The position numbers and the translations under genes are program-made. From positions 1 to 49,474 of the forward strand of contig NZ_PYGD01000017.1 in the NCBI RefSeq assembly GCF_003014535.1: a DNA stretch of 49,474 nt, in the 5' to 3' direction. The stretch comes from Taibaiella chishuiensis. GTDB lineage: Bacteria > Bacteroidota > Bacteroidia > Chitinophagales > Chitinophagaceae. This document shows, in pieces, positions 1-49,474 of this stretch (the stretch's first letter is position 1; the number at the start of each line of letters is the position of its first letter). Under the pieces are notes generated by a model. That model was not told the origin of the DNA and made no database searches. It saw only the letters and a list, made by a program, of their open reading frames with translations.

Positions 1-620
1 TCCGTTAAGATCCTTCGCTGCGCTCAGGATGACAATCGGAGTAGCAGGTATCAAGTATCAGGTAGCAAGACCAGGAGTGTTTGAAGAAAAGTAGCAAGCG
101 TTTACGGATCATGCTAAGCGCAGCGAAGGATGACATCAGTAAGCAGGCTTTGTCAAAGGGCGCATGTTGCGCGAGTTGTACTTATCGCTTATTTGCAGTT
201 CCTCTCCCTCCGTTAAGATCCTTCGCGTGGCTCAGGATGACAAGCGTCTTCCCTGATATACTACCGCTCATTTTTTTACTTTCCCCTCCCTCCGGTAAGA
301 TCCTTTGCGAGGCTCAGGATGACAAGCGTCTTCCCTGATAGACTACCGCTCATTTTTTTACTTTCTCCTCCCGCCGGTAAGATCCTTCGCGAGGCTCAGG
401 ATGACAAGCGTCTTCCCCCATAGACTACCGCTCATTTTTGCACTTTCTCCTCCCTCCGGTAAGATCCTTCGCGTTGCTCAGGATGACGATCGTCTTCCCT
501 GATAGACTACTGCTCATTTTTGCACCTTCTCCTCCCTCCATTAAGATCCTTCGCGAGGCTCAGGATGACATCAGATTAGCAGGATGACCTTCATCTAACT
601 TCTAATATCTAACATCTAAT
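1..620. repeat. Tandem array 1 of an 82-bp repeat with hairpin core
   Basis: The core GATCCTTCGC-NNN-GCTCAGGATGACA occurs at about 9, 217, 299, 381, 463 and 545; the last five are spaced exactly 82 bp apart. ATCCT and AGGAT are inverted arms, so the core can fold as a hairpin. Between cores lies an array-specific spacer containing 'gactaccgctcattttt' and 'ctcctccctccg'. A partial inverted copy of the core lies near 111-137. The array ends in a low-complexity tail (about 594-640, 'ctaatatctaacatc') that also ends array 2. No credible protein is encoded; an 85-codon frame across it is incidental. Confidence 0.85.
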
Positions 621-727
621 ATCTCAATACTCAATACTCACATCTCTCTTTGCAGAACCTTTTCCCGCTTTTGCAGACAAATACTGGCCCGTCACCAATC
701 GCGTTTCGCGGGCTGTAGGCCTGGTGC

Positions 728-735
728 TACTTTTG
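728..735 (+). promoter_or_regulatory. Candidate -7 element of the ABC/kinase operon
   Basis: TACTTTTG matches the Bacteroidota -7 consensus TAnnTTTG and lies 37 bp before the ATG at 773. A TTTC at 706-709 sits 18 bp upstream in the place of the -33 TTTG. Single-motif evidence only. Confidence 0.4.
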
Positions 736-772
736 TTCTGTTGCCAGGTATACAAACAATGGCACAGGACCT

Positions 773-1690
773 ATGTACCACGTTATAGAAACCTCCGGCC
801 TGAATTACCGTACTTCGGGAGCGACCATTCTCCAGGACATTAACCTGCAGGTGCCCTATGCCTCCATTTACGGTTTCCTCGGCCCAAATGGCGCCGGTAA
901 AACAACGACCATTAAATTGTTGTTGGGATTACTCAAAAAACAACAGGGTAATATCCGGATCAAAAACAGGCCCTTCGACGGCAACCGGGTAGCCCTGTTG
1001 CGCGGTATCGGCGCACTGATCGAATCGCCATCGCTTTACCCCAATCTTACCGCCCGGGAACACCTGCAGCTGATGCGCCGGGTATATCAATGCCCGGAAA
1101 GCCGTATTCAGGAGGTATTACAGCTTGTCGGGCTTACAGATGCCGAAGGTAAACGTACCGGCCATTTTTCACTGGGCATGAAGCAACGCCTGGCCATCGG
1201 TATGACTTTACTACACCGTCCTTCGTTACTTATCCTGGATGAACCCACGAATGGTCTCGACCCGCAGGGGATTATCGAGATGCGGGAGCTCCTAAAAAAA
1301 CTCAACGAAGAAAGGGATATGACCATCCTGGTGTCGAGCCATATGTTGGCAGAGGTTGAAAAGCTGGTTACCCATATCGGTATCATCAACAAAGGCAGCA
1401 TGCGTTACCAGGGGCCCCTGAAAGACTTACAGGCCGGGCCTTTCGAGCGGCTTACCGAAATTACGGTCAACGACCCGGTAAAGGCCGCAGGAATTGCTGC
1501 AGCCTCCGGTATTCCCGTCAAGATTGGCGAAAACCATATCCTGTGGCCGGCTGCAGACCCCGACCTTATCGCCGGGCTTAACAGTCGCCTGGTACATGCC
1601 GGGCTGGAAGTAAGCCAGATCGCTACACGCAACAATGATCTCGAATCTGTTTTTATAGACCTCTTAAATACACCTCATGCAGTTCATTAA
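773..1690 (+). CDS. ABC transporter ATP-binding protein, LanF/BcrA type
   Basis: 305-aa ATPase that powers an ABC-2 exporter. Walker A GPNGAGKT is at residues 37-44, the signature SLGMKQR at 133-139 and Walker B LLILDEP at 152-158. The position of the Q-loop reads ALIESPSLYPNL with Glu84 instead of Gln; this 'E-loop' is known as a hallmark of lantibiotic/bacitracin self-protection ATPases (LanF, BcrA). The end overlaps the next gene by 14 bp, so the two are translationally coupled. It is first in a run with a hydrolase, kinase and regulator, suggesting a stress or antibiotic-sensing export system. The substrate is unknown. Family assignment is firm; a role in peptide-antibiotic resistance is inference. 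Confidence 0.9.
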   Translation: MYHVIETSGLNYRTSGATILQDINLQVPYASIYGFLGPNGAGKTTTIKLLLGLLKKQQGNIRIKNRPFDGNRVALLRGIGALIESPSLYPNLTAREHLQLMRRVYQCPESRIQEVLQLVGLTDAEGKRTGHFSLGMKQRLAIGMTLLHRPSLLILDEPTNGLDPQGIIEMRELLKKLNEERDMTILVSSHMLAEVEKLVTHIGIINKGSMRYQGPLKDLQAGPFERLTEITVNDPVKAAGIAAASGIPVKIGENHILWPAADPDLIAGLNSRLVHAGLEVSQIATRNNDLESVFIDLLNTPHAVH

Positions 1691-2441
1691 TGGCATCCGT
1701 ATCGAATGGCTGAAAACCAAAAGGAGTGCGGCTTCCTGGCTGTGCCTGGTCGGCGGTTTTTTCCTGCCGCTCATGAGTTTTATCGGTTTCCTGAAAGACC
1801 ATAAAACCATTGATAATTTTTCAGGACCGGTTAACAGCTGGCTGGTTTACTTTGTACACCTGCGCGAATTCCTGGTCATCGCGCTCCTGCCTATGGGCAT
1901 CATTCTCGTTACCAGCCTTATTACCCAGGTCGAATACCGTAACAACAGCTGGAAGCTGGTGCACACCTTACCGCGTACCTGGTTGCATACTTTCAGTACC
2001 AAGCTGGCGGTACTGTTGCTGATGGTGTTTAAGTTCTTTATTTTCTTTAATGCCGGTATGCTACTGGCTGCTCTATTACCGGTGTTACTATTCGAACATC
2101 GTTTACCACGCGATCCTGTACCCGTAGTGGCGCTACTCCGCGCCAACCTGCATATTTTTATCGTATGCCTACCGGTCATCGCCTTACAATACCTGTTCAG
2201 CCTGCGTTTTCGCAACTTTCTTGTCCCGCTGGGACTGGGCTTACTGTTGTGGATCGGGTCGCTGATCCTGGTACAGAACTGGTCTTATGCCTGGATCAGT
2301 CCTTACAGTTATACGGGTTTGCTGACCCAGCCTAAAGCCAATACCGCGGGCATAAATATTTTTGCGCTGGCCCTGGTTTATTTCCCCGCCATTACGACCA
2401 TAAGTTTTTTATTATACTATTTTAAAAGAGATAAATCCTGA
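1677..2441 (+). CDS. ABC-2 family transporter permease
   Basis: 254-aa integral membrane protein, partner of the upstream ATPase. Hydrophobic segments lie at about 19-38, 66-84, 108-138, 155-173, 180-199 and 226-248, giving the six-helix layout of ABC-2 exporter permeases (BcrB/LanE-like). The N-terminal pattern 'IRIEWLKTKRSAASWL' is usual in this family, an amphipathic lead-in before helix 1. Only one permease gene is present, so the exporter would be a homodimer of this subunit with two ATPases. The start inside the end of the ATPase gene is accepted because the 14-bp overlap is typical for coupled ABC pairs and the N-terminus fits the family. Confidence 0.85.
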   Translation: MQFINGIRIEWLKTKRSAASWLCLVGGFFLPLMSFIGFLKDHKTIDNFSGPVNSWLVYFVHLREFLVIALLPMGIILVTSLITQVEYRNNSWKLVHTLPRTWLHTFSTKLAVLLLMVFKFFIFFNAGMLLAALLPVLLFEHRLPRDPVPVVALLRANLHIFIVCLPVIALQYLFSLRFRNFLVPLGLGLLLWIGSLILVQNWSYAWISPYSYTGLLTQPKANTAGINIFALALVYFPAITTISFLLYYFKRDKS

Positions 2442-2469
2442 TATCTTTAATCCCAATCCTCATTATACA

Positions 2470-4236
2470 ATGAAGCCAAAAACTGTCTATACCATTGCCC
2501 TGATCGCTGCTATTGCAGGCCCTGTAAGGGTTATAGCGCAGGCTCCTGACCGGATCCCCGTCGAAAAGACCCATTACAGCCCGGCTGTAGAGCAACAGAT
2601 AAAACAAGTAGAAGAGCAAACCGGCTTTGTAAAGTTTGCCGTAGCCGGTTTGCCGCCACGCACCATGCCCGAAAGGATGGCCTATTATAAGATAAAAGGG
2701 CTAAGCATAGCCGTGGTGCATGATTACAAGATCGTATGGACAAAAAATTATGGCTGGGCAGACGAACTGGAGCGAAGGCCGGTTACAGGGAATACCCGGT
2801 TTGAACCGGGCTCCATCAGCAAGTCATTAAACGCCCTGGGCGTACTCCGGTTGGCACAGGAAGGTAAGCTGGACCTGGATACCGACATCAATACCTACCT
2901 GCGTTCCTGGACTTTTTCCTATGATTCCGTATCGGCAGGCAGGAAGATAACCACGGCACAACTCCTGAGCCATACCGCTGGGTTAAATGTGCACGGCTTC
3001 CCCGGCTATTTTCCAGGCGACAGTCTGCCGACGCTACGGGATATATTGAACGGTCAGCCGCCCGCCAAGACAAGGAAAGTAGCATCCATAATGCCACCTG
3101 GCACAGCCTTTCAATATTCCGGTGGCGGTACCATGATCACCCAGCAGATGATCGCCGATATAACAGGACAGGCTTACGATGCCTATATGCAAAAGGCTAT
3201 ATTGAAGCCCCTGGGCATGAACCACAGTTTTTTTACACAGCCTCCTCCTGCAAAGCTGCAATCCTTACTGGCTACGGGTTATGACGCCTCCGGCAATACG
3301 ATGCGCGGCAAATATCCAATACTCCTGGAACAGGCCGCGGGCGGACTCTGGACCACCGCTGCCGACCTGGCAACGTTTATGATCGAAACGCAGTTGTCAC
3401 TAAAAGGACAATCGAACAAAGTACTGTCGGCCGCAATGACGAAACGCATGCTCAGCGGGACGATTGATTCAGCGATCGGGCTCGGCGTGTTTATCGAGAA
3501 CCGGGATGGGCATAAATATTTTACGCATAGCGCAGGCAACCAGGGTTTCAGGGGTAACTATACCGGCAGCTTCGAAGGTGGCAATGGGGTAGTGGTACTC
3601 ATTAATTCGGATAACGACGGACTGATCCAGGAAGTGATCAGAAGTGTTGCCCGTGTGTACCGCTGGGAAGGCATGCCGCAGGTTACACCGGTTGTCAGGG
3701 ATACGGTACGCCCCTCACTGTCCCTCCTGCAACAGTATACCGGCGATTACCTGCAGGGCACGACGGTAGTTCGTTTATTCCTGGAAAATAAAGAACTTTG
3801 GTACAAGGCAGGCGACCAGGTTATGAAGGTATATTTCAGTGCTTCGAACCGTTTTTTCAATCTCGAATCGGAATCGGAGAAAGAGTTGTATGCCGATAAA
3901 GACGGACAAATAAAGGGCATCAGCCGTAAGACGGCCACCCAGGACCTGGGCAAAATGGAAAAGACAGTCCCGGTAACTTTAAGTCCTGAACAAATGGACC
4001 GGTATGCAGGTGCTTACATCGAAGAAGACGGCAGCCAGGTTGCCATAAGCCGTTCGGGCAATAACCTCACGATGAATGCCGGGGGCGGACCAATGTACAT
4101 GAACTTTATTTCCGACCAGGCATTTTATCTTGCAGAGGATTTTGGCGCTGTCTATAAATTTAATAGTACTTCGGAAGTGGAGGGTATTACTGCGCAGAAA
4201 AACGATCAGAGGAAGGTATTGCTCCGGGTAAAATGA
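2470..4236 (+). CDS. Secreted serine hydrolase, beta-lactamase class C fold
   Basis: 588 aa with a signal peptide (about 1-24, ending VIAQ), so periplasmic or exported. The catalytic SxxK is Ser115-Ile-Ser-Lys118 in 'FEPGSISK'; 'LLSHTAGL' (about 166-172) is a family marker; the Tyr motif is YSG at 216-218 (Asn replaced by Gly, a frequent variant); the third motif is HSAG at 353-356. The region after about residue 400 resembles the C-terminal beta domains attached to many such hydrolases. These proteins act as esterases, D-amino-acid peptidases or PBP-like proteins; the substrate cannot be told. It sits 28 bp after the permease and 36 bp before the kinase, in the same operon. Confidence 0.9.
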   Translation: MKPKTVYTIALIAAIAGPVRVIAQAPDRIPVEKTHYSPAVEQQIKQVEEQTGFVKFAVAGLPPRTMPERMAYYKIKGLSIAVVHDYKIVWTKNYGWADELERRPVTGNTRFEPGSISKSLNALGVLRLAQEGKLDLDTDINTYLRSWTFSYDSVSAGRKITTAQLLSHTAGLNVHGFPGYFPGDSLPTLRDILNGQPPAKTRKVASIMPPGTAFQYSGGGTMITQQMIADITGQAYDAYMQKAILKPLGMNHSFFTQPPPAKLQSLLATGYDASGNTMRGKYPILLEQAAGGLWTTAADLATFMIETQLSLKGQSNKVLSAAMTKRMLSGTIDSAIGLGVFIENRDGHKYFTHSAGNQGFRGNYTGSFEGGNGVVVLINSDNDGLIQEVIRSVARVYRWEGMPQVTPVVRDTVRPSLSLLQQYTGDYLQGTTVVRLFLENKELWYKAGDQVMKVYFSASNRFFNLESESEKELYADKDGQIKGISRKTATQDLGKMEKTVPVTLSPEQMDRYAGAYIEEDGSQVAISRSGNNLTMNAGGGPMYMNFISDQAFYLAEDFGAVYKFNSTSEVEGITAQKNDQRKVLLRVK

Positions 4237-4272
4237 TTGTAATAGAGACGTACCGATCACCAAACTATAAGT

Positions 4273-5340
4273 ATGAAGAAAGCTGTCATCCTGTTTTTAC
4301 ACCTGGGCTACTGGATTATTTTTCTCCTGTTGCTGGCCTTTATTTTTACCTTACTCCGGCCCGCGATCAATAATACCAAACCCCTGGCCTGGAACCCGGT
4401 TGTTTTCCGGAACTGGATGATGGTGATGTCCGGCTTTGCCGTGCTGCCCGGTATCGTTTCTTTTTATATGTTCTACACCTTCCTGTTCAACCGTTTTTTT
4501 ATACGGCGCAGGGTTATCGCATTTTTGCTGGGCGGCGTGCTTACGGTACTGGGTACCGCTGTAGGTGGCGTCTTTTATATGGCCCTTTTGATGCGGCATC
4601 TCCGGTACCCTTTTGCGGGTACTTTACGGGCCTATATCGAAGTGATCGTGGTGATTGCTTTCGGAGCCCTGCTCAACGGTATTATAGGGCTTGTTATCAA
4701 AGGTTTTGTTACATCCTATGGCGATATACGGGTAAAGGAAGAGCTGAACCGTAAAAACTTCGAAGTAGAACTGGCATTGGTCAAATCGCAGCTGAGCCCG
4801 CATTTCCTCTTTAATACCATCAACAATATCGACGTGCTGATTGGTATCGATGCCGCCAGGGCCTCGGCGTATCTCAACAAGCTTTCGGATATCATGCGTT
4901 TTATGCTTTACGAAACCAAAACCGAACTGATACCTTTGGAAGAGGAACTGGCTTATATCGAAAAATACATCGACCTGCAAAAGATCCGTACAGCCAATCC
5001 CGACTATATCCGGTTCCGGGTACAGGGCCGGGCGCCGGGTCTGCTGGTGCCCCCGATGCTGTTTATTCCTTTTATCGAAAATGCCTTTAAACATGCCGTA
5101 CCCCGTAAAACGGGCTGTGGTATTGCTATTGAGCTGGAGCTAAAGCAAGATAAGATTATATTTGTCTGTAAAAACGAAACGGCTGTAGCCAGGCAATCTC
5201 CTACCGAACCCGGTGGCCTGGGCAATGGCCTGATCGAAAAACGACTGGACTTGCTTTACCCCGGCCGTCATCGGCTTACGGTACACAAAACAGACGACCA
5301 GTATACCGTTACGCTTATATTGCATCCGCATGAACATTAG
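4273..5340 (+). CDS. LytS/YehU-type sensor histidine kinase
   Basis: 355 aa with four membrane helices in the N-terminal ~145 residues and no extracellular sensor domain of size, so it is likely an intramembrane sensor. The His_kinase domain follows: the phosphorylated His177 lies in 'LSPHFLFN', the N-box Asn270 in 'IPFIENAFKHA', and a G-box 'GGLGNGLIEKRL' at about 314-325. It pairs with the LytTR regulator, whose start overlaps its end by 11 bp. Kinases of this type next to BcrA-like exporters often sense the compound or cell-wall damage the exporter counters; that link is inferred here. Confidence 0.92.
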   Translation: MKKAVILFLHLGYWIIFLLLLAFIFTLLRPAINNTKPLAWNPVVFRNWMMVMSGFAVLPGIVSFYMFYTFLFNRFFIRRRVIAFLLGGVLTVLGTAVGGVFYMALLMRHLRYPFAGTLRAYIEVIVVIAFGALLNGIIGLVIKGFVTSYGDIRVKEELNRKNFEVELALVKSQLSPHFLFNTINNIDVLIGIDAARASAYLNKLSDIMRFMLYETKTELIPLEEELAYIEKYIDLQKIRTANPDYIRFRVQGRAPGLLVPPMLFIPFIENAFKHAVPRKTGCGIAIELELKQDKIIFVCKNETAVARQSPTEPGGLGNGLIEKRLDLLYPGRHRLTVHKTDDQYTVTLILHPHEH

Positions 5341-6025
5341 CTGTATTATTATAGAAGATGAACCCCTGGCGCAGGAGCGTATCAAAGGGTATATACCCCG
5401 CCTGCCGCACCTCAGTCTGCAGGCCGTGTTCGACAATGCCGTAGATGCACTCGTTTATCTTAAATCGAACAAAACCGACCTGATCTTCCTGGATATCAAC
5501 CTGGGAACGCTTTCCGGCATCCAGTTCCTGGAGATCGCGGACTTCAGCAGTAAAGTGATCATTACCACGGCCTATCATGAGTACGCCCTTAAAGGATATG
5601 AACTCAATGTAACCGATTACCTGCTTAAGCCCTTTACGTTCGAACGCTTCAGCCAGGCGGTGGAAAAAGCGGCGGATGCATTGCAGGTGCAGCGGCCGGT
5701 TGCAACGCCGCATTTTATTTTTATCAAAACGGAGTACCGTCTTGAAAAGGTGTTGATCAGCGATATCTGTTTTATAGAAGGCGTACGGGATTACCGCCGC
5801 ATCCATACCCTGCATAAAAAGATCATGACCCTGCAAACCTTCGGCCAGCTGGAGCAGGAGCTGCCGCCGCACCTGATCTGCCGTGTGCACAAATCGTATA
5901 TGGTGGCACTGGATAAGATCGAAACCATCGAGGGCGACCGCATCCGTATCGGGCAGACGGTGATCCCGGTTTCTGAAACCTACCGCAAATCCTTCCTGGA
6001 AAAGATAAACCGTGCCACGCGTTAG
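5330..6025 (+). CDS. LytTR-family response regulator
   Basis: 231 aa. A receiver domain occupies about 1-120, with phospho-acceptor Asp55 in 'LIFLDINLG', the acidic pair Glu9-Asp10, and Lys in 'DYLLKPF'. A C-terminal LytTR DNA-binding domain (about 130-230) carries the typical 'FIEGVRDYRRIHT' and 'CRVHKSYMVALDKIE' stretches. It is the cognate partner of the LytS-like kinase with which it overlaps. LytTR proteins bind pairs of direct repeats; no such repeat was identified upstream of the operon by eye. Confidence 0.93.
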   Translation: MNISCIIIEDEPLAQERIKGYIPRLPHLSLQAVFDNAVDALVYLKSNKTDLIFLDINLGTLSGIQFLEIADFSSKVIITTAYHEYALKGYELNVTDYLLKPFTFERFSQAVEKAADALQVQRPVATPHFIFIKTEYRLEKVLISDICFIEGVRDYRRIHTLHKKIMTLQTFGQLEQELPPHLICRVHKSYMVALDKIETIEGDRIRIGQTVIPVSETYRKSFLEKINRATR

Positions 6026-6142
6026 TCGCCCGGCTTTTTTATACCGGGTAGATTGCCTGTACCGTGCCGGAATATTACCGTATAAAAACGTCAACATTTC
6101 GGGGGCTTCGCGTGTTTTATAGGCAGTACAAAAAAGGAGTGT

Positions 6143-6580
6143 ATGAAAAAAGACAGCAAACCATCTGACGATCAGTTACAGGATGGCCGCGGCGACAAAG
6201 TGAACCGTAAAACGGTATACCTGACTGATAACGATATGGAACGTATCCCTGCCGACGAGGAAGAGGATTATCGCATGCCGCGGGGCTTTCCTAAAGGCGC
6301 TGAAATAGAACGCCGTGTACCCGAAGAGCCGCAGGAGGACCTGGTTGCCGATGCCAACTCCAATGTCAGCCCGGAAGAGTTGCAACTGCTGGAACGTACG
6401 GAATTTGACTATTCCAGCGACGAAACGCAGGTTGCGGATTTGCTGGACCAGGTCGATGAAGACGGCGATGTACTTAATGAAAACTCTGTGGCTGAAAATT
6501 ATTTCGATACCGGCGAAGACCTGGATATTCCCAATACGGTGATGAACCCGGATATCAATCAACAGGAAGAAGAGAGCTGA
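6143..6580 (+). CDS. Small acidic hypothetical protein
   Basis: 145 aa, strongly acidic and low in hydrophobic residues, with no signal peptide, membrane segment or recognised domain; probably disordered. An AAGGAG-type site about 7 bp before the ATG ('aaaaaaggagtgtATG') is unusually good for this genome and supports the start. It follows the response regulator by 117 bp and may be separately expressed. Similar acidic proteins with 'DEE'-rich tails occur in Bacteroidota without assigned function. No function is proposed. Confidence 0.7.
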   Translation: MKKDSKPSDDQLQDGRGDKVNRKTVYLTDNDMERIPADEEEDYRMPRGFPKGAEIERRVPEEPQEDLVADANSNVSPEELQLLERTEFDYSSDETQVADLLDQVDEDGDVLNENSVAENYFDTGEDLDIPNTVMNPDINQQEEES

Positions 6581-6693
6581 TATAGATTTCTCTGCCAAAA
6601 TTAATCAGCCAAAACCGCTGTGGGTAAGCGTTTGGGCTGGCCGTCCATCCTGGTTTTCGCCTGGCTCCGGCTAGCGTGCCTGACCCGGAGGAT

Positions 6694-6740
6694 TTATTGC
6701 AGCAATAACCATCCTGCTTGCTGCTCGCTCGTCAGGATGG
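6694..6740. repeat. Two adjacent palindromes in an intergenic region
   Basis: TTATTGC-a-GCAATAA at 6694-6708 and CCATCCTG-N16-CAGGATGG at 6709-6740. The second resembles the ATCCT/AGGAT arms of the array cores elsewhere in the window. It could be a REP-like element, or the terminator of the small minus-strand gene at 6806, though the T-tract is poor. Confidence 0.5.
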
Positions 6741-6805
6741 TATAAGTTAAGTGCGATGGAAAAATCTGCTTTTCATCTTTGGGAACAATCAATTGATCGC
6801 CTGGC

Positions 6806-6928
6806 TTAACAACCGCTATGGCCCAGTAACCAGTATACCAGTACAAATACGAGGATCGTTCCCAGGCACCCGCCTCCCCATTTCCAGGCCGCAGCGCCTG
6901 CCAGCAATGTTTTTAACCAGTTATTCAT
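6806..6928 (-). CDS. 40-aa predicted membrane miniprotein
   Basis: An ORF too short for usual gene finding. It encodes 40 residues beginning MNNWLKTLLAG, with a Gly/Trp-rich stretch (AAAWKWGGGC, about 12-21), a single hydrophobic helix (about 22-35, ILVFVLVYWLL) and the C-terminus GHSGC. The short basic head before the helix favours insertion as a one-pass membrane peptide. I believe similar 'WKxGGGC-G-hydrophobic' miniproteins exist in Chitinophagaceae, but this is recollection, not a search. There is no clear Shine-Dalgarno, as is normal here. Function unknown. Confidence 0.5.
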   Translation of the reverse strand: MNNWLKTLLAGAAAWKWGGGCLGTILVFVLVYWLLGHSGC

Positions 6929-7031
6929 AGATAGCTTTTTGAGTAAAGAAGTGAAGTATAGCTATATAACAAAATAACCGGGTATAGGTTCGGTACAAGC
7001 TGCAGCAGGTACTACATTTATGTCATGGCGG

Positions 7032-7430
7032 TTAAGCCTGCAGCGTAGTCGTGATCTCGATCGGGTGCATCAGCGTAAGATGCATGGGGCACTTGCCGGC
7101 AATGGTCAGCAGGCGCGAACGCTGATCCTCGCTGAGTTCACCTTCGAGGGTTATGGTACGGGTTATATACGATATATTGGCTTGTACATCTCTTTTAAAA
7201 TCTACATCCACTTTTATTTCGCCGAGTTCCGTCCAGCCTTTGCGGTCGGCATACATACGCAGGGTAGCGCTGGTACAGGCGCCAAGCGAGGCGGCCAGCA
7301 GTTCTTCCGGCGAAAAGCCAAGGTCTTCGCCGCCTGCAGACACGGGTTCATCCGAGATCAGCAGGTTGGTAGCGGTTCTTATTTCTGTTTTATAAAGCTG
7401 TTTGCCTATTTGAGCGGTAATATGTGCCAT
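7032..7430 (-). CDS. OsmC/Ohr family peroxiredoxin
   Basis: 132 aa, the usual length. The two redox cysteines are Cys52 in 'SLGACTSATLRMY' and Cys114 in 'AGKCPMHLTL', with the 'PEELLAASLGAC' helix typical of the OsmC branch. These enzymes reduce organic hydroperoxides in the cytoplasm with dihydrolipoamide or other thiols. The gene starts directly after the pirin stop codon (stop at 7431-7433, start at 7430), so the two are one transcription unit, an arrangement common in Bacteroidota. Confidence 0.93.
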   Translation of the reverse strand: MAHITAQIGKQLYKTEIRTATNLLISDEPVSAGGEDLGFSPEELLAASLGACTSATLRMYADRKGWTELGEIKVDVDFKRDVQANISYITRTITLEGELSEDQRSRLLTIAGKCPMHLTLMHPIEITTTLQA

Positions 7431-8324
7431 CTATTTAATCCGGAGGTTTGAGGGTTCGGGAGGAAGGGGTACAAAATCGGTTTCGCCGGGTACCGGCTCA
7501 AAGGCCTGTGCCTGCCACATGGCTTTGGCATGGTCTATATGTTCATGATCGGTCGCTACAAAGTTCCAGTAGATCAGGCGGTCTTCGGGCAGGGGCTCGC
7601 CGCCGAATATATACACGGTGGTACCGGCTTCCATTTCAAAGGTGCAGAGTTTGCTGTCTTTGGCCACCAGCAATTGCCGCGGGCCAAAGCGTTCGCCTTC
7701 GGCATTTACCGCGCCTTCGAGTATATACAAACCCGATTCGCCGTAGAGGTGATCGCCAAGGCTTACCTGTTGGGCGATCTCCGATTTCAGTTCTATAAAG
7801 TAAAGCGGGCTGTGTACCGGTACGGGCGAGGTTTTGCCGGCGAAGGCGCCGGCCACCAGTTTAAAGGCAATCTGGTTTTCTGTCCAGTGGGGCAGCTCCT
7901 CTTCATCGGCATGGTAAAAGGAACATTCCATTTCTTCCAGCTCTTTGGGCAATGCCACCCAGATCTGCAGGCCATGCAGGCTCTTCTCGCCATGACGCTG
8001 GTATTCGGGTGTCCGTTCGGAGTGTACGATACCTTTGCCGGCCGTCATCCAGTTTACCTGGCCGGGTTTGATCTCTATTTCGGTACCCAGACTGTCTTTG
8101 TGCATTACACTGCCTTCGAAAAGGTAGGTAAGCGTCGACAGCCCGATATGCGGGTGGGGCGGCACATCCATGTTTTCCTCCGCAGTCATTTTTGCAGGGC
8201 CCATATGGTCGATAAAAATAAACGGCCCTACCATGCGTTTGCTCTGGAAAGGCAGCAGGCGACCTACCATAAAGTTGCCGATATTACGCGGCCGCTCTTC
8301 GATGATGAGGTTGATATTGGACAT
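7431..8324 (-). CDS. Pirin family protein
   Basis: 297 aa from the ATG at 8324 (MSNINLIIEERP); an in-frame ATG 18 bp upstream adds only six residues with no family match. Bicupin fold; the metal site of the N-terminal cupin is visible as H-P-H-I-G in 'PPHPHIGLSTLTY' and H-S-E in 'GKGIVHSERTPE', together with 'PGQVNWMTAG'. Bacterial pirins are Fe(II) proteins, some with quercetinase activity and some modulating metabolism; the substrate here is unknown. Co-transcribed with OsmC, suggesting an oxidative stress or detoxification context. Confidence 0.92.
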   Translation of the reverse strand: MSNINLIIEERPRNIGNFMVGRLLPFQSKRMVGPFIFIDHMGPAKMTAEENMDVPPHPHIGLSTLTYLFEGSVMHKDSLGTEIEIKPGQVNWMTAGKGIVHSERTPEYQRHGEKSLHGLQIWVALPKELEEMECSFYHADEEELPHWTENQIAFKLVAGAFAGKTSPVPVHSPLYFIELKSEIAQQVSLGDHLYGESGLYILEGAVNAEGERFGPRQLLVAKDSKLCTFEMEAGTTVYIFGGEPLPEDRLIYWNFVATDHEHIDHAKAMWQAQAFEPVPGETDFVPLPPEPSNLRIK

Positions 8325-8482
8325 AAAACGGCTTTTTAGCAATGATCCGGGAAAATAAGCATAAATCAGGAACCACAGCTATAGATTGCTGTTAATTCTG
8401 TTGCCGTAATGTAAAATTGCTGATGTCCCTTAAAGCCTGTATGACCCATCACACGGTGCATGCAGGTGTCGCGATGCACTTT

Positions 8483-8656
8483 TTATTCCGGTTTACCCTG
8501 GTAACCGATATTACAAATGGCTCCGTTCACATCGGTACGGAACCGGTACCGATGTGTGGGTATATCATAAGTAATCTTGTCTTCGAAAGTGGAAGGCAGC
8601 TGCGCAAAAACGCCGCTCGTTATAGCCCATGTATTATTGTACCTCCCATATGCGGG
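8483..8656 (-). pseudogene. Possible gene remnant in phase behind the SnoaL-fold gene
   Basis: After the TAA of the upstream gene (8657-8659), the same minus-strand frame stays open for 57 codons to a TAA at 8483-8485. The translation (PAYGRYNNTWAITSG..., ending NIGYQGKPE) looks like the C-terminus of a real protein but has no plausible start of its own. It could be a decayed gene end, or chance. It contains a perfect 11-bp inverted repeat with a 7-nt loop (8528-8556). The rest of the gap 8343-8482 holds a small hairpin (8456-8479, T-run on the + strand) and nothing else recognisable. Confidence 0.3.
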
Positions 8657-9094
8657 TTAGTAACTGGCCTGCCCGATTTCCAGTTTTTCGATCTTACCTG
8701 CGTCGTCGATATAAAATTTGAAATAGGTTTTAAAATCGCCCCAACGGTCGGAATGGAAGCGACCATAGATATCGAGTCCTTCGCGCGCTACCTTGTCGAT
8801 AGCGGTAAACCGTTCGTGTCCGAGCGCCTCCTGCGAAAAATGGCCCAGATCGATCTTCCTGCCATCGTCCCAAAGGCTGGCCCCTTTGCTGAATAAGGCA
8901 TTCCAGGCCTTGAGGTCGCCGGCTTGCAAAGCGTCGATAGCTTGTTTTACTACAGGATGTTTTAAGGATGCAGTGATCATCGTTGTTGTTTTTTGTGGGA
9001 GATGTATGGGAGTGGCAGTTGTAGCAGACTGGCCCTTGGCGCAGGCGCCGTTAACCAGCAGCAGGCAATAGACTAAGGTCCTAGCTGGTTTCAT
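8657..9094 (-). CDS. Secreted SnoaL/NTF2-fold protein
   Basis: 145 aa. A signal-like N-terminus (MKPARTLVYCLLLVNGACAKGQS) precedes an NTF2/SnoaL-like domain (about 40-145) with the common 'AIDALQAGDLKAWNALFSKGA' opening and the terminal 'KIEKLEIGQA' strand. Such domains bind small hydrophobic molecules or are orphan enzymes; no catalytic role can be assigned. Its start overlaps the end of the upstream membrane gene by 4 bp, so they are coupled. Confidence 0.8.
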   Translation of the reverse strand: MKPARTLVYCLLLVNGACAKGQSATTATPIHLPQKTTTMITASLKHPVVKQAIDALQAGDLKAWNALFSKGASLWDDGRKIDLGHFSQEALGHERFTAIDKVAREGLDIYGRFHSDRWGDFKTYFKFYIDDAGKIEKLEIGQASY

Positions 9095-9468
9095 GGGGTC
9101 GTTTTAAAAAGATCAGGAAAAGGATGACGCAGGTAAATGATCAGTAATGATAAAAGCAGGAAGGGCAGTTCGGTCGCTACGCCTTTCAGGTTACGGTCCG
9201 ACAGGTGGAAGGCCATGATGAGCAGGATGCCTGCCGCGGTTATAAAATTACCGTAGACAAAGGTTTTGGTAAACACCGTAAGCAGTGCCCCGGCAAGGGT
9301 ACAGAGGCCCAGCAGCATCACCCCCGTATCGCCGATGCCCCATTTGCCAAAGAGCCCGAGCATGGCGGGTTTGCCGGAAACCATTGCGGTGCCTTGTTTT
9401 ACCCCCATATATACCGCGAAAAGGATCAGGAGGCTACTTATAATTTTTATCACCATGACATTACTCAT
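9091..9468 (-). CDS. Small four-helix membrane protein
   Basis: 125 aa, almost wholly hydrophobic, with about four membrane helices (5-22, 43-66, 72-90, 98-114) separated by short loops; 'GLFGKWGIGDTGVMLLGL' lies between helices 1 and 2. It looks like the small DoxX-like or unnamed membrane proteins that sit next to SnoaL-fold genes in Bacteroidota. No catalytic motif is seen. The 4-bp overlap with the next gene indicates an operon of two. Confidence 0.7.
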   Translation of the reverse strand: MSNVMVIKIISSLLILFAVYMGVKQGTAMVSGKPAMLGLFGKWGIGDTGVMLLGLCTLAGALLTVFTKTFVYGNFITAAGILLIMAFHLSDRNLKGVATELPFLLLSLLIIYLRHPFPDLFKTTP

Positions 9469-9601
9469 TTTATACCTAAAGATGATAAAGTTTCTGCCTG
9501 TTTTCGTGGTGAGCTTTTCACAATTTGTGCGAAAGTGCTCATTTTTAACAATCTTCCGCCCCGATCCGGCGGAATCCGGTCGTTTGATCGCCAGCTTTTC
9601 C

Positions 9602-9609
9602 TACTTTTG
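9602..9609 (+). promoter_or_regulatory. Candidate -7 element of pgk
   Basis: TACTTTTG matches TAnnTTTG and lies 35 bp upstream of the pgk ATG; TTTG at 9582-9585 is closer than the usual 19-21 bp, so only the -7 box is convincing. Confidence 0.45.
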
Positions 9610-9644
9610 CAACCCAAAAACTACCCTAAATTTTAAAAAAACAT

Positions 9645-10856
9645 ATGAGCACATTCAGCGTACACAATTTTAAAGGCGAAAAAGCTTTGATCCGGGTCGA
9701 TTTCAATGTACCGATTAAAGAAGGTAAAATTACAGACGATACCCGTATTAAAGCAGCATTACCAACCATTAAGAAAGTGTTGCAGGATGGCGGCAGCGTA
9801 GTGCTGATGAGCCACTGGGGCCGCCCCATCAAGGATATGGCCAAGAAGCCCGAGCTTACCCTGGCCGACTTTTCCCTGGGCCGTATCGTAGATCACCTGT
9901 CTGCGCTGCTGGGCGTACCGGTGCAGTTTGCCGACGATTGCATCAGCGAAGATGCACAGGCTAAAGCGGCCGCTTTACAACCCGGCCAGGTTTTATTGTT
10001 GGAAAACCTGCGTTATCATAAAGAAGAAGAGAAAGGTGATGCTACATTTGCCAAACAACTGTCCGGGATGGGTTCCGTTTATGTAAACGATGCCTTTGGT
10101 ACGGCCCACCGCGCGCACGCTTCCACAGCTGTGATCGCCGATTATTTCGACCGGGATCATAAAATGTTTGGCCTGCTGATGGAAGGTGAAGTACTGGCTG
10201 CCGAAAAAGTAATGCATACCGCTGAAAAGCCTTTTACCGCTATCATTGGCGGGGCCAAGGTTTCCGACAAGATCATGATCATCGAGAACCTGCTGGAAAA
10301 AGCTACCGATATCATTATCGGTGGAGGTATGGCCTATACTTTCTTTAAAGCGAATGGTGGCCACATCGGCAACTCGCTGTGCGAAGACGACAGGCTGGAG
10401 ATGGCCCGCGAACTGCTGACCAAAGCAGCGGCTAAAGGCGTAAACATACACCTGCCTGCCGATAGCGTCACAGCTGATAAATTTGCGCCTGATGCCAATA
10501 CCGGTATTGCCGACAATACAGCTATTCCTGACGGGCTGATGGGCCTGGATATCGGTGAGAAAGCGATTGCAGCATTCAGCGAAGTAATCAAAGCTTCCAA
10601 AACGATACTCTGGAACGGTCCTATGGGCGTATTCGAAATGGAAAAATTCCAGGCCGGTACCAAAGCTATAGCTGAAGCCGTTTGCGAAGCCACGAAAAAT
10701 GGTGCGTACAGCCTGGTAGGCGGTGGCGACAGCGTTGCAGCGGTTAACAAATTCGGTATGGCCGATAAGGTAAGTTATGTATCTACCGGCGGCGGCGCTA
10801 TGCTGGAGTTCTTCGAAGGCAAGGAACTGCCGGGCATTGCAGCCATCAACAAGTAA
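9645..10856 (+). CDS. pgk: Phosphoglycerate kinase
   Basis: 403 aa, near the usual ~395-400. Cytoplasmic glycolytic enzyme interconverting 1,3-bisphosphoglycerate + ADP and 3-phosphoglycerate + ATP. Family landmarks in order: '[11 protein letters not shown]' (~17-27), the substrate-binding 'SHWGRP', '[16 protein letters not shown]', '[15 protein letters not shown]', '[11 protein letters not shown]', '[10 protein letters not shown]' and the nucleotide-binding 'GGGDSVAA' near the C-terminus. All are intact. It is monocistronic or weakly linked to the following hydrolase (36-bp gap). Confidence 0.98.
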
Positions 10857-10892
10857 AATAAATGAGTAGGGTATAGTTGGGAACAAAGCACG

Positions 10893-12038
10893 ATGAAAGG
10901 AAGATCAAAAACTATGCGTTTAAAGAAAATACTCAAACGAACTATGATCATTTTATGTACAATAGTGGCAGTCCTCGTACTGGCCACTATTTTATTTATG
11001 CAGCAGGCCTCATTTGGCAAAGCGCCTTCCGGCGCCAGGCTCGAGCGGATGAAAAAGTCGCCGCAATACCGCGATGGCGCCTTCCAGAACCAATCCGAAA
11101 CACCTGCATTGACCGGCGGCGCATCCTACTTTACGGTAATGAAAGACTTCTTTTTCGGGAAGCATGACCGTAAAGCGCCCGACGCTGCATTGCCCGCGAT
11201 CAGGCGCGATCTGCAACAGCAGCCCTCGCTTAAGCCGGAGCTTACCTGGTTCGGGCACTCCTCGTACCTTTTGCAGGTCAACGGGCTGAACATCCTGGTA
11301 GACCCGGTTTTCAGCGGCCGTACATCACCGGTAAGTTATGCCGGTACCAAGGCTTTCCCGGGCACGGACATTTACAAGGCTGCCGATATGCCGCGTATCG
11401 ACGTGTTACTTATTACCCACGATCATTACGACCACCTCGACTATCAGACCGTATTACAACTCAAAGACCGGGTAGGGACCTTTGTAACTTCGCTGGGCGT
11501 AGGCGCGCACCTGGAGTACTGGGGGGTACCCGCCGAAAAGATCAAAGAACTGGATTGGTGGGAATCAGCGCCGGTAAGCGATAACAGCCGTTTTACCGCA
11601 ACCCCGGCCCGGCACTTTTCCGGCAGGGGCTTTAAACGCAATGGCACCTTATGGTCTTCTTTCGTGTTGGAAACAGGAGCGTACCGGATCTACCTGGGCG
11701 GCGACTCGGGGTACGACCGTCACTTTGCCGAGATCGGCCGTAAGTTTGGCCCCTTCGACCTGGCCATACTCGAAAACGGGCAGTACAATGCCTATTGGTC
11801 CAACATACACATGATGCCCGAAGAAACGGCGCAGGCTGCAGTGGACCTGGGCGCCAAGGTATTGTTCCCGGTGCATTGGGCCAAGTTTGCCCTGGCTACG
11901 CATCCCTGGGACGAGTCGATACAGAGGGTATTGAAAAAGGCCGGTGCCTTGAAGATGAAAGTAGTTACCCCGCTGATCGGCGAACAGGTAATCCTGGATA
12001 GTATCTACCCGGAGACACAATGGTGGGTTAAAAAATAA
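10893..12038 (+). CDS. Membrane-anchored MBL-fold metallo-hydrolase (UlaG/NAPE-PLD-like)
   Basis: 381 aa. One membrane helix (about 16-36) anchors the protein, followed by a metallo-beta-lactamase domain. Zinc ligands are His176, His178, Asp180 and His181 in 'LLITHDHYDHLDY'; further ligands are likely in 'PARHFSGRG', 'LGGDSGYD' and 'PVHWAKF'. The 'TWFGHSSYLLQVNGLNILVDPVF' opening is typical of the UlaG/NAPE-PLD subgroup, which hydrolyses lactones or phosphodiesters; the substrate here is unknown. A later ATG (10914) is an alternative start leaving the anchor intact. A strong hairpin terminator follows. Confidence 0.88.
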   Translation: MKGRSKTMRLKKILKRTMIILCTIVAVLVLATILFMQQASFGKAPSGARLERMKKSPQYRDGAFQNQSETPALTGGASYFTVMKDFFFGKHDRKAPDAALPAIRRDLQQQPSLKPELTWFGHSSYLLQVNGLNILVDPVFSGRTSPVSYAGTKAFPGTDIYKAADMPRIDVLLITHDHYDHLDYQTVLQLKDRVGTFVTSLGVGAHLEYWGVPAEKIKELDWWESAPVSDNSRFTATPARHFSGRGFKRNGTLWSSFVLETGAYRIYLGGDSGYDRHFAEIGRKFGPFDLAILENGQYNAYWSNIHMMPEETAQAAVDLGAKVLFPVHWAKFALATHPWDESIQRVLKKAGALKMKVVTPLIGEQVILDSIYPETQWWVKK

Positions 12039-12059
12039 AAATAGTGAAATGCAGTACTG

Positions 12060-12086
12060 AGCCTGTCCCGTAATGCGGGACAGGCT
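12060..12086. terminator. Intrinsic terminator between convergent genes
   Basis: GCCTGTCCCG-taatg-CGGGACAGGC, a perfect 10-bp stem followed on the + strand by TTAGTTTTT. It ends the metallo-hydrolase transcript and touches the stop codon of the convergent ABC gene. Confidence 0.85.
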
Positions 12087-13066
12087 TAGTTTTTAAAGAA
12101 GTCGGGGCGCAGGGAAAGGCTGATCGCATCGCCTCTTTTGATCCGGAAATTCATCGTCCGGAGCATAACCGGGTAACCACCGGGCAGGCTTGCGCTCACT
12201 TCGAGGTAGCTGCCGCAGAAAGCGGTATGCGTTACTGTTGCTGTTGTATCTTTATTGGCCGTGGTAATAATAAAATCTTCGGGACGTAAGAAATGTGCTG
12301 CCGGTTCGGGCAGGGCGCCCAGTGCCGGGAACAGCCTGATCCAGGTGGCATCTACAGGATAACAAACGCCGAACAGCCCTGCCACATAGGCATCGGGCGA
12401 GTGGCGGTACACATCGCGCGATGCGCCGCGATGATGCAATAGCCCATCACGCAGCACCAGGATCTCTTCGGCCCAGGAGAGAATGTCGAGCGGATCATGC
12501 GATACCATAAGCGTACTGATGCCCAGTTCGTGCCCGATATCCCTGAGCACGGTTTTCAGTTGGTTCTTATGGATCATATCCAGGTTGGAAAAGGGTTCGT
12601 CGAGCAATAGCAGGCGGGGCGAGGATACCAGCAGCCGGGCCAGTGCCATGCGTTGTTTTTCGCCGCCCGAAAGCTCATTGCTTTTGCGTTGCAGCAGGTG
12701 GTCTACCTGGCAGATCTCGCAGATGCGTCTTGCGGCTTCTTCACCCAGTATATTAGCATACCCGAGCAGCTCTTCCATACGGTAATGATTACGCAGCTCG
12801 AAGTGTTGCGACAGGTAGGCAATGCCCGGGTGGCCCGGAATCAGTTTTTCTTCCGGCACTTTTTTTACCCTTGTGCCTTCGAAGTATACGGCGCCGGTTT
12901 CCGGCGAGATGATACCGCCGATGATCTTCAGCAGGGTGCTTTTGCCGGAGCCCGTCTCGCCCGCGATGGCAAGGTGTTTAAACTGTTCCTGTTCAAAGCT
13001 GATGTCTTTCAGTGCAAATGTGGGCCCTTCTGCTTTCCCGATTCCCGATACCTGTAAAAAACTCAT
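12086..13066 (-). CDS. ABC transporter ATP-binding protein, PotA/FbpC-like with TOBE domain
   Basis: 326 aa from the ATG at 13066 (MSFLQVSGIGK). The longer open frame runs back into the upstream gene and lacks family similarity, so it is not used. Walker A GETGSGKST is at 36-44, Q-loop Gln87, signature LSGGEKQ at 132-138, Walker B LLLLDEP at 152-158 and the switch His in 'LMVSHD'. The last ~90 residues contain 'HFLRPEDF' and end 'ISLSLRPDFF', the pattern of a TOBE_2 domain as in polyamine and ferric-iron importers. No permease or binding protein gene is adjacent, so this is an orphan ATPase of unknown substrate. Confidence 0.87.
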   Translation of the reverse strand: MSFLQVSGIGKAEGPTFALKDISFEQEQFKHLAIAGETGSGKSTLLKIIGGIISPETGAVYFEGTRVKKVPEEKLIPGHPGIAYLSQHFELRNHYRMEELLGYANILGEEAARRICEICQVDHLLQRKSNELSGGEKQRMALARLLVSSPRLLLLDEPFSNLDMIHKNQLKTVLRDIGHELGISTLMVSHDPLDILSWAEEILVLRDGLLHHRGASRDVYRHSPDAYVAGLFGVCYPVDATWIRLFPALGALPEPAAHFLRPEDFIITTANKDTTATVTHTAFCGSYLEVSASLPGGYPVMLRTMNFRIKRGDAISLSLRPDFFKN

Positions 13067-13107
13067 GGTTCCTGTTTTTTTGTTTCCCAACGCTCTTGTA
13101 AGCGTCT

Positions 13108-13506
13108 TTAGTCCAGGGCAACGAATAACTCCGACTGGGTCATCCACTTGCCGTTTATCTTGCGCCACATGGCAGCATAGTTACCGTGCATAGGATCGTT
13201 GGTACAGCGCCATATGCCCTGCTCCCAGGCCAGTATACCCCCTTCGCCGATCCTGATCTCCGAAGGCAGCCGTTCGAAAATAACGGCCTGCGCGGCAAAC
13301 ATCTCTTTCCACACTTTCATCAGCAGTTTCTTACCGGCATATTGCCCGCCTTCGCCGGATATCACTACGATATTATCCATCCAGTATTGGGCTACGCCGG
13401 CCACGTCGAGCTTGCTGATAGCGGCATTGGAGGTTTTGCGGGCTTCGCGGATATAGTTTTCGTCCTGTTGTTGCGCAGACAGGGCGGCTATGGTGTTGTC
13501 AGACAT
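13108..13506 (-). CDS. SnoaL/DUF4440-like protein
   Basis: 132 aa, cytoplasmic (no signal). An NTF2-like fold is suggested by the N-terminal helix 'NYIREARKTSNAAISKLDVAGVAQYWMDNIVVISGEGGQYAGK' region and the terminal strands 'WRKINGKWMTQSELFVALD'. The 'AWEQGIWRC' strand is characteristic of the SgcJ/EcaC-DUF4440 group. Enzymatic role unknown. It lies 41 bp upstream of the ABC ATPase and probably shares its transcript. Confidence 0.8.
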   Translation of the reverse strand: MSDNTIAALSAQQQDENYIREARKTSNAAISKLDVAGVAQYWMDNIVVISGEGGQYAGKKLLMKVWKEMFAAQAVIFERLPSEIRIGEGGILAWEQGIWRCTNDPMHGNYAAMWRKINGKWMTQSELFVALD

Positions 13507-13580
13507 AAATGGCTACTGTATTGCCGGCAAAGATAAGCCATGCGCCGGCAAATAACCGGTTGGAGGGGGAGAATATACAG

Positions 13581-13606
13581 AAAGGCAATACCGGGTAGGT
13601 ATTGCC
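13581..13606 (-). terminator. Intrinsic terminator of the DinB-like gene
   Basis: GGCAATACC-gggta-GGTATTGCC (13584-13606), a 9-bp perfect stem followed on the minus strand by TTTCTGT. It lies 24 bp past the stop of the DinB gene. Confidence 0.65.
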
Positions 13607-13629
13607 TTGCACAGAAAATAAAGACGCGC

Positions 13630-14172
13630 CTAATTAGTGGAAACGCCGGCGCCGTATATCTTATAGTAGTTGTAGTCGGTCATGGGAGCATCGGTAAAGC
13701 CCAGGTTGCGGCCTATAGTTACGATCTGGCCCCTGTGGTAGGTACTGTGGTTCATGATCTGCATAATGTATTCGAAGTTCTCGAAATTACATTCGAACCA
13801 GGGACTCACCACAAGGGTCTTATCTGAAATATCCTCGGCAGTCATTTCGCTGATATAACGCGCCAGGGTCTCCGAATGCTCGAGCAGGGTAGTAAAGGCT
13901 TTCTCTGCGTCTCCTTTAAAATCTACGGGTACAAACTCTTCTTTACTCAATATAGTCAGCCAGTAGCGTTGTACCTGCCAGATGTGTACGATGGTCAGCT
14001 TAATGGAAGGAAAGCTGGACGCGACTTCCTGTTCGATGGTTGCCGGGTCCTTGCTGCGCAGCCAGTTGACCAGGGTGGTATTGGCCCAGAGGTTATAGTG
14101 GGCATAGCTCTGCATCAGGGATGCCAGGGAAGTGGTTGCGCCGGTGGCGATTGGGTTTTGTTGCTCGATCAT
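13630..14172 (-). CDS. DinB-fold (YfiT/DinB-like) protein
   Basis: 180 aa four-helix bundle protein. The DinB metal triad is visible: a His in 'LTIVHIWQVQRYW' (~63), and His141 and His145 in 'MNHSTYHRGQI'. DinB-like proteins are metal-dependent thiol transferases or hydrolases of mostly unknown substrate. A second, distinct DinB protein is encoded at 33548. No leader peptide, so cytoplasmic. Ends before a hairpin terminator. Confidence 0.88.
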   Translation of the reverse strand: MIEQQNPIATGATTSLASLMQSYAHYNLWANTTLVNWLRSKDPATIEQEVASSFPSIKLTIVHIWQVQRYWLTILSKEEFVPVDFKGDAEKAFTTLLEHSETLARYISEMTAEDISDKTLVVSPWFECNFENFEYIMQIMNHSTYHRGQIVTIGRNLGFTDAPMTDYNYYKIYGAGVSTN

Positions 14173-14339
14173 AAAGAAGGTTTTAAAATAAAGGTACAGC
14201 GATAAGACAACAATGTTTGTTGCGAAGAGTTCGCTTATCCGGCTGTGTTATGATGAGACAAAGTAACGAATGTGTACTGACAACAGTATGGCAGTGCTGT
14301 TTTGCGGGATGAATTTTTTTGAAAAAAGTGTGTTTCCAA

Positions 14340-15365
14340 TAAAGCCGGCTAACCGGTGAGATCCTTCGCTGCGCTCAGGATGACAGCAGTCCTCCTGGTA
14401 CTTGATGCTTTACACGCTAATGAAGCCGGCTAACTGATGAGATCCTTCACGATGCTCAGGTTGACAGCGGTCTTCTTGGTACCCGATGCTTCACACGCTA
14501 ATAAAGCCAGCTTACTGATGAGATCCTTCGCTGCGCTCAGGATGACAACGGTCCTCTTGGTACCCGATGCTTTACACGCTAGTGAAGCCGGCTAACTGAT
14601 GAGATCCTTCGCTGCGCTCAGGATGACAGCGGTCCTCCTGGTACGCGATGCTTTACACGCTAATAAAGCCAGCTAACTGGTGAGATCCTTCGCTAGGCTC
14701 AGGATGACAGCGATCCTCCTGGTACCCGATGCTTTACACGCTAATGAAGCCAGCTTACTTGATGAGATCCTTCGCTGCGCTCAGGATGACAGCATTCCGC
14801 TCGGTACTTGATGCTTTACACGCTAATACGGCCAGTTTACTGATGAGATCCTTCGCTTCGCTCAGGATGACAGCATTCCGCTCGGTACTTGATGCTTTAC
14901 ACGCTAGTGAAGCCAGCTTACTTGATGAGATCCTTCGCTGCGCTCAGGATGACAGGCTTCCTCCTGGTACCCGATGCTTTATACGCTGGTAAAGCCGGCT
15001 TACTTGATGAGATCCTTCGCTACGCTCAGGATGACAGCGGTTCTCCTGGTACTTGATGCTTTACACGCTAGCAAAGCCAGCTAGGGGATGAGATCCTTCG
15101 CTGTGCTCAGGATGACAACGGCCCTCCTGGTACTTGATGCTTTACACGGTAATGAAGCCAGTTAACTGATGAGATCCTTCGCGATGCTCAGGATGACAGC
15201 GGTCCTCCTGGTACCCGATGCTTTACCCGCTAATGAAGCCAGCTAACTGATGAGATCCTTCGCGGTGCTCAGGATGACAGCGGTCCTCTTGGTACCCGAT
15301 GCTTCACACGCTAATAAAGCCAGCTAACTGATGAGATCCTTCGCGATGCTCAGGATGACAATTAA
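14340..15365. repeat. Tandem array 2: 13 copies of an 81-82 bp repeat
   Basis: The core GATCCTTCGC-NNN-GCTCAGGATGACA recurs at 14360, 14441, 14522, 14603, 14684, 14766, 14847, 14929, 15011, 15092, 15173, 15254 and 15335. The spacer is itself conserved (around 'cctcctggtacccgatgctt' and 'acacgctaatgaagccagc'), so this is a minisatellite rather than a CRISPR array. The core and period match array 1 but the spacer does not. Copies vary mostly at the three bases in the loop of the core. The right flank (15366-15400, 'ctctaatatctaacatct') matches the end of array 1. No gene is credible across 14173-15505. Confidence 0.95.
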
Positions 15366-15505
15366 CCCTCTAACCTCTAATATCTAACATCTCAATACTC
15401 GCGACTCACTACCCGATACTCAAAATTAAAAGACGGGTTGCCATGGCAGCAGCAACCCGTCGTGGTGCAGGTAGAAAAAGAAGTAAAACAACTGCACCAT
15501 TATTG

Positions 15506-17035
15506 TCAGGATACCAGTACCCGGATTAGGATATTCAGGCTCCATATAATGATCAGGAAACCCACGCTGAGGAACATGGTCTTTAAAGGCAGCTTACCCG
15601 CCAGCCGGGCGGCAAAGGGCGCCGCAGTAAGGCCGCCGATCACCAGTCCCAGGATAATTTGCCAATGGCTGATGCCGATAAAGGAAAAGAAGGCGAGGGC
15701 GCTGGCCAGCGTCACGAAAAACTCGCTGAGACTTACCGTACCGATCACATAACGTGGTGTTCTGCCTTTAGCTATGAGTGTGCTGGTTACCAGTGGTCCC
15801 CAGCCACCGCCGCCAAAGGAGTCGAGAAAGCCACCAGCGCCGGCCAGCCAGCCCACATGTTTCAGCTTTTTCCGGGCGCCGATATTCTTTTTAAAAGCAT
15901 TGCGTAAGATGCGTATACCGAGCAGCAGGGTATACACCGCCAGCAAAGGCCGGATAACGGAGGCATATTGCTGTCCCAGCCAGGTAAGCAAACCCGCGCC
16001 TGCTACAGCGCCCAGTACGCCGGGCACAAGGATGAGCCGGAACAGTTTTTTATTGACATTACCAAACTTGTAGTGACTGAAGCCCGATGCGCCACTGGAA
16101 AACATTTCGGCGGTATGGATACTGCTGCTGATCGCAGGCAAAGGCACCCCGGCAGACAGCAGCACCGAAGTACAGGTAACGCCATAACCCATACCCAGTG
16201 CGCCGTCTACCATCTGCGCCAGGAAACCGGCCAGCAGCATCCAGTAAAACTGCCGGTCCAGTTGACTGCCGTAGTGTACAATGCCCGCACCGATATCGCT
16301 GATCGAAATATAGGATCCGAGCAGGGTACCGGCAAAGAGAAAGACAAAGGCAAAAAAGAACCCGTAGGCCACGCGTTTCCATTGGCGCTTCTCCCTGCCA
16401 AAGTCGTTGTTGTTGCGCTGTACCAGGCTGCCGGTTAGCCGGTTCAGGCGTCTTACTTTTTCCGAAAAGTCGCCTTTGATCCGGTGCCGCAACTGGTGCA
16501 TATGCTGCAGCAGCGGTTCCATTTCGTCGGGCAACGATTCCTGCAGCACTTCCTTCATACGTTTAGCCACCGTGGGCGATTGCCCGTTGGTGGATATCGC
16601 GATCTTCAGGCTGCCTTTATGGACGATAGAACCCAGGTAAAAATCGCAGAGGTCCGGCTGGTCGGCCACATTGACCAGGATACCCGCCGAACGGGCATCG
16701 CAACAGATTGCCGCACTCGTAGCCGGATCGTCTACCGCTACGATAACAAGATCGGCAAAACGCAGATCGGCCGGTTCGTAGGCCTTCTCCTGCAACTGCA
16801 ACAGGTCTTGTGTTGCGGCCAGCGCCCTGATCTCGGTATTGATCGTGCGGGCTACCAGGGTAATCTCGGTAGCAGGCGACTGTTGTAATACGGCCTGCAG
16901 TTTTTCGAGGGCTACCGCTCCGCCGCCAACGATCAGCAGGCGCAATTGCTGCAGTTTCAGGAATACAGGGAACAGGGTATTGCCCTGTACGGCAGGCGCC
17001 GGCTGTATTGTTTGCATATCAGGACTTCGGCTCAT
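15506..17035 (-). CDS. Fusion: siroheme-synthase NAD domain + TauE/SafE transporter
   Basis: 509 aa in one uninterrupted frame. Residues ~20-205 are a CysG-N/Met8p-like precorrin-2 dehydrogenase/sirohydrochlorin ferrochelatase: Rossmann 'LLIVGGGAVALEK' (33-45), Asp125 in 'LVNVADQPDLCDF' at the position of the catalytic Asp, and 'IAISTNGQSPTVAKRM' (146-160). Residues ~220-509 carry eight or nine membrane helices of a TSUP (TauE/SafE) anion transporter, with 'GALGMGYGVT' and 'GGFLDSFGGGGWGP' repeats. It would finish siroheme for CysI and move sulfite, sulfate or another sulfur anion. Last gene of the sulfur operon; overlaps the TonB receptor gene by 4 bp. Confidence 0.9.
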   Translation of the reverse strand: MSRSPDMQTIQPAPAVQGNTLFPVFLKLQQLRLLIVGGGAVALEKLQAVLQQSPATEITLVARTINTEIRALAATQDLLQLQEKAYEPADLRFADLVIVAVDDPATSAAICCDARSAGILVNVADQPDLCDFYLGSIVHKGSLKIAISTNGQSPTVAKRMKEVLQESLPDEMEPLLQHMHQLRHRIKGDFSEKVRRLNRLTGSLVQRNNNDFGREKRQWKRVAYGFFFAFVFLFAGTLLGSYISISDIGAGIVHYGSQLDRQFYWMLLAGFLAQMVDGALGMGYGVTCTSVLLSAGVPLPAISSSIHTAEMFSSGASGFSHYKFGNVNKKLFRLILVPGVLGAVAGAGLLTWLGQQYASVIRPLLAVYTLLLGIRILRNAFKKNIGARKKLKHVGWLAGAGGFLDSFGGGGWGPLVTSTLIAKGRTPRYVIGTVSLSEFFVTLASALAFFSFIGISHWQIILGLVIGGLTAAPFAARLAGKLPLKTMFLSVGFLIIIWSLNILIRVLVS

Positions 17036-19824
17036 TTCTTTTTGAAATTTGGATCGTATACAAGGGTCACATAGTAGAAGCCGTCAATTACCGGGCCGCC
17101 TTCATACTGGTAATATCTTTTGTTGAACAGGTTGGTGGCGCCCAGCTTAATAGAGGTGCTGAGCTGGGGCACCCGGTAGCTGAACTGTGCACCGGCTGTG
17201 GCATAGGCCGGTATAGTGCCATTGGCCAGCGGGCTTTGCCAGTCGAATGCACTTTGCCAGCGCCAGCTCAGGTTGAAGCCGGCGTTTTTAAATACTTCGT
17301 TGTTGCCCACCGAAAGGTTGACCATCCATTTGGGGGTATTGAACGCAGGAATCAGGGCATCGGCCTCCGAAACCTTGACCAGGGTGGCAAAAGCGGCATT
17401 ACCCGAAACCTGGTATTTACGATAGACCGCATAACTGATACCCAGGCTGGCGCCCTGGTTGCTTACGATACTGGTCGAGTTGGTCCACATCCGGTAGATC
17501 TTCGACTGGCTTTTATCGTAGGCTGCATAAATGGTACTGTCGTTCGCACCGATGGTTCCGTTATTGGGCCGGGTAAGCTCCACCTGCCCGATAAAGTCTT
17601 TGTAGATATTGAAGTAATAGTCGGCATCTACAAACAGGCGGCCACCCAGGAAACTGCCTTTGTAGCCTGCTTCAAAGGAGTTGATCTGTTCGGGTTTGAT
17701 GTACCCGTAATTACTTTTTACCAGGAGGTCTTTGTTCTTTAATATGGCGGCGTCCTGGCTCAGCCCGTTTTTGTTGACATCGGTATTGACCGCTTTGATA
17801 AAGGCATCCTGGGAGCTGCGCAGCCAGGAGTTTTCAATCACGCCAAAGTACTCCGACATTACTTTCAGGCCGCCGAGCCTTTTAATACCGCCATTGTCTA
17901 CATAAGAAAAGCTCTCGAACAGGGTGGGGAAGCGGAAACCGTTCTGGTAAGAGATGCGTACATTATGATCGCCGGCAAAGGTGTATACGGCGGCTATCCT
18001 GGGGTTGAGTTTGGGACTGTAATACTGTACCTTGTCGGCCCGCAGCGAACCTATCAACTTTAGCTTTTCGGCAAACAGCAGTTTGGTGACCTGTACAAAA
18101 CCACCATAGCTGTAGTAGTTGAATTGGGTATTGGTACGGCTCACATCCAGGTAAGAGGCGGGGTTGACATAACTGTTGCCATCGGGTTCGATAAAATAAT
18201 TGCGGTAGTTGAATCCCGCCAGGGTCTGGAAGCCTGGCGTATAGGTCGAAAAGTCGTATTGTCCTTCGAGGTGTGCAAAGGCCGTATTCATGATCAGCGC
18301 TGCGCCCTGGTCCCAGTTATTGATTTTGATCAGTTCCTGTTTTTTCTGCTCGAAGGCGGCGGTACCCGGTTGGTAACGGCCCTGGTCGGCAAATGCGCGT
18401 GCAGCATGCTGTGCGGCTGCATCGTTCTGCCCGCCTGCGATCGCACTCAGGTAGCCGGTTTTGTAGTCGTTAAACCAGGTATCATTGTTCTTAAAGGCTT
18501 TGTCTATATTCTCACCCAGCGGACGAAGGTTGTAGGAGTTGCCGGTGTTTTCGCGGGTATAATAAGCCCGTACAAAAAATCGGTCGCCTTTGAATTCCAG
18601 GTTATGTTGCTGGATCTGCAGACCATCAAGCTGTATACGGTTGCCCCGCTGGTACAAATTGCTTACACGGCCTATGCGGTAGGTATAACTGATCTGTTTG
18701 TCCCCGTCGAATTTATAATACAGGCCGAGATCCGCTTTAAGATTGCGCAGATGATAATCAGCCAGGTCTTTTTCTGCATAACCCGTGCGGCTTACGCTAT
18801 AGTTTTTGCCGTTCAGGGTCAGGGTCTTTCGGTTGCTGCCCTCGTCGCCGTATACATTAATCAGGTCGCTGCCCGGGTTGTCGCTGCCGGTAAGGTTTAC
18901 CGAAGTATTGGCATCGGGATTCTGATCGCGCAGGTTGTTGGCGATACCGTCATAACCCTGTGCATAGTCAGCATTTATCTTAAACGCAAACCTGTTTTTG
19001 AAGACCCGCGCGTAACGTACGGAGGTTTCCGTAAATAACCTTGCGGGTTGCAGCGGATCGTTGATATGGTTGACCCCCGTTTTTTGTGCTACGCTAAGTC
19101 CGGGGTAGTCGAAAGGCGACCGGGTTTTCATATTGGAGATGCCGTTTACCGCGTTCAGCCCGTAGAGCGCCGAAGCTGCACCGGGTATAAGTTCTACGCT
19201 TTCGATATCGAGATCGCTGGGGCCAATTGCATTGGCTACCGGTGCGCCTATGCCCGGGGAGATATTATCTACGCCATCGACCATTTGCAGGAAGCGGGAA
19301 TTGGTGGTGCCGCTAAAGCCACGCGTATTGGGTACTTTATACATCAGGCTCAGGGTGGTCATCTGTACGCCTTTCAGGCTTTCCAGTGCATCGAAGAAGG
19401 TGGGCGCCGGGCTTTCTTTAATGGCTTTGATATCGAGTTTTTCGATCGTTACCGGCGATTTCATAAAGCTCTCGGGCCGGCGCGAAGCAGTAACTACTAC
19501 CTGTTGGCTGATGAACTGCTGTGGGTTTAAGGACAGCGAAAGCGTGCCCGGGCTGCGATCGGCAATCGTAAACTCCTGGCTGCTGTACCCCAGGTAGGTA
19601 ACGAGTAGTACAAAGGGAATTTTGGCATTTGTCGTTAAGGAAAAATGACCGCCGGCATCCGTGGTTGTACCGGTAGTAGTGCCTTTTACCGTAATGGTAG
19701 CGCCGGCCAGCGGCTCGCGGTCCAGCGAATCATAAATGCCGCCGGATACCTGGTAGGCGTCCTGGGCATAGACCTGCAGCCAGCCGGTAAGCAGCAGTAT
19801 CAGGAGTGTATATTTTTTCAGCAT
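17032..19824 (-). CDS. TonB-dependent outer-membrane receptor of the sulfur operon
   Basis: 930 aa. Signal peptide (~1-20, ending VYAQ), then a CarboxypepD-regulatory-like domain (~24-105, 'DSLDREPLAGATITVKGTT'), plug domain (~115-235, with 'LESLKGVQMT' and 'GAASALYGLNAVNG') and a 22-strand-type barrel to the C-terminus. It has no SusD partner, so it is a single-component TonB importer rather than a glycan system. Position between cysI and the TauE fusion implies uptake of a sulfur source or of a chelate needed by the pathway; the ligand is unknown. A 153-bp gap with several small hairpins (e.g. 19882-19895, 19902-19919) precedes it. Confidence 0.93.
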   Translation of the reverse strand: MLKKYTLLILLLTGWLQVYAQDAYQVSGGIYDSLDREPLAGATITVKGTTTGTTTDAGGHFSLTTNAKIPFVLLVTYLGYSSQEFTIADRSPGTLSLSLNPQQFISQQVVVTASRRPESFMKSPVTIEKLDIKAIKESPAPTFFDALESLKGVQMTTLSLMYKVPNTRGFSGTTNSRFLQMVDGVDNISPGIGAPVANAIGPSDLDIESVELIPGAASALYGLNAVNGISNMKTRSPFDYPGLSVAQKTGVNHINDPLQPARLFTETSVRYARVFKNRFAFKINADYAQGYDGIANNLRDQNPDANTSVNLTGSDNPGSDLINVYGDEGSNRKTLTLNGKNYSVSRTGYAEKDLADYHLRNLKADLGLYYKFDGDKQISYTYRIGRVSNLYQRGNRIQLDGLQIQQHNLEFKGDRFFVRAYYTRENTGNSYNLRPLGENIDKAFKNNDTWFNDYKTGYLSAIAGGQNDAAAQHAARAFADQGRYQPGTAAFEQKKQELIKINNWDQGAALIMNTAFAHLEGQYDFSTYTPGFQTLAGFNYRNYFIEPDGNSYVNPASYLDVSRTNTQFNYYSYGGFVQVTKLLFAEKLKLIGSLRADKVQYYSPKLNPRIAAVYTFAGDHNVRISYQNGFRFPTLFESFSYVDNGGIKRLGGLKVMSEYFGVIENSWLRSSQDAFIKAVNTDVNKNGLSQDAAILKNKDLLVKSNYGYIKPEQINSFEAGYKGSFLGGRLFVDADYYFNIYKDFIGQVELTRPNNGTIGANDSTIYAAYDKSQSKIYRMWTNSTSIVSNQGASLGISYAVYRKYQVSGNAAFATLVKVSEADALIPAFNTPKWMVNLSVGNNEVFKNAGFNLSWRWQSAFDWQSPLANGTIPAYATAGAQFSYRVPQLSTSIKLGATNLFNKRYYQYEGGPVIDGFYYVTLVYDPNFKKK

Positions 19825-19977
19825 AGTTTAAAAATCGTTGTATAAATAAAAGGATGTCCTGGTGATAACATGTTATTCCTCGTCCCCGGCGGGACAGGTA
19901 TGGAGCCCAGGGCTGCTCCGGCTTACCGGCTGTGCGGGTTGTATTTTTAAAACTGCTGTTGTCACGGGTATAAAAGA

Positions 19978-21642
19978 TCAGGATGTTGGAAGGGTTCTGT
20001 GATAGAAGTCGCCGAAGGTTTCCCCGGCTAAGCGGTTACCACTGTAGTGCTCTAAAAGCAGGTCCAGCTCATGCAGTATCTCGGCTTCATTCAGATTGGT
20101 TTTATAAATGCGGTTTAAACGCAGGCCTTGCCGGTCGCCACCCAGGTGCAGGTTGTACCGGCCGGGACCCGTGCCTACAAAACCGATCTCGGCTACATAC
20201 GAACGGGCACAACCATTGGGGCAACCCGTCATGCGGATACTGATCGGTTGGTCGATCAATTGGTATTTCTGCAACAGGGGCTCTACTTTGCCGATAAGCG
20301 CAGGCAGGTAGCGTTGTGCTTCGGCCAGGGCCAGGGGGCAGGTGGGCAGGGCTACACAGGCCATGGAGTTGCGGCGGGCCGCGCTACTGGCTTCTGTATG
20401 CCTTATTATACCATACCGCTGCAGGATGCTATGAATCTCGGCTTTGTCCTTATCCCCGATATCGCTCAGTACCAGGTTCTGGCTGCAGGTAAAACGGAAG
20501 TTGGCTTTGCCGGTAGCGGCTACTTCAAGCAGGCCCGATTGTAAAGGCAGGTCGGCTTCGTCGGTTACGCGGCCGTGCTCTACAAAGACAGTATAATACC
20601 AGAGCCCGCGATGGTCCTGCTCCCAGCCATAGTAATCGGTCCGTTCGGTAAGCTGGTAAGGCCTTGCGGGTTGCAACACAAACCCGGTGCGCTTTTCCAG
20701 CTCCTCGCGGAAAGCCGCTATGCCCATCTGGTCTACCGTATATTTAAGCCGCGCCAGTTTGCGGTCGCTCCGGTTGCCGTAGTCGCGTTGTATGGTCAGT
20801 ACTTCGTACACGGCTTTTAAAGTCTCGGCTTCGGTAGCGGTAAAGCCGATAACCGTGGCCAGCCTTGCGTAGGTATCCGGGTTGCCATGTGTAGTCGACA
20901 GGCCGCCTCCCACCGCGATATTGAACCCTTGCAGCTTGTTGTTTTCTATAACGGCAATCAGCCCGATATCATTGGCAAATACATCCACATCGTTGTTGGG
21001 CGGTATGGCGATTGCAATCTTGAATTTTCGCGGCAGGTAACGGTCTTCATACAGCGGGTCTTCTTCCGAACGGTCGGCAATTTTTTCTTCATCCAGCCAT
21101 ATCTCGTAATAGGCCCGGGTCTTGGGTTTCAGCAGCTCGCTGATCTTGTCTGCATAGGCAAATATTTCGCTGTGCAATGCCGATTGGCGCGGATGGGTGC
21201 TGCAGAGCACATTGCGGTTTACATCGCCGCAGGCTGCAATGGAGTCCAGGCCTGCTTCGTTAAAAGATTGCAGCGTGGGTTTGATACCCGATTTGATAAT
21301 GCCATGTAATTGTATGGTTTGCCGGGAAGTGATCTTGATCACGCCGGTGGCATGTTGGCCTGCAATATGGTTACAGGCGATCCATTGCTGCGGGCTCAGC
21401 AGTCCGCCGGGTAGCCGCAGGCGAACCATGAAGGAATAAAGCCGGTCGAGTTTTTTTACGGCTCTTTCGGCCCGCCGGTCGCGGTCGTCCTGCTGGTACA
21501 TGCCGTGAAATTTAATGACCGATTGGTCATCTTCCCGGATACTGCCTGTTATTTCGTCGCTGAGACTTTCGGTAAGCGTGCCGCGCAGGCCGCGGCTTTT
21601 CTGCTTGATATGCTCTACGGCCGATAATTTTTTGTTACTCAT
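19978..21642 (-). CDS. cysI: Assimilatory sulfite reductase hemoprotein subunit
   Basis: 554 aa. Reduces sulfite to sulfide with six electrons at a siroheme-[4Fe-4S] centre. Cluster/siroheme cysteines are all present: Cys429 and Cys435 (CVALPTC) and Cys474 and Cys478 (GCPNGC). The two half-domains 'TSRQTIQLHG' and 'HPRQSALH' and the siroheme-side 'AVGGGLSTTHGNP' are typical of NADPH-type CysI. It partners with CysJ, encoded 34 bp upstream, and takes siroheme made by CobA and the fusion protein. The N-terminus is well aligned ('SAVEHIKQKSRGLRGTL'). Confidence 0.97.
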   Translation of the reverse strand: MSNKKLSAVEHIKQKSRGLRGTLTESLSDEITGSIREDDQSVIKFHGMYQQDDRDRRAERAVKKLDRLYSFMVRLRLPGGLLSPQQWIACNHIAGQHATGVIKITSRQTIQLHGIIKSGIKPTLQSFNEAGLDSIAACGDVNRNVLCSTHPRQSALHSEIFAYADKISELLKPKTRAYYEIWLDEEKIADRSEEDPLYEDRYLPRKFKIAIAIPPNNDVDVFANDIGLIAVIENNKLQGFNIAVGGGLSTTHGNPDTYARLATVIGFTATEAETLKAVYEVLTIQRDYGNRSDRKLARLKYTVDQMGIAAFREELEKRTGFVLQPARPYQLTERTDYYGWEQDHRGLWYYTVFVEHGRVTDEADLPLQSGLLEVAATGKANFRFTCSQNLVLSDIGDKDKAEIHSILQRYGIIRHTEASSAARRNSMACVALPTCPLALAEAQRYLPALIGKVEPLLQKYQLIDQPISIRMTGCPNGCARSYVAEIGFVGTGPGRYNLHLGGDRQGLRLNRIYKTNLNEAEILHELDLLLEHYSGNRLAGETFGDFYHRTLPTS

Positions 21643-21676
21643 AAAAAAAGTTTGTTATGCCCGGGGCATGGTTCGG

Positions 21677-23365
21677 TTAGTATACGTCCTTGTGGTAGCG
21701 TGATGTTACTTTCAGTTGTTCGAGATAGGCTTCGGCGGCTGCATCGGTATGCCCGCCCTGTGCTGCGATGATCTGCAGTAATGTTTGTTCTACATCTACG
21801 CTCATGGGCGCTTTGGCGCCGCAGATATACAGGCTTGCGCCTTCTTCCAGCCATTGGTAAAGCGCGGCTGCATGTTCCCGCATTTTGTCCTGCACATAGA
21901 TCTTGTGTTCCTGGTCGCGGGAGAAAGCTACGTTTACACGGTTCAATAAGCCGGTTTCGTGCCAGCTCTGGATCTCCGATTGGTACAGGAAATCGGTGTT
22001 GAAATGCTGGTCGCCGAAGAACAGCCAGTTGCGGCCATTGCCCCCGCTGGCTTCGCGTTGTGCCAGGAACGAGCGGAAGGGCGCTATACCGGTACCGGGG
22101 CCGATCATGATGATATCGCGATCGGTTTCCGGCAGGCGGAAGGCTTTATTGGGATGCACGTAGAAAGACAGTTCGTCGCCTTCGTTTAACCCCGACAGGT
22201 AACCCGAGCAAAGCCCGTATTGTTCCTGCCCGTTAAGCTGGAACCGGTCTTTACTTACGGTAAGGTGTATGGTACCCTCATGCGCTGCCGGCGCCGAGGA
22301 GATGGAGTATAACCTGGGGGCTACCGGTTCCAGCAGGCCGATCACGGCTTCAGGTGGAGTGCCCGGTGGCAGCGGGTAGATCTGTAACAGGTGCGCCAAC
22401 CCGATCTTTATTTCGGGTATCTCCTGTTTGCTGAGCGCTGCATAACCCCGTACCACGCGGCCCGGCAGGTAAGTAATATTGAGCTTGCGGTGCAGCAGCT
22501 CGTAGAGTGTGCTGTCCTGCCCTTTATAGGTAATGCGTGTGTCCGGCTGCAGGCCCAGCAGGTCGATGATCCCGGTTACCAAAGCCCCGGGGTTAGCCGG
22601 TACAATCCCCAGGGCATCGCCGGGCTCATAGTAAACGCCTGCTGCTTCCAGTTCTATATGATAGGTCTCTTTGGCAGAGCCGGTATCGTTCAGGTTAATG
22701 TGACTGCGTACCCTGCCGCTGTGGATCGCTTTGTTATGCCCGGTTGTGTTAGCGGCCAGGGTTACGGGCTGCGGCTGTTGCTGTCGCAGTTGCTGCAGGG
22801 TAGTGGCAAACCAGGTAGTAGCTGTTGTTTCGTAATCGGTATCGCATAGTTGCAAAGGCGCCAATCGTTGGCCACCGGCGCGTTCCAGCTGCCGGTCCAC
22901 ATCGATGCCGGTCTGGCAGAATAAGGGGTAGGCGCTGTCGCCCAGGCCCAGCACGGCATACTGAAGACCGGGCAGGTTAGTGTTGGTGTCGTGTATATGA
23001 TCGTAGAACGCCCGGGCCTGTGCGGGTGGCTCGCCATCGCCCTGGGTGCTGATCACCACGATCAGGCGGCTTTCCTGTTGCAGATCGGTAAGCCGGTATT
23101 GATCAAGCGCGGTAAGTTTTACGATATGGCCTGCTTTACGCGCTGTGGCGGCCAGTTTGGTGGCCAGGCTTTTGGCATTGCCGGTCTCGGTGCCGAACAG
23201 GATGCTCAGCTTTGACGGAACAGCTGCCGGTATGTTGTGTTCCGGTTGTACCTGCTGTGTTGCGGCCAGCAGGCCTTCGAGATAGCCGTTCATCCAGGCC
23301 AGTTCGGATGGACTTGCGTTTGCGGTAAGTTCGTTCCATGCGGTACGCTTCATTGCTGCCAGCAT
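21677..23365 (-). CDS. cysJ: Sulfite reductase flavoprotein subunit
   Basis: 562 aa. Passes electrons from NADPH through FAD and FMN to CysI. Flavodoxin-like domain at ~53-195 ('LSILFGTETGNAKSLA'), FAD-binding domain with 'RLYSISSAPA', NADP-binding 'MIGPGTGIAPFRSFLAQR' and 'YICGAKAPM', and the canonical C-terminal aromatic 'RYHKDVY'. The N-terminal ~45 residues ('SELAWMNGYLEGLLAATQ') form the helical segment seen in CysJ. Cofactor and cysI neighbour assignments agree. 34-bp gap to cysI, 12 bp from cobA. Confidence 0.97.
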   Translation of the reverse strand: MLAAMKRTAWNELTANASPSELAWMNGYLEGLLAATQQVQPEHNIPAAVPSKLSILFGTETGNAKSLATKLAATARKAGHIVKLTALDQYRLTDLQQESRLIVVISTQGDGEPPAQARAFYDHIHDTNTNLPGLQYAVLGLGDSAYPLFCQTGIDVDRQLERAGGQRLAPLQLCDTDYETTATTWFATTLQQLRQQQPQPVTLAANTTGHNKAIHSGRVRSHINLNDTGSAKETYHIELEAAGVYYEPGDALGIVPANPGALVTGIIDLLGLQPDTRITYKGQDSTLYELLHRKLNITYLPGRVVRGYAALSKQEIPEIKIGLAHLLQIYPLPPGTPPEAVIGLLEPVAPRLYSISSAPAAHEGTIHLTVSKDRFQLNGQEQYGLCSGYLSGLNEGDELSFYVHPNKAFRLPETDRDIIMIGPGTGIAPFRSFLAQREASGGNGRNWLFFGDQHFNTDFLYQSEIQSWHETGLLNRVNVAFSRDQEHKIYVQDKMREHAAALYQWLEEGASLYICGAKAPMSVDVEQTLLQIIAAQGGHTDAAAEAYLEQLKVTSRYHKDVY

Positions 23366-23377
23366 AATGAATATTTT

Positions 23378-24184
23378 TTAGAGTAATTGACGTTCGGGTT
23401 CTGTGGCCCGGATACGCCTGAAATAGCTGCCTTGCAGTTTACTATTGGCTTTCCAGCGGAATGCCGGGTAAAGGTTTACCACGCGGCCTATAATGATCAG
23501 GGTAGGCGAGGTATAGGTGTCCCGGATATGTTCCGTATCGGTAAAGCGGCGCAGGATCACTTTCTGGTAAGGTGTGGTAGCCTGTTCGATCACGGCTATG
23601 GCCTTATCGGGCGAAATGCCCTGCCGCACCAGGTTTTGGGCCAGGGTATGCAGTTTTTCACCCGACATATAGAAGACCAGCGTATCATTGGTCTGCGCCA
23701 GCTCCTGCCAATAGCTCTCGGGCTCTTCCTGTTTGTTGTAGAATGTGACGAAGCGTACCGAATCGGCATAACCCCGCGCAGTAAGCGGTATGCCGCAATA
23801 GGCTGCAGCGCCCGAGGCGGCGGTAATGCCGGGTACGATCTCGTAAGGGATCTGGTGCTCCTGCAGCGTACGGAGTTCATCCAGTACATTGGCGTAAAAG
23901 GCGACATCGCCGCCCTTGAGTCGTACCAGCAGCTGACCGGGTTGGTAGTATCGGACCAACAGGTCGTTGATCGAAGCCTGGCTGGCCGAGCCCTCGGCAT
24001 AACCTTCCTTGCCGGCAAAGATCACGGTGGCCCCGGGATTCACATAGGCCTGGATCAGCTCTTCACTCACGAGGCGGTCAGTAATCACTACGTCCGCTTG
24101 TTGCAGGTAGCCGGCCAGCTTTACGGTAACCAGTCCGGGATCGCCGGGTCCGGCTCCTGCAAGTATTATTTTTCCTGTATGCAT
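23378..24184 (-). CDS. cobA: Uroporphyrinogen-III C-methyltransferase (SUMT)
   Basis: 268 aa, normal SUMT length (~250-280). Uses two SAM to methylate uroporphyrinogen III to precorrin-2, first step of siroheme. Motifs: 'ILAGAGPGDPGLVTVKL' at the N-terminus, 'LVRLKGGDVAFYANVLDEL', 'VPGITAASGAAAYCGIPLTARG' and 'VFYMSGEK'. The NAD/ferrochelatase step is supplied by the fusion at 15506, so the operon encodes siroheme synthesis split over two proteins in place of a single CysG. SAM consumption here fits control by the SAM riboswitch. Confidence 0.96.
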   Translation of the reverse strand: MHTGKIILAGAGPGDPGLVTVKLAGYLQQADVVITDRLVSEELIQAYVNPGATVIFAGKEGYAEGSASQASINDLLVRYYQPGQLLVRLKGGDVAFYANVLDELRTLQEHQIPYEIVPGITAASGAAAYCGIPLTARGYADSVRFVTFYNKQEEPESYWQELAQTNDTLVFYMSGEKLHTLAQNLVRQGISPDKAIAVIEQATTPYQKVILRRFTDTEHIRDTYTSPTLIIIGRVVNLYPAFRWKANSKLQGSYFRRIRATEPERQLL

Positions 24185-24204
24185 ATTGTTTTTGATTTTA
24201 TAGA

Positions 24205-25116
24205 TTAATACAAGCCTTCGACCGAAAGGTACCTTTCACCGGTATCGTAGTTGAACGTGAGGACTGTAGCGCCTTCCGGGATATCGTGGAGCTGTTGGGC
24301 AACAGCTGCCAATGATGCGCCGGTAGAAATGCCGGCAAAGATGCCTTCCTCTCTGGCCAGGCGTTGCGCATAATGAAAGGCATCTTCTTTACCGACTTTG
24401 ATAATGCCGTCGAGCAGGGCAGTATCGAGCACCGAGGGTACGAAGCCCGCTCCGATACCCTGCAGGGGATGCGGCGAAGGCGAGCCGCCGCTCAGCACCG
24501 GCGATAGTTCGGGTTCAACGGCATATACTTTCAGTTGGGGGAAATGCTGTTTCAATACGCCGGCTACACCAGTAATATGGCCGCCGGTACCCACGCCAGT
24601 AACCAGGTAGTCGATACCATCCGGGAAGTCGGTAAGGATCTCCTGCGCTGTGGTGGCGCGGTGTATGGCTGCATTGGCTGCGTTGTCGAACTGCTGCGGG
24701 ATCCAGGAACCGGGTATCGTCGCAGCCAGTTCCTGTGCCTTTGCTATGGCGCCTTTCATGCCCAGTTCCCTGGGGGTAAGTTCGAAGCTGGCGCCATAAG
24801 CGGTCATGATGCGCCTGCGCTCTGGACTCATCGATTCGGGCATCACCAGGATGAGCTTATAACCTTTTACGGCAGCCACCAGGGCCAGGCCTATGCCGGT
24901 ATTGCCCGAGGTGGGTTCGATAATTACACTGCCGGGTTGCAGCAATCCCTGCTGTTCGGCATCTTCGATCATAGCCAGGGCTATGCGGTCTTTAATACTG
25001 GCGCCGGGGTTGTTGCGTTCCAGTTTGATCCATATGGCATTCCTGTTGCCGAATAAACGGTTGATCTGTACATGTGGCGTATTGCCTATAGTTTCGAGAA
25101 TGTTGTTCGCTTTCAT
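24205..25116 (-). CDS. cysK: Cysteine synthase (O-acetylserine sulfhydrylase)
   Basis: 303 aa from ATG 25116 ([15 protein letters not shown]); the upstream in-frame extension overlaps cysE and has no similarity. PLP enzyme condensing O-acetylserine with sulfide. Schiff-base Lys42 in '[12 protein letters not shown]', substrate loop '[10 protein letters not shown]' (69-78), the PLP-phosphate glycine loop '[10 protein letters not shown]'. The length and motifs fit CysK; CysM (thiosulfate-using) cannot be fully excluded. Gap of 13 bp to cysE, consistent with the cysteine-synthase complex CysE-CysK. Confidence 0.95.
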
Positions 25117-25129
25117 TTTTTGTGTTTTT

Positions 25130-25963
25130 TTAAATGATAAAATTGAGCGGCTCTGGCAGCGGGAATTTATCCCTGACGATGACTTCGCTTTTTTGATACA
25201 CAACGGAATAAGGCGCTACGGGCTGCGTAAGCCATACATTACCGCCGATAATGCTGTCGTGACCGATCAGGGTATCGCCGCCCAGTATGGTGGCGCCCGA
25301 ATAGATGATCACGTTGTCTCCTATCGTCGGATGCCTTTTGGCGCTGGCCAGGGCCTTGGTTACGTTGAGCGCGCCGAGGGTAACGCCCTGGTAGATCTTT
25401 ACCTGGTCGCCGATCGTGGTAGTTTCGCCGATAACGATGCCGGTACCATGGTCGATAAAGAAAGAAGAGCCGATGGTTGCGCCCGGGTGGATGTCCACGC
25501 CCGTTTTGCTGTGTGCATATTCCGACAGGATGCGCGGCAGGGTAGGGATCTGTTGCCCGTACAGCTGATGGGCGATGCGGTATACCGCTGTTGCAAAAAA
25601 GCCGGGGTATGCTACGAATACTTCTTCGATCGAAGTGGCCGCAGGATCAAAATTGACAATAGCTTCTGCATCCTTTACCAGCAAGGCATACAACCCTGGC
25701 ACTGCCTCGAAGAAGCGCTGCGTATGGGCTTCGACCTCGTCCTCCTCGTGGATCACATCGAAGATCAGGGTGGAAAAGGTATTGCGGATACGGGTATATT
25801 CTCTTTGCAGGCTTTCCCGGGTATCGTATTTGCCCCGGGCCGGCGCAAACAGGAAATGGAACAGGCTGTCGGTAAAATGTATGCCCAGTTGTTTATCCGG
25901 GAAGCTCGGCGCATTGGTATGACTGCGTTCGAACAAGGTCCTTATGAAATGGTCTTGACTCAT
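25130..25963 (-). CDS. cysE: Serine O-acetyltransferase (EpsC-type)
   Basis: 277 aa. Makes O-acetylserine from serine and acetyl-CoA. A helical N-terminal region (~30-145) precedes a left-handed beta-helix (~155-265) with hexapeptide repeats; '[29 protein letters not shown]' carries Asp157, His159 and His172 of the catalytic site. The long N-terminus is that of the EpsC/plant-like branch rather than E. coli CysE. The C-terminus ends '...LPEPLNFII', an Ile-terminated tail as needed to dock into the CysK active site. Confidence 0.95.
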
Positions 25964-25974
25964 AATATTGAAAT

Positions 25975-27228
25975 TTACAGGGCTGTTGCAGCCCGGATGA
26001 TGCCTGCACCTGCGGTCAGGTTACTGGTCTCGTCGATCAGAATCAGCCGTCCATTGCTGCTGAGCTGTTCGTAGGTATCATAGGCGAGCGGGCTTGCAGT
26101 ACGCACCCTTATTTTTACGATCTCGTTGAGTTGGGCTTTGTCGGCCGGCTGCTCTTCGAGGTTATGTACATCGAGTTTGTACAGGATCTCCTGTACGCTG
26201 CATTTTACACGGTTGCTGTGTTGTTGCAGCAGGTAGCTGTTGCCGGCTGTCAGCGGTTTATGGTCGATCCAGCAGACCAGTAGTTCCAGCTCTTTACTCA
26301 ATGCGGGGGCTTCGTCCGGTTTTACGACCAGGTCGCCGCGGCTGATATCCAGGTCGTCGGCCAGGCGCAGTACGATGCTCTGCGGGGCAAAGGCTTCTTC
26401 AACTTCGGCGCCGTCCGTTTCGATCGCAGTTATAGTACTGCTATACCCGGAAGGCAACAGGGTTACGCTATCTCCTTTGCGGTAGCTGCCGCTGGTAATA
26501 CGGCCGGCATAACCGCGGTAATCGTGCAGCTGTTCTGTTTGCGGCCGTATGATGTACTGGACCGGGAAGCGCGCGGGCTGCGGCTTTTCGTCGTTCAGCA
26601 GCGATACGGTTTCCAGGTGCTCCAGCAGCGGCTTGCCGGTATACCAGGGCAGGTTGGCTGAAGGATGTACGATATTATCGCCCTGCAATGCGCTGATCGG
26701 TATGTAGGTTACCGTTGGCAGGTTAAGGTTGCGGGCAATACCCTCGTAATCGCTTTTGATCTGTTCGAATACCTGTTGGGAATACCCGGTCAGGTCCAGC
26801 TTATTGATGGCGACCACGATATGGGGGATCTGTAAGAGCGAGGCGATCAGCGAATGCCTGCGTGTCTGTTCCTGTATGCCGTTGCGCGCATCGACCAGGA
26901 TAATGACCAGGTCGGCATTGGAAGCGCCGGTAATCATGTTGCGGGTATATTGTACATGACCCGGGGCATCGATAATGATAAATTTACGTTTGAGCGTGGC
27001 GCAGTATTTATAGGCGACGTCGATGGTAATGCCCTGTTCGCGCTCGGCACGCAGGCCGTCGGTAATCAGCGCCAGGTCGGGTATGCCGTTTTCCTGCGGC
27101 CTGCTTGCCCTTTCTACAGCCTCCAGTTGATCGGCCAAAATATTTTTGCTATCGTAGAGCAGGCGCCCGATCAGGGTGCTTTTCCCGTCGTCGACGCTGC
27201 CTGCGGTAATGAAACGAAGTATATCCAT
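25975..27228 (-). CDS. cysN: Sulfate adenylyltransferase, GTPase subunit
   Basis: 417 aa from ATG 27228 (MDILRFITAGSVDDGKS); the longer frame overlaps cysD and is rejected. EF-Tu-like GTPase that drives APS formation by CysD. G1 GSVDDGKS (10-17), G3 'DAPGHVQYTRNM', G4 'NKLD'; the beta-barrel domains II and III follow. The length shows CysN without a fused CysC (APS kinase), agreeing with an APS-type reductase downstream in the pathway. Confidence 0.96.
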   Translation of the reverse strand: MDILRFITAGSVDDGKSTLIGRLLYDSKNILADQLEAVERASRPQENGIPDLALITDGLRAEREQGITIDVAYKYCATLKRKFIIIDAPGHVQYTRNMITGASNADLVIILVDARNGIQEQTRRHSLIASLLQIPHIVVAINKLDLTGYSQQVFEQIKSDYEGIARNLNLPTVTYIPISALQGDNIVHPSANLPWYTGKPLLEHLETVSLLNDEKPQPARFPVQYIIRPQTEQLHDYRGYAGRITSGSYRKGDSVTLLPSGYSSTITAIETDGAEVEEAFAPQSIVLRLADDLDISRGDLVVKPDEAPALSKELELLVCWIDHKPLTAGNSYLLQQHSNRVKCSVQEILYKLDVHNLEEQPADKAQLNEIVKIRVRTASPLAYDTYEQLSSNGRLILIDETSNLTAGAGIIRAATAL

Positions 27229-27262
27229 GTTGTTTTTTTTATTGGGGTTAAAACTGGCGGTT

Positions 27263-28171
27263 TTAGAAATAGCCGGTCCGCTTACGGTCTTCCATAGCGG
27301 CTTCCGATACGCGGTCGTCAATGCGGGTTTCGCCGCGTTCGCTGGTGGCGGTAGCCGTAATCTCGTTGATGATGTCGTCGATGGTAACGGCTTCTGAAGC
27401 TACGGCTGCGGTGCAGGTCATGTCGCCTACGGTACGGTAGCGTACCCGCCGGTTTTGTACCTGGTCGCCTTCGTCGATGCGGATAAAGGGCGATAACGCG
27501 ATCAATTGCTGCTGGTGCTGCAGCACTTCGCGTTCGTGGGCGAAGTAGATCGAAGGCAGGTCTATCTTTTCTCTGCGTATATAATGCCAGATATCCAGCT
27601 CGGTCCAGTTGCTGATGGGAAATACCCGTACATTTTCACCTTTATGGATGCGGCCGTTAAAGATGTTCCAGAGCTCGGGCCGTTGTAGTTTCGGATCCCA
27701 TTGCCCGAATTCGTTCCTGATGGAAAAGATGCGTTCTTTGGCTCTTGCTTTTTCTTCATCCCGTCTTGCCCCGCCGATGCAGGCGTCAAAGCCAAACTCG
27801 GCTATCGTATCGAGCAGAGTATAGGTCTGCAGCGCGTTACGGCTGGCAAACTTACCTTTGTTTTCGGTCAGGCCTTTGGCTTTAATAGTGTCTTCCACCT
27901 TGCGTACGATCAGTTGTTCGCCGATGCGGGCGGCGAGCTCATCGCGGAAGTCCAGCGCTTCGGGGAAGTTGTGACCGGTGTCGATATGCACCAAAGGAAA
28001 GGGAAACTTGCCCGGCCGGAAGGCTTTAAGCGCAAGGTGTACGAGCGTTATGCTGTCTTTGCCGCCGCTGAAAAGCAGGGCTGGCCGCTCAAACTGGCCT
28101 GCGGCCTCGCGCAGGATGTGGATCGCTTCCGACTCCAGCTGCCCGAGGTAATCTAAGGAATAATCTGCCAT
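27263..28171 (-). CDS. cysD: Sulfate adenylyltransferase subunit 2
   Basis: 302 aa, standard length. ATP pyrophosphatase fold with the PP-loop SGGKDS at 35-40; converts sulfate + ATP to APS and PPi together with CysN. 'PLVHIDTGHNFPEALDFRDEL', 'IGGARRDEEKARAKERIFS' and 'FPISNWTELDIWHYI' are hallmark CysD segments, and the C-terminal '...DRVSEAAMEDRKRTGYF' is fully typical. 28 bp after cysH and 34 bp before cysN. Confidence 0.98.
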   Translation of the reverse strand: MADYSLDYLGQLESEAIHILREAAGQFERPALLFSGGKDSITLVHLALKAFRPGKFPFPLVHIDTGHNFPEALDFRDELAARIGEQLIVRKVEDTIKAKGLTENKGKFASRNALQTYTLLDTIAEFGFDACIGGARRDEEKARAKERIFSIRNEFGQWDPKLQRPELWNIFNGRIHKGENVRVFPISNWTELDIWHYIRREKIDLPSIYFAHEREVLQHQQQLIALSPFIRIDEGDQVQNRRVRYRTVGDMTCTAAVASEAVTIDDIINEITATATSERGETRIDDRVSEAAMEDRKRTGYF

Positions 28172-28199
28172 GTTTTTTGTTTTATAGAATTACGAATGC

Positions 28200-28922
28200 T
28201 TAAGTAGAAATGGAAGGGTGCCGGTGTAGCCCGCATTCCTTTTTGCTGTTGTCCTCCCACCACCAGCGGCCGGCCCTGAAGTCCTCGCCGGCTTTGATGG
28301 CCCGGGTACAGGGCGCACAGCCTATGCTTACATAACCCTGGTCGTGTAAGGTGTTGTAGGGCACATGGTGTTTGCGGATATGTTCTTTAACAGCGGCTGT
28401 ATCCCAATGCAGTAAAGGGTTGTATTTGATGATGCGGTTATGCTCATCCCATTCGAACAGCCCGAGGTTTTCGCGGTTGGGCGAGTGTTCGGCCCGCAGG
28501 CCGGTAACCCATACGGCATGACCGCTGAGCGCACGTTGCAGCGGCGCTACCTTGCGGATATGGCAGCAGTTTTTGCGGTGTTCTACGGATTGGTAAAAAG
28601 CATCGGGGCCATTGGTCTCCACGAAAGCCTCCAGTACAGCGGCATCCGGGTAGTAGGCTTTTATGGACAGGTCGTAAGTCTGCCGGGTAGTTTGCCATAA
28701 GGTATAGGTCTGGCTGAAGAGCCGGCCGGTATCCAATGTAAATACAGACACCGGCAGGTTATGCGCGGCAATGATCTGCGTAATGACCTGGTCTTCGTAG
28801 CTGAAGCTGGAAGAGAACGTAACGGCGCCCGGGTGGCGCTCGGTGAGCCATGCCAAAGTTGCGGCAATAGATAGCCCTGCTGTCTCCGCATGGAGCTGAG
28901 CGGGCGTAAGGAAATGATCCAT
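28200..28922 (-). CDS. cysH: Adenylylsulfate (APS) reductase, [4Fe-4S] type
   Basis: 240 aa from ATG 28922 (MDHFLTPAQLH); an in-frame ATG at 29015 adds 31 residues unlike the family and passes through a hairpin. Reduces APS to sulfite using thioredoxin. 'FSSSFSYEDQVI' is the substrate loop; the cluster ligands Cys119-Cys120 and Cys202-x-x-Cys205 (CAPC) mark the APS-using, iron-sulfur type rather than PAPS-using E. coli CysH; the catalytic Cys230 lies in 'KKECGLH'. First enzyme gene of the ten-gene operon, 136 bp after the polycysteine leader. Confidence 0.95.
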   Translation of the reverse strand: MDHFLTPAQLHAETAGLSIAATLAWLTERHPGAVTFSSSFSYEDQVITQIIAAHNLPVSVFTLDTGRLFSQTYTLWQTTRQTYDLSIKAYYPDAAVLEAFVETNGPDAFYQSVEHRKNCCHIRKVAPLQRALSGHAVWVTGLRAEHSPNRENLGLFEWDEHNRIIKYNPLLHWDTAAVKEHIRKHHVPYNTLHDQGYVSIGCAPCTRAIKAGEDFRAGRWWWEDNSKKECGLHRHPSIST

Positions 28923-28983
28923 AACGGCCTGGTTGAAAAAAACGGGAAAAATAAAGGAAGGCCCGGGAGTGATGCAGCTGTAA

Positions 28984-29010
28984 ATGCTTTTATCCCGCAG
29001 GGATAAGCAT
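28984..29010 (-). promoter_or_regulatory. Hairpin between leader peptide and cysH
   Basis: ATGCT-TATCCC-gca-GGGATA-AGCAT with a 2-nt bulge on one side. It lies between the leader ORF stop (29059) and the cysH start (28922). No T-tract follows, so it is not an ordinary intrinsic terminator; it may take part in attenuation or mRNA processing. Inference from structure only. Confidence 0.4.
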
Positions 29011-29058
29011 AACAAGGACTACATCAATAAAAAACGGGCGGAAATGTTGTGCAGGAGA

Positions 29059-29160
29059 TTAGCAACAACAGCAAAAGCAGGAACAACAACAAGCCATCAT
29101 CAATGCTGCGTGGGTAGGAGCATGTAATGACTGCAGAGCGGCTGTTGTTTGCTTGTTCAT
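29059..29160 (-). CDS. Polycysteine leader peptide upstream of cysH
   Basis: 33-codon ORF (ATG 29160, TAA 29059-29061). It begins MNKQTTAALQSLHAP and ends MMACCCSCFCCCC, with eight cysteines in the last ten codons, directly before the stop. It lies between the terminator of the SAM-I riboswitch and cysH, on the same transcript. Run-of-Cys upstream ORFs in mycobacteria regulate sulfur genes by ribosome stalling when charged tRNA-Cys is low; the same logic is inferred here. GTTGT within the Cys codons can pair with ACAAC just past the stop, a structure a stalled ribosome would block. An alternative is a translated metal-binding peptide. The annotation rests on codon content and position. Confidence 0.75.
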   Translation of the reverse strand: MNKQTTAALQSLHAPTHAALMMACCCSCFCCCC

Positions 29161-29226
29161 TGCTTTTAAAAAATTTATAAGCCCGGAGGCTGGTTTTTGT
29201 TATACCGGTAGACGCTTTGTTGCAAT

Positions 29227-29259
29227 AAAAAAGCACTTCCGGAGGTAGTTCAGAAGTGC
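29227..29259 (-). terminator. Intrinsic terminator, expression platform of the SAM riboswitch
   Basis: On the minus strand GCACTTC...GAAGTGC (29233-29259) is followed by TTTTTT (29227-29232). It lies 48 nt past the aptamer. The AGAAG at the end of aptamer helix P1 can pair with CTTCT of the terminator arm, a plausible antiterminator, so SAM binding would favour termination. Confidence 0.85.
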
Positions 29260-29307
29260 CTGGTATCTGGAATGCCGTTGCCGGTCTATCGATTAACTGA
29301 GCATCTT

Positions 29308-29410
29308 CTTATCTATCCTTTTCTGGATGGAGTTAGCACCTTTTACTGTCGTTGCCGGAGTCGGTTGCTAAGGCTTCACAGGGCCATTTCCCTCTGCCTT
29401 TCTGGATAAG
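29308..29410 (-). promoter_or_regulatory. SAM-I (S-box) riboswitch aptamer
   Basis: Minus-strand RNA of about 103 nt. P1 is CTTATC (29410-29405) with GATAAG (29313-29308). Conserved blocks in order: CCAGA, GAGGGA, TGGCCC, TGAAGCC, GCAACC, then after a variable P3, GGTGCTAACTCC and the P4 hairpin CC-agaaaa-GG. This matches the SAM-I consensus closely. It binds S-adenosylmethionine and, with the terminator at 29227-29259, should switch the sulfate-assimilation operon off when SAM is plentiful. Confidence 0.95.
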
Positions 29411-29417
29411 TGATGTG

Positions 29418-29448
29418 CAAATGTAGCGGTATTTTTCAAACTGCCAAA
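29418..29448 (-). promoter_or_regulatory. Promoter of the sulfur-assimilation operon
   Basis: Minus strand: TTTG (29448-29445), 19 bp, TACATTTG (29425-29418). This is the full Bacteroidota sigma-ABfr consensus with ideal spacing; transcription would start a few bases before the riboswitch aptamer at 29410. The remainder of the gap to 29599 shows nothing further. Confidence 0.8.
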
Positions 29449-29599
29449 TTTATTTTCGTTAGTGCTTTGTAAATTGATAATTATCAATGATGGCCTTTTG
29501 CGTGTCATTCTGTTAAATGCTGCATGGGCTGAAAGCCTTTACAGCAGCCATATACAGCCTGTGTGTATTTGTGTTTTGCCTCGATGCTTTAGGGGGAGG

Positions 29600-30841
29600 C
29601 TAATGACTGCCCAGCCGTTTTATGATCCAAGGCAGGGTAAGGCCCTGGCCGATAATGGTAAACAACACTACCACCGTTGAGATAAAAATGATGGCATCTC
29701 TTTGTGGAAAAGGACTGCCGTCTTCGAGGGTACGCGGCAAGCCCAGGGCTATGGCCAGCGACACGATGCCACGCATGCCCGCCCAACTGATGATCGCGCT
29801 TTGCTGGCGGCTGAGTAATGCGCCTTCGGTTATCTTTCCTTTCCTGGCCTGGAAGGCGCGCTGCAGGTTTACCCGCTGCATCACCATCCTGGCCATTCGG
29901 ATCAGCAAGGCCGCAAGCGTTATGATAAAAGCATAACCGATATAAGGCCAGATATTTTCGGCGGGTATACTACGGATTACCAGCGGAAACTCGAGCCCGA
30001 TCAGGATAAAGATAAGGCCGTTGAGCAGGAACACGATGATGTCCCATATGGTCCGCGACTCTTCTTTGACCCGCTGGGGAAATACTTTTTTACTGAGCCG
30101 CGATATACTTAAGCCCAGTACCACTACCGCTATAACGCCCGATACATGCAGCTCTTCGGCGATCAGGTAGGTGGCGAAGGGCATCAGCAGGATGAAGCTA
30201 TAAACCACCATGGTGTTGTTCTGTACCGCGCGGAGCACATAACCCAATAGCTTGCCGATTACGAAGCCCACCACAAAACCGCCGCACATCAAACCTATAA
30301 ATTGAAGCGAAGCCTTCCAGAAGATAAACGCAGAGCCGGTTACAGCCGCTACGGCAAAACGGTAGGCCACCAGCGCAGAGGCATCGTTGACCAGGCTCTC
30401 GCCTTCGAGTATGGTGGTGGTATGGTGCGAGAGCTTTAAGTCTTTGGTAACGCCGATCGCGGCCACGGCGTCGGTGGCGGCCAGGATGGCGCCCAATACG
30501 AACGATAGCGGCCAGGTAAGACCGACAATGTAATGGGCAATTACCGCAATGCCGCAGGTGGTAAGGAATACAAGGCCTATGGCCAGGGTGCCTATGGTAT
30601 TGATATTGGTCCTGAAATCGGGGAAGGAAATATTGAAAGCCGCATCATAAAGCAGCGGGGGCAGGAACAGCAGGAAGATCACTTCGGGATTGAGCTCGAT
30701 GCCCGGCATTGCCGGTATAAAGCCGAGGGCGATACCCGCAGTCACCAGTAAAACAGGATAGGGCAACCGTATCTTATCGGCCACCGCCGAAAGGCCGATC
30801 ATGGCCGCCATGATCAGGATGATGATGGTATAGTTTTCCAT
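29600..30841 (-). CDS. Na+/H+ antiporter, CPA1 family
   Basis: 413 aa from ATG 30841 (MENYTIIILIMAAM); an ATG 33 bp upstream gives an unlikely hydrophilic head. About twelve membrane helices. The ion-binding signatures of CPA1 exchangers are present: 'GAILAATDAVAAIG' and 'EGESLVNDASALVAY' (the Asp of NDAS/T), with 'FLLFLPPLLYDAAF' in helix 3 region. It exports Na+ (or K+) for protons in the inner membrane. The C-terminal cytoplasmic tail is almost absent. It is a paralogue of the antiporter at 35764. It lies upstream of, and in the same direction as, the sulfur operon but that operon has its own promoter. Confidence 0.93.
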   Translation of the reverse strand: MENYTIIILIMAAMIGLSAVADKIRLPYPVLLVTAGIALGFIPAMPGIELNPEVIFLLFLPPLLYDAAFNISFPDFRTNINTIGTLAIGLVFLTTCGIAVIAHYIVGLTWPLSFVLGAILAATDAVAAIGVTKDLKLSHHTTTILEGESLVNDASALVAYRFAVAAVTGSAFIFWKASLQFIGLMCGGFVVGFVIGKLLGYVLRAVQNNTMVVYSFILLMPFATYLIAEELHVSGVIAVVVLGLSISRLSKKVFPQRVKEESRTIWDIIVFLLNGLIFILIGLEFPLVIRSIPAENIWPYIGYAFIITLAALLIRMARMVMQRVNLQRAFQARKGKITEGALLSRQQSAIISWAGMRGIVSLAIALGLPRTLEDGSPFPQRDAIIFISTVVVLFTIIGQGLTLPWIIKRLGSH

Positions 30842-30976
30842 ACAACGAAAAGCAGGGTGGTGTAACGGCAACAATATTACGGGAAATCAGCTTTTATAAA
30901 AAGCCTGCGGTTACGCTTCCGGGGGCATTTTATGATACCGGGGCGACCGAACTTCGAAATCTAAAAAACGAATTTT

Positions 30977-31399
30977 ATGAAAAAGATCCTTTTGCTCCTT
31001 TTGGCTTTTTGTAGTCTCTCGCTGTCTTATGCAGGTACCATCACCATTGAGAATAACTCCGGGTACAAGTTTGGAGATGCGGTACTGCATATTTATACTT
31101 CAGTCGGTGGTGTGATAAACGGTTACCCGGCGCCGGCATTTTCGATCCCGACGGGGGTAACGGTACTCAATTACACCGATCCCGAAAACTTCCTGGTTTC
31201 AGCAACGGGCTCGGGCTCGGGGTTCCCTTATACGGCTGGCACCTCGTACCTGTATGAATTGGCGCTCAAAAATTCGGATGCGCCTTGCGGTATCGGTTTT
31301 ATGGTCCGGCCAACCGACCCGGTATATATGGGTTGCGGTTTCCAGGTTAAATACATTGTTTCCGGTCCCAATAAGGACGTATTGATCCGGATTGATTAA
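30977..31399 (+). CDS. Small secreted protein
   Basis: 140 aa with a clear signal peptide (~1-19, LLLLLAFCSLSLSYAG). The mature part starts 'TITIENNSGYKFGDAVLHIY', all-beta in character, with two cysteines (in 'DAPCGIGF' and 'YMGCGFQ') that could form one disulfide. It has no known domain. Its opening 'IENNSG...' and size recall the two secreted proteins at 34750 and 35257, but the C-terminal Cys motif of those is missing. No T9SS sorting domain is seen, so it is periplasmic or secreted by another way. Ends in a strong terminator. Confidence 0.75.
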   Translation: MKKILLLLLAFCSLSLSYAGTITIENNSGYKFGDAVLHIYTSVGGVINGYPAPAFSIPTGVTVLNYTDPENFLVSATGSGSGFPYTAGTSYLYELALKNSDAPCGIGFMVRPTDPVYMGCGFQVKYIVSGPNKDVLIRID

Positions 31400-31430
31400 T
31401 ATCGCCTGATTGCAGCGGATTTTATCCGCG

Positions 31431-31458
31431 AAAGGCATGCCCGTGGGCATGCCTTTTT
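31431..31458 (+). terminator. Intrinsic terminator after the small secreted protein
   Basis: GGCATGCCC-gt-GGGCATGCC followed by TTTTT; 9-bp perfect stem. A second small palindrome (GCGGAT/ATCCGC, ~31413-31428) lies just before it. Confidence 0.9.
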
Positions 31459-31503
31459 ACATTGTTTTAAGCGCAGAACAACCGGTTCCTGTTGCTGCAG
31501 GTA

Positions 31504-31866
31504 TCAGCTAAAGGCGCCTTCCATATTCTTCATCGCCCAGGTGGCCATGGCATCGATTACAGGCAGCAGGCCCTTGCCTGCATCGGTTAAGCGGTAGGTT
31601 ACAAAGGGCGGTACTACCGGCCTGGCCTCACGGATTACCAATTGGTCGGTCTCCAGTTGTTTCAGGTGCTGGATCAGCATTTTCTCGGTTATAGCGGGTA
31701 TGGCCTTACGCAGTTCGCTGTAGCGCCGGTCGCCGTGCGATAAGTGGTACAGGATAATGGGCTTCCAGTAGCCGCCTATCCGTTCCATGACATAGGTAAC
31801 GGGGCATGCAGCCAGCGCGTACTGCTTATTTTCCTGGATGGTGGATGTTTTTTTAATAGCCGTCAT
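31504..31866 (-). CDS. HxlR-family transcriptional regulator
   Basis: 120 aa winged-helix regulator. The signature 'CPVTYVMERIGGYWKPIILYHLSHGDRRYSELRKAIPAITEKML' region (~21-64) includes the conserved Cys21, which senses quinones or electrophiles in YodB/HypR relatives. 'IQHLKQLETDQLVIREARPVVPPFVTYRLTDAGKGL' is the wing. It is divergent from an NAD(P)-binding oxidoreductase, the usual HxlR arrangement, and probably represses both from the dyad at 31886-31907. Confidence 0.93.
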   Translation of the reverse strand: MTAIKKTSTIQENKQYALAACPVTYVMERIGGYWKPIILYHLSHGDRRYSELRKAIPAITEKMLIQHLKQLETDQLVIREARPVVPPFVTYRLTDAGKGLLPVIDAMATWAMKNMEGAFS

Positions 31867-31885
31867 GATACATACTTTGGGGTAA

Positions 31886-31907
31886 GTACTTGTATAAAAG
31901 TAAGTAC
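31886..31907. promoter_or_regulatory. Candidate HxlR operator
   Basis: Inverted repeat GTACTT-N10-AAGTAC, also readable as two direct TAAGTAC copies 18 bp apart (31883, 31901). It lies in the 78-bp divergent gap, directly before the + strand -7 box TACTTTTG (31913-31920). Position and symmetry fit an autoregulated HxlR site. Confidence 0.6.
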
Positions 31908-31912
31908 AAATA

Positions 31913-31920
31913 TACTTTTG
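31913..31920 (+). promoter_or_regulatory. Candidate -7 element of the NmrA-like gene
   Basis: TACTTTTG matches TAnnTTTG, 24 bp before the ATG at 31945 and immediately after the putative operator, so repressor binding would block it. Confidence 0.5.
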
Positions 31921-31944
31921 CTCCTGTAACTAAAAAAATAAAAA

Positions 31945-32823
31945 ATGAAAATCACCATTTCAGGTTCCCTGGGCAATATCGGTAAACCCTTAACACAGCA
32001 ACTGGTTGCTGCCGGTCATGAAGTAACCGTAATCAGCAGTGAGGCTGCACGTCAACCGGCTATCGAGGCGCTGGGCGCTAAGGCGGCTATAGGCTCCGTA
32101 GCCGATGCGCACTTTCTTACACAAGCCATAAGCGGCGCTGATGCCCTTTTTGCCATGACCCCGCCGAATATGGGCGACGCTGATATCGTAGCCAATACGG
32201 CCGCAGCTGGCCAGGCTTATGCCGATGCGATAAAAGCTTCGGGCCTGAAACGCGTCGTTATGCTGAGCAGCGTAGGGGCCGATTACCCGGAAGGTACCGG
32301 GCCTATACGTGGCCTGCATCTTATCGAAGGCATTTATAGCGGCCTTGAAGATGTGGCAATTACTTACCTGCGCGCCGGTTATTTTTATACCAATTTCTTT
32401 AACGATGTGCCCATGATCCAAACGGCAGGTATTATGGGCGGCAACTTCCCGGCGGCGAAAAGCCTGCCCCTGGTGCATCCTGAAGATATCGCCACCCTGG
32501 CTGCCGAAGAGCTGACACAACCATCTACGGGTAAAAAGGTACGGTACGCGGTAAGCGACGTGCGTACCCCCGCCGATGTGGCGCAGGTGCTGGGTGCTGC
32601 CGCAGGCAAGCCGGAACTGCCCTGGGTGGAGTTTACCGACGAGCAATCGCTGCAGGGTATGACGGGCGCAGGTTTACCCGGAGAGATGGCCGGGCTGTAT
32701 ACCGAAATGGGCACTGCGATCCGCGCCGGTAAGCTGCAGGCCGACTTTACAGCGCAGGGCGCGCCGGTAGCCGGCAAGATAAAACTGGAAGATTTTGCGC
32801 GCGACTTTGCCGCTAAGTTTTAA
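31945..32823 (+). CDS. NmrA-like NAD(P)-binding oxidoreductase
   Basis: 292 aa atypical short-chain dehydrogenase. The N-terminal Rossmann motif is 'ISGSLGNIGKPLTQQLVAAGHEVTVIS' (GxxGxxG). 'RVVMLSSVGADYPEGTGPI' follows. The YxxxK catalytic pair of true SDRs is absent; NmrA/QOR2-type proteins often act as NADPH sensors or quinone reductases. Divergent transcription from an HxlR regulator suggests induction by quinones or other electrophiles. A hairpin terminator follows. Confidence 0.9.
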   Translation: MKITISGSLGNIGKPLTQQLVAAGHEVTVISSEAARQPAIEALGAKAAIGSVADAHFLTQAISGADALFAMTPPNMGDADIVANTAAAGQAYADAIKASGLKRVVMLSSVGADYPEGTGPIRGLHLIEGIYSGLEDVAITYLRAGYFYTNFFNDVPMIQTAGIMGGNFPAAKSLPLVHPEDIATLAAEELTQPSTGKKVRYAVSDVRTPADVAQVLGAAAGKPELPWVEFTDEQSLQGMTGAGLPGEMAGLYTEMGTAIRAGKLQADFTAQGAPVAGKIKLEDFARDFAAKF

Positions 32824-32846
32824 GCGGCCCGGGTTAATGATGGTAA

Positions 32847-32880
32847 AAGCAGATGAAGGAAACCTTCGTCTGCTTTTTTT
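32847..32880 (+). terminator. Intrinsic terminator after the NmrA-like gene
   Basis: AGCAGA-t-GAAGG-aaa-CCTTC-g-TCTGCT followed by a run of Ts. Confidence 0.9.
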
Positions 32881-32938
32881 GTTGTAGGGAAACGCCCGTG
32901 TTTTTCGTAAAATATAACAGGAAATAAATGACCGCCGG

Positions 32939-32969
32939 TTTGTCTTGCGCCGGAATTTATCTTAGTTTG
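32939..32969 (+). promoter_or_regulatory. Candidate promoter of the SRPBCC-DinB-VOC cluster
   Basis: TTTG (32939-32942), 19 bp, TTAGTTTG (32962-32969): consensus spacing with one mismatch in the -7 box, 78 bp before the ATG at 33047. Confidence 0.45.
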
Positions 32970-33046
32970 GCATGCGGAAATCAGACACCGTTTTTCGATG
33001 TGTATTGATTGGTGTTTATCTGTAAATAATTAATCCATCCCATTGT

Positions 33047-33496
33047 ATGAGCCAGAATTTTGCCAGGGCGGAAATGCTGATCCGCAAAGAGATTGCCGTT
33101 GTGTTTGAGGCCATCGTAAACCCCGAGATCACGACGCGCATATGGTTTACCAAAAGCAGCGGCCGGCTGGAAGCGGGCCGGGAAGTGGAATGGGAATGGG
33201 AGATGTACAACCATCGGGTACGGGTTAAAGTACTGGAGCTGGTGCCGGAGCTTTATATCAAAATGGACTGGGGTAATTACGAACAGCCTTCGCTGGTAGA
33301 ATGGCATTTCAAAACCCTGAAAGAAGGCACCTTTGTATCGGTGGTGAATACCATGGAACAGGCGGACCCTGAAAAACTGGTCGCCGAAGTACGGGACTCC
33401 ACAGAAGGTTTTACCCTGGTACTGGGCAACCTGAAAGCCTTGCTGGAACATGATATTATCCTGAACCTCGTTGCAGACCGCTTCCCCGCTGAATAA
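33047..33496 (+). CDS. SRPBCC / AHSA1-like domain protein
   Basis: 149 aa, a single START/Bet v1-like fold. 'IRKEIAVVFEAIVNPEITTRIWFTKSSGRLEAGREVEWEWEMY' is the typical first half of Activator-of-Hsp90-ATPase-like (AHSA1) bacterial proteins, and the C-terminal helix 'EGFTLVLGNLKALLEHDI' closes the cavity. These proteins bind hydrophobic ligands; no catalytic residues are evident. It begins a run with a DinB and a PhnB-like protein, a frequent neighbour set in Bacteroidota genomes. Confidence 0.87.
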   Translation: MSQNFARAEMLIRKEIAVVFEAIVNPEITTRIWFTKSSGRLEAGREVEWEWEMYNHRVRVKVLELVPELYIKMDWGNYEQPSLVEWHFKTLKEGTFVSVVNTMEQADPEKLVAEVRDSTEGFTLVLGNLKALLEHDIILNLVADRFPAE

Positions 33497-33547
33497 CACC
33501 CCTTCTTTTTTATCCTGCCTTTTTTTTTAACGCCAAAAATAAATGCC

Positions 33548-34054
33548 ATGATTGTACAGTCCTTACTGGGCGAGTTTATGCATGAAGCAGAAAACACCCG
33601 CAAGATCCTGAATGCCATTCCCGACAGTGCGCTTGAATACCGGCCGCAGCCCCATCTCTGGTCTACCGGGCAGCTCGCTTCCCATATAGCAGAGGTGTAT
33701 AATTGGTACGATCCTACGTTTAACCTCGACGAGTTTGATATGGGCACGTATAAATATGACAAGGGAGATATCTCGAAAACAGCGAATATTGTGGCCCGTT
33801 TTGAAGAGAACCTGGACAATGCCCGCAAAGTACTGGAAGGCGCTAAAGACGAAAACATGATGACGACCTGGAGAATGACTATGGGTGGCCAGGATATTTT
33901 TCCGGCAATGCCCCGCGCAGTAGTGGTAAGAGGCTTTTTATTCAATCACCTGTATCATCATCGCGGCGAACTGGTAATGCACCTGCGTGCCGGCGGCCAC
34001 CGCGTACCCGGGCTTTATGGGCCTACCTACGAAGAAAGTCAGCAACAGCAATAA
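33548..34054 (+). CDS. DinB-fold protein
   Basis: 168 aa. Metal ligands are a His in 'QLASHIAEVYNWYD' (~46) and a His pair in 'NHLYHHRGELVMHLR' (~138-142), giving the DinB His3 site. 'SLLGEFMHEAENTRKILNAIPD' is the first helix. Likely a metal-dependent transferase of unknown substrate; differs clearly from the DinB protein at 13630. It is 51 bp after the SRPBCC gene. Confidence 0.9.
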   Translation: MIVQSLLGEFMHEAENTRKILNAIPDSALEYRPQPHLWSTGQLASHIAEVYNWYDPTFNLDEFDMGTYKYDKGDISKTANIVARFEENLDNARKVLEGAKDENMMTTWRMTMGGQDIFPAMPRAVVVRGFLFNHLYHHRGELVMHLRAGGHRVPGLYGPTYEESQQQQ

Positions 34055-34115
34055 GGCTATGCGCGACCATCCTGCAATAAATTTCTTTTACTCCAAATTA
34101 TAAAAACGCAAAACA

Positions 34116-34562
34116 ATGGCAACAGTAAATGTTTATCTCACCTTTAACGGCAACTGTAAAGAAGCATTCGACTTCTATAAATCCGTATTCGGTGGTGAAT
34201 TTCCTTATGTGGGTACCTTTGGTGATATGCCACAGGAAGGTGGCATAGAAATGCCCGAGGCAGATAAAAATAAGATCATGCACATCAGCCTGCCCGTAAG
34301 CCAGGAAACGATACTGATGGGGAGCGATACCGGTGGCGAATGGGCTTCCGGCTTCCAGCAGGGCAATAACTTTTCTATTTCTGTAAACGCAGGCAGCAAA
34401 GAAGAAGCCGATAAACTGTTCGGCGGCCTCTCTGCCGGCGGCCAGGTTACGATGCCTATGGCCGATACCTTCTGGGGCGCTTACTTCGGCATGTTTACCG
34501 ATAAGTTCGGGATTAACTGGATGGTAAATTATGACGATCCTGCAAAAATGCAGCAGGGATAA
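34116..34562 (+). CDS. VOC-family (PhnB/glyoxalase-like) protein
   Basis: 148 aa. Two betaalphabetabetabeta modules: 'VNVYLTFNGNCKEAFDFYKSVFGGEFPYV' opens the first and 'NNFSISVNAGSKEEADKLFGGLSAGGQVTMP' the second, ending 'FGMFTDKFGINWMVNYD', exactly the PhnB-like/3-demethylubiquinone-methyltransferase-like layout. The usual metal-binding His is not obvious, so it may bind a ligand without classical glyoxalase chemistry. Last gene of its cluster, followed by a terminator. Confidence 0.9.
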   Translation: MATVNVYLTFNGNCKEAFDFYKSVFGGEFPYVGTFGDMPQEGGIEMPEADKNKIMHISLPVSQETILMGSDTGGEWASGFQQGNNFSISVNAGSKEEADKLFGGLSAGGQVTMPMADTFWGAYFGMFTDKFGINWMVNYDDPAKMQQG

Positions 34563-34583
34563 CCGGCTTCGTGAAAATAATAG

Positions 34584-34610
34584 AAAGCTATCCTTCGGGA
34601 TAGCTTTTTT
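34584..34610 (+). terminator. Intrinsic terminator after the VOC gene
   Basis: AAAGCTATCC-ttcg-GGATAGCTTTTTT: a UUCG-capped stem plus T-run, 22 bp past the stop codon. Confidence 0.92.
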
Positions 34611-34717
34611 TATGCCCTCCAGCCGTCCGGAATGTGCCGGTAAGGGTGAAGCGCAGCATAATTTTTGCCTTTATAAATATAGTTTATGCAAGTACAGTTT
34701 ATTTTAAATTATATGTT

Positions 34718-34725
34718 TATATTTG
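34718..34725 (+). promoter_or_regulatory. Candidate -7 element of the secreted-protein pair
   Basis: TATATTTG matches TAnnTTTG, in an AT-rich stretch 25 bp before the ATG at 34750. No good TTTG at -33. Confidence 0.45.
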
Positions 34726-34749
34726 TTTGTTCCTAAAAATTACACTGGT

Positions 34750-35208
34750 ATGAAGAAGTATATATTGTTAATTGTATCTGCTTTTGCTTTTTCTGCTGCA
34801 AGGTCGCAAACAAATCACGTCCAGATCTGCAGTTCCCGTTCCTGCGATGTCTATATCGTGCTCTTTGCCGGCCTTTGCCAAAATCCCGGGTATAAAATTC
34901 TTTCTGATACCATCCGCGTAACCCCGGGCACCAATAAAAATGAATACCTTACAGGCGGTACCCTTGGTTGGCATGGCCCCATTTTCCCGGGTTACGGCAT
35001 TACCGGTTTGCGGGTTTATTCCGACGATCCATCGTCGGGCTGCAGTACACTTACCTACCAGGATATTATGGCGCCGGTTTCCGGCCCCTTACCCGGTATC
35101 GTCAGTACCCTCATCGCGCCGACCTGCAGCGCGCCTTGTCCGCCGGTGACCGTATTTTTCGAAACTTACTGCAGTACGCCTACCAATAATATTTTCTGTC
35201 TCTGGTAA
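34750..35208 (+). CDS. Small Cys-rich secreted protein, paralogue A
   Basis: 152 aa from ATG 34750 (MKKYILLIVSAFAFSAARSQ, signal peptide); nine further codons upstream are not part of a signal. The mature part carries about eight cysteines and ends with 'CSAPCPPVTVFFETYC', which matches 'CTSCPPINTFFEIYC' of the next gene; 'GITGLRVYSDDPSSGCS' matches 'GIIGVRVYNDYTGCS'. Probably disulfide-stabilised beta protein in the periplasm or outside the cell. No known domain recognised. Confidence 0.75.
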   Translation: MKKYILLIVSAFAFSAARSQTNHVQICSSRSCDVYIVLFAGLCQNPGYKILSDTIRVTPGTNKNEYLTGGTLGWHGPIFPGYGITGLRVYSDDPSSGCSTLTYQDIMAPVSGPLPGIVSTLIAPTCSAPCPPVTVFFETYCSTPTNNIFCLW

Positions 35209-35256
35209 GGAGGCGGGCAAGATCGTACCTAACCATTTTCACCCAAACCAATACCC

Positions 35257-35691
35257 ATGCTTATGAAAAGAGCTCTGCTTACGCTGGCGCTGGCTGCCGG
35301 CGCCCTGTTTACAAAAGCCCAAACGACCACGATGCATGTTCAGAATAGAAATGCCTGTATTGTCGGTTTCCAGTTTATCGGGGGAGACTGTGGTAACACC
35401 CAGTCGGTTACTTATTCCACCATAATCCCTTCGCCTGCCGGGGTAAATACGTCCTGGCCTTTATCCTCTATTCCCTGGATGGGACCGCCGCCTCCCGGTA
35501 TTATCGGGGTACGGGTGTATAATGATTATACCGGATGCAGCCCGGCCTATACCGATATTTTTATACCGACCGGAGGCCCTACGCCTTTGTTCGGTCCGCC
35601 GGTGATCCCTATGTGCACCTCCTGTCCGCCGATTAATACTTTTTTTGAAATTTATTGTGGCCAGCCGGTCAACTATGTAATGTTCTTCTAA
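35257..35691 (+). CDS. Small Cys-rich secreted protein, paralogue B
   Basis: 144 aa (a second ATG at 35263 is equally possible). Signal peptide to about 'LFTKAQ'. Clear paralogue of the preceding gene: same length, a Pro/Gly-rich middle, 'VRVYNDYTGCS' and the C-terminal 'CTSCPPINTFFEIYC' motif. Spacing is 48 bp, so the two are probably co-transcribed and arose by tandem duplication followed by strong divergence. Role unknown. Confidence 0.75.
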   Translation: MLMKRALLTLALAAGALFTKAQTTTMHVQNRNACIVGFQFIGGDCGNTQSVTYSTIIPSPAGVNTSWPLSSIPWMGPPPPGIIGVRVYNDYTGCSPAYTDIFIPTGGPTPLFGPPVIPMCTSCPPINTFFEIYCGQPVNYVMFF

Positions 35692-35716
35692 CCAACTCCT
35701 AACCAAGAGTAACACA

Positions 35717-35740
35717 GAAAGCCCCGCAGAGCGGGGCTTT
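35717..35740. terminator. Bidirectional intrinsic terminator
   Basis: AAAGCCCCGC-aga-GCGGGGCTTT between convergent genes (secreted protein on +, antiporter on -). Confidence 0.88.
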
Positions 35741-35763
35741 CGCCGTAAATTGTAAAGTAGTTT

Positions 35764-37341
35764 TTACTGCATCCTCAGCCGTTCCTCCTCGAGGTCGATC
35801 TGGAATAACTGTTTCCGCACGATATCTTCGTTTACTGCCGGATCTTTATTGTATTCGACGACGTATTGACGCTGGCTTTCGAGCAGTTCTATAAAGATGG
35901 CTTTCGTGTCGCCGGTCATCCAGCTGTCGTTGGAAGCTTTCATTTTCTCTTCCCAGTGCTGCAGCAGCAATTGCAAGCCGGCATGATGCTCATTGTCGTT
36001 TTCGTACCGTGCTCTCAGGAACTGGAGCGAGTGCTCTTTAAGGCCTTTCCGTAGTTTTTGTAATGCTACTTCCTCCGGCTCGTCGGTATAGCCATCGAAC
36101 AGGCGGCCATACCGGATAAGATAGGGTAGTGTAAGCCCCTGTACCAGCAGGGTAAGCAGGATAACTATAAAAGTGATAAACAAGATCAGGTTGCGGTGCG
36201 GGAAAGCGGTACCGTCGGACAGGGTTACCGGTATAGCCAGTGCGGCCGCCAGCGAAACCACGCCGCGCATACCGGTCCAGCCCAGCAATATCGGCATCAG
36301 CAGCCGTCTGCGCCTGGTGCCGGGCGGAACCACGCCTGGCCTGAAGATAATTGTAGCCAGCATGGCGGCATAGGAACTGATGATCCGGGCTACGATCAAT
36401 ATACCGGTAACCAGCAGTCCATATTGAATAGCCGTACGCAGCGGTATACCATTGGCCCGCAGGCCCTCAACGATCTCGGGCAGGTCGAGCCCGATCAGCA
36501 GGAACACGATGCCGTTAAGGATGAAGACGAAACTCTCCCAGACGCTGAAGCCCCGGATACGGCTGGTGCTGCTTAAAAAAGCCAGCCGCCTGTTGGCCAT
36601 AAACAGGCCGCCGCTCACTACGGCCAGTACGCCCGAACTGTGACATTGTTCGGCCGCCCAGTACAGCAAATAAGGTTCGATAAGGGTAAGAGCAATATCC
36701 GAAGGGGCATCGGTAGGCAGTCGCCGGTGCGCCTGTACAAAGAGCCAGCCCAGCAGGAGGCCGATACCCACACCGCCGATCACCATCCAGAGGAAGGTAA
36801 GCGCGGCCTGGTGCCAGATAAACTGCCCGGTGCCTACCGCTACCAGCGCAAACCGGAAAATGATGAGGGAAGAGGCGTCGTTCAACAGGCTTTCTCCTTC
36901 TAAAACGGCCACGGTAGATTTGGGTACTTTTACAAAACTCATAATGGCCCCGGTGCTTACCGCATCGGGCGGCGAAACGATACCGCCCAACAGGAAACCC
37001 AACGCGATGGTAAAACCGGGTAGAAAATAATTGGTAACGACCGCTACGGATAAAGCCGTAAAGAACACGACGAGAAAAGCAAAACTGCCGATGATGCGCC
37101 ACCATTTTTTCATTTCTTTAAAGGAAATGGACCAGGAGGCTTCAAACAGCAAGGGGGGCAGGAACAGGAAAAAGATCAGGTCAGGGTTGATCTTAACTGC
37201 CGGCAATCCGGGTATAAAGCTTACAAGCAATCCGGCGACAACCAGCAGGATGGGGTAGGCCACCTTCAGCTTTTTGGCCAGCATCCCCAGGAGCACAATG
37301 GCTGCGATCATGGCCAGGAAAAAAGGTAAAATGGTATGCAT
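35764..37341 (-). CDS. Na+/H+ antiporter, CPA1 family, with cytoplasmic tail
   Basis: 525 aa. Twelve or so membrane helices in the first ~400 residues, with 'GGIVSPPDAVSTGAIM' and 'EGESLLNDASSLIIF' ion-site signatures, and 'FFLFLPPLLFEASW'. Unlike the paralogue at 29600 it keeps a ~110-residue hydrophilic tail ('EPEEVALQKLRKGLKEHSL...EERLRMQ'), resembling the C-terminal regulatory helix region of NhaP/YjcE-type exchangers. It exchanges Na+ or K+ for H+ in the inner membrane. 245 bp upstream contain no further gene. Confidence 0.94.
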   Translation of the reverse strand: MHTILPFFLAMIAAIVLLGMLAKKLKVAYPILLVVAGLLVSFIPGLPAVKINPDLIFFLFLPPLLFEASWSISFKEMKKWWRIIGSFAFLVVFFTALSVAVVTNYFLPGFTIALGFLLGGIVSPPDAVSTGAIMSFVKVPKSTVAVLEGESLLNDASSLIIFRFALVAVGTGQFIWHQAALTFLWMVIGGVGIGLLLGWLFVQAHRRLPTDAPSDIALTLIEPYLLYWAAEQCHSSGVLAVVSGGLFMANRRLAFLSSTSRIRGFSVWESFVFILNGIVFLLIGLDLPEIVEGLRANGIPLRTAIQYGLLVTGILIVARIISSYAAMLATIIFRPGVVPPGTRRRRLLMPILLGWTGMRGVVSLAAALAIPVTLSDGTAFPHRNLILFITFIVILLTLLVQGLTLPYLIRYGRLFDGYTDEPEEVALQKLRKGLKEHSLQFLRARYENDNEHHAGLQLLLQHWEEKMKASNDSWMTGDTKAIFIELLESQRQYVVEYNKDPAVNEDIVRKQLFQIDLEEERLRMQ

Positions 37342-37586
37342 GGTACAGCTTTTGGATAAAGAGTAAAATAAAATATTATTATTGATTATTGTATAAACTG
37401 CTGCGGGCTGCTCTGTTAATCTATGTAAAAACCATATGCAGGACGCAAAATAATAAATAGCCCTCTTGCGTATTTTAAGTTTTTTTAAACACGGTCGTAT
37501 CCTGGTTATGCCTGGCTTTTAATCCCTAATTTGCGCCGGCTTTTACAACGTACATACACATTAAAGAGAAAGCCGGAACCGGAATT

Positions 37587-38885
37587 ATGAAAAGAACACT
37601 TCCCCTGATGATATTGCTGGCGACCCTTACTGCGGGCCCGCAACAAACCTTTGCCGGCAAAGGCAAAACGACTCAGGAATTATTAACCGCGGCAACCATT
37701 GCCCGGGAAACCGACCTGATTTACGACAAACTGGTAACGATCAGGCGGGATCTGCATGCGAATCCCGAACTGGCGGGAAATGAAAAACGCACCCAGGATG
37801 TTATCAAACGGTATTTATCAGACCTGGGCCTCGAGGTGCAAACGGGGACCTACGGGCACAGCGTTATCGGCATCCTGAAAGGAGGTAAGAAAGGGAAAAA
37901 GATCGCCTGGCGCTCCGATATGGATGCTTTACCCAATGACTTTGCCGACGAAGAAACCTTCCGCTCGGTGATGAAGGGCGTACAGCATGGTTGCGGTCAC
38001 GATGTACATATGACGGTAGCCCTGGGTATAGCCGAAGTGCTGTCGCGGCATAAGGCATCCTTGGCGGGAACGGTTTATTTTATATTCCAGCCGGAGGAGG
38101 AAACCTTTGCCGGCGCCAAAAATATGGTAGACCATGGCCTGCTGTCAACGATACAACCCGACGAAATCTACGGTTTGCATGTAACCCCCTTACCGGCAGG
38201 AAAGATTATGGTCAAGCCCGGTGAGGTATTTGCCTACCAGCGCCAGGTAAGGATTGAACTGAAAAATGAATTGACCAAAGACGAGGCCAAAGCCCTCGCG
38301 GGGCAAATCCGGTCTGCACTGGTCCGTTCGGTAAAAGGTAGTAAACCCTGGGAAATACAGCAGATCAGCGATCCGGTTACCGGCCTGGCCAGTACAAATA
38401 CCATATTCAGGGATTACCTGATCATGGACGAACGTTTCCATATCCGTTCCGATAAGGACAGGCTTTTTTTAGAAGCCTATTTATACGAGACCGATCCACA
38501 ACAGCTGGAGCGGATCCTTCCGCGTATTCAAGCGCTGATCGGCGAAGGGCCATACAAAGACAAACTGCTCGCTGTTTCCTATATACAGGGAAATCCGACG
38601 GTTATTAATGACAAAGAACTCACGGGTAAAGCAATAGCGGTATTGCAAAATTGTTGTGGTAATGACGTGTTGTTGCCGGATTATGGCCTGGTACCGTTTT
38701 TTAATGACGACTTCGCTTACTTCCAGCAAAAAGTACCCGGTGTTTATTTTTTCCTGGGGGGCTCTGATGTGGGAAAAGGCATCGTGGCCATGAACCATGC
38801 GCCTGGTTTTCGCGTAGCCGAAGAAAGCATCAGGACTGGCGTTAATCGTTTTGCCACCTTATTGGCAGAACGATTAAAACCTTAA
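37587..38885 (+). CDS. M20-family amidohydrolase/carboxypeptidase, exported
   Basis: 432 aa with a signal peptide (about 1-23, ending QTFAG). Metallopeptidase fold: 'IRRDLHANPELAGNE', the metal-site segment 'MKGVQHGCGHDVHMTVALG' (Cys, His, Asp, His), 'FQPEEETFAGAKNM' with the catalytic Glu pair, and 'YGLHVTPLPAGKI'. This is the HipO/AbgB-like branch that removes N-acyl groups from amino acids or cleaves aminoacyl conjugates; the substrate is unknown. A terminator follows. Confidence 0.92.
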   Translation: MKRTLPLMILLATLTAGPQQTFAGKGKTTQELLTAATIARETDLIYDKLVTIRRDLHANPELAGNEKRTQDVIKRYLSDLGLEVQTGTYGHSVIGILKGGKKGKKIAWRSDMDALPNDFADEETFRSVMKGVQHGCGHDVHMTVALGIAEVLSRHKASLAGTVYFIFQPEEETFAGAKNMVDHGLLSTIQPDEIYGLHVTPLPAGKIMVKPGEVFAYQRQVRIELKNELTKDEAKALAGQIRSALVRSVKGSKPWEIQQISDPVTGLASTNTIFRDYLIMDERFHIRSDKDRLFLEAYLYETDPQQLERILPRIQALIGEGPYKDKLLAVSYIQGNPTVINDKELTGKAIAVLQNCCGNDVLLPDYGLVPFFNDDFAYFQQKVPGVYFFLGGSDVGKGIVAMNHAPGFRVAEESIRTGVNRFATLLAERLKP

Positions 38886-38905
38886 TTAAACACATAAGCA
38901 TATAC

Positions 38906-38931
38906 GGGGCTGAGCGATCAGCCCCTTTTTT
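38906..38931 (+). terminator. Intrinsic terminator after the amidohydrolase
   Basis: GGGGCTGA-gcga-TCAGCCCC followed by TTTTTT. Confidence 0.92.
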
Positions 38932-39079
38932 AATTGCGGTAGTGCTGCTGCTTACCTGTAAAGATTGACCTGGTACGCCCGGGCAAACTCAACTTTTAAC
39001 CCGCGTATTCGGAAGTCTGCAGGGTTAGGGGTATATTTGAATGGGCGGTAGCCAACAAAAGCGCATAATAAATAACAAC

Positions 39080-39592
39080 ATGGAGGGTATAACATATATC
39101 AGGCAGTTTATAGACGAGCCCGCAGCATTATTTGAACTGTTGACCCGGGTGGTAATATGGGACGAACGTATGGCGGCCCGTAAAACGGCGAGTTTTGGTA
39201 AAGCCTATAACTATTCCCAGATTGCGTATCCTTACCAGGAATTTCTGCCGGAACTCAACGCGATCATTAAACAGTTAAAACCGTTGACCGGCTTTGAACC
39301 CAATAATTGCCTGATCAATTATTATATAGACGGGAAATCGAAAATGGGCTATCATTCCGACCAGACAGACATTTTAGAAACCGGGACGGGTATTGCGATC
39401 GTCTCTGTGGGGGCGACAAGAATGCTGAACTTCAGGAATATTGAAGATCCTGCGCAAACCCTGGCTTACGAGTTAACCGCGGGCAGCCTGGTTTATATGA
39501 CCCAGGAAATACAGGCGGCCTGGCAACATGCCATTCCGAAATCTGATACCGAAGCGGGGCGGATCAGCCTGACTTTCCGGCAAATGCTTTGA
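39080..39592 (+). CDS. alkB: AlkB-like 2-oxoglutarate/Fe(II) dioxygenase
   Basis: 170 aa from ATG 39080 (MEGITYIRQFIDEP); 13 extra codons upstream do not fit the family. Iron ligands His92 and Asp94 (YHSDQTD) and His150 (WQHAIPK), 2-oxoglutarate-binding Arg161 with Arg167 (RISLTFR), and Tyr/Asn in 'CLINYYIDG'. Members repair alkylated bases by oxidative demethylation; it is the ALKBH2/3-like short form. The stop codon lies inside the first unit of a 22-bp tandem duplication. Confidence 0.9.
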   Translation: MEGITYIRQFIDEPAALFELLTRVVIWDERMAARKTASFGKAYNYSQIAYPYQEFLPELNAIIKQLKPLTGFEPNNCLINYYIDGKSKMGYHSDQTDILETGTGIAIVSVGATRMLNFRNIEDPAQTLAYELTAGSLVYMTQEIQAAWQHAIPKSDTEAGRISLTFRQML

Positions 39593-39633
39593 GGATATAT
39601 CTCTTGCTTAATGAGGATATATCTCTTGCTTAA
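39590..39633. repeat. Perfect 22-bp tandem duplication over the alkB stop
   Basis: Unit tgaggatatatctcttgctt + aa, copies at 39590-39611 and 39612-39633 with no mismatch. The first copy supplies the TGA stop of alkB; the junction creates ATG (39611) that opens the 76-codon frame that follows. Confidence 0.97.
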
Positions 39634-39841
39634 TATTAAAACAAACCCGGAATTCCGGATAGAAATCAATTACCAGGGCTGGGATGATCAAACGGAAATA
39701 TACCGTGTTGACATTGCTATGCCTTTAGTGAAGCTCTTTGAAATATGGGTTGCAAAATGTACCCCTGTACTTGGTATAGGTTTTAACGCAGCTTCCTCCT
39801 GGCTCCCGGAATGTGCACAGTGGAAAATAAATAACTGTTGA
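39611..39841 (+). CDS. Doubtful 76-codon ORF
   Basis: Begins at the ATG made by the duplication junction (MRIYLLLN...) and ends INNC. The amino-acid composition is protein-like ('EIYRVDIAMPLVKLFEIW'), but no domain is recognised and the neighbourhood turns AT-rich. It may be a fragment of a lost gene rather than an active one. Confidence 0.3.
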   Translation: MRIYLLLNIKTNPEFRIEINYQGWDDQTEIYRVDIAMPLVKLFEIWVAKCTPVLGIGFNAASSWLPECAQWKINNC

Positions 39842-39920
39842 AGCAGGGAAGCAACGAAAGAAAAATATATTTATATTTTCATTATATAAAAACTTTATAA
39901 AAAATGGTGATATACTAGTA

Positions 39921-40055
39921 ATGGTTATTCCATTTTTTATAGTAGTCAAGGTTGCGGGAGCAATCTACTACGCAGTTGATATATTAGAAAAAGTATTAGT
40001 GATCGTTACTATATGCCGTATGGTCCGCATATGGTGGCGCAAGAAAACGAGATAA
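39921..40055 (+). CDS. Doubtful 44-aa hydrophobic ORF
   Basis: Starts MVIPFFIVVKVAG, is hydrophobic over most of its length (about 2-32) and ends in a basic tail WWRKKTR. This is the layout of small membrane peptides and type I toxin-like proteins. A different frame over the same DNA (40013-40120, 35 codons, starting MPYGPHMVAQENE) is also protein-like, so one or both may be remnants. It lies in an AT-rich stretch (~39840-39920) unlike its surroundings. No Shine-Dalgarno. Confidence 0.25.
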   Translation: MVIPFFIVVKVAGAIYYAVDILEKVLVIVTICRMVRIWWRKKTR

Positions 40056-40130
40056 TCGTGGTGCATGAAAATGGGTTCATGCTTAAATTCCAGAGAACCA
40101 TATCGGGATGCCTGTTATAATACTGTTCGT

Positions 40131-40155
40131 TGTTCGTAGTGTGTAGCTACGAACA
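40131..40155. repeat. Short inverted repeat
   Basis: TGTTCGTAG-N7-CTACGAACA, a 9-bp perfect dyad in the intergenic region before the tRNA-Leu terminator. Confidence 0.6.
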
Positions 40156-40159
40156 GCGT

Positions 40160-40198
40160 TCAAAAAGAAAAAGGGCTGTTCTTAAAGAACAACCCTTT
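40160..40198 (-). terminator. Intrinsic terminator of tRNA-Leu
   Basis: On the minus strand AAGGGTTGTTCTT/AAGAACAGCCCTT with one G-U pair, then TTTTTCTTTTT. The same stem on the + strand would hold a C-A mismatch, so it belongs to the minus-strand tRNA. Confidence 0.8.
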
Positions 40199-40203
40199 CC
40201 GTG

Positions 40204-40288
40204 TGCGGCAGAGGAGATTCGAACTCCCACGCCCATGACAGGCGCTACCACCTCAAAGTAGTGCGTCTACCAGTTTCGCCACCGCCGC
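40204..40288 (-). tRNA. tRNA-Leu (anticodon GAG)
   Basis: 85-nt class II tRNA. Acceptor GCGGCGG pairs with CTGCCGC (one G-U), discriminator A. Anticodon stem CTACT/GGTAG with loop TTGAGGT gives GAG, reading CUC/CUU. A long variable arm (GCGCCTGTCATGGGCGT region) and T-arm GGGAGTTCGAATCTCC are present. CCA is not encoded. A candidate promoter precedes it: TTTG (40330-40327), 20 bp, CAACTTTG (40306-40299) on the minus strand. Confidence 0.95.
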
Positions 40289-40491
40289 TTGAGGGCTGCA
40301 AAGTTGTTATTTTTTTTCTGAACGGACAAATATTTTTGCATCTTTTTCTGATTTTCTTTTTTTTAGCTGCCTGGTGCTCATGGAGAAGAGGTATCTCCGA
40401 AAATAAAACCGCCCGGCGGTTCCGGTTTTCATACTATTCCGGTCCTGTCCCCGTTATGGAAAAGATTGATTTCAATTCAAAATAAATTCAT

Positions 40492-40499
40492 TATTTTTG
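40492..40499 (+). promoter_or_regulatory. Candidate -7 element of the bamD operon
   Basis: TATTTTTG fits TAnnTTTG and lies only 8 bp before the bamD ATG; if used, the transcript would be leaderless or nearly so. Confidence 0.4.
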
Positions 40500-40507
40500 C
40501 ACTCCTT

Positions 40508-41317
40508 ATGCGGAAAATTTCAATTTTTATTCCCGTAATTATTATCCTGCTCAGCTCATGCGCCAGCCAGCACGAAAAAGTGCTGAGAAGCAAGGACGTT
40601 AATTATAAGCTGACCAAGGCCAACGAGTACTACGACCAGAAAAAGTGGTATAAGGCGAATGAGCTCTATGAGATACTGATGCCCTCGATGCGCGGAACCA
40701 AAAATTACGAAGAGCTTTACTATCGTTACTGCTATTCTTTTTACAACCAGAAGGACTATATCAGCGCCTCTTACCAGTTCAAAAACTTTACCGAGAATTT
40801 CCCGAAAAGTCCGCGTGCCGACGAGTGCGAGTTTATGCATGCCGTTTGCCTGTTTAAGGATTCTCCCAAATATCCCCTCGATCAGTCCAATACCATCAAG
40901 GCTATGGAGGCATTACAGACTTATGTAACTACCCATCCGGAGTCTAAAAACCTGACGGAGGCCAATAACGATATCGATATCTGCCGGGCCAAGATCGAAC
41001 TGAAAGATAGTAAAGCGGCTCTGCTTTATTATAACCTGGGTCAGTACAAAGCTGCTTCAGTGGCCTATAAGGCGCTTATCCAGGCTTATCCCGAATCCAA
41101 AACGCTGGATCTCTATCAATATATGGTCATCAAAGCATATTACGAATATGCTGATGCCAGTATAAAAAGTAAACAGGAAGAACGCTTCGCCGAAGCCGTA
41201 AATGCCTATACCGAACTGGTAGATTATTCTCCGCATTCTTCTTACCTTAAAGACGCGGAAAAGCTGTATACAGCATCACAAAACCACATAAAACAATTAC
41301 GCAATGAGCACAAATAA
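40508..41317 (+). CDS. bamD: Outer-membrane assembly lipoprotein BamD
   Basis: 269 aa from ATG 40508 (MRKISIFIPVIIILLSSC); the lipobox LLSSC puts the acylated Cys at 18, and the earlier in-frame codons do not add to it. TPR repeats fill the mature part ('ANEYYDQKKWYKANELYEIL', 'KAASVAYKALIQAYPES'). BamD is an essential partner of BamA in inserting outer-membrane beta-barrels. Overlaps rpoZ by 14 bp at the start of a run also seen in other Bacteroidota. Confidence 0.95.
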   Translation: MRKISIFIPVIIILLSSCASQHEKVLRSKDVNYKLTKANEYYDQKKWYKANELYEILMPSMRGTKNYEELYYRYCYSFYNQKDYISASYQFKNFTENFPKSPRADECEFMHAVCLFKDSPKYPLDQSNTIKAMEALQTYVTTHPESKNLTEANNDIDICRAKIELKDSKAALLYYNLGQYKAASVAYKALIQAYPESKTLDLYQYMVIKAYYEYADASIKSKQEERFAEAVNAYTELVDYSPHSSYLKDAEKLYTASQNHIKQLRNEHK

Positions 41318-41633
41318 AAAAATGGTTTCTTCCCTGAACCCGCTGATCGAAACACGTGATGTAATTGCCGTTAAGAACAAGACCGGCAATATTTATGAAA
41401 GCATTGTTGTAGCTTCAAAGCGCGCCAACCAGATCAATATCAGTATGAAAGAGGAATTGCACCGCAAACTGGACGATTTCGCCAACCATACCGACTCCCT
41501 GGAAGAAGTTCACGAAAACAAAGAGCAGATCGAGATCTCCCGCTTTTATGAGCGTATGGCCAATCCCGTACTGCAGTCGCTGAACGAGTTCATGAACGAT
41601 AAGATCTATTATCGTAAGAAAGACCAGGAATAA
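41304..41633 (+). CDS. rpoZ: RNA polymerase omega subunit
   Basis: 109 aa, Bacteroidota-type omega (RpoZ/RPB6-like): 'RDVIAVKNKTGNIYESIVVASKRANQINISMKEELHRKLDDFANH' contains the conserved helix pair that binds the beta-prime C-terminus. Stabilises RNA polymerase assembly. Translationally coupled to bamD by a 14-bp overlap. Confidence 0.93.
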   Translation: MSTNKKMVSSLNPLIETRDVIAVKNKTGNIYESIVVASKRANQINISMKEELHRKLDDFANHTDSLEEVHENKEQIEISRFYERMANPVLQSLNEFMNDKIYYRKKDQE

Positions 41634-41746
41634 TTTGTTGAACCCGCTGATCTGCTTTTTGGCTGTTGTCATCTTGGGATAAAACAACGCAGGTTGTTTC
41701 TTTACCGGGCCTGCCATAGGCTAATTGGCATTTGAGCGATTCTACT

Positions 41747-42967
41747 ATGTCTCTTAAAGACAAAAAGATAATACTTGCCGTCACCGGTAGCATTGCGGCG
41801 TATAAAACGCCGCAATTGGTGCGTTTATTGGTCAAGGCCGGCGCTGAAGTGCAGGTCGTTATGACGGAAGCGGCCAAGGATTTTGTAACACCGCTGGCGC
41901 TCGCCACGGTTTCCACCAAAGAGGTATTTTACGCCGTAAGCAATGGTGCGCACTGGAATAATCATGTGCACCTGGGCCGTTGGGCCGATGTGTTGCTGGT
42001 TGCTCCCTGTACCGCCAATACCCTGGCCAAAATGGCGCAGGGGCTTTGCGACAATATGGTACAGGCCATTTATCTTTCGGCTGCCTGCCCGGTTGTGTTT
42101 GCCCCGGCTATGGACGAGGATATGTGGCTGCACCCGGCTACCAGGGCCAATGTACAACAGCTGCAATCCTACGGGCATCACCTGATCCCGGTGGAAAGCG
42201 GTCCGTTGGCCAGCGGGCTTACAGGGCCGGGACGTATGGCCGAACCCGAAACGATCGCAGCCTGGCTGGAACACTTTTTTGCACCGGAACAGCAGCCGGT
42301 TGCCATTCCCCCGAATACCAAAGCCCTGATTACTGCGGGCCCTACATACGAAGCCATCGATCCTGTACGTTTTATCGGTAATTTTTCGACCGGTAAGATG
42401 GGTATTGCCCTGGCGGAAGCCCTGGCGGAACGCGGAATACCCGTGGATCTTGTACTGGGGCCCAGCAAAGAAAGTACACAGCACCCGCTCATCACGACGC
42501 ATAAAGTGGTAAGCGCCCGGGAGATGTATGATGCCTGCGAACGGCTTTTCCCTGAGGCGGCTATTTCGATATTATCCGCTGCAGTGGCCGATTTCAGGCC
42601 GCAGGAAGCAGCTGCGGAGAAGATCAAGAAAGGCAGTGAGGACACCATGCAGCTTACCCTGGTAAAGAACCCGGACATTCTCGCACACCTGGGCGCCATA
42701 AAAAATGCCGGGCAGACGGTGGTTGGTTTTGCGCTGGAAACAAACAATGAACTCGAACACGCGCTGAAAAAGCTGAAAGCTAAAAACGCGGACATGATCG
42801 TGCTCAACTCGCTGCAGGAAGCAGGCGCCGGCTTTGGTCATGATACCAATAAAGTGACCCTGTTGTCGGCAGATGGTACGCAAACAGCGCTTCCGTTGCA
42901 ATCGAAAAAGGAAATTGCCAAAAGTATTGTAGATTGCGTACTCGCTTTAAAATATAACAATGCGTAA
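41747..42967 (+). CDS. coaBC: Bifunctional CoaBC (PPC synthetase/decarboxylase)
   Basis: 406 aa from ATG 41747; a TTG five codons earlier is not needed. Coenzyme A synthesis: the CoaB part couples phosphopantothenate and cysteine, the CoaC part (~1-180, flavoprotein, '[18 protein letters not shown]', His75 in '[11 protein letters not shown]') decarboxylates the product. CoaB is C-terminal ('[22 protein letters not shown]', '[21 protein letters not shown]'). At the CoaC active-site loop the usual Cys is replaced by Ser156 ('[15 protein letters not shown]') and PAMN reads PAMD. Confidence 0.95.
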
Positions 42968-43874
42968 ATTCTTTTTCTTTTTGCTTTTAATGGCTGCGGT
43001 GCGCCTGCAGGCGCAGGAGCTGAACTGCAAGGTAGATGTATCGTTCGACAGGATACAGAACGTGGATCCGAAAGTATTCCAGGCTTTGAAAAAATCGCTG
43101 AACGAATTTGTAAACAACCGCAAATGGACCAATGACAACTTTAAAGTATCGGAAAAAATAGACTGTACTTTTTTCCTGAACCTGACCGAACGCACGCCCA
43201 ACGATAATATTTACAAAGGAACCCTTAATATCCAGGCTTCACGCCCGATATTTAATTCCGGGTATAATTCTCCTACCGTTAACTTTATCGATCGCGAAGT
43301 GGTATTCCGCTTCGACGAAAGCCAGACCCTCCAGTACGACGACAACCGGGTTGCCGGTAGCGATGCGCTGGCCTCTAATCTTACTGCTATTATCGCTTAC
43401 TATTCCTATGTTATCCTCGGTCTCGATTACGACTCTTTTTCGCCCAAGGGTGGGGATGAGTATTTTAAAAGAGCGCTGAATATTGTTAATAATGCTCCGG
43501 AAGAAGGCAAAAGCATCCGGGGCTGGAAAGCCGCCGAAGGCAACCGTAATCGCTATTGGCTGATCGATCAGATCCTGAGTCCGCGTTTCGACGCCTTCAG
43601 GCCATATTGGTACCGGTATCACCGGTTGGGGCTCGATGTGCTGAGCCAGAAGCCGGAAGAAGGCCGCAAGGTAATACTGGATGGCATTCCAACCCTTACC
43701 AAAATCAACAACGATAACCCGACTTCTATCCTGTTCCAGTTTTTCTTTAATGCCAAGTCTACAGAGTATGTCAACGTACTGCAGCAGGCCACGAAAGAAG
43801 AACGCAAGGATTACATCGATCAGCTGTCCAAAATGGACGTTCCCAACATACCCAAATACAGGGGTGTAAAATAG
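42960..43874 (+). CDS. porD: Type IX secretion protein PorD (DUF4835)
   Basis: 304 aa with a signal peptide (~1-19, ...VRLQAQ). Matches the DUF4835/PorD family: 'ELNCKVDVSFDRIQNVDPKVFQALKKSLNEFVNNRKWTNDNF' start, 'FNSGYNSPTVNFIDREVVFRFDESQTLQYDD', 'YSYVILGLDYDSFSPKGGDEYF', and the C-terminal 'DVPNIPKYRGVK'. A periplasmic protein required for the type IX secretion/gliding machinery in bacteria where it has been tested. Overlaps coaBC by 8 bp. Confidence 0.92.
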   Translation: MRKFFFFLLLMAAVRLQAQELNCKVDVSFDRIQNVDPKVFQALKKSLNEFVNNRKWTNDNFKVSEKIDCTFFLNLTERTPNDNIYKGTLNIQASRPIFNSGYNSPTVNFIDREVVFRFDESQTLQYDDNRVAGSDALASNLTAIIAYYSYVILGLDYDSFSPKGGDEYFKRALNIVNNAPEEGKSIRGWKAAEGNRNRYWLIDQILSPRFDAFRPYWYRYHRLGLDVLSQKPEEGRKVILDGIPTLTKINNDNPTSILFQFFFNAKSTEYVNVLQQATKEERKDYIDQLSKMDVPNIPKYRGVK

Positions 43875-43922
43875 CAGAAGCGCTGTAGTCAGGAATGACC
43901 TGCAGCAGTAAATATTTTTCTT

Positions 43923-44444
43923 TTGAAACTACCGGTATCTTATTTCCTGGTTATTTTGATGGCGGCTTTCGCATCCTGCAAGGCGCCCAAAGAAGAACCG
44001 CCCATACCTGCCGCCAAGATGGAAGCGGTAATATTCGATATTCACCTGGCCGAGACCTATAGCCAGGGCCTGGGCGATACTACCGGCAACAGGTTTGATA
44101 AGAACTACGATAGCCTGGCCGTTTTTTATGCTTCCATACTGAAGCACCACCAGCTCAGCTTCGATGAGTTTAATGAAGCGATGCGCTGGTACCGTAAACA
44201 TCCCCAGCAAATCGAAACTTTGTATACTCATGTAATCGATAAACTGAATAACCTGAAAGCCAAAGAGGGGATAAAGGATATCGATGATAACAGCCCGCCC
44301 TGGATCCAACAGGCGAAAGACAGTAGTAAGAAAGCCGGTGCAGCAAAAGATACCACACTTAAACAGAATACGGCTCCGGCAGAGCGGGCCAACGATACGG
44401 CACTTAAACAATTCAAGCAACCTACAATACAGGCAGAACCATGA
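43923..44444 (+). CDS. DUF4296 lipoprotein
   Basis: 173 aa. The start is a TTG (43923); no nearby in-frame ATG exists, and translation from it gives a perfect lipoprotein signal (KLPVSYFLVILMAAFASC, Cys19), which supports the unusual codon. The mature region is helical ('MEAVIFDIHLAETYSQGL', 'SILKHHQLSFDEFNEAMRWYRKHPQQIETLY'), as in DUF4296 proteins. The last ~50 residues are Lys/Asp/Ala/Gln-rich and probably disordered. It overlaps gldD by 4 bp; a link to T9SS/gliding is inferred from location. Confidence 0.85.
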   Translation: MKLPVSYFLVILMAAFASCKAPKEEPPIPAAKMEAVIFDIHLAETYSQGLGDTTGNRFDKNYDSLAVFYASILKHHQLSFDEFNEAMRWYRKHPQQIETLYTHVIDKLNNLKAKEGIKDIDDNSPPWIQQAKDSSKKAGAAKDTTLKQNTAPAERANDTALKQFKQPTIQAEP

Positions 44445-45037
44445 TGAACCGGAACATGATTATCCCCGCGGTCTTACTGGCCGGGATGGCTATAACAGGC
44501 TGCAGGCCCAGTCCGCCGGTACCCAAGCCCAGGGCTTATTTCAAGATCGACCTGCCGGAACACCGGTACCGGCAGTTTGACAGTACCAGTTTCCCGTTTA
44601 CGTTTGAGTTTCCTGTATATGGCCGTATATCGCAGGACCGCGACCTGATCAAAGAGCAACATTCTCCTTACTGGATCAATGTAGATGTACCCGAACTGGA
44701 TGCTACTATATATTTGAGTTATAAAGCCATTACCCCGCAGGAACCGCTGGACCGGCTGATCGACGAGTCCTACAAGCTTTCGTATGCGCACGATATCCGT
44801 GCCGACTATATCAAGACGCCGCAGTTCCGCACACCCAACGGCCTTGTTGGCGTGTACTATTATGTAGGGGGCAATGCAGCTTCGTCCTACCAGTTCTTTA
44901 TTACCGACGAACAGAAGAACTTTATCCGGGGCTCGTTATATTTTAATGTTACTCCCAATGCCGACAGCCTTAAACCGGCCAGCGACTTTATGAAAAAAGA
45001 TATGGAACATCTCGTACAAACATTTCGTTTTAAATAA
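44441..45037 (+). CDS. gldD: Gliding motility lipoprotein GldD
   Basis: 198 aa. Lipoprotein signal with Cys21 (LLAGMAITGC). GldD family features: 'PKPRAYFKIDLPEHRYRQFDS', 'FPFTFEFPVYGRI', 'YWINVDVPELDATIYLSYK', 'YYVGGNAASSYQFFITD' and 'HFLRGSLYFN'-like 'NFIRGSLYFNVTPNADSL'. GldD is needed for gliding in Flavobacterium johnsoniae and is linked to type IX secretion. ATGA overlap with the preceding gene. Confidence 0.95.
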   Translation: MMNRNMIIPAVLLAGMAITGCRPSPPVPKPRAYFKIDLPEHRYRQFDSTSFPFTFEFPVYGRISQDRDLIKEQHSPYWINVDVPELDATIYLSYKAITPQEPLDRLIDESYKLSYAHDIRADYIKTPQFRTPNGLVGVYYYVGGNAASSYQFFITDEQKNFIRGSLYFNVTPNADSLKPASDFMKKDMEHLVQTFRFK

Positions 45038-45047
45038 GGAAATTACT

Positions 45048-45055
45048 TACCTTTG
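45048..45055 (+). promoter_or_regulatory. Candidate -7 element of tRNA-Arg
   Basis: TACCTTTG fits TAnnTTTG and lies 12 bp before the tRNA 5' end; TTTC at 45023-45026 is 21 bp further up. Confidence 0.5.
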
Positions 45056-45067
45056 CCGTCCCTGAGC

Positions 45068-45139
45068 GGTTTCGTAGTTCAATGGATAGAATAGGAGTTT
45101 CCTAAACTCTAGATACAGGTTCGATCCCTGTCGAGACCA
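45068..45139 (+). tRNA. tRNA-Arg (anticodon CCU)
   Basis: 72 nt. Acceptor GGTTTCG pairs with CGAGACC, discriminator A. D-arm region TAGTTCAATGGATAGAATA, anticodon stem GAGTT/AACTC with loop TTCCTAA giving CCU (reads AGG), T-arm ACAGGTTCGATCCCTGT. CCA is not encoded. A strong terminator follows. Confidence 0.95.
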
Positions 45140-45146
45140 CTGCCGA

Positions 45147-45180
45147 AGCAGACAAGATTTTCTTGTCTGCTTTTATTTTT
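45147..45180 (+). terminator. Intrinsic terminator of tRNA-Arg
   Basis: AGCAGACAAG-attttt-CTTGTCTGCT followed by TTTATTTTTT. The remaining ~200 bp to 45384 show no gene. Confidence 0.9.
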
Positions 45181-45384
45181 TCTCGCAGCGGCGCGACGTT
45201 GCGGAAAAATATGAAATTCACGGGATCTCATTCGCCCGCAAGGACCTGGCATTATGGTGTGTTTGTCTGTCCCTGGATAGTTTAAGCACTCCCTATTTAT
45301 TTCCATTGAATTGAGTAATATAGGGACGAACGCATCAGCAGACAGGTGCACTACTATCGGGATGCTCAACAATCACCGGTCCTG

Positions 45385-46428
45385 TTATTCGTCAACGGGT
45401 TTGGGCATATCGGCGTAAGGGTAAGGAAATCCATAAGCTTCTTGCCATTCCTTTTTTATGCTATCGCCATAAATAACCTGGCGGACTTCATAATCTTTCG
45501 TATCCATGTTGCCCACGAACATCCTCTGGTGCTCTGGCACGGCTTCGTAGGCTTCCTTAAGCTCGTTTTTTAATTGCAGGGTAGGTGTTGCTTTGTACGC
45601 CTCAAAAATTCTTGCACATTTGGTTATGCTGTTTTCCTGCCCGTTAAGTTCCCTGAATTTATCCGTCAGCTCATTCAGCTTATCCAGGATATCAACCCCT
45701 GCTCCCGATACTATTTTGAACGATCCTAAATTCAGTATTGTCACTGTTTCTCCGGGATCTAAGGTGGTGGTGATCGTTTTTTTATCGACTAGTTCCCGGA
45801 TATCCTCAAATGAAAAAACTTTTTGCCCGGGCAGATTGGTTATTTCGATACGCCCGCTTTCGTACAGGGATAATTGGGCCAGGTAAGTTTTGGTATCCGT
45901 ATCCCGGTAGAAGCAATGAAATTGCGCTCCATGAATCCTGTCGGGAAAAACCGTACCCGGATTATCCAGGTAGAAGGGTTTGGCATCGGGTATACTATGT
46001 TTCGCAACATTTATATTGCCTACTTTCCTGGTACTGCTGCCGTGGCAGTTTTGCAGGTTTTCAAGTGCTGGGTTAAGCTGTTTTACCAGTGCATAAACAT
46101 ACTGGTATAAAGTCGCTTTCGTGTGTAGCCATACGCCTTGTTCGATATACCAATGCCCGAGGCCAAAGATGGAGATTGCCGCTCCGTCGGGAATAGCGGT
46201 AACAACCCAGCCCTGGTCCAGTTTTTGTTTGAACATCGCCAGGTCTACCATTTCCCAACAATAGATAAGCCCGTCGCTGTATACCTGCAGGTTGGTAAAA
46301 TGATACTGCATATTGTTGATGATCCCCGGGATGGCAAAACCTTCGAGCACCTCGGTTCTTGTTATCCGCGTCAATGCTCCGGGATCGCTCGCCCTGCCGG
46401 AATTGAATATTTTGCTGAATAATTTCAT
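45385..46428 (-). CDS. Hypothetical cytoplasmic protein
   Basis: 347 aa from ATG 46428 (MKLFSKIFNSG); codons further up are unlikely. No signal peptide or membrane helix. Mixed alpha/beta, with a beta-rich middle ('HGAQFHCFYRDTDTKTYLAQLSLYESGRIEIT') and a helical C-terminal third ('LDKLNELTDKFRELN', 'AYKATPTLQLKNELKEAYEAVPEHQRMF'). The first third has 'QVYSDGLIYCWEMVDLAMFKQKLDQGWVV'. No family is recognised. It is next to a lipoprotein gene (61-bp gap) and not clearly related to the T9SS genes. Confidence 0.75.
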   Translation of the reverse strand: MKLFSKIFNSGRASDPGALTRITRTEVLEGFAIPGIINNMQYHFTNLQVYSDGLIYCWEMVDLAMFKQKLDQGWVVTAIPDGAAISIFGLGHWYIEQGVWLHTKATLYQYVYALVKQLNPALENLQNCHGSSTRKVGNINVAKHSIPDAKPFYLDNPGTVFPDRIHGAQFHCFYRDTDTKTYLAQLSLYESGRIEITNLPGQKVFSFEDIRELVDKKTITTTLDPGETVTILNLGSFKIVSGAGVDILDKLNELTDKFRELNGQENSITKCARIFEAYKATPTLQLKNELKEAYEAVPEHQRMFVGNMDTKDYEVRQVIYGDSIKKEWQEAYGFPYPYADMPKPVDE

Positions 46429-46489
46429 GTTTGCGGTTTTACCGGCTCCCCGGATCATATGAGCTGCAGTCCATACTGCATCTCTGCTC

Positions 46490-46894
46490 CTACTCGGGGG
46501 CAAAGTTATATAACCATTTATTTAAGTCGCCCTTCATGTCGATTTTAACCGTTTGCGCAAGCACCAGGTACCAGTTTGCGATGGCTTCCCGGTCTTCGGT
46601 ATCGAGTTCTGCTGTTTTTAGCTTTTTCAGACCGGACAGGAGCCGGTTTTTTATCAAAGCCGTATCGGTATTGTTTGCGCAAAAGGTTATGTCTTCGATA
46701 ATGGTTTGGCTGTAAGTTATATACTCTTGCCGGGTCAACCGCTTTTCGGATAACAGCATATTGAACCTGTTCAACACCTGCCGTTTGATTTCCGCATAGG
46801 TGGTTGTCATAGCTTGTACTTTGTTTTTGTTGCTGTTACAGGCGGTACCAAAAGTAAAGAGCGCGAGTAACAAGGCGTGGAATATGGTTTTCAT
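46490..46894 (-). CDS. Hypothetical lipoprotein
   Basis: 134 aa from ATG 46894 (MKTIFHALLLALFTFGTAC, lipobox Cys19). Mature part is mostly helical ('TTTYAEIKRQVLNRFNMLLSEKRLTRQEYITYSQTIIEDI'; 'NRLLSGLKKLKTAELDTEDREAIANWYLVLAQTVKIDM'). Not recognised. Probably in one transcript with the downstream hypothetical gene. Confidence 0.7.
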   Translation of the reverse strand: MKTIFHALLLALFTFGTACNSNKNKVQAMTTTYAEIKRQVLNRFNMLLSEKRLTRQEYITYSQTIIEDITFCANNTDTALIKNRLLSGLKKLKTAELDTEDREAIANWYLVLAQTVKIDMKGDLNKWLYNFAPE

Positions 46895-46981
46895 GGATTG
46901 TAGCTTCGTATTAATCGGGTGATTGGGTTGTATTTCCTGCATCGATATCGCTCCCTGCGTATTGTCCCTGGTTTATTGTGC

Positions 46982-49138
46982 TTATCGTACCAGGATCAGC
47001 TCACCCTTATGGTAATAGTTGTCGGTTCTGTAGGGCGTGTTGAACCGGAGTTCGTAGAAATAGCTGCCTATATCGGCAGGTGTGCCGTTATCCGTTCTAC
47101 CGTCCCAGCCCCTGTCGAATTCGTTATTGGATTTATAAACGAGCTGGCCCCAGCGGTTATAGATACGCAGGCTGTACTGTGCCGGCACACAACCCAGGCC
47201 CATAACGGGTTTGAAGTAGTCGTTCAGGCCATCATTGTTGGGACTGAATGCATTGGGTACCGAAACATTGCAGGGGCACAACATGCCGCCTACACGAAGG
47301 GTGTCGTACTGTTTGCAGCCCAGGGCTTCGAAGATAACGGAATACGTGCCGGGCTTGAATATCCTGCGGTCCTGCGCCGTAGAATTATCATCCCAGAGAT
47401 AAAACTCCGCCCTGCCGATCCGGACATCAAACGGGAAACGCTGATCGCAGATCACCGTGTCAGGAGGCATAATGCGTTTCCTTTCCCGGAACCGCAGCCT
47501 GAAGGAATCTACGCGGGTATTACAGGGGCCTGTATAATAAACCCAGTAGGTGCCCGATTGGGTTACCGTTTTCGTAGGGCCGGTAGTGCCATCATTCCAT
47601 ACATAATTGGTGTAGCCTGCTTTGGCTTCGAGTGTTAGCTGGGGGAAAGGGGTAGTTGGATCGAAGCAGAATACGGAATCGAGGTAGATATCGGGTAAGG
47701 TATCGGCAGGGGTGTAGGGGTATACTATATCGCAGCCGATATGGAAGCGGTTCTTGGCCGAAAGCATGATCTCGTCTGTGCTAAAGCTGTTGACGTCCCA
47801 GCCCCGGCCACCTTGTGGCGTGAGGCTCCTGATCGCGGTCAGATCCTTAGCGACGATCTTTGTACCATCGGCTCCCGGGCAACCTTCTTTTCTACCGAAG
47901 GGGATATTGAAATAAAGGTTGTTGTGGTAAGGTTTAAAATAAATGGTGGGTGGTACACTTAAACACCCGCCTTTCTCCTGTTCGCGTAGGATCAGGTAAT
48001 TGAGGGCAAAGGGCACTTCTTCTTCATTGTAATGATTAGCATAGGCGCTTAGGTCGTACCGCCTTAGGTATAGTTTCCGGTCTGCGCGATAGTCGTTATT
48101 GCTGATCATATAATAGCCGTTATCCGGTGTGAAACTACCATGAACATTCAGTCCGAATTCTTTCAGGGGGATGTCGATAGCGGGCAGGTGACTTTGGCCT
48201 GCAGCGCCTGTTTCAGGATTGAAACTCAAAAAGTTGGCCTGGGACGCTTTCCGGGTAAGGGTATCTTCGGGTGTGTGCAGGCTGATACTGGCAATCGTCT
48301 TCCGGTCGGGCGATACCTGGTAGTCCCATATCATCTGTGGCCGGAGCGCTTTGTTGATAGTGGTTGTTATAGGATTGGGTGTGACGCCGTTTTCCGTGAT
48401 CCGGTATGCATAGATGTTGAAACTGCTTTCTGAAATCAGGTTTTCGGCGATCAGCAACCAGAGATCGCAATTGTTACCTGGAACGATGCCGATAACTTCC
48501 TGCTTCGACGAACTATATTGCCACTGTCTTAGCGGAATGGCTTTTGCGTCAGGCTCGATATCACCCAGGCCGCCTTGCAGGCGTTTATCCATTACCGAAT
48601 AGACCAGACCTGTACCTTCGGGCCCAAGGTTAAAGATATAGTAACGATTGGTATCGCTGATAAAAGGGGCAACGGCGATATGTTTATCAGATGTAGCCGG
48701 ATCGAAAGTCGAGGCATCGAACTCCCCGTTGGGCATCATTTCGAAGTTGCGGTTATAAACCCGGTCGGCAAATACCATAAACAGGAATTGCCCTGTATTC
48801 GGATCGGATACGGGGATTACATTGGTGCTCCGAACGCCGGCCGATATTGTTTCAAAAGGACCACTGCCTTCATACGTTTGGGCCACCGGGTAATACTCGG
48901 GTGCTTCTATGCTTACCGGCGGCTCCTGGTTTGCGTCTATGCGATGCTCGCCTAAAAACCAATTGCTGTTGGCTTTCAGCTCTTGTTTGCGCTGTGCATG
49001 GAACTGTGCCCGGGCACTCAAGCCGGGCAGCAGCAGGAGTTGTAATACTAAGATTGTTAGTTTGTAACCGGTCAGTGTGCATTTTTTTAACCACCGGCCC
49101 ATGCTTTGGAGATTTTTAGTCCAGGTCTGTTCTTTCAT
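46982..49138 (-). CDS. Large secreted protein with CHU_C (T9SS type B) C-terminal domain
   Basis: 718 aa. A signal helix lies at about 27-45 (LTILVLQLLLLPGLSARAQ). A long beta-propeller-like body (~60-500: 'ISNNDYRADRKLYLRRYD', 'YNLGPEG'-type repeats of interpretable beta blades) is followed by an Ig-like segment ('YTNYVWNDGTTGPTKTVTQSGTYWVYYTGPC', PKD/gliding-type) and the C-terminal gliding motility-associated domain from about 630: 'VSVPNAFSPNNDGLNDYFKP', 'YSLRIYNRWGQLVYKS', 'GWDGRTDNGTPADIGSYFYEL', ending KGELILVR. This domain is the type B sorting signal for type IX secretion, so the product goes to the cell surface or outside. Cargo function is unknown. Confidence 0.9.
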   Translation of the reverse strand: MKEQTWTKNLQSMGRWLKKCTLTGYKLTILVLQLLLLPGLSARAQFHAQRKQELKANSNWFLGEHRIDANQEPPVSIEAPEYYPVAQTYEGSGPFETISAGVRSTNVIPVSDPNTGQFLFMVFADRVYNRNFEMMPNGEFDASTFDPATSDKHIAVAPFISDTNRYYIFNLGPEGTGLVYSVMDKRLQGGLGDIEPDAKAIPLRQWQYSSSKQEVIGIVPGNNCDLWLLIAENLISESSFNIYAYRITENGVTPNPITTTINKALRPQMIWDYQVSPDRKTIASISLHTPEDTLTRKASQANFLSFNPETGAAGQSHLPAIDIPLKEFGLNVHGSFTPDNGYYMISNNDYRADRKLYLRRYDLSAYANHYNEEEVPFALNYLILREQEKGGCLSVPPTIYFKPYHNNLYFNIPFGRKEGCPGADGTKIVAKDLTAIRSLTPQGGRGWDVNSFSTDEIMLSAKNRFHIGCDIVYPYTPADTLPDIYLDSVFCFDPTTPFPQLTLEAKAGYTNYVWNDGTTGPTKTVTQSGTYWVYYTGPCNTRVDSFRLRFRERKRIMPPDTVICDQRFPFDVRIGRAEFYLWDDNSTAQDRRIFKPGTYSVIFEALGCKQYDTLRVGGMLCPCNVSVPNAFSPNNDGLNDYFKPVMGLGCVPAQYSLRIYNRWGQLVYKSNNEFDRGWDGRTDNGTPADIGSYFYELRFNTPYRTDNYYHKGELILVR

Positions 49139-49186
49139 TTGCCTTTCTGTTTGTCTTTGTACTTGATCTAAATTTTTTGCCTATAG

Positions 49187-49206
49187 ATATCACCATTTAG
49201 TGATAT
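49187..49206. promoter_or_regulatory. Candidate operator upstream of the CHU_C protein gene
   Basis: Perfect dyad ATATCAC-N6-GTGATAT, 49 bp upstream of the minus-strand ATG at 49138, in an AT-rich stretch. Could be a regulator site; no regulator gene lies adjacent in the window. The rest of 49207-49430 shows nothing further. Confidence 0.45.
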
Positions 49207-49433
49207 AAAAATAAGGATTTAATGCTACATTGATATGCGGGGGGGTGTGAATTAAAATAAGAAGACAGTGAAATGGCATTAAAACGATGGGTTCGGGTTG
49301 TTATCTGCCGGGCGGCAGGATTATCGCAGGTGGTGTTGGAAATGCAGCTGTTTGCAAGCTGTTCTCTTTTCGTGTTCTAGGATCAAGCGAAAAAGTTGGG
49401 GGACTCCGGTATACTTACCCAGATTTTTTATTC

Positions 49434-49470
49434 TTCTTTGTCTTAATACAAAGAAGCAAAAATCAAGACT
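49434..49470. repeat. Palindromic element at the window edge
   Basis: TTCTTTGT-cttaat-ACAAAGAA (49434-49455) followed by gcaaaaatcaagact. I recall this 'TTTTGTCTTGATACAAAA...AATCAAG' pattern recurring between genes in Chitinophagales, but this is memory and not a search. It may continue beyond the window. Confidence 0.5.
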
Positions 49471-49474
49471 GTAG

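What the first reader, a model, noticed from the sequence alone, without database searches (positions are those of the whole stretch)
29059..29160. Polycysteine leader peptide, absent from conventional gene calls, before the sulfate-assimilation operon
A 33-codon ORF on the minus strand ends CCCSCFCCCC-stop: eight Cys in ten codons, immediately before the TAA, 136 bp ahead of cysH. A Cys run right before a stop and upstream of cysteine-biosynthesis genes is the expected design of a leader that reports charged tRNA-Cys. Such polycysteine uORFs are known from mycobacteria; I am not aware of one described in Bacteroidota. GTTGT inside the Cys codons can pair with ACAAC after the stop, so a stalled ribosome would change the RNA fold.
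Basis: partly seen in the sequence, partly recalled or inferred. Interest (0 to 1): 0.88.

Follow-up and report, generated by a model that had tools for sequence, protein, structure and literature searches.

The report
Cysteine-sensing leader peptides in Bacteroidota
A tiny gene that ends in a run of cysteine codons sits before the sulfate-assimilation genes, and similar ones sit before other cysteine-related genes in related bacteria, so it probably lets the cell switch these genes on when charged cysteine tRNA runs low.

Summary
In detail: a 33-codon ORF (29160-29059, minus strand) ends CCCSCFCCCC-stop, 136 nt before cysH. It is not chance. With one genome per genus in the window's family, 21 of 56 cysH upstream regions have an ATG-started short ORF with four or more Cys in its last ten residues; no other amino acid exceeds 2 of 56. 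Of 406 control genes one has such an ORF, a porin behind a cys operon. Pattern scans not aimed at any gene led to cysS (cysteinyl-tRNA synthetase) and a metX-like gene; surveys then found leaders at 22 of 70 cysS and 13 of 30 metX-like loci. The cysS link points to charged tRNA-Cys as the signal. N-termini vary; the Cys tail at the stop and a C-rich, G-poor gap recur. Intrinsic terminators are not general. I favour ribosome-mediated attenuation, with Rho-dependent termination or start-codon hiding as output. In the window a 15-bp stem can hide the cysH start codon, and a SAM-I riboswitch lies in tandem. Poly-Cys leaders are known in Actinobacteria, and a cysS uORF with Cys codons in Rhodobacterales; my searches showed none in Bacteroidota. 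No expression data were available.

The parts
29418..29448 (-). putative promoter: TTTG at 29448-29445, 19 nt, TACATTTG at 29425-29418
   Evidence: read against the flavobacterial consensus TAnnTTTG (-12 to -5) quoted in PMC9723704 (passage); the -33 TTTG is recalled; no TSS data
29306..29412 (-). SAM-I riboswitch aptamer
   Evidence: Rfam RF00162, 69.7 bits
29227..29260 (-). intrinsic terminator of the SAM-I expression platform (hairpin plus T tract), upstream of the leader ORF
   Evidence: hairpin of -13.3 kcal/mol next to a T-rich stretch; not reported by the scan, whose loop limit is 8
29059..29160 (-). polycysteine leader ORF, 33 codons plus TAA
   Evidence: recurrence
29062..29091 (-). 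Cys tail: codons C24-C26, C28, C30-C33, directly before the stop
   Evidence: in 52 of 69 leaders Cys is the last residue before the stop
29045..29070 (-). small hairpin of last Cys codons (29070-29062) with 29052-29045, stop codon in the loop
   Evidence: MFE fold
28923..29058 (-). gap between leader stop and cysH, C 0.28 and G 0.15
   Evidence: gap without its last 12 nt
28917..29104 (-). long-range stem: left arm 29104-29084 (Leu-Met-Met-Ala-Cys-Cys-Cys codons) with right arm 28935-28917, covering the cysH start codon
   Evidence: fold z -4.34, 0 of 200 shuffles as stable; duplex -20.4 kcal/mol, 3 of 200 shuffles as strong; not a family-wide feature
28200..28922 (-). cysH (APS/PAPS reductase), first gene of the operon
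27263..28171 (-). cysD (sulfate adenylyltransferase small subunit)
25975..27228 (-). cysN (sulfate adenylyltransferase large subunit)
   Evidence: TIGR02034 over its cut-off
21677..25963 (-). following ORFs: serine acetyltransferase-like, cysteine synthase-like, siroheme methyltransferase-like and sulfite reductase flavoprotein-like
   Evidence: ORFs; names recalled from the sequences, no family search run on them

Best explanation
The ORF is a cis-acting leader peptide that reports charged tRNA-Cys. SHOWN (by comparison): it lies upstream of the sulfate-assimilation operon, in the Cys reading frame, with Cys codons placed at the stop, and leaders of the same design stand before cysH, cysS and metX-like genes in other Bacteroidota. 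When Cys-tRNA is short, a ribosome stalls on the Cys codons next to the stop and the operon stays on. For the output step I give about 0.5 to Rho-dependent termination on the C-rich, G-poor, little-structured gap (as at the E. coli tna leader) and about 0.35 to hiding of the start codon. In the window itself start hiding has its own support: a 15-bp stem pairs codons up to the first Cys cluster with the cysH AUG. If a ribosome covers about 15 nt upstream of its P site (recalled), one stalled on C24 to about C30 would cover part or all of the left arm, one at C32, C33 or the stop would not. Upstream, a SAM-I riboswitch with its own terminator adds a second condition, so the operon should be fully on only when both SAM and Cys-tRNA are low.
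For: Amino-acid and frame specificity: cysH, 21 of 56 genus representatives with a Cys-rich tail, Leu 2, Val 0, all others 0; cysS, Cys 19 of 70, Leu 4, Phe and Ile 1 each; 406 control genes, Cys 1 (Fisher p 2e-20 and 3e-16). The one control hit is L105, a porin behind cysN. Looser rule: cysS 22 of 70 loci, which are 22 of 63 genera, leaders such as MNAPRLLFCCCC and MKIFYNTYCCCC; metX-like 13 of 30 loci, 7 of 13 genera, 7 of the 13 loci from one genus. Scans not aimed at any gene: of 15 in-frame leaders outside long ORFs, five precede cysS, one cysH, one a metX-like gene. TAnnTTTG within 110 nt upstream of the leader start in 36 of 47 cysH leaders (4.0 expected from shuffles) and in the gap in 0 of 47, so the leader is probably transcribed. 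Gap C-G skew median +0.38 (cysH, n=46) and +0.30 (cysS, n=22) against -0.03 in 297 controls and -0.03 in 57 leaderless cysH loci; with one locus per genus +0.44, positive in 24 of 24. Gap less structured than shuffles (z +0.68 and +0.37). Rho is encoded.
Against: No transcript, ribosome footprint or expression data. 32 of 56 genus representatives lack a clear cysH leader; two of three other genomes of the window's genus have no cysH match, and the leader of the third (L004) has an unrelated N-terminus. The window genome's own cysS has none (L304). The window's gap is unusually structured (z -3.6), unlike the family trend, which weakens the Rho step there. The start-hiding stem is not general (mean z -0.19 in both sets). 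Folding the whole 514-nt 5' region gives another structure in which Cys codons pair with the aptamer. Of the 15 scan leaders, two precede a PhyH-type gene, four precede genes without an evident cysteine link (glutamate-type dehydrogenase, carbonic anhydrase, 3-hydroxyacyl-CoA dehydrogenase, a CarboxypepD_reg-like ORF) and two precede no gene seen.
Confidence: 0.85

Rival explanations
1. A variant inside the best explanation: translational attenuator only. The leader RNA hides the cysH start and a stalled ribosome opens it; Rho plays no part.
For: Window: stem covering the AUG, fold z -4.34, duplex as strong in 3 of 200 shuffles, start accessibility 0.48 free and 0.63 with a stalled ribosome (all RNA upstream of the ribosome's leading edge was simply removed in that model). 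Family: mean opening 0.072 against 0.041 in shuffles (sd of mean 0.012) for 47 cysH leaders. A review passage (PMC9031893) describes the mycobacterial poly-Cys leaders as acting on translation.
Against: No opening beyond shuffles for 22 cysS leaders (0.037 and 0.037); no general pairing of the leader with the gene start; does not explain the C-rich gap.
Confidence: 0.35
2. Classic transcription attenuator with an intrinsic terminator between leader and gene, as in trp or in the uORFC-8-2 motif.
For: Hairpins of -5 kcal/mol or better before T-rich stretches in 16 of 47 cysH and 8 of 22 cysS leaders.
Against: At -8 kcal/mol only 7 of 47 and 3 of 22, several of them using the Cys codons and without a proper T tract; the SAM-I terminator of the window scores -13.3 by the same test. 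No shuffle control was run for this count.
Confidence: 0.1
3. The TTG/TGT run is a DNA element (promoter -33 box) and the ORF is incidental.
For: At cysS, TAnnTTTG lies between leader stop and gene in 12 of 22 loci (1.1 expected from shuffles), in 8 of these at 9-13 nt after the stop, which could place a -33 box over the Cys codons.
Against: Only the Cys frame is used: Val (GTT frame) 0 and Leu (TTG frame) 2 of 56 at cysH, Val 0 and Leu 4 of 70 at cysS. The box is in none of 47 gaps before cysH. 52 of 69 leaders have Cys right at the stop.
Confidence: 0.05
4. The peptide acts in trans, for example as a thiol- or metal-binding peptide or as a sensing nascent chain.
For: Clustered Cys can bind metals (general knowledge).
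Against: N-termini and lengths (11 residues upward; starts of the long ones uncertain) are not conserved between genera, and leaders sit directly before the regulated genes; cysS as target fits tRNA charging better.
Confidence: 0.04
5. Chance ORF without function.
For: The ORF is short, matches no family model, and has no counterpart upstream of cysS in the same genome.
Against: Statistics; the only site of its kind outside long ORFs in the genome.
Confidence: 0.02

Closest known systems
Polycysteine leaderless uORFs of mycobacteria (Canestrari et al. 2020; paper not held; known here from its title in reference lists, a review passage, and passages of PMC9094748)
   Same: short upstream ORF with contiguous Cys codons, cysteine-responsive attenuation of operonic genes
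   Different: different phylum; where a promoter box is found, cysH leaders start roughly 15-90 nt behind the expected start site, and the window's about 250 nt; some cysS leaders look leaderless; SAM-I riboswitch in tandem in the window
Candidate cys leader peptides of Actinobacteria (Seliverstov et al. 2005, PMC1262725; passages seen)
   Same: runs of Cys codons near the stop, no conserved terminator, Rho suggested, polyY motifs in the gap
   Different: reported for Mycobacterium, Propionibacterium acnes and Bifidobacterium longum cbs; the authors called the Rho-site prediction weak because the motifs were not conserved
uORFC-8-2 motif upstream of cysS in Rhodobacterales (PMC8632094; passages seen)
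   Same: uORF with Cys codons before cysS, ribosome-mediated attenuation proposed
   Different: two tandem Cys codons usually at positions 14-15, two stems and an intrinsic terminator; I saw no general terminator here
tna leader TnaC of E. coli (recalled; named as a model in PMC1262725)
   Same: a stalled ribosome at the stop could keep Rho off a downstream rut site
   Different: TnaC stalls by sensing free tryptophan through the nascent chain; here shortage of charged tRNA is proposed
SAM-I riboswitch (RF00162)
   Same: present in the window upstream of the leader
   Different: a separate element; in tandem with a polycysteine leader in the window and L031 only, among the window and 39 loci scanned

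Membership tests
polycysteine leader attenuator (Actinobacteria type) | short ORF with a run of Cys codons near its stop, upstream of a Cys-related gene | tested here: met
polycysteine leader attenuator (Actinobacteria type) | leaderless start of the uORF (mycobacterial form) | tested here: not met
   the window ORF lies about 250 nt behind the putative promoter; in relatives 7 of 22 cysS leaders have TAnnTTTG 12-15 nt before the ATG, which suggests leaderless starts there; no TSS data
polycysteine leader attenuator (Actinobacteria type) | cysteine-responsive expression of the downstream gene | not testable with these tools
   needs reporter or RNA data
intrinsic-terminator attenuator (trp type, uORFC-8-2) | hairpin plus T tract between leader and gene, alternative to an antiterminator | tested here: not met
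   not general; the window is not among the twelve strongest cysH candidates printed
Rho-dependent attenuator (tna type) | C-rich, G-poor, unstructured RNA after the leader stop | tested here: inconclusive
   met for the set; the window's gap is C-rich but structured (z -3.6)
Rho-dependent attenuator (tna type) | loss of attenuation when Rho is impaired | not testable with these tools
   Rho is encoded in the genome
translational attenuator | start codon of the regulated gene paired in the ground state and freed by a stalled ribosome | tested here: inconclusive
   supported for the window (but), modest for the cysH set, absent for the cysS set
SAM-I riboswitch | aptamer match above gathering score with terminator platform | tested here: met

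The most novel reading that the evidence does not exclude
A tRNA-Cys regulon spread through Bacteroidota: one simple leader design (short ORF, Cys run at the stop, C-rich Rho-loading gap) arose or moved repeatedly in front of unrelated genes (sulfate assimilation, cysS, metX-like, a porin, a PhyH-type dioxygenase), works through Rho rather than intrinsic terminators, and in some genomes is stacked behind a SAM-I riboswitch to form a two-input gate.
Probability: 0.45. Interest if true: 0.82.

Novelty: new variant of a known kind. Interest (0 to 1): 0.72.

Why it matters
How Bacteroidota sense cysteine supply is, to my knowledge, little known. A leader of this kind would be a sensor that needs no dedicated protein, is too short for usual gene calls, and can be recognised by a simple rule, so that sulfur-related roles can be predicted for genes behind it (for example the PhyH-type dioxygenase and the OprP-like porin). 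The tandem with SAM-I makes a testable two-signal gate at the head of sulfate assimilation.

Tried and rejected
Intrinsic terminators in the gap: not general; the scan reported none, but it also misses the SAM-I terminator, so it is no fair test. Conserved start-hiding helix: suggestive in genus g85 and in the window, not family-wide; a genus search for more sequences gave only the five genomes already held. SAM-I as a regular partner: 39 loci were scanned; of 8 SAM-I hits six are on the strand opposite to cysH, one is in tandem with a leader (L031) and one stands before cysH without leader (L051). cysH leaders in other named lineages: 8 of 80 named loci, two of them genomes already held (L075 = L005, L086 = L057); none of the Flavobacterium, Pedobacter, Mucilaginibacter or Sphingobacterium loci among the 80 has one before cysH. 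One search kept the best 80 of 583 relatives. Rows dropped: L002, L075 and L086 as duplicates; L274 (leader 283 nt away) and L138 by the gap rule. Of 73 genera with a match, 17 were not fetched: g24, g76, g78, g100 (places listed, mostly short contigs) and 13 whose places were not listed (g7, g9, g16, g49, g51, g53, g54, g58, g63, g68, g70, g84, g95). The 47 cysH leaders include several per genus; the one-per-genus skew is. Second-promoter-like boxes at cysS were seen but not pursued.

Full report
What is there. The ORF at 29160-29059 on the minus strand reads MNKQTTAALQSLHAPTHAALMMACCCSCFCCCC and stops 136 nt before cysH. CysH, CysD and CysN are confirmed by NCBIfam; the following genes are named from their ORFs only. 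A SAM-I aptamer and its terminator lie upstream of the ORF.

Chance. Four Cys codons plus a stop occur 8 times in the genome. Seven of these sites lie inside long ORFs; the window site is the only other one. In the family I took one genome per genus (16 genera from the best matches, 40 more; 56 of the 73 genera with a match). With an ATG start, a stop 15-180 nt upstream and four or more copies of a residue in the last ten, Cys scores 21 of 56, Leu 2, all others 0. Upstream of 406 other ORFs of 200 aa or more in loci L035-L154 Cys scores 1, and that one is the porin behind the cys operon of L105 (p 2e-20). With any start codon and four Cys in the last twelve residues, 24 of 56 genera are positive.

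Who else has it. cysH leaders occur in the window's family, in a second family of the order (3 of 30 loci, 3 of the 5 with a close CysH) and in Rufibacter ruber (L078), which belongs to Cytophagales. The leader most like the window's by eye is L048, MNKQTTAASLHLTVRNRATVMAACCCTRTCCCCCM: N-terminus and Cys tail kept, the middle changed.

Other targets. Scans of 296, 395 and 294 genomes for four, six and five Cys codons plus stop were not aimed at any gene (not all sites were listed or fetched). In the fetched loci 15 in-frame leaders lie outside long ORFs (3, 9, 3). Five precede cysS (L165, identified by its place; L204 and L383; L214, translated; L236, the query), one cysH (L168), one a metX-like gene (L209: MetX is the best NCBIfam match, 4e-98, but below the curated cut-offs), two a PhyH-family gene (L184, L206), four other genes and two no gene seen. 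Following up, 22 of 70 cysS loci have a leader within 200 nt (23 of 70 within 400 nt), in 22 of 63 genera. Of the 30 best metX-like loci of family f6, 13 have one, in 7 of 13 genera; seven of the 13 are from one genus, two overlap the estimated gene start, and L404 has no upstream sequence. Two of three PhyH-type matches in f5 have one. A leader before cysteinyl-tRNA synthetase is what a sensor of charged tRNA-Cys predicts.

Anatomy. Over 69 leaders (47 cysH, 22 cysS) Cys is the last residue in 52; the median gap is 67 nt. TAnnTTTG lies within 110 nt upstream of 36 of 47 cysH leaders (4.0 expected from shuffles) and in none of the 47 gaps; for cysS it lies upstream in 9 of 22 (1.4 expected) and in the gap in 12 of 22 (1.1 expected). 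Where it stands 12-15 nt before the cysS leader ATG (7 of 22), the mRNA would be nearly leaderless if the spacing given for F. psychrophilum holds; no start site is mapped.

How it works. The gap is C-rich and G-poor: median skew +0.38 and +0.30 against -0.03 in controls, -0.03 in 57 leaderless cysH loci, and +0.44 with one leader per genus (24 of 24 positive); part of the skew extends into the leader ORF before the Cys codons. The gap is less structured than shuffles. This fits loading of Rho after the ribosome leaves, with a ribosome stalled on the Cys codons standing in the way. Intrinsic terminators are not general. Against a pure Rho view, the cysH set opens its start on stalling slightly more than shuffles, and the window has a stable fold (z -4.34) in which a 15-bp stem hides the cysH AUG. 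That stem is not shared by the family, and a fold of the whole 5' region looks different. The output step may therefore differ between genomes.

What is known. Passages of PMC1262725 report Cys-run leaders in Actinobacteria without terminators and suggest Rho. Passages of PMC8632094 report a uORF with Cys codons before cysS in Rhodobacterales with a terminator. Passages of PMC9031893 and PMC9094748 refer to the mycobacterial work of Canestrari et al., which I could not read. Passages of PMC9723704 mention leader-peptide attenuation before amino-acid operons of F. psychrophilum without naming cysteine; its supplements were not open to me. Passages of PMC7366714 mention sORFs in B. thetaiotaomicron 5' UTRs without naming cysteine. 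Ten searches showed no polycysteine leader in Bacteroidota in their listings; subscription papers were not covered, and Lopatovskaya et al. 2010 (seen only in a reference list) was not looked up. I file it as a new variant of a known kind.

Noticed in passing
L014, L018, L024, L059, L061, L074 and others, upstream of cysH: An imperfect palindrome of the form CTACnnnnTnAGTAGACTA lies at or just behind the putative promoter of many cysH leaders and in related form before cysH loci without leader; possibly an operator. An Rrf2-like gene (name recalled from its sequence) stands beside the cys operon of L127.
   Followed up: no
L184:645-1448, L206:1574-2377, L416: A PhyH-family gene in family f5 carries a leader ending in 7 to 9 Cys (one Ser inserted in L416), 52 nt upstream; only 3 of 149 genomes searched hold a match to the protein, one of them weak.
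   Followed up: partly
L105:7286-8413: A phosphate-selective-porin-family gene behind cysN in Mucilaginibacter sp. RYN_311 has a leader ending CCCCCCC; it may take up a sulfur compound.
   Followed up: partly
cysS loci such as L343, L316, L310: TAnnTTTG box 9-13 nt after the leader stop in 8 of 22 cysS leaders: perhaps a second promoter whose -33 box overlaps the Cys codons.
   Followed up: partly
L356: Leader MNNKSFYMTSAFTAVYYRCCCCC 70 nt upstream of a Glu/Leu/Phe/Val dehydrogenase gene; link to cysteine unclear.
   Followed up: no
L001 (G000:C8:84397-84500): Second SAM-I riboswitch of the genome (82.6 bits); downstream gene not examined.
   Followed up: no
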